Shown here in pieces: positions 1 to 12,713 of a DNA stretch of 12,713 nucleotides. The notes beneath the pieces are model-generated. The model saw only the letters and a list, made by a program, of their open reading frames with translations. It had not been told where the DNA came from and ran no database searches. The stretch is from Candidatus Desantisiibacteriota bacterium (GTDB lineage Bacteria; UBA9089; CG2-30-40-21), in the NCBI GenBank assembly GCA_016208205.1, contig JACQYP010000051.1:1-12713 (forward strand), given 5' to 3'. Each line of letters opens with the position of its first letter. Positions within the stretch are counted from its first letter, which is position 1. The position numbers and the translations under genes are program-made.

Positions 1-208
1 CAATCGTCTTCCCAAGACCAACCTCATCAGCCAGAATTGCTCCTTTAGAAAGCGGTGAACGAAAAGCAAAAAGAGCGGCTTCAATCTGATGGGGATTGAG
101 ATCAACCTGAGCGTTAGCAAGTGTTGAAGATAACTTTTCTAAGCTATACGAAGCACATCTCTTGGTTCATTCATATGCCAAATATTTTGCATGATATTTT
201 GTAATCAC
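1..208 (-). pseudogene. SNF2-family helicase, N-terminal fragment with premature stop; runs off left edge
   Basis: The reading frame begins at a GTG (208-206) six bases after an AGGA. It encodes VITKYHAKYLAYE, then hits an in-frame TGA (169-167), then continues open to the window edge with TKRCASYSLEKL, a VDLNPHQIEAALFAF segment and the Walker A motif ADEVGLGKTI. From memory of this helicase family, the N-terminus usually reads like 'ITPYHAKYFA(H/Y)ELT(K/R)R' followed by 'VDLNPHQIEAAL'. The TGA therefore replaces a conserved Leu, and TTA to TGA is a single change. No ATG, GTG or TTG occurs in frame between the TGA and Walker A, so a clean restart is not available. The rest of the gene lies outside the window. 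These proteins are ATP-dependent DNA translocases often found in restriction-modification loci. The break is seen directly; whether it is real or a sequencing error cannot be told. Confidence 0.75.
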
Positions 209-299
209 AGTACATCCTACTTATTTGACAAAGACTTCTGTAAATCGGCGAAGCTAAGAGCTTTGCACCACGATGCTATGATACCAATAACGAATTCAT

Positions 300-480
300 A
301 GTGCGAGGCTTCAGACTCGCTGATTTAGTAAGCGTTCACGCCTCAAAGACACAAAGAGTATAAATAGCACACAGATTGCACGAATGAGACGGATTAACAC
401 GGATAAAAATTTATCGTAACCGTTTACGGTAAACAGTTATCGGTTTACGGCTACAAAAAACCCTGAACCGTGAACCGATT
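300..480. repeat. Cluster of unrelated short dispersed repeats in the gap between the helicase and HIT genes
   Basis: The gap 209-501 holds no supported gene. It contains a GCGAG/CTCGC hairpin (303-307 and 316-320), a 'CAAAGACACAAAGAG' stretch near 352-366, a 'CACAGATTGCACGAATGAG' stretch (370-388) followed by 'ACGGATTAACACGGAT', the small palindrome GTTTAC-G-GTAAAC (422-434), and a 'CTGAACCGTGAACC' stretch near 463-476. That last stretch resembles the repeat at 6321-6402. The types resemble simple dispersed repeats commonly seen in candidate-phylum genomes. Confidence 0.55.
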
Positions 481-501
481 TCTGCAAGCGGTTACCTTTT
501 T

Positions 502-978
502 TCAAGCATACGCCTCCCTAAACCTCTCAAGCGTCTTCCTCGGGTCCTCAACAATTATCTTGGAATTGCTCAATATATCTACAAATCCAAGCTCATTCTT
601 ATATCTTGGTACAATATGCAGGTGTAGATGTTCAATGCTTGCACCGGCAATATTGCCCATATTATAGCCGATATTATACCCGGAAGGGGAATAAAGCCTG
701 TCAAGCACATCAAGGGTTTTTATGGTTAATGACTGTATCTGATTTGTTTCTTCCTCATTCAACTCACGGATGTCCTTGATATGTCTATTGGGGAAAATCA
801 TCACATGCCCCGGGTTGTACGGATATAGATTCAGGGAGATTATCATATCCCGGCTACGATAAACATCGATATTAACTACCGTTTCATCCCTATCCCTGAT
901 TGCACACAGGATGCACTCTACCTTTGGTTTTTCTCCAAGCAGATAATTTTCCAGTTTAGATGGAACAAATAAATGCAT
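502..978 (-). CDS. HIT-family nucleotide hydrolase/transferase (158 aa)
   Basis: This is a histidine-triad protein, a cytoplasmic enzyme family that cleaves nucleotide phosphoanhydride or phosphoramidate bonds (Ap4A-type or AMP-conjugate substrates). The HIT signature HLHLHIVPR is at residues 117-125, with H117, H119 and H121 as the triad and H121 the expected nucleophile. A CILC pair at residues 22-25 may belong to a metal site, as in Fhit/Ap4A-phosphorylase-like members. 'NPGHVMIFPNRHI' in the first half is the usual beta-strand region. Length is normal for the family. The start is well fixed by GGAGG seven bases upstream (GGAGGAAAATAATG), the same leader sequence as ribH in this window. 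The gene is last in the long minus-strand series and is separated from gmhA by 304 bases of repeats, so it may have its own promoter. The exact substrate cannot be read from the sequence. Confidence 0.92.
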   Translation of the reverse strand: MHLFVPSKLENYLLGEKPKVECILCAIRDRDETVVNIDVYRSRDMIISLNLYPYNPGHVMIFPNRHIKDIRELNEEETNQIQSLTIKTLDVLDRLYSPSGYNIGYNMGNIAGASIEHLHLHIVPRYKNELGFVDILSNSKIIVEDPRKTLERFREAYA

Positions 979-1002
979 TATTTTCCTCCAAAATAATTAC
1001 TT

Positions 1003-1276
1003 AGCCGCAGATTTACGCTGATTTACGCTGATTTACGCAGATATTTTTTCGTAACTACTCAGCAAGTGGAATTTACCACGAAGTTTGGAGTGCGAGAGCT
1101 TACTTGCTCTCGCTTTGCTTTGCGAAAGCTTACTTGCTTTCGCTCTGCAAATTGCTGTACCGCAAAAACGGCAGCAAGTAAGCTTTCGCACTCCAAATAA
1201 GCGGACTTTTGCATACAAGCTGAATAGTTACATTTTTTCTTTTATTATCTGTGTTCATCTGCGTCCATCTGCGGCT
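1003..1276. repeat. Dispersed repeats flanking the gap between HIT gene and gmhA
   Basis: The 304-base gap 979-1282 holds no gene. At 1003-1043 'GATTTACGCTGATTTACGC' type units are tandem (about 11-base period). At about 1247-1276 there is a 'TCATCTGCGTCCATCTGCGG' stretch. Between them sits the composite inverted-repeat element at 1084-1197, listed separately. A + strand frame open across this gap into gmhA (1085-1501) is antisense to gmhA and repeat-derived, and I do not accept it as a gene. Confidence 0.6.
1084..1197. repeat. MITE-like composite element, copy 1 (terminal inverted repeats plus covarying hairpins)
   Basis: The terminal arms match in 24 of 25 positions: TTTGGAGTGCGAGAGC... 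starts at 1084, and the opposite arm ending ...GCTTTCGCACTCCAAA finishes at 1197. Inside are two perfect 8-bp hairpins with the same TTACTT loop. One has GCGAGAGC (1092-1099) paired with GCTCTCGC (1106-1113). The other has GCGAAAGC (1122-1129) paired with GCTTTCGC (1136-1143). The A-to-G difference in one arm is matched by a T-to-C difference in the other. A second copy is at 3685-3764. No transposase gene lies inside, so mobility would have to be supplied in trans. Confidence 0.75.
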
Positions 1277-1282
1277 GAAAAG

Positions 1283-1846
1283 TCACTCTCCAAACAACGC
1301 CTGCTCTACAAGCAGACAGATGATATGGATAATGGTAATATGCGACTCCTGTATCCTTGGGGTATTAGAGGATGGGACAACGATACATACATCTGTCTGA
1401 TCCTTGAGCTTGCCTCCATTCCCGCCTGTCAGGCCAATAGTTACAGCCAATTTTTTCTTAGCCATGGCTATTGCTTTAAGTACATTAGGAGAGTTCCCTG
1501 AGGTACTTATGCCAATCACTACATCGCCAGGCTCTGCTAACGCCTCTATTTGTCTTGAGAAAATATCATCAAACCCATAATCATTGCCTATGGCCGTAAG
1601 GATAGATGTATCGGTAGTTAAAGCAATTGCCCCAAGTGCCTCTCGTTCCATCTTAAACCTGCCAACCAGCTCACCAGCCATATGTTGAGCATCTGCCGCA
1701 GACCCGCCGTTACCGCAAATAAGCACCTTTTTATGCTGTCTATAGGCATCAATGATTATTTCTACTGCCGAAGCTACATCCTTTAACGGAATATTATTCT
1801 TGACCTCAATACTCTCACTTATCTGACTGCTTATTATTTTTTCCAT
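1283..1846 (-). CDS. gmhA: D-sedoheptulose-7-phosphate isomerase (187 aa)
   Basis: GmhA converts sedoheptulose 7-phosphate to D-glycero-D-manno-heptose 7-phosphate, the first step of ADP-heptose synthesis for lipopolysaccharide core or S-layer glycans. It is cytosolic and usually tetrameric. The protein is a single SIS domain. CGNGGSAADAQHMAGE (44-59) is the phosphosugar loop with E59 the likely counterpart of the catalytic Glu, GISTSGNSPNVLKA is the second phosphate-binding motif, and H174 in the C-terminal 'HITIIHIICLLVE' is the likely counterpart of the catalytic His. I place the start at the ATG 1846-1844, behind AAGGAGAGG. The frame stays open 23 codons further upstream, but that stretch is repeat DNA (1861-1945) and has no family similarity. 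No other heptose genes are in the window. It follows the SDR gene after a 99-base repeat-filled gap. Confidence 0.94.
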   Translation of the reverse strand: MEKIISSQISESIEVKNNIPLKDVASAVEIIIDAYRQHKKVLICGNGGSAADAQHMAGELVGRFKMEREALGAIALTTDTSILTAIGNDYGFDDIFSRQIEALAEPGDVVIGISTSGNSPNVLKAIAMAKKKLAVTIGLTGGNGGKLKDQTDVCIVVPSSNTPRIQESHITIIHIICLLVEQALFGE

Positions 1847-1860
1847 AACACCTCTCCTTT

Positions 1861-1945
1861 TTAAATCTCGAATCTCGAATTGCGAATCTCGAATCTGTGG
1901 TTCTTCAATTCGCAATTCACGATTCGCAATTCACGATTCTTCAAT
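1861..1945. repeat. Palindromic tandem repeat between SDR gene and gmhA
   Basis: GAATTGCGAAT (1877-1887) is the exact reverse complement of ATTCGCAATTC, which occurs at 1908-1918 and again at 1922-1932. The latter two belong to a perfect 14-base tandem, ATTCGCAATTCACG at 1908-1921 and 1922-1935. Shorter 'AATCTCGAAT' units repeat at 1862-1895. The block occupies nearly the whole gap upstream of gmhA and can fold into alternative hairpins just before its ribosome binding site. Confidence 0.75.
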
Positions 1946-2665
1946 TCACACCCTGCTATCCAGATTAAACACCTGCCCCGAGATACTGGTCATCTGCGTG
2001 AGATTGACCACAAAACAAGCAACCTCATCCAAACTTGAAAGCTTGTGCAAAACACTTATCTTTGCAGCTTGATCCCTTGCTCTGTCAGCAGACATACCCA
2101 TATCAGTCAAGAGATACCCTGGTAAGACAGTATTCACCCTGATATTATATTCTCCAAGCTCTTTAGCTGCGGACATTGATAGCCCCAGTATGCCTGCCTT
2201 TGACGCCGCATAGGCTGCCTGACCAACTTGTCCATGCACACCGGAAATAGATGAAATATTAATGATATGTCCCTCGCCCTGTTTGACCATTATCTCAGAT
2301 ACTGCCCTTATACAGGTGAAGATGCCGGATAGATTTGTTTTAATGATTTTTTCCCACACATGATTTGAGGTTTTTACCAGAAGGGAATCAGATACAACAC
2401 CAGCGTTATTTACCAGTACATCTATCCTGCCCCATAATGAGAGTACCGTATCTACCATAGACCTTACCTGGTCCGGCTTTGACACATCAGCAGGGATTGC
2501 TACGGCATCTCGTCCATTTTCTCTCAGAGCTTGCACCAAATCCTCTGCCTTGTCCTTGCTTTCGTTATAATTAACTGCCACAGCAAACCCTTTATCACTA
2601 AAGTATTGAGCAAGCCTTGCCCCAAGCCCCCTTGATGCACCTGTAATAATTACTACCCTATTCAT
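1946..2665 (-). CDS. SDR-family NAD(P)-dependent reductase, FabG-like 3-oxoacyl-ACP reductase (239 aa)
   Basis: This is a classical short-chain dehydrogenase, most like FabG, which reduces 3-oxoacyl-ACP in the fatty-acid elongation cycle. Visible motifs are the cofactor loop TGASRGLG (8-15), NNAG (86-89), N111, S139, and Y152-x3-K156 (YAASK), so the catalytic tetrad is complete. The protein ends in 'GQVFNLDSRV' rather than the usual FabG ending N-x-D-G-G. This suggests a specialised paralogue rather than the main housekeeping FabG. Its ATG (2665-2663) lies inside the last codons of bioB and overlaps them by 8 bases, with no clear Shine-Dalgarno of its own, so it is probably translationally coupled to bioB. 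The pairing hints at acyl-ACP reduction in making the pimeloyl precursor of biotin, but this is inference from context. Confidence 0.88.
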   Translation of the reverse strand: MNRVVIITGASRGLGARLAQYFSDKGFAVAVNYNESKDKAEDLVQALRENGRDAVAIPADVSKPDQVRSMVDTVLSLWGRIDVLVNNAGVVSDSLLVKTSNHVWEKIIKTNLSGIFTCIRAVSEIMVKQGEGHIINISSISGVHGQVGQAAYAASKAGILGLSMSAAKELGEYNIRVNTVLPGYLLTDMGMSADRARDQAAKISVLHKLSSLDEVACFVVNLTQMTSISGQVFNLDSRV

Positions 2666-3629
2666 CTACTGTTAATTCAAGGTCTTTTATAATCTGCAGA
2701 TTTTCCTCTGGCGGTCTTCCTTGAGTAGTCAGATAATTCCCAATCATTATCCCGCTAGCTCCAGCATAATAGATCCAACTCTGAAGATCCCTTAAGACTA
2801 TCTCCCGTCCCCCGCCTATCCGTATCTCCTGTTTTGGATGAATAAGCCGAAAGATAGCAATTATTCTCAAGGCTTCAAGTGGTGATAAAAGCTTATTCTC
2901 ACCAAACGGTGTACCGACAATAGGGTTTAAGAAATTTATCGGAATAGAGGTAACACCCAATTCCCTTAAGGCTATGGCTAATTGCACCCTGTCATCCCAT
3001 GTTTCTCCAAGCCCGAATATTCCGCCTGAACAGACCTCAAACCCTGTATCCTTAGCAATCTTTATTGTACTTATTCGTTCTGCATAGCTATGGGTAGTAC
3101 AAATATTAGGGAAGAATTTTTCTGAGGTTTCAAGATTATGGTGATATCGTTTTAGACCTGCTTCTTTAAGCCTGTCTGCATAGTCTATGGTTAATTTGCC
3201 AAGAGATGCACAGGGAAGGACATCACTCACCCGAGTCAACCGTTTAATGGCTCTGCAAACCTTATCCAATTCTTCATCCAAAAGCCTTCGTCCACTGGTC
3301 ACTATCCCAAACCTTTTAGCCTTAATCTTACCAGCATAATGCCCGATTTCTAATATCCTTTCTTCCTCAACAAGTGGATAACTTTGAACAACCGTTGAGT
3401 AATGCGATGATTGAGCACAAAACTTACAATCCTCTGGACACCTGCCACTCTTGGCATTAATTATTGTACAGGTATCTATCTTATCCTTCCTGAACTTGCC
3501 TCTCACAGCATTTGCCCAAAAAAGGAGTTCATAGAGTGGTGCCTTGACTAAAGAAATGGCTTCCTTGTCCGTAATATCCTTTCCGCTTAGAGCAGTTTGT
3601 CCTATATTGGTCATCTTTTCATTCAGCAT
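2658..3629 (-). CDS. bioB: Biotin synthase, radical SAM (323 aa)
   Basis: BioB inserts sulfur into dethiobiotin to make biotin. The radical-SAM cluster ligands are C64, C68 and C71 in GRCPEDCKFC. C140 (LPCASLG), C200 (VCSGGI) and R270 (EIRIGGGRE) match three ligands of the E. coli auxiliary cluster. The fourth, E. coli C97, is Gly here (G108 in RFGIVTSG), and there is an additional C177 in 'NICTTHSY'. That pattern is the one I associate with BioB of strict anaerobes, sometimes called type II, in which the auxiliary cluster is a four-iron type. This is family knowledge, not shown here. I chose the ATG at 3629-3627 because AAGGAGGG lies just upstream. The frame extends 15 codons further without a ribosome site. 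A TATAAT hexamer is at 3808-3803 on the minus strand, without a convincing -35. No other bio genes are in the window except perhaps the overlapping SDR. Confidence 0.96.
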   Translation of the reverse strand: MLNEKMTNIGQTALSGKDITDKEAISLVKAPLYELLFWANAVRGKFRKDKIDTCTIINAKSGRCPEDCKFCAQSSHYSTVVQSYPLVEEERILEIGHYAGKIKAKRFGIVTSGRRLLDEELDKVCRAIKRLTRVSDVLPCASLGKLTIDYADRLKEAGLKRYHHNLETSEKFFPNICTTHSYAERISTIKIAKDTGFEVCSGGIFGLGETWDDRVQLAIALRELGVTSIPINFLNPIVGTPFGENKLLSPLEALRIIAIFRLIHPKQEIRIGGGREIVLRDLQSWIYYAGASGIMIGNYLTTQGRPPEENLQIIKDLELTVDE

Positions 3630-3684
3630 ATATTCCCTCCTTATTTGCTTTATTTGTAAGCATTTAACTATCACTCGATGTTTT

Positions 3685-3764
3685 TGGAATGCGGTAGCTT
3701 ACTTGCTGCCGCTTTTAACTAAGGCACAAGAGAAAAGCGAAAGCAAGTAAGCTTTCGCATTCCA
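3685..3764. repeat. MITE-like composite element, copy 2
   Basis: The arms TGGAATGCGGTAGCTTACTT (from 3685) and the inverted AAGTAAGCTTTCGCATTCCA (to 3764) match in 21 of 23 positions over the full arm. Each arm folds as its own hairpin around the same loop as copy 1: GCGGTAGC (3691-3698) with GCTGCCGC (3705-3712), loop TTACTT, one T.G wobble; and GCGAAAGC (3737-3744) with GCTTTCGC (3751-3758), loop AAGTAA, perfect. It lies upstream of bioB. Confidence 0.75.
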
Positions 3765-3871
3765 TATCACCTATTATCATTCCCCAAGCATTATCATCTT
3801 GCATTATATTGGAGATATTCCCAGATTTTTTATACCTCTTGAAAAACTTGAACATCGAATATCAACTAATT

Positions 3872-3940
3872 CAGGCTGTTAGGCTGTAGGCTGTCAGGCT
3901 GTAGGTTCGGAAGTATCCCCTTGCCTTTATACCTACAGCC
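3872..3940. repeat. GGCTGT tandem repeat ending in a 10-bp inverted repeat, downstream of cobU
   Basis: GGCTGT recurs four times (from 3874, 3882, 3889 and 3897) as 'AGGCTGTTAGGCTGTAGG'-type units. The last unit, GGCTGTAGGT (3897-3906), is the exact reverse complement of ACCTACAGCC (3931-3940). The same units occur at about 7365-7388. Placed directly after the cobU stop codon on the minus strand it could act as an mRNA 3' structure, but there is no clear T-run for an intrinsic terminator. Confidence 0.6.
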
Positions 3941-3963
3941 TATTCACCTTCAGCATAGATGAA

Positions 3964-4473
3964 TTACTTTATCCTTACCGGTATCCCGGCAATAACAGTA
4001 TACACCTCTTCTGCTGCACTACAAATAAGTTGATTTGTCTCTCCCAGAATATCAGTAAACATCCTTGCCAATTTATTGGGAGAGATACCAGAAAGCCCAA
4101 CCTCATTTGAGACAACAATAACATCATTGTTTATTCCCCTTAAAACATCAACTAATTCCCCTACCCTTTGGCAAATATCCTCATACCCTTTTCCATCTAA
4201 CAATAGGTTTGATACCCAAAAGGTCAGACATTCTATCAATATGACACTATTATTACGAATAGTTGGCAAAACCTTAGCCACATCCCTTGGCTCTTCAATC
4301 ACCAACCAGTCTCTTGGTCGTGAAGCCTTGTGTTTTTCTACCCTTTCCATGGTCTCATCGTCCAATGGAACACAGGTAGCAATATAAACCACCCCTTTAT
4401 TCTTTTCCATAGCCATCTGACAGGCAAATCTACTCTTTCCGGAGCGGATGCCGCCGATGATAAAGGTAATCAA
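3964..4473 (-). CDS. cobU: Adenosylcobinamide kinase / adenosylcobinamide-phosphate guanylyltransferase (169 aa)
   Basis: CobU phosphorylates adenosylcobinamide and then transfers GMP to give adenosyl-GDP-cobinamide, in the nucleotide-loop assembly stage of cobalamin synthesis or salvage. Motifs are the P-loop GGIRSGKS (7-14), 'YIATCVPLDDETMERVEKH' (30-48) with H48 the expected GMP-accepting His, RPRDW after it, and 'VSNEVGLSGISP' in the second half. Length is normal. The start is a TTG (4473-4471), supported by GGAGG (4485-4481) with a 7-base spacer. There is no in-frame ATG nearby. It follows the PHP gene after only 14 bases. No other cobalamin genes are in the window and I see no cobalamin riboswitch. 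Confidence 0.95.
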   Translation of the reverse strand: MITFIIGGIRSGKSRFACQMAMEKNKGVVYIATCVPLDDETMERVEKHKASRPRDWLVIEEPRDVAKVLPTIRNNSVILIECLTFWVSNLLLDGKGYEDICQRVGELVDVLRGINNDVIVVSNEVGLSGISPNKLARMFTDILGETNQLICSAAEEVYTVIAGIPVRIK

Positions 4474-4487
4474 GATAATGCCTCCGT

Positions 4488-5294
4488 TTACATAGCTTTC
4501 CGTAATTTCTCAACCGCATCCATTGGAACCCGAACAATGCCAATTGTCATCTGTCCCCTGGCTGTGCCGTGGCAATCCGAACCACCGGTGATTAATAATC
4601 TGTATTTTTTTGCTAATTTTTCATAATGTTTCCAGAGCGGCAAAGGATGCATGGGATGATACGCCTCAATTCCTTTAATACCTAATCTGACCAGCTCGGG
4701 AATAATCTCATCACATTTAGAGACCCCCGGATGTGCCAAAACAGGCACACCACCTGCCTCACGGATTATTCTTATCGCCTCTTCCGGTGAAATCCTTGTT
4801 TTTTTTATATAACACGGTTTATTATATCCAAGATATAGATTGAAGGCTTCCTGCACAGATGGAACAACATTCTCCCTGCAAAGAACAGTAGCTACATGAA
4901 CACGGCCAACAGCACCCTTACCGGCTACCTCAAATATCTGCCTGCTATCAATCTTTACGCCTATCGTTGCCAGTCTCTTGACTATCTCATCTATCCGTGA
5001 TACCCTTGCCTTGCGGAAAGCCTCTAATCTCTCATTAAAGCATGAATTATTTATATCCATAAAATACCCCAGGATATGAATCTCATGCTGCATAGCAACA
5101 GCACTTAACTCAACACCAGGTATGATCTCGATTGAGTTAGAAGCATATTCCACAGCCTCTTTTATGCCATCAATTATATCATGATCACAGATAGCTATAG
5201 CCTTTAACCCCATTTCCCCTGCATATGTAACCACCTGCTCTGGAGAAAGCGTAGAATCTGAAAACCATGTATGAATATGTAAATCTGCATCCAT
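4488..5294 (-). CDS. PHP-domain phosphoesterase, RNase AM / YciV-like (268 aa)
   Basis: The protein belongs to the PHP superfamily of trinuclear-metal phosphoesterases. It is closest in layout to YciV/RNase AM, which trims RNA 5' ends and hydrolyses 3',5'-bisphosphonucleotides. Metal-binding motifs occur in the expected order: DLHIHTWFSDS (H6, H8), CDHD (D37, H38), GVE (E62), H73 in EIHILGYF, LAHPG (H188), EAYHP (E210, H213) and GGSDCHG (D240, H242). The substrate is inferred from family only. I place the start at ATG 5294-5292, with a weak AGGA upstream. The frame is open for 34 codons further, but that stretch is the repeat block 5317-5406, overlaps nusB and has no family similarity. It sits between nusB and cobU in a tight cluster. 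Confidence 0.9.
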   Translation of the reverse strand: MDADLHIHTWFSDSTLSPEQVVTYAGEMGLKAIAICDHDIIDGIKEAVEYASNSIEIIPGVELSAVAMQHEIHILGYFMDINNSCFNERLEAFRKARVSRIDEIVKRLATIGVKIDSRQIFEVAGKGAVGRVHVATVLCRENVVPSVQEAFNLYLGYNKPCYIKKTRISPEEAIRIIREAGGVPVLAHPGVSKCDEIIPELVRLGIKGIEAYHPMHPLPLWKHYEKLAKKYRLLITGGSDCHGTARGQMTIGIVRVPMDAVEKLRKAM

Positions 5295-5316
5295 AAAATG
5301 TAGTCCTGCTATATTA

Positions 5317-5406
5317 TCGGTAATCGGTAATCGGTTATCAGGTAATCGGTGAAAGCTGAAATTGGTTATCGGGTGAATGTTTTTCTTACCGATCACCGAT
5401 TACCGA
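5317..5406. repeat. TCGGTAA inverted-repeat block between nusB and PHP gene
   Basis: TCGGTAATCGGT occurs at 5317-5328 and, overlapping, at 5324-5335. Its exact reverse complement ACCGATTACCGA is at 5395-5406, so a 12-bp perfect stem is possible. Further 'GGTAATCGG' and 'GGTTATCGG' variants lie between. The right arm supplies the last six sense codons (SVIGDR) and the stop codon of nusB, so the repeat has entered the coding sequence. Confidence 0.75.
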
Positions 5407-5820
5407 CTCCCTTACCCTCTTCCTCACATTATCTAAGAGTCCATTGATAAACCCGGGAGAATCATCTGAGCCATAAATCTTAGCTATCTCGATAGCTTCA
5501 TTAATAATCACAGCAGATGGAATATCACTGCAAAATACAAGCTCAAACACACCTATCCGCAAGATATTCAAGTCTATTGCAGCCAATCGGCATAGATCCC
5601 AATTCTTACAATACATCTTGATCATCTCATCTATCTCATCTATATTTTCAGACACACCCTTTACTAAAAGCTCAGCATATTCTTTTATCTCTACTGCTGC
5701 CTTTTTATGAAAATCAATGTATGCAGGAAGATTACTTCCTATTTTCCCATAGATCATTTTCATAGAAAAAAGCATCTGCAGGGCAACTACTCTCGACTGT
5801 CTCTTGTTTTTTCTTTGCAT
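5386..5820 (-). CDS. nusB: Transcription antitermination factor NusB (144 aa)
   Basis: NusB binds boxA RNA with NusE/S10 and supports antitermination, mainly on rRNA operons. The sequence shows the family layout of an all-helical protein: the basic N-terminus 'RKNKRQSRVVALQMLFSM', 'AAIDLNILRIGVFEL' in the middle, and 'AVIINEAIEIAKIYG' plus 'FINGLLDNV' near the end. Length is typical. It starts two bases after the ribH stop codon with little Shine-Dalgarno, consistent with coupling. The ribH-nusB pair is a common bacterial arrangement. The C-terminal residues SVIGDR and the stop codon come from a palindromic repeat (right arm 5395-5406 and adjoining bases), so the native C-terminus appears to have been replaced or extended. 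It lies beyond the conserved core, so function is probably kept. Confidence 0.93.
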   Translation of the reverse strand: MQRKNKRQSRVVALQMLFSMKMIYGKIGSNLPAYIDFHKKAAVEIKEYAELLVKGVSENIDEIDEMIKMYCKNWDLCRLAAIDLNILRIGVFELVFCSDIPSAVIINEAIEIAKIYGSDDSPGFINGLLDNVRKRVRESVIGDR

Positions 5821-5822
5821 AA

Positions 5823-6293
5823 TTATTTAATAACCCGATAAAGATTTGCCATCTCAATTGCCGAAAGACCAGCATCAAACCCTTTATTCCCGCTTTTTGT
5901 CCCTGCCCTTTCCACAGCCTCTTCAATAGTATTTGTGGTAAGAACCCCAAAAATAACCGGTATCCCTGTAGAAAGAGAAGCTTGAGCTATCCCTTTGGAA
6001 ACCTCAGCACAGACATAATCAAAATGTGGAGTAGTACCACGGATAACCGCTCCAAGACAGACAATAGCATCATATGCTTTGTTGGAATCAGCAGCTAATT
6101 TATTAGCCAGATACGGGATTTCAAATGCACCTGGGACCCTGAAAATATCTATATCATCATTTGATGCCCCATGCCTGAGCAAGGAATCCAAACACCCGGC
6201 TTCAAGCTTAGAAGCAATAAACTCATTAAAACGACTGACAATAAGCCCAAACCTTAATCCCTTAGCATCAAGCTGTCCTTCATAAACACTCAT
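5823..6293 (-). CDS. ribH: 6,7-dimethyl-8-ribityllumazine synthase (156 aa)
   Basis: RibH condenses 5-amino-6-ribitylaminouracil with 3,4-dihydroxybutanone 4-phosphate, the penultimate riboflavin step, usually as a 60-mer or pentamer. Motifs seen are SRFNEFI (20-26), RVPGAFEIP (52-60), [14 protein letters not shown] (81-94) with H90 matching the catalytic His of Bacillus RibH, and '[11 protein letters not shown]' with R129 matching the phosphate-binding Arg. Length is standard. The start is fixed by AGGAGG with a 6-base spacer. No other rib genes or FMN riboswitch are visible, so riboflavin genes are scattered in this genome. The gene stands directly upstream of nusB. The upstream 121 bases to the preceding gene are repeat DNA, and I see no separate promoter there. 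Confidence 0.97.
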
Positions 6294-6320
6294 TATTTTC
6301 CTCCTGAATTTAGAAATGGT

Positions 6321-6402
6321 TCAGAGGTTCATGGTTCACGGTTCACCGTTGATGGGTTGCTCTCTTAACCTCTCAAGCCGTGAACCTCTCAAGCCGTGAA
6401 CC
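6321..6402. repeat. GGTTCACGG / CCGTGAACC inverted repeat with 16-base tandem, upstream of ribH
   Basis: GGTTCACGG (6333-6341) is the exact reverse complement of CCGTGAACC, found at 6378-6386 and 6394-6402. The latter lie in a perfect 16-base tandem, ACCTCTCAAGCCGTGA at 6368-6383 and 6384-6399. A related 'CTGAACCGTGAACC' stretch is near 463-476. The block fills the gap between the pilin-like gene and ribH. Hairpin choice here could affect read-through into ribH. Confidence 0.7.
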
Positions 6403-6414
6403 TGAGTAATTACA

Positions 6415-6825
6415 TCAATACTCATTATATAGGACACCCGAAAGATCTTTCCCTGCATGGTTTATCTTAATTAACCCCTCAAGTGGGTTATAGAGATAAC
6501 CGCCGACATTGCCACTTCCTGTCGGTGTAAGGTCTGCAGACTCTGTGATAGTTACCTGATTACTGTCATTCCCTTCTTTTATAGAAAGATTGAGCATCAC
6601 CTTTGGTATGGGTGAAAGATGTTGAGCAAACTGTTTTACCTCAAGGTTTTCAGGATATGCTCTATCAGCATTGGCATACCATGTAGCAGAAACAATCTCC
6701 AATGTTCGTCTCATAGTTTGAAGGTTAAATTTGGTTACAGTCTCCCGAGTAAAGTTAATCGGCATCAACACAATATCACTTAAACCACCAAGACCCATTT
6801 TCTTGAATAACTCAAGAATATCCAT
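6415..6825 (-). CDS. Small protein resembling a type II secretion pseudopilin globular domain, without membrane helix (136 aa)
   Basis: I do not recognise a named gene. The middle and end look like the soluble half of a GspG-type pseudopilin: 'TKFNLQTMRRTLEIVSATWY' (31-50) followed by AYPENLE (56-62), as in the alpha-1C helix and 'YYAD...YP..L' region; 'IPKVMLNL'; and a C-terminal 'GGYLYNPLEGLIKINHAG' (108-125) followed by 'GVLYNEY', like the 'GGWxYDxxTGxVxIN' ending of such proteins. The family's N-terminal prepilin leader and hydrophobic alpha-1N helix are missing. Residues 1-30 are only mildly hydrophobic. The start is well supported by AAGGAGG 8 bases upstream, so the absence is not a start-site error. 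It is the first gene behind a good promoter. The product should be cytoplasmic unless exported otherwise. The similarity is from pattern memory and needs a profile search. Confidence 0.55.
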   Translation of the reverse strand: MDILELFKKMGLGGLSDIVLMPINFTRETVTKFNLQTMRRTLEIVSATWYANADRAYPENLEVKQFAQHLSPIPKVMLNLSIKEGNDSNQVTITESADLTPTGSGNVGGYLYNPLEGLIKINHAGKDLSGVLYNEY

Positions 6826-6883
6826 TTTCCCATCCTCCTTCTTTTTATAAAAATTTGATCATGAGTTTCAGATCATTGTTATC

Positions 6884-6912
6884 AATATATCATATATTGG
6901 AAAGGATGTCAA
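6884..6912 (-). promoter_or_regulatory. Sigma70-type promoter for the pilin-like/ribH series
   Basis: On the minus strand a perfect TTGACA (6912-6907) is followed by exactly 17 bases and TATATT (6889-6884), one mismatch from consensus. Transcription would begin near 6877, about 50 bases before the start codon at 6825. It probably serves the pilin-like gene and possibly ribH, nusB, the PHP gene and cobU, which follow on the same strand. Confidence 0.65.
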
Positions 6913-7084
6913 TAAAAATCGTAATAAGTCTCAGCAATTCTCATTATGGCAGAAATTGTGTAAAAGAGGAGAAACAGATTGCAGGATTTTACATCTCTAT
7001 TCACATTTTTCACACAGAATTACTGCCATAGACAGATATTATGCATTATTTATGCTATTATGTAAAAAAAATAGTAAATTTTAC

Positions 7085-7113
7085 TTGCTTTTTTGGAAAA
7101 GATATGCTATACT
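7085..7113 (+). promoter_or_regulatory. Possible sigma70-type promoter on the + strand
   Basis: TTGCTT (7085-7090), 17 bases, TATACT (7108-7113). A start near 7120 would transcribe the alternating hairpins at 7151-7181 and the tiny ORFs. It is the only promoter-like pair I found pointing right, against all genes in the window. AT-rich sequence makes chance matches likely. Confidence 0.3.
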
Positions 7114-7143
7114 AATAAAAGCTTGATAAAAAGAGTACAGTTA

Positions 7144-7221
7144 ATGTTTTTGGCTGCATTAAGCAGCCAGCAATGGCTGCTTGCAAAATTCTTAGATGCC
7201 TTAATATTAGGGCAAATGTGA
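7144..7221 (+). CDS. Possible 25-residue small ORF
   Basis: ATG at 7144 opens a frame encoding MFLAALSSQQWLLAKFLDAL plus five more residues, ending TGA at 7221. The peptide is mostly hydrophobic. It lies just downstream of the + strand promoter-like pair, but has only a weak purine stretch (AAAAAGAG) as ribosome site, and half of it is encoded by the palindromic hairpins at 7151-7181. It may be chance. Confidence 0.12.
   Translation: MFLAALSSQQWLLAKFLDALILGQM
7151..7181. repeat. Two overlapping, mutually exclusive hairpins
   Basis: TGGCTGC (7151-7157) pairs with GCAGCCA (7163-7169) around ATTAA. Alternatively AGCAGCCA (7162-7169) pairs with TGGCTGCT (7174-7181) around a GCAA tetraloop. The central GCAGCCA cannot be in both. 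No T-run follows on either strand, so this is not an intrinsic terminator. Confidence 0.7.
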
Positions 7222-7235
7222 GGTGCAAGGTGCAA

Positions 7236-7325
7236 ATGTTATTTCGGTATACCATTCTGGCAAGCTTTGTCTATGGATTAGGGATGCTGTTTATTGTAAG
7301 TATTCCACATTTGACAAGGTATTAA
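7236..7325 (+). CDS. Possible 29-residue membrane microprotein
   Basis: ATG at 7236 opens a frame starting MLFRYTILASFVYGLGMLFI and ending TAA at 7325. The peptide has one hydrophobic stretch long enough to span a membrane. A purine-rich GAGGTGCAAGGTG precedes the start and could serve as a ribosome site, but that sequence is itself a small tandem repeat of a common dispersed type. It sits 14 bases after the stop of the 25-residue ORF. I give it low weight. Confidence 0.18.
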   Translation: MLFRYTILASFVYGLGMLFIVSIPHLTRY

Positions 7326-7343
7326 ATCACTCAGGCAGGCTTG

Positions 7344-7361
7344 TCCCTGTGAATACAGGGA
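7344..7361. repeat. Perfect 7-bp hairpin, GAAT loop
   Basis: TCCCTGT (7344-7350) and ACAGGGA (7355-7361) around GAAT. It is followed by GGCTGTTAG-type units shared with 3872-3905. Confidence 0.6.
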
Positions 7362-7419
7362 TAGACTGTAGGCTGTTAGACTGTTAGGAAAAACAAAGAT
7401 GATAACAATTTCTAAAGGT

Positions 7420-7440
7420 AGGGTGCATTTTATGCACCCT
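7420..7440. repeat. Perfect 9-bp hairpin, TTT loop
   Basis: AGGGTGCAT (7420-7428) and ATGCACCCT (7432-7440). It lies 136 bases downstream of the peptidase stop on the minus strand. No T-tract follows on that strand, so I do not call it a terminator. Confidence 0.65.
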
Positions 7441-7490
7441 GTTGACTGTATGCTTACAAATTGCCTTCATCCTTTTCCACTTCAAACAAA

Positions 7491-7528
7491 TGGCAGGGTA
7501 GCCAATCATTAAGATTGGTGCCCTGCCA
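7491..7528. repeat. Long imperfect hairpin downstream of the peptidase gene
   Basis: TGGCAGGGTAGCCAATC (7491-7507) pairs with GATTGGTGCCCTGCCA (7513-7528) with one bulge and one mismatch around a 5-base loop. It is 48 bases after the peptidase stop on the minus strand and could protect the mRNA 3' end. Confidence 0.65.
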
Positions 7529-7575
7529 GGCGTAAATCTGTGTTCATCCTGTTAATCTGTCTTCTGAATTCTACA

Positions 7576-9978
7576 CTATCTTACAATCCCTATCTTGCCG
7601 GTTTTGACACCTTTGGAGCATATCAGCCGATAAAAGTAGATACCAGAGGCAACCCTTTCTCCATTATCGTTTGTTGTGTCCCATCGAGCAATCATTGAAC
7701 CGCCAGCCGTTAACTCTGTCCCTTCTATTTTCCGTACCATCTCTCCTGAAATGTTATAGATATAAACCATGGCATCCTTGCCTGTCGGGATATTGGCTAT
7801 GGTTACCATATGCTGTCTAACACATGGATTGGGATAACAGATGATATTGTCTATGCTTGATGCTATGAGACTAACGGTTAAATAAATAGTATCTGTGCAG
7901 GTAGCAGCGTTATCGTTTATGGTAAGGGTAAACCTTATTTTGTGTTCATAAGGGCAATTGGATGTAATCATGAAACCAAATGGTTGGTTGGTATTGTCAA
8001 CTAACCCGCCTGATAACAGGGCATCAAGGGTGACGGTTTTGGTGGTAATAATTACATATAGGTCATCAGTGCTCAATTCCACACTCAGGCTGCCGTAATC
8101 ATTGTCCCGGAAGTTTTTCAGGGTGATAATCAGTGGTAATTGTTGTCCCGGGGCAACTATTCCATCGACATTACCCTGAATGACATGATACAATGCATGG
8201 ATACCCGTTGGCATTGGCAGAGCCATTTCAGGGTCACCGAGAAGATTAAGGCAGTATTGTACCCAGCGATATGGTGTATCTGTGTTACACTCAGGAACAA
8301 AGGTAAGCTTGCTCATTGCCAGTGCCTCACCGATGTGCGAATACCCCTCTCGTAATGCTGCCCTGAAAAATTCTATTTGATACTCGCCACTGTAAAACAT
8401 GGGGCTTGTCTCATCATACAGACCATATCTTGAATTGCCGATAAATGCAGCTGCCCCACCATCTTTATCCATGACCATTTGTTCACCAATGCAATCTGTG
8501 TAATCAAATGCCCCGGCATAGCATCCAATGGTATTAAAGATAAATGGATTGGGATTGGATAAACCACGAATATCGTAATTGTAGAGATAGCTATTTCCAG
8601 CTTGAATGCAGCTATTATTGGCATGACCGGCATGAGCAACCAACCCAACACTATCATTTAGTCCATTCATAATGCTGTCTCTATCTGCACCCTCGCTACC
8701 ATAATAACGAGATACATCATACTCACCTGGTGTAATCTCATCAATTGCCTGCATGATCAATTTGCCGTCATTTAATCTATCAAACTCACACCCGATCAAC
8801 ATCTCATTGTATTGGGAGCTGCCCGTAGCAGAGCCAAACCTGAGTACCTTTGCCACAAAATCTTCTGCCTCGCAGGCAATATTAACCGGTGCCCTTCCCA
8901 CGAACACCTCAGGCAGCATATCCACCCTATCCTCAACCTCTCCATAGATACCATCCTTATCATAGTCCCAATCACCATCAAGGCAGGCATAGTACATATC
9001 ACAGGGGATGTTATAATCAAAGAATGATTCATCATCCAATGTTCCTCCCTCAACCCAGGCATAGACACCACGGTATGGCACTATCCCTGTATCTCCACCA
9101 AGCAAAAGGTATGTTGGCTGATAATCCTTGATGTAGTTTCTGATCCTTTCCTGATGATCTCTGCCCGATTCATGGCTGTATATCCATGAGGTAAAGGTAA
9201 TAGTCCCCTCAAACCCTTTGCTTATCTTTGAGTTAAGTAAGGTTTGGAAGGCAGGGGCAAGGGTTTCATCAGTTACAATCAGGTATCTTTTTATCGTTGG
9301 AGCAGAACTATATCCGGGAATCAGCTCCGGGTTTATCACTAATTTTTGAAGTGCTCCAGGGTTTGGACACCTGCCGCTGACAGAGATATCCTGAACTTGC
9401 CTTAGTTTAAGAGTAAACTCAACCTGTTTAATCCAAGTCAACTCACCTGCTTGAGCATCATACCTTGCCCCGGATACTTGCATACATGCCAGATTAAACC
9501 CTCCCCATTGCTGGATGGATTCAAGATGGACTACTTGCTCGGGCAGCGTAGCACAGACATTCTTGTCTGTGTCTGTTGCAAGTTGGATGGATTCAAGTCG
9601 TACGGCTTGTTCTGTCAGGGGAAAAGACAGACAACTACAGTGGGTTGTCCCTACAGGCAGTGGCGGAGAAACGGATTTAAGGAGATATTTGCCGGCTAAC
9701 TTTTCCTGCTGAATAGATGTTATCTCTATCCTATCTACCTCAGTGCATGGAGGCAAGAGCACGAAGAATGCTTTTATCGGCAGCATGGGCATACCAACCT
9801 TAGATGACACGGCATAACCATCTGCCCGAACAATCGAATATCCATCCTCAGCAGTGGTAATTGAAAGCGGAGCAATCTCTATTGTCAAAGATAAGACCTG
9901 CGGCAATGTTGCAGCAAAAAGATGTTGTGAACCTTGAGTCAAGATAAGTAATATGAGAATAAAAATAATCCTTTTCAC
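7576..9978 (-). CDS. Secreted C25 (gingipain-like) cysteine peptidase with FlgD/T9SS-like C-terminus (800 aa)
   Basis: The N-terminus MKRIIFILILLILTQG... to about residue 23 is a signal peptide. Residues about 25-220 resemble the C25 propeptide. The catalytic domain spans about 230-590: 'YLLLGGDTGIVPYRGVYAW' (290-308), a calcium-loop-like LDGDWDYDKDG (333-343), FVGRAPV, H452 in HAGHANNS as the likely catalytic His, C486 in NTIGCYAGAFD as the likely catalytic Cys, GGAAAFIGNSRYG and NLLGDPEMALP. An Ig-like segment (about 600-705) and a C-terminal domain (about 712-800: 'YPNPC', 'IYNISGEMVR', WDTTNDNGERVASGIYFYRL) follow, as in FlgD-like or type IX sorting domains. It should be exported to the periplasm and perhaps the cell surface. 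The start is GTG with AGGAG upstream. Propeptide residues about 107-156 contain an imperfect 24-residue duplication built on palindromic repeats. It begins 22 bases after the DprA-like gene. Confidence 0.9.
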   Translation of the reverse strand: MKRIIFILILLILTQGSQHLFAATLPQVLSLTIEIAPLSITTAEDGYSIVRADGYAVSSKVGMPMLPIKAFFVLLPPCTEVDRIEITSIQQEKLAGKYLLKSVSPPLPVGTTHCSCLSFPLTEQAVRLESIQLATDTDKNVCATLPEQVVHLESIQQWGGFNLACMQVSGARYDAQAGELTWIKQVEFTLKLRQVQDISVSGRCPNPGALQKLVINPELIPGYSSAPTIKRYLIVTDETLAPAFQTLLNSKISKGFEGTITFTSWIYSHESGRDHQERIRNYIKDYQPTYLLLGGDTGIVPYRGVYAWVEGGTLDDESFFDYNIPCDMYYACLDGDWDYDKDGIYGEVEDRVDMLPEVFVGRAPVNIACEAEDFVAKVLRFGSATGSSQYNEMLIGCEFDRLNDGKLIMQAIDEITPGEYDVSRYYGSEGADRDSIMNGLNDSVGLVAHAGHANNSCIQAGNSYLYNYDIRGLSNPNPFIFNTIGCYAGAFDYTDCIGEQMVMDKDGGAAAFIGNSRYGLYDETSPMFYSGEYQIEFFRAALREGYSHIGEALAMSKLTFVPECNTDTPYRWVQYCLNLLGDPEMALPMPTGIHALYHVIQGNVDGIVAPGQQLPLIITLKNFRDNDYGSLSVELSTDDLYVIITTKTVTLDALLSGGLVDNTNQPFGFMITSNCPYEHKIRFTLTINDNAATCTDTIYLTVSLIASSIDNIICYPNPCVRQHMVTIANIPTGKDAMVYIYNISGEMVRKIEGTELTAGGSMIARWDTTNDNGERVASGIYFYRLICSKGVKTGKIGIVR
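9511..9650. repeat. In-frame palindromes and 72-bp imperfect duplication inside the peptidase gene
   Basis: TGGATGGATTCAAG occurs at 9512-9525 and again 72 bases later at 9584-9597, giving LESIQ twice (residues 128-132 and 152-156). Between them lies a perfect 8-bp hairpin, CACAGACA (9552-9559) with TGTCTGTG (9564-9571). To the right is a 6-bp hairpin, GACAAC (9630-9635) with GTTGTC (9644-9649). All are read through in frame and add a stretch (CATLPEQ, THCSCLS) unlike the rest of the protein. Confidence 0.7.
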
Positions 9979-10000
9979 TCAAGAATACTCCTTTTTTTCA

Positions 10001-10483
10001 TCACAGAGGCACAGAAAATTGATGGATTGGTTTCTTCATCTCTAACCACTCTGAAATAAGGTTTTCAAGATTGCCGCCTTTTTGAGCATAGGCAATGAAT
10101 ATTTCATCTGCAAGTTCTGCCATTAATCGGTTTCTTATGTCAGCTGTCTCTGCGGTTACCTTTTCAACCTTTTTTTCAAATGGTGTGATGATTAACAATT
10201 GATTGTTGTCAAAAGCCTTTTTAATCTCAGGTTCAAGCCTTTTCTTAAATCCCCTTGCCAATGCAAGTATAACCGGCTGAGAGCCTTTTAAGAGATAGTG
10301 CAAGACATCTTTTTCTATCTTTGAATGAAAACCTGACATAATACAGTTGCCTTTTTCTCTCTGCTTGATTGCCCAGTCATAGGATTTGAGGACTATATCT
10401 GCTGTACATCTGCGAGAACAGAGAAATGCTGTTTTATGTAGTTTCAAAATATCTGTATTGCCTTGGGTGTGGTATGGTATCAT
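10001..10483 (-). CDS. DprA/SMF-like Rossmann-fold protein (160 aa)
   Basis: The protein looks like a stand-alone Rossmann domain related to DprA (SMF), the single-strand DNA-binding protein of transformation. Matching segments are the first strand 'KTAFLCSRRC' (17-26), 'CIMSGFHSKIEKDVLHYLL' (47-65) like the 'SGxARGID' nucleotide-loop region, 'PVILALARG' (70-78), 'QLLIITPF' (95-102), and RNRLMAELADEIFIAYA (117-133) like the DprA 'RNRIIAxLSDxVLVVEA' motif, followed by KGGN. It is about half the size of full DprA and lacks the other DprA domains. The ATG overlaps the yhcG-like stop by one base (TAATG), so the two are probably co-translated. The last codons (SVPL, stop) fall in a 'CACAGAGGCACAGA' dispersed repeat. 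Function is not known to me. DNA or nucleotide binding in a defence context is inference. Confidence 0.72.
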   Translation of the reverse strand: MIPYHTQGNTDILKLHKTAFLCSRRCTADIVLKSYDWAIKQREKGNCIMSGFHSKIEKDVLHYLLKGSQPVILALARGFKKRLEPEIKKAFDNNQLLIITPFEKKVEKVTAETADIRNRLMAELADEIFIAYAQKGGNLENLISEWLEMKKPIHQFSVPL

Positions 10484-11499
10484 TATTCCTCTTTATCTAA
10501 TTCTCTATCAATGCGGTATCTTTCCATGTCTTTTTTTACTTCACTGATTAACTGTTTTTCTGTTGGCAGATACAACTGATATTGACTCGTCAAAATCGTC
10601 TTGTTATCTTCCGGGAGGGCAAATTTAACCGCTGTATTATTTTTATCAGCACAAAGTAAAATTCCAATAGTCGGATTTTCTTTCGGTAACTTTTCAGTGC
10701 GGTCGTAGTAATTCACATACATTTGCAGCTGTCCTAAATCCTGATGTGTGAGTTTTTGTGTTTTGATTTCAATAACGACAAAACACTGTAGCAAGCGGTT
10801 GTAAAACACCATGTCCACAAAAAACTCATCATCTTCTAAAAGTATTCGCTTTTGTCTTGCCACAAAAGAAAAACCATTTCCCAATTCCAGTAAAAAGGTT
10901 TGAAGATGATTGATTATGGCAGTTTCGAGGTCTCTTTCATAGTATTTTGCTTTGCGTTCTAACCCAAGAAATTCTAACACCATTGGGTCTTTGATGATTT
11001 CCTGCGGTTCTTCGGGTATCTTTTCTTTGCGAGCTACAGATAAAACTGCTTCTTTGTCGTTGCTTAATAGCAATCGTTCATATAGACTTGAGTTTATCTG
11101 TCTCTCCAATTCCCTCGCGGTCCAGCTATTATTGACCGCTTCGAGCAAATAGTATTCTCTTTTATCCTGATTTCTAATGCGTAACAGAAGCCGATATTGT
11201 CCCCAGTTCAATTGCGAACGCAGTGCGTTCGCAATTGGATAAGTGCGATAAAATTGGCGGCTGATTTCCAGAATTCTTACTGAAAACCCGCTTCCGTATT
11301 CTGGTTCCAATTCTTTAGCCATGTTCTTGATAAGATAATCACCATAATCAGCTCGCTCTTTGCCATGCTGTTCTTCTTCAAATATACTTTTTCCAATATG
11401 CCAATACATAAGCACGCGTTGGAAATCCACACTTCGAACAGCTTGCTTTCGTGATTGAGCAATGATTTCTTTGATTTCAGATATAAATAATTTACGCAT
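10483..11499 (-). CDS. YhcG/DUF1016-family PD-(D/E)xK nuclease (338 aa)
   Basis: The N-terminal DUF1016 domain (about 1-160) is helical and likely DNA- or partner-binding, with 'YWHIGKSIFEEEQHG', 'YLIKNMAKELEPEYG' and LNWGQYRLLLRI. The C-terminal PD-(D/E)xK nuclease domain (about 175-320) shows D229 in FFVDMVFYNR, E244-x-K246 in VVIEIK, and 'GQLQMYVNYYD' after it, so the catalytic triad is intact. Length matches the family. Such proteins are common in restriction-modification and other defence islands, and several are suspected Holliday-junction-type or accessory nucleases. The frame can start at TTG 11502, but I prefer the ATG at 11499, seven bases after GAGGAG. The gene is coupled to the DprA-like gene by TAATG. 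A perfect 29-base palindrome (11209-11237) lies in the codons for residues 88-97. Confidence 0.93.
   Translation of the reverse strand: MRKLFISEIKEIIAQSRKQAVRSVDFQRVLMYWHIGKSIFEEEQHGKERADYGDYLIKNMAKELEPEYGSGFSVRILEISRQFYRTYPIANALRSQLNWGQYRLLLRIRNQDKREYYLLEAVNNSWTARELERQINSSLYERLLLSNDKEAVLSVARKEKIPEEPQEIIKDPMVLEFLGLERKAKYYERDLETAIINHLQTFLLELGNGFSFVARQKRILLEDDEFFVDMVFYNRLLQCFVVIEIKTQKLTHQDLGQLQMYVNYYDRTEKLPKENPTIGILLCADKNNTAVKFALPEDNKTILTSQYQLYLPTEKQLISEVKKDMERYRIDRELDKEE
11209..11237. repeat. Perfect 14-bp-arm palindrome inside the YhcG-like gene
   Basis: CAATTGCGAACGCA (11209-11222), a single G, and TGCGTTCGCAATTG (11224-11237). It encodes about PIANALRSQL, which fits the family alignment as I remember it without an obvious insertion. 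Either chance codon choice or a repeat has been accommodated here. Confidence 0.7.
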
Positions 11500-11546
11500 C
11501 AATATTCTCCTCTTTTATTTATTCCCCGTTCTCTCCAGCTTTCCAG

Positions 11547-11617
11547 AGGGTGGGTTTGGAACCCATCCCTACCATCGTGGATGAAACCGTAGGGGCAGGT
11601 TCTAAACCTGCCCCTAC
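11547..11617. repeat. REP-type palindromes downstream of the RAYT gene
   Basis: Unit 1 is GTAGGGGCAGGTT (11589-11601), CTA, AACCTGCCCCTAC (11605-11617), a perfect 13-bp stem. Unit 2 at 11547-11573 is built on GGGTTTGGAACCC with imperfect outer arms. The core GGGGCAGGTT/AACCTGCCCC is the same as in the array inside the RAYT gene (12068-12151). Placement beside a RAYT gene fits REP sequences that RAYTs are known to process. Both units interrupt the methyltransferase-derived segment. Confidence 0.8.
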
Positions 11618-11666
11618 CGGGCGAGAAGACAGTCGATTTGATCGATGATGGGTTTGGATTTTATTT
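11574..11666 (-). pseudogene. Decayed second copy of the methyltransferase 3' end, split by a REP
   Basis: On the minus strand 11666-11619 reads KSKPIIDQIDCLLAR, nearly the KSKPIIDQIDSLLAQ of the intact gene (12463-12418). On the + strand about 40 of 46 bases match by eye. After the REP (11589-11617) the match resumes: 11574-11592 ATCGTGGATGAAACCGTAG against CTCGTGGGTGAAACCGTAG at 12395-12413. The RAYT stop codon (11663-11661) lies within this segment. It has no start and cannot be a working gene. Confidence 0.8.
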
Positions 11667-12320
11667 GACACCACCAATTTCTGTCATTCTGAATTCATTG
11701 ATTTCCCGGTTGATATGGTTTTCAGAATCGGAATCCCAATTCATTGGATTTTCGCGAATATATTTACGAATAAGAAATAACGATTTTTCGTCACGAATAA
11801 TGTGTTCATAATAATTGCGTTGCCACACAGAAATGCCCGGAGAATTGCGCGCTGTATTAATGCGTTTTGCGGAAAATGTTTTGAATTGACGAATAATTTC
11901 CGACAATGCAATTTGTTTCATCCTCTGTTCCATATCCGCCCCGATAATTTGAATAATTCCATGAACATGATTTGGCATGATAATAAATTCATCCAATACA
12001 ATACCAACAATATGATTTGTTAAATCATTCCATGTAAATTGGACAATATTGCCGTATTGGTTTAATTCCGTAGGGGCAGGTTCCAAACCTGCCCTCATAT
12101 CAGGTTCCAAACCTGCCAGAAGAGGGGCGGGTTTGGAACCCGCCCCTACGGGAAAATATTTGAGATCAATAGGTGTGATGGTCGATGTCGTAATGTCGCC
12201 GAACAATCGTTGTGTCTGATCGTGAATACAAATCGTCACGAAATAATACCCCGGCTGCGAATAATCATATCCGTGCAAACGGATGGAATGGCGATGGTGA
12301 ATTTCCGGATTATATTTCAT
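11661..12320 (-). CDS. REP-associated tyrosine transposase (RAYT, Y1/HUH family, 219 aa)
   Basis: RAYTs are single-copy relatives of IS200/IS605 transposases that cut and join single-stranded REP palindromes. The opening 'HHRHSIRLHGYDYSQPGYYF' (8-27) and VTICIHDQTQRLFGDI are characteristic. The HUH pair is H118-V-H120 in MPNHVHGIIQI. Y170/Y171 in WQRNYYEHIIRD is the expected nucleophile region, followed by KYIRENPMNW. Residues about 59-84 (GAGSKPAP, AGLEPDMRAGLEPAPT) are an insertion encoded by three REP-like palindromes, after which the normal fold resumes at LNQYGNIVQFTWNDL. The ATG overlaps the methyltransferase stop by 4 bases (ATGA), an unusual junction for a mobile gene. Just after its stop lies a degraded copy of the methyltransferase 3' end with further REPs. 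The catalytic residues look intact, so it could be active. Confidence 0.92.
   Translation of the reverse strand: MKYNPEIHHRHSIRLHGYDYSQPGYYFVTICIHDQTQRLFGDITTSTITPIDLKYFPVGAGSKPAPLLAGLEPDMRAGLEPAPTELNQYGNIVQFTWNDLTNHIVGIVLDEFIIMPNHVHGIIQIIGADMEQRMKQIALSEIIRQFKTFSAKRINTARNSPGISVWQRNYYEHIIRDEKSLFLIRKYIRENPMNWDSDSENHINREINEFRMTEIGGVK
12068..12151. repeat. REP-type palindrome array inside the RAYT gene, in frame
   Basis: There are three palindromes. GGGCAGGTT (12074-12082) pairs with AACCTGCCC (12086-12094). CAGGTT (12101-12106) pairs with AACCTG (12110-12115). GGGGCGGGTT (12124-12133) pairs with AACCCGCCCC (12137-12146). The outermost CCGTAGGGGC (12068-12077) also pairs with GCCCCTACGG (12142-12151), making a large nested inverted repeat. 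No stop codon is introduced. Confidence 0.85.
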
Positions 12321-12713
12321 TCTCCTTCCTCCCCACTGTCTAATTCTTTCCCCATGCGGTATTTGATGTCGTAGTTGATGATGAAATCCAACTCCTCGTG
12401 GGTGAAACCGTAGTGCTGGGCAAGGAGGGAGTCGATCTGGTCGATGATGGGTTTGGATTTATTTATAATGAATGATTGGGTTTCTGCTGTGCCCTTACCT
12501 CTTTGTTCCCGAACAAGTGGTTTGCTATTTATTTTAATGTTGTTAAGGTAATTTTCGCCTATTTCTTGAACAATTTTTGATTTGACAGTTACCTCAGGAA
12601 CATGAAAATTAGAGATATCTGATGGATTCAAGTCTCGAAGATTGGAGGTAATTGAATACCAATACCAATAAAAATCGGAGCTCAAACAAGCAATAATTGC
12701 TTTGGTTTCATTA
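12317..12713 (-). CDS. Adenine-specific DNA methyltransferase / type IIG-like R-M protein, C-terminal part (131 aa seen; continues past right edge)
   Basis: The frame is open from the window edge and ends TGA at 12317. Its last part, 'HYGFTHEELDFIINYDIKYR' then MGKEL, and the preceding 'NKSKPIIDQIDSLLAQ', form the C-terminal signature I know from large Eco57I-like N6-adenine methyltransferases and combined restriction-methylation proteins. 'IIACLSSDFYWYWYSI' with 'LRDLNPSDI' fits the end of the target-recognition region of the same family. The catalytic NPPY-type motif and any nuclease domain would lie outside the window. An apparent TTG start at 12685 is internal: the frame reads NETKAIIACL upstream of it, so the gene is truncated only by the window. 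Its stop overlaps the RAYT start. Confidence 0.82.
   Translation of the reverse strand, partial: NETKAIIACLSSDFYWYWYSITSNLRDLNPSDISNFHVPEVTVKSKIVQEIGENYLNNIKINSKPLVREQRGKGTAETQSFIINKSKPIIDQIDSLLAQHYGFTHEELDFIINYDIKYRMGKELDSGEEGE

Follow-up and report, generated by a model that had tools for sequence, protein, structure and literature searches.

The 3′ end of a methyltransferase (MTase) gene occurs twice in direct orientation in a 12,713-nt stretch of DNA (the window), with a RAYT-like Y1 transposase gene between the two copies, and a relative holds the same locus without the RAYT gene. This layout recurs in several bacterial groups, suggesting that the MTase gene end acts as a joint for the uptake of accessory genes. 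We assign a probability of roughly 0.6 to the reading, drawn from sequence comparison, that the approximately 108-bp 3′ end of Eco57I-type (Type IIG) MTase genes would serve as a homologous recombination joint. The duplication, the empty site, the recurrence with unrelated cargo, the breaks of homology inside the tail and the tails common to otherwise unrelated MTases were observed directly; from these we infer homologous (or homology-assisted illegitimate) recombination as the agent, and the order of events.

The genes of the locus lie on the minus strand and run from the MTase end through the RAYT gene, a decayed, REP-containing copy of the MTase end and a second REP to a YhcG gene and a DprA-like gene. 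The window holds the last 131 codons of the MTase (12317..12712 in the ORF list), the remainder of the gene lying beyond it; this fragment gave no Pfam match of its own, and its class was read from the full-length homologue in locus L002 (3-2636), which matches Eco57I and scores 708 bits with the PADLOC Type IIG model. Within the fragment lies the intact copy of a conserved tail of 36 codons (SKPII...YRMG; 12350..12457, equivalent to positions 1006-1113 of locus L001 in alignment A2), the proposed recombination joint. The RAYT gene (219 amino acids; 11661..12320) begins in the ATGA containing the MTase stop codon (12317-12320), and its own stop (11661-11663) shares one base with the decayed copy, in line with the overlaps noted in a preliminary description of this DNA. 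Further on stand the YhcG/DUF1016 nuclease-type gene (10483..11502; PF06250, PF17761), the original neighbour of the MTase, which follows it directly in L002, and the DprA-like gene (10001..10483; PF02481), next in the cluster, whose homologue occupies 4035-4502 of L002.

The two copies of the MTase end align in two blocks that keep the order and orientation of the intact end: 43 nt at 86% identity (11619-11661 versus 12418-12460) and 18 nt at 94% (11575-11592 versus 12396-12413). In L001, which is arranged identically, BLAST recovered the two blocks with E values of 9e-11 and 7e-4. The direct duplication around the RAYT gene that the preliminary description had reported is confirmed; the extent given there for the decayed copy (11574-11666) holds for 11575-11592 and 11619-11661, and the rest is not alignable. 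This displaced tail (11575..11661, minus strand) is interrupted by a perfect REP palindrome at 11589-11617, GTAGGGGCAGGTT-CTA-AACCTGCCCCTAC, as previously described, and the second REP (11547..11573) is likewise present, as an imperfect palindrome that replaces the last part of the displaced tail. The stretch 11540-11625, folded as single-stranded DNA, has z = -5.3. All five GGTTNNNAACC cores of the window sit at this locus, at 11553, 11598, 12079, 12103 and 12130 only (0.14 expected by shuffling); three REP-like palindrome copies lie within the RAYT ORF (12068..12151, RAYT residues about 57-85), and the core scan of the window found none between MTase and RAYT. The remaining MTase end of the decayed copy, roughly 50-85 bp, has been replaced by the second REP or is unrecognisable, and the first REP is not a clean insert, occupying the place of 4-5 bp relative to L002. 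The locus had been called a record of REP insertion at base level, which stands in part, both REP junctions coming with lost tail sequence. CCGTAG, raised earlier as a possible recurring REP target, is not supported as one. It forms part of the REP itself, standing at the end of the copies at 12068 and 12151 too, and the MTase tail carries it as CTACGG on the coding strand, making it a short sequence common to both. Searched with the exact REP pattern, the L001 genome gave a single match, with no dispersed REP family seen in this form, and the L002 genome gave none, both being draft bins.

Scanning genome contigs with the 131 C-terminal residues of the MTase, we confirmed 486 relatives and kept the best 80 of them as loci. 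L001 (Omnitrophota) shares 96.5% nucleotide identity with the window over 2.4 kb and holds the same RAYT insert. L002 (Omnitrophota), at 86-90% nucleotide identity (88% for the MTase portion, 86% for the YhcG portion), lacks the RAYT gene, and its YhcG ORF begins 9 bases past the MTase stop. The right flank that runs into YhcG in the window, GGGGAATAAATAAAAGAGGAG (11507..11527, minus strand), matches the MTase-YhcG junction of L002, GGGAATGAATAAAAGAGGAG. Because L002 runs from the MTase straight into YhcG without RAYT, the RAYT gene is, judged by sequence, an insertion; because the L002 junction matches the window flank, the decayed copy is placed at the position of the old MTase end, with the intact tail and the RAYT gene upstream. 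L002 is the empty site sought among relatives and, together with L001, bears out the earlier proposal that a RAYT entered a restriction-modification locus. The other earlier proposal, reduction of a tandem methyltransferase pair to a single gene, is unnecessary here, L002 having a single MTase beside YhcG; it is a possible route at other loci. Nor is the duplicated stretch a palindrome-linked repeat unrelated to methyltransferases, since the tail is MTase coding sequence, though orphan copies exist. Over 43 bp, the two window tails lie 6 differences apart and each lies 3 from L002; these star-like distances do not show which tail is the newcomer and leave the direction of exchange undecided here, and a local duplication at this locus is possible. 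The idea that the decayed copy is closer to the L002 tail than the intact copy was rejected, each differing at 3/43 positions.

Among the best 80 of the 486 relatives, tblastn with a 59-residue tail revealed a second downstream copy in 12 loci (L001, L013, L033, L035, L044, L052, L060, L062, L066, L076, L078 and L080); L002, where a C-terminal-only match falls at the YhcG end, is not among them. The bracketed cargo is a RAYT gene in L001, L078 and L080, YhcG in L066 and L052, a PIN gene in L076, an OLD-like AAA/TOPRIM gene in L044, HicA with others in L033 and a nucleotidyltransferase gene in L060 and L062, the further cargo of which we take to be XisH/XisI-like genes; other genes stand between the copies in L013 and L035. 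Names given for L052, the XisH/XisI-like genes of L060/L062, L153, L164 and some other ORFs are tentative, by-eye assignments. Because most bracketed cargo consists of non-RAYT genes, the pattern is not specific to RAYTs or REPs. A 3′ end recurs within 3 kb downstream for 11/67 MTase-tail ORFs versus 2/207 other long ORFs of the same loci and the window (Fisher p = 5e-6; ORFs with less than 1500 bp downstream left out), where the 11 omit the window's own REP-split pair and include L002, with its match at the YhcG end, and one of the two control matches is an antisense ORF in L013. Elsewhere we found tandem MTases (L107, L114 and L115) and an array of toxin-antitoxin type genes between tails (L105).

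Genome samples, named by the groups of their seed loci, were then searched with the tail profile A2, which matched 3/193, 13/244, 11/296, 27/251 and 17/247 genomes in the phyla of G001, G005, G008, G006 and G012, respectively, 12/243 in the order of G391, 19/33 in the family of G004, 2/12 in the genus of G005 and 3/128 in the order of G001. Requiring E 1e-10 or lower for the tail match and 190 or more codons for its frame, we counted 49 genomes with an MTase end in the five phyla and the order of G391 (seeds left out, G1040 and G1056 excluded as identical to L033 and L011, overlap with other fetched loci unchecked). A further tail lies within 3 kb downstream in 5 of these 49 (G313, G391, G1103, G1117 and G1153), all of them among the 11 cyanobacteria of the 49 and three from the order of G391, itself a case; recurrence is uneven across groups. 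In G391, three further tails follow the MTase on a 4.26-Mb contig, with DUF559, PIN and HicA genes between or behind them, and in G313 a MazF-like (PemK) gene stands between tails. Among the 38 places listed for the G004 family (Brocadia) are 5 MTase ends (frame at least 500) and 5 RAYT ORFs of 191-256 amino acids with the tail in frame, L080 being one. Orphan tails exist away from MTases, for example ahead of DarT-DarG in L149, and the tail also stands behind another MTase type (L109, L117) and in frame on an oxidoreductase-like ORF (L153). Two candidate downstream copies were rejected and not counted: G866 has a second MTase-like gene at that place, and G764 has two MTases 2.5 kb apart (L115). 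All searches for displaced copies used tails only, and pieces from elsewhere in the MTase gene would escape them.

A second MTase tail family, 31 residues long and of the VYELYGLTEEEIxIVE type, was matched in 21/201 genomes. Its downstream copies occur in G822 (L162; 87.5% over 152 bp), in G862 (L163), where three copies 123-129 bp apart are followed by a Y1-type ORF of 20.4 bits (under the cut-off of 23), and in G799 (L164; three copies), and L118 has the order MTase, YhcG, tail, YhcG.

The window RAYT has a Y1 domain (PF01797, 30.4 bits, cut-off 23) and scores 57.7 bits with the NCBIfam equivalog NF047646, under its curated cut-off of 80, in a match limited to residues 109-193, which a REP-encoded linker precedes. 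It contains HVH at 118-120, and tyrosines 170/171 and 187 are candidates for the catalytic residue. The best 120 of about 8000 proteins taken as its relatives include RAYT-annotated ones, and 95/120 hold REP-type peptides (for example, GAGSKPA and AGLEPAP); such linker repeats are more numerous in L001 than in the window. The MTase tail is matched (E 0.1 or better) by 13/309 RAYT-type proteins from three listings, each limited to the top 120 out of about 8000 proteins. In a quickly built tree of 85 rows, picked so as to include them, the 19 tail-bearing RAYTs (these 13 and 6 from loci) need 7 changes, at least 3 by starred branches, versus a shuffled mean of 17.4, which makes it probable that RAYTs gained MTase tails on more than one occasion and passed them on by descent thereafter. 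In the window, the tail copy is out of frame with the RAYT and split by a REP. REPs inside ORFs are already on record in the excerpted text of PMC3733652.

Comparing 136 loci pairwise, with at least 200 bp of downstream homology and 600 bp of upstream sequence available in both, we obtained 38 tail pairs, which share loci and are not independent. In 24 of them, upstream homology ends within the tail (positions -62 to +25 relative to its first codon); it ends at 26-150 bp in 2 and at 151-400 bp in none; the remaining 12 are collinear (upstream homology beyond 400 bp), 4 of these being identical contigs (L011/L159, L033/L141 twice and L016/L018). Thus, L131 and L138 share 2.2 kb at 90% from within the tail onward, with different genes in front, and L042 and L065, the latter outside the 38-pair set under the 600-bp rule, are 87% identical for 400 bp past the tail and 60% identical ahead of it (shuffled 53-62%). 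The reverse case, with common upstream sequence and a break at the tail end, is rarer (L105 versus L140, 96% over 636 bp). The tail is the best conserved part of the MTase gene, and differential divergence can mimic a break where both loci hold MTases.

Some tails are far more alike than the genes that carry them. L001 and L030 (Planctomycetota) show 57% DNA identity before the tail, 94% (102/108 bp) in the tail and 55% after it (shuffled 53-62%), and the 130 codons that precede the tail share 35% amino-acid identity. Across 2341 MTase pairs with less than 40% upstream identity, residues shared by both members have a mean codon identity of 0.453 in the tail versus 0.390 upstream, with 0.8 or more reached in 4 tails and 0 upstream stretches; the general tail excess is real and small. 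DNA-level constraint as the sole cause of tail identity is weakened by these values (0.453 versus 0.390; 4/2341 pairs at 0.8). Third-position G+C in the tail exceeds the expectation from a gene's own codon use in 51/59 MTases (mean +0.13), versus 17/57 (mean -0.05) for a control 36-codon NPPY segment. The L002 tail, at 0.83 versus 0.42 expected, tops all 45 windows of its gene; the tail is the gene's highest G+C window in 9/59, and the strong shift is therefore confined to a few genes. Displaced copies differ from the resident tail by a pooled pS of 0.31 and pN of 0.10 (17 comparisons), and the L001 copy alone shows 5 silent and 2 replacement differences; such mainly silent change is what would be expected of former real MTase ends. 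Copies begin at tail residue 15 or later in 48/69 rows (query, the last 59 residues; at least 4 rows, in L114, L047, L145 and L050, are truly MTase ends), and their 5′ start varies over some 25 codons.

Under the recombination-joint reading, donor DNA carrying a similar MTase end and an accessory gene would pair with the resident MTase end, one crossover would fall in the conserved tail, and the other junction, lying within or close to the resident tail, would form through a short stretch of homology or none. The product would read MTase, new gene, displaced old MTase end and original neighbour, with RAYT as the new gene and YhcG as the original neighbour in the window. The RAYT's REPs would later have invaded and partly replaced the displaced end, which presumably codes for nothing needed, and repeated rounds would build arrays. 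The purine-rich end of the tail may help translation of the next gene, and the newcomer may be expressed at once, because ORFs start between -25 and +40 bases from the tail stop in 26/69 copies versus 26/665 random positions (gene ends were not used as control). A wider proposal, to which we give somewhat less than even odds, is that the tail may be a portable joint across phyla, forming a gene-cassette system that has neither an attachment site nor a recombinase of its own: the joint would be a conserved coding end, foreign in composition and with the next gene close behind, that moves with toxin-antitoxin, nuclease and RAYT genes, and displaced tails would be fossils of defence-gene acquisition.

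Local events might also have produced these layouts: an in-place duplication of the MTase end, or decay of a tandem MTase until its tail was left, with genes arriving between the copies by a route other than import through the tail. The near-identical longer repeat of L013 (98% over 298 bp, which is the searched stretch), the tandem MTases, the star-like window tails and the three tandem copies in L163 fit such an origin, but the tails are common to loci with unrelated flanks, the copies differ mainly at silent sites, and most copy rows found with the last 59 residues begin no earlier than residue 15 instead of being scattered along the gene; overall, we consider it unlikely, though worth keeping in mind. 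The preliminary description had offered the RAYT and its REPs as a possible cause of the duplication; in this view, a Y1 transposase inserted itself with REPs at the MTase end. RAYT cargo is indeed repeated (the window, L001, L078, L080 and five Brocadia-family ORFs that include L080), and 19 RAYTs have an in-frame tail, but most bracketed genes are non-RAYT, known IS200/IS605 elements make no larger target duplications according to the portion of PMC2817692 consulted, and the perfect REP pattern, found once in the L001 genome, is absent from the L002 genome (draft bins). We regard this cause as improbable and do not retain the claim.

The variable 5′ start of displaced copies, over some 25 codons, also argues against a site-specific recombinase that recognises tail DNA and moves true cassettes, and a look through the window ORF list showed no candidate; the toxin-antitoxin type arrays between tails (L105) and the breaks on both tail sides would suit such an enzyme, to which we give similarly poor odds. 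Alternatively, the tail peptide might have its own function, such as partner docking, and be kept on other proteins. Low pN/pS and in-frame tails on RAYTs at several places in the tree and on the L153 oxidoreductase-like ORF would follow, yet many copies lie outside long ORFs or hold stops, and the window copy is out of the RAYT frame and REP-split, which leaves this a very improbable explanation. Assembly errors, in which conserved tail repeats joined unrelated contigs, are hardly credible: the window and L001 agree, and arrays stand on long contigs (G391, 4.26 Mb; G313, 4.25 Mb; G1153, 5.7 Mb) and in Microcystis aeruginosa NIES-4325 (L060), although metagenome bins are the source of many loci and some tails are close to the ends of their contigs (L146, L154).

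The pattern bears on how small toxin-antitoxin and nuclease-type genes come together beside restriction systems in defence islands. Should a 108-bp coding end prove to be the joint, past acquisitions could be traced in genomes through displaced tails and placed in order by how far these have decayed, and an odd protein class, RAYTs with a methyltransferase tail at their end, would be explained as displacement products. Our search of the open-licence literature found no published account of duplicated MTase 3′ ends bracketing accessory genes.

In integron gene-cassette arrays, small genes, often toxin-antitoxin genes, are separated by a repeated joint. The small toxin-antitoxin genes between repeated joints in L105 are alike, whereas the joint here is MTase coding sequence with variable copy starts and lacks the fixed boundary of an attachment site. 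Superintegrons appear as a passing comparison in the excerpts of PMC3031569. REPtrons, as described in parts of PMC2817692 and PMC3733652, likewise have a Y1 transposase gene near GTAG-type palindromes; here, however, no REP stands between MTase and RAYT, and the REPs lie within the RAYT ORF and downstream. Orphan cdiA-CT/cdiI modules are, by the excerpted account in PMC4927057, displaced cdiA 3′ ends: an incoming module leaves the former 3′ end further downstream without changing its orientation, repeated rounds build arrays, and retained homology permits recombination. Same-orientation 3′ fragments downstream of the gene, with arrays in some genomes, are what we found as well. By that account, the displaced end in CDI is a toxin domain with its immunity gene, whereas here it is a short common MTase C-terminus that has no known separate role, is split in the window copy and travels with cargo unrelated to the MTase. 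Insertion with long (variable) target duplication (Nobusato et al. 2000; Furuta et al. 2010, as cited in the excerpts of PMC3031569 and PMC1643837) offers a gene between long direct repeats, an empty site in a relative and a link to restriction-modification, and the window has both the insert between long direct repeats and the empty site in a relative. In the cases covered by those excerpts, restriction-modification genes are the insert, whereas here the MTase end is the duplicated target and the inserts are RAYT (as in the window), toxin-antitoxin and nuclease-type genes; known cases with an MTase as target may exist. By analogy with these partial accounts, the nearest known kinds would thus be long target duplication in form and displaced cdiA ends in logic, and what sets the present pattern apart from them is that a single MTase end serves repeatedly, across several phyla, as the target for cargo of unrelated kinds.

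The repeated linker of the RAYT protein is the in-frame translation of REP palindromes, both in the window (12068-12151) and in a relative with the same RAYT insert (L001, 1287-1443). The linker peptides encoded by these REPs are VGAGSKPA and RAGLEPAPT, the number of REP copies within the gene differs between the window and L001, and peptides of the REP type were present in 95 of 120 related RAYTs (the best 120 of approximately 8000 proteins). A small insertion of the FI-PSAxLRTG-INYD type lies at one site of the methyltransferase tail, the conserved 36-codon 3′ end of Eco57I/Type IIG methyltransferase genes, in several genomes and contexts in the Brocadia family, that of genome G004 (loci L080, L126, L129, L132, L134 and L138). 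It represents either a derived repeat shared by these tails or a hot spot for REP-like insertion.

Two Microcystis genomes (L060 and L062) have in common the methyltransferase, a gene pair behind it that we take to be XisH/XisI-like, and the first displaced, or downstream, tail copy, after which their content diverges; L062 carries a further short piece of the methyltransferase end near 7355, CCGCATGGGGCGTGATAGC. Tails also occurred in other settings. At L149 (2490-4355), a tail bearing a stop codon precedes a DarT-DarG toxin-antitoxin pair, with no Eco57I-type methyltransferase nearby. At L153 (386-1039), the tail forms the end of an oxidoreductase-like open reading frame, named by eye, and is followed by an AlbA-like gene; another contig of the same genome (L154) holds a 233-bp copy of this tail-bearing stretch.

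Near the restriction cluster, the window encodes an 800-aa peptidase C25 (gingipain-type) protein (7576-9978), with C-terminal matches to the secretion-signal-like domains FlgD_ig, CHU_C and Por_Secre_tail that all fell below the cut-off. In many tail clusters the last tail is followed by a DprA-like gene (for example, L066, L080, L121, L123, L127, L130 and L137). Compared with the defence systems in PADLOC, the window copy (10001-10483) matched PsyrA (E = 7e-11) and the YhcG gene of the window matched the candidate system PDC-S02.
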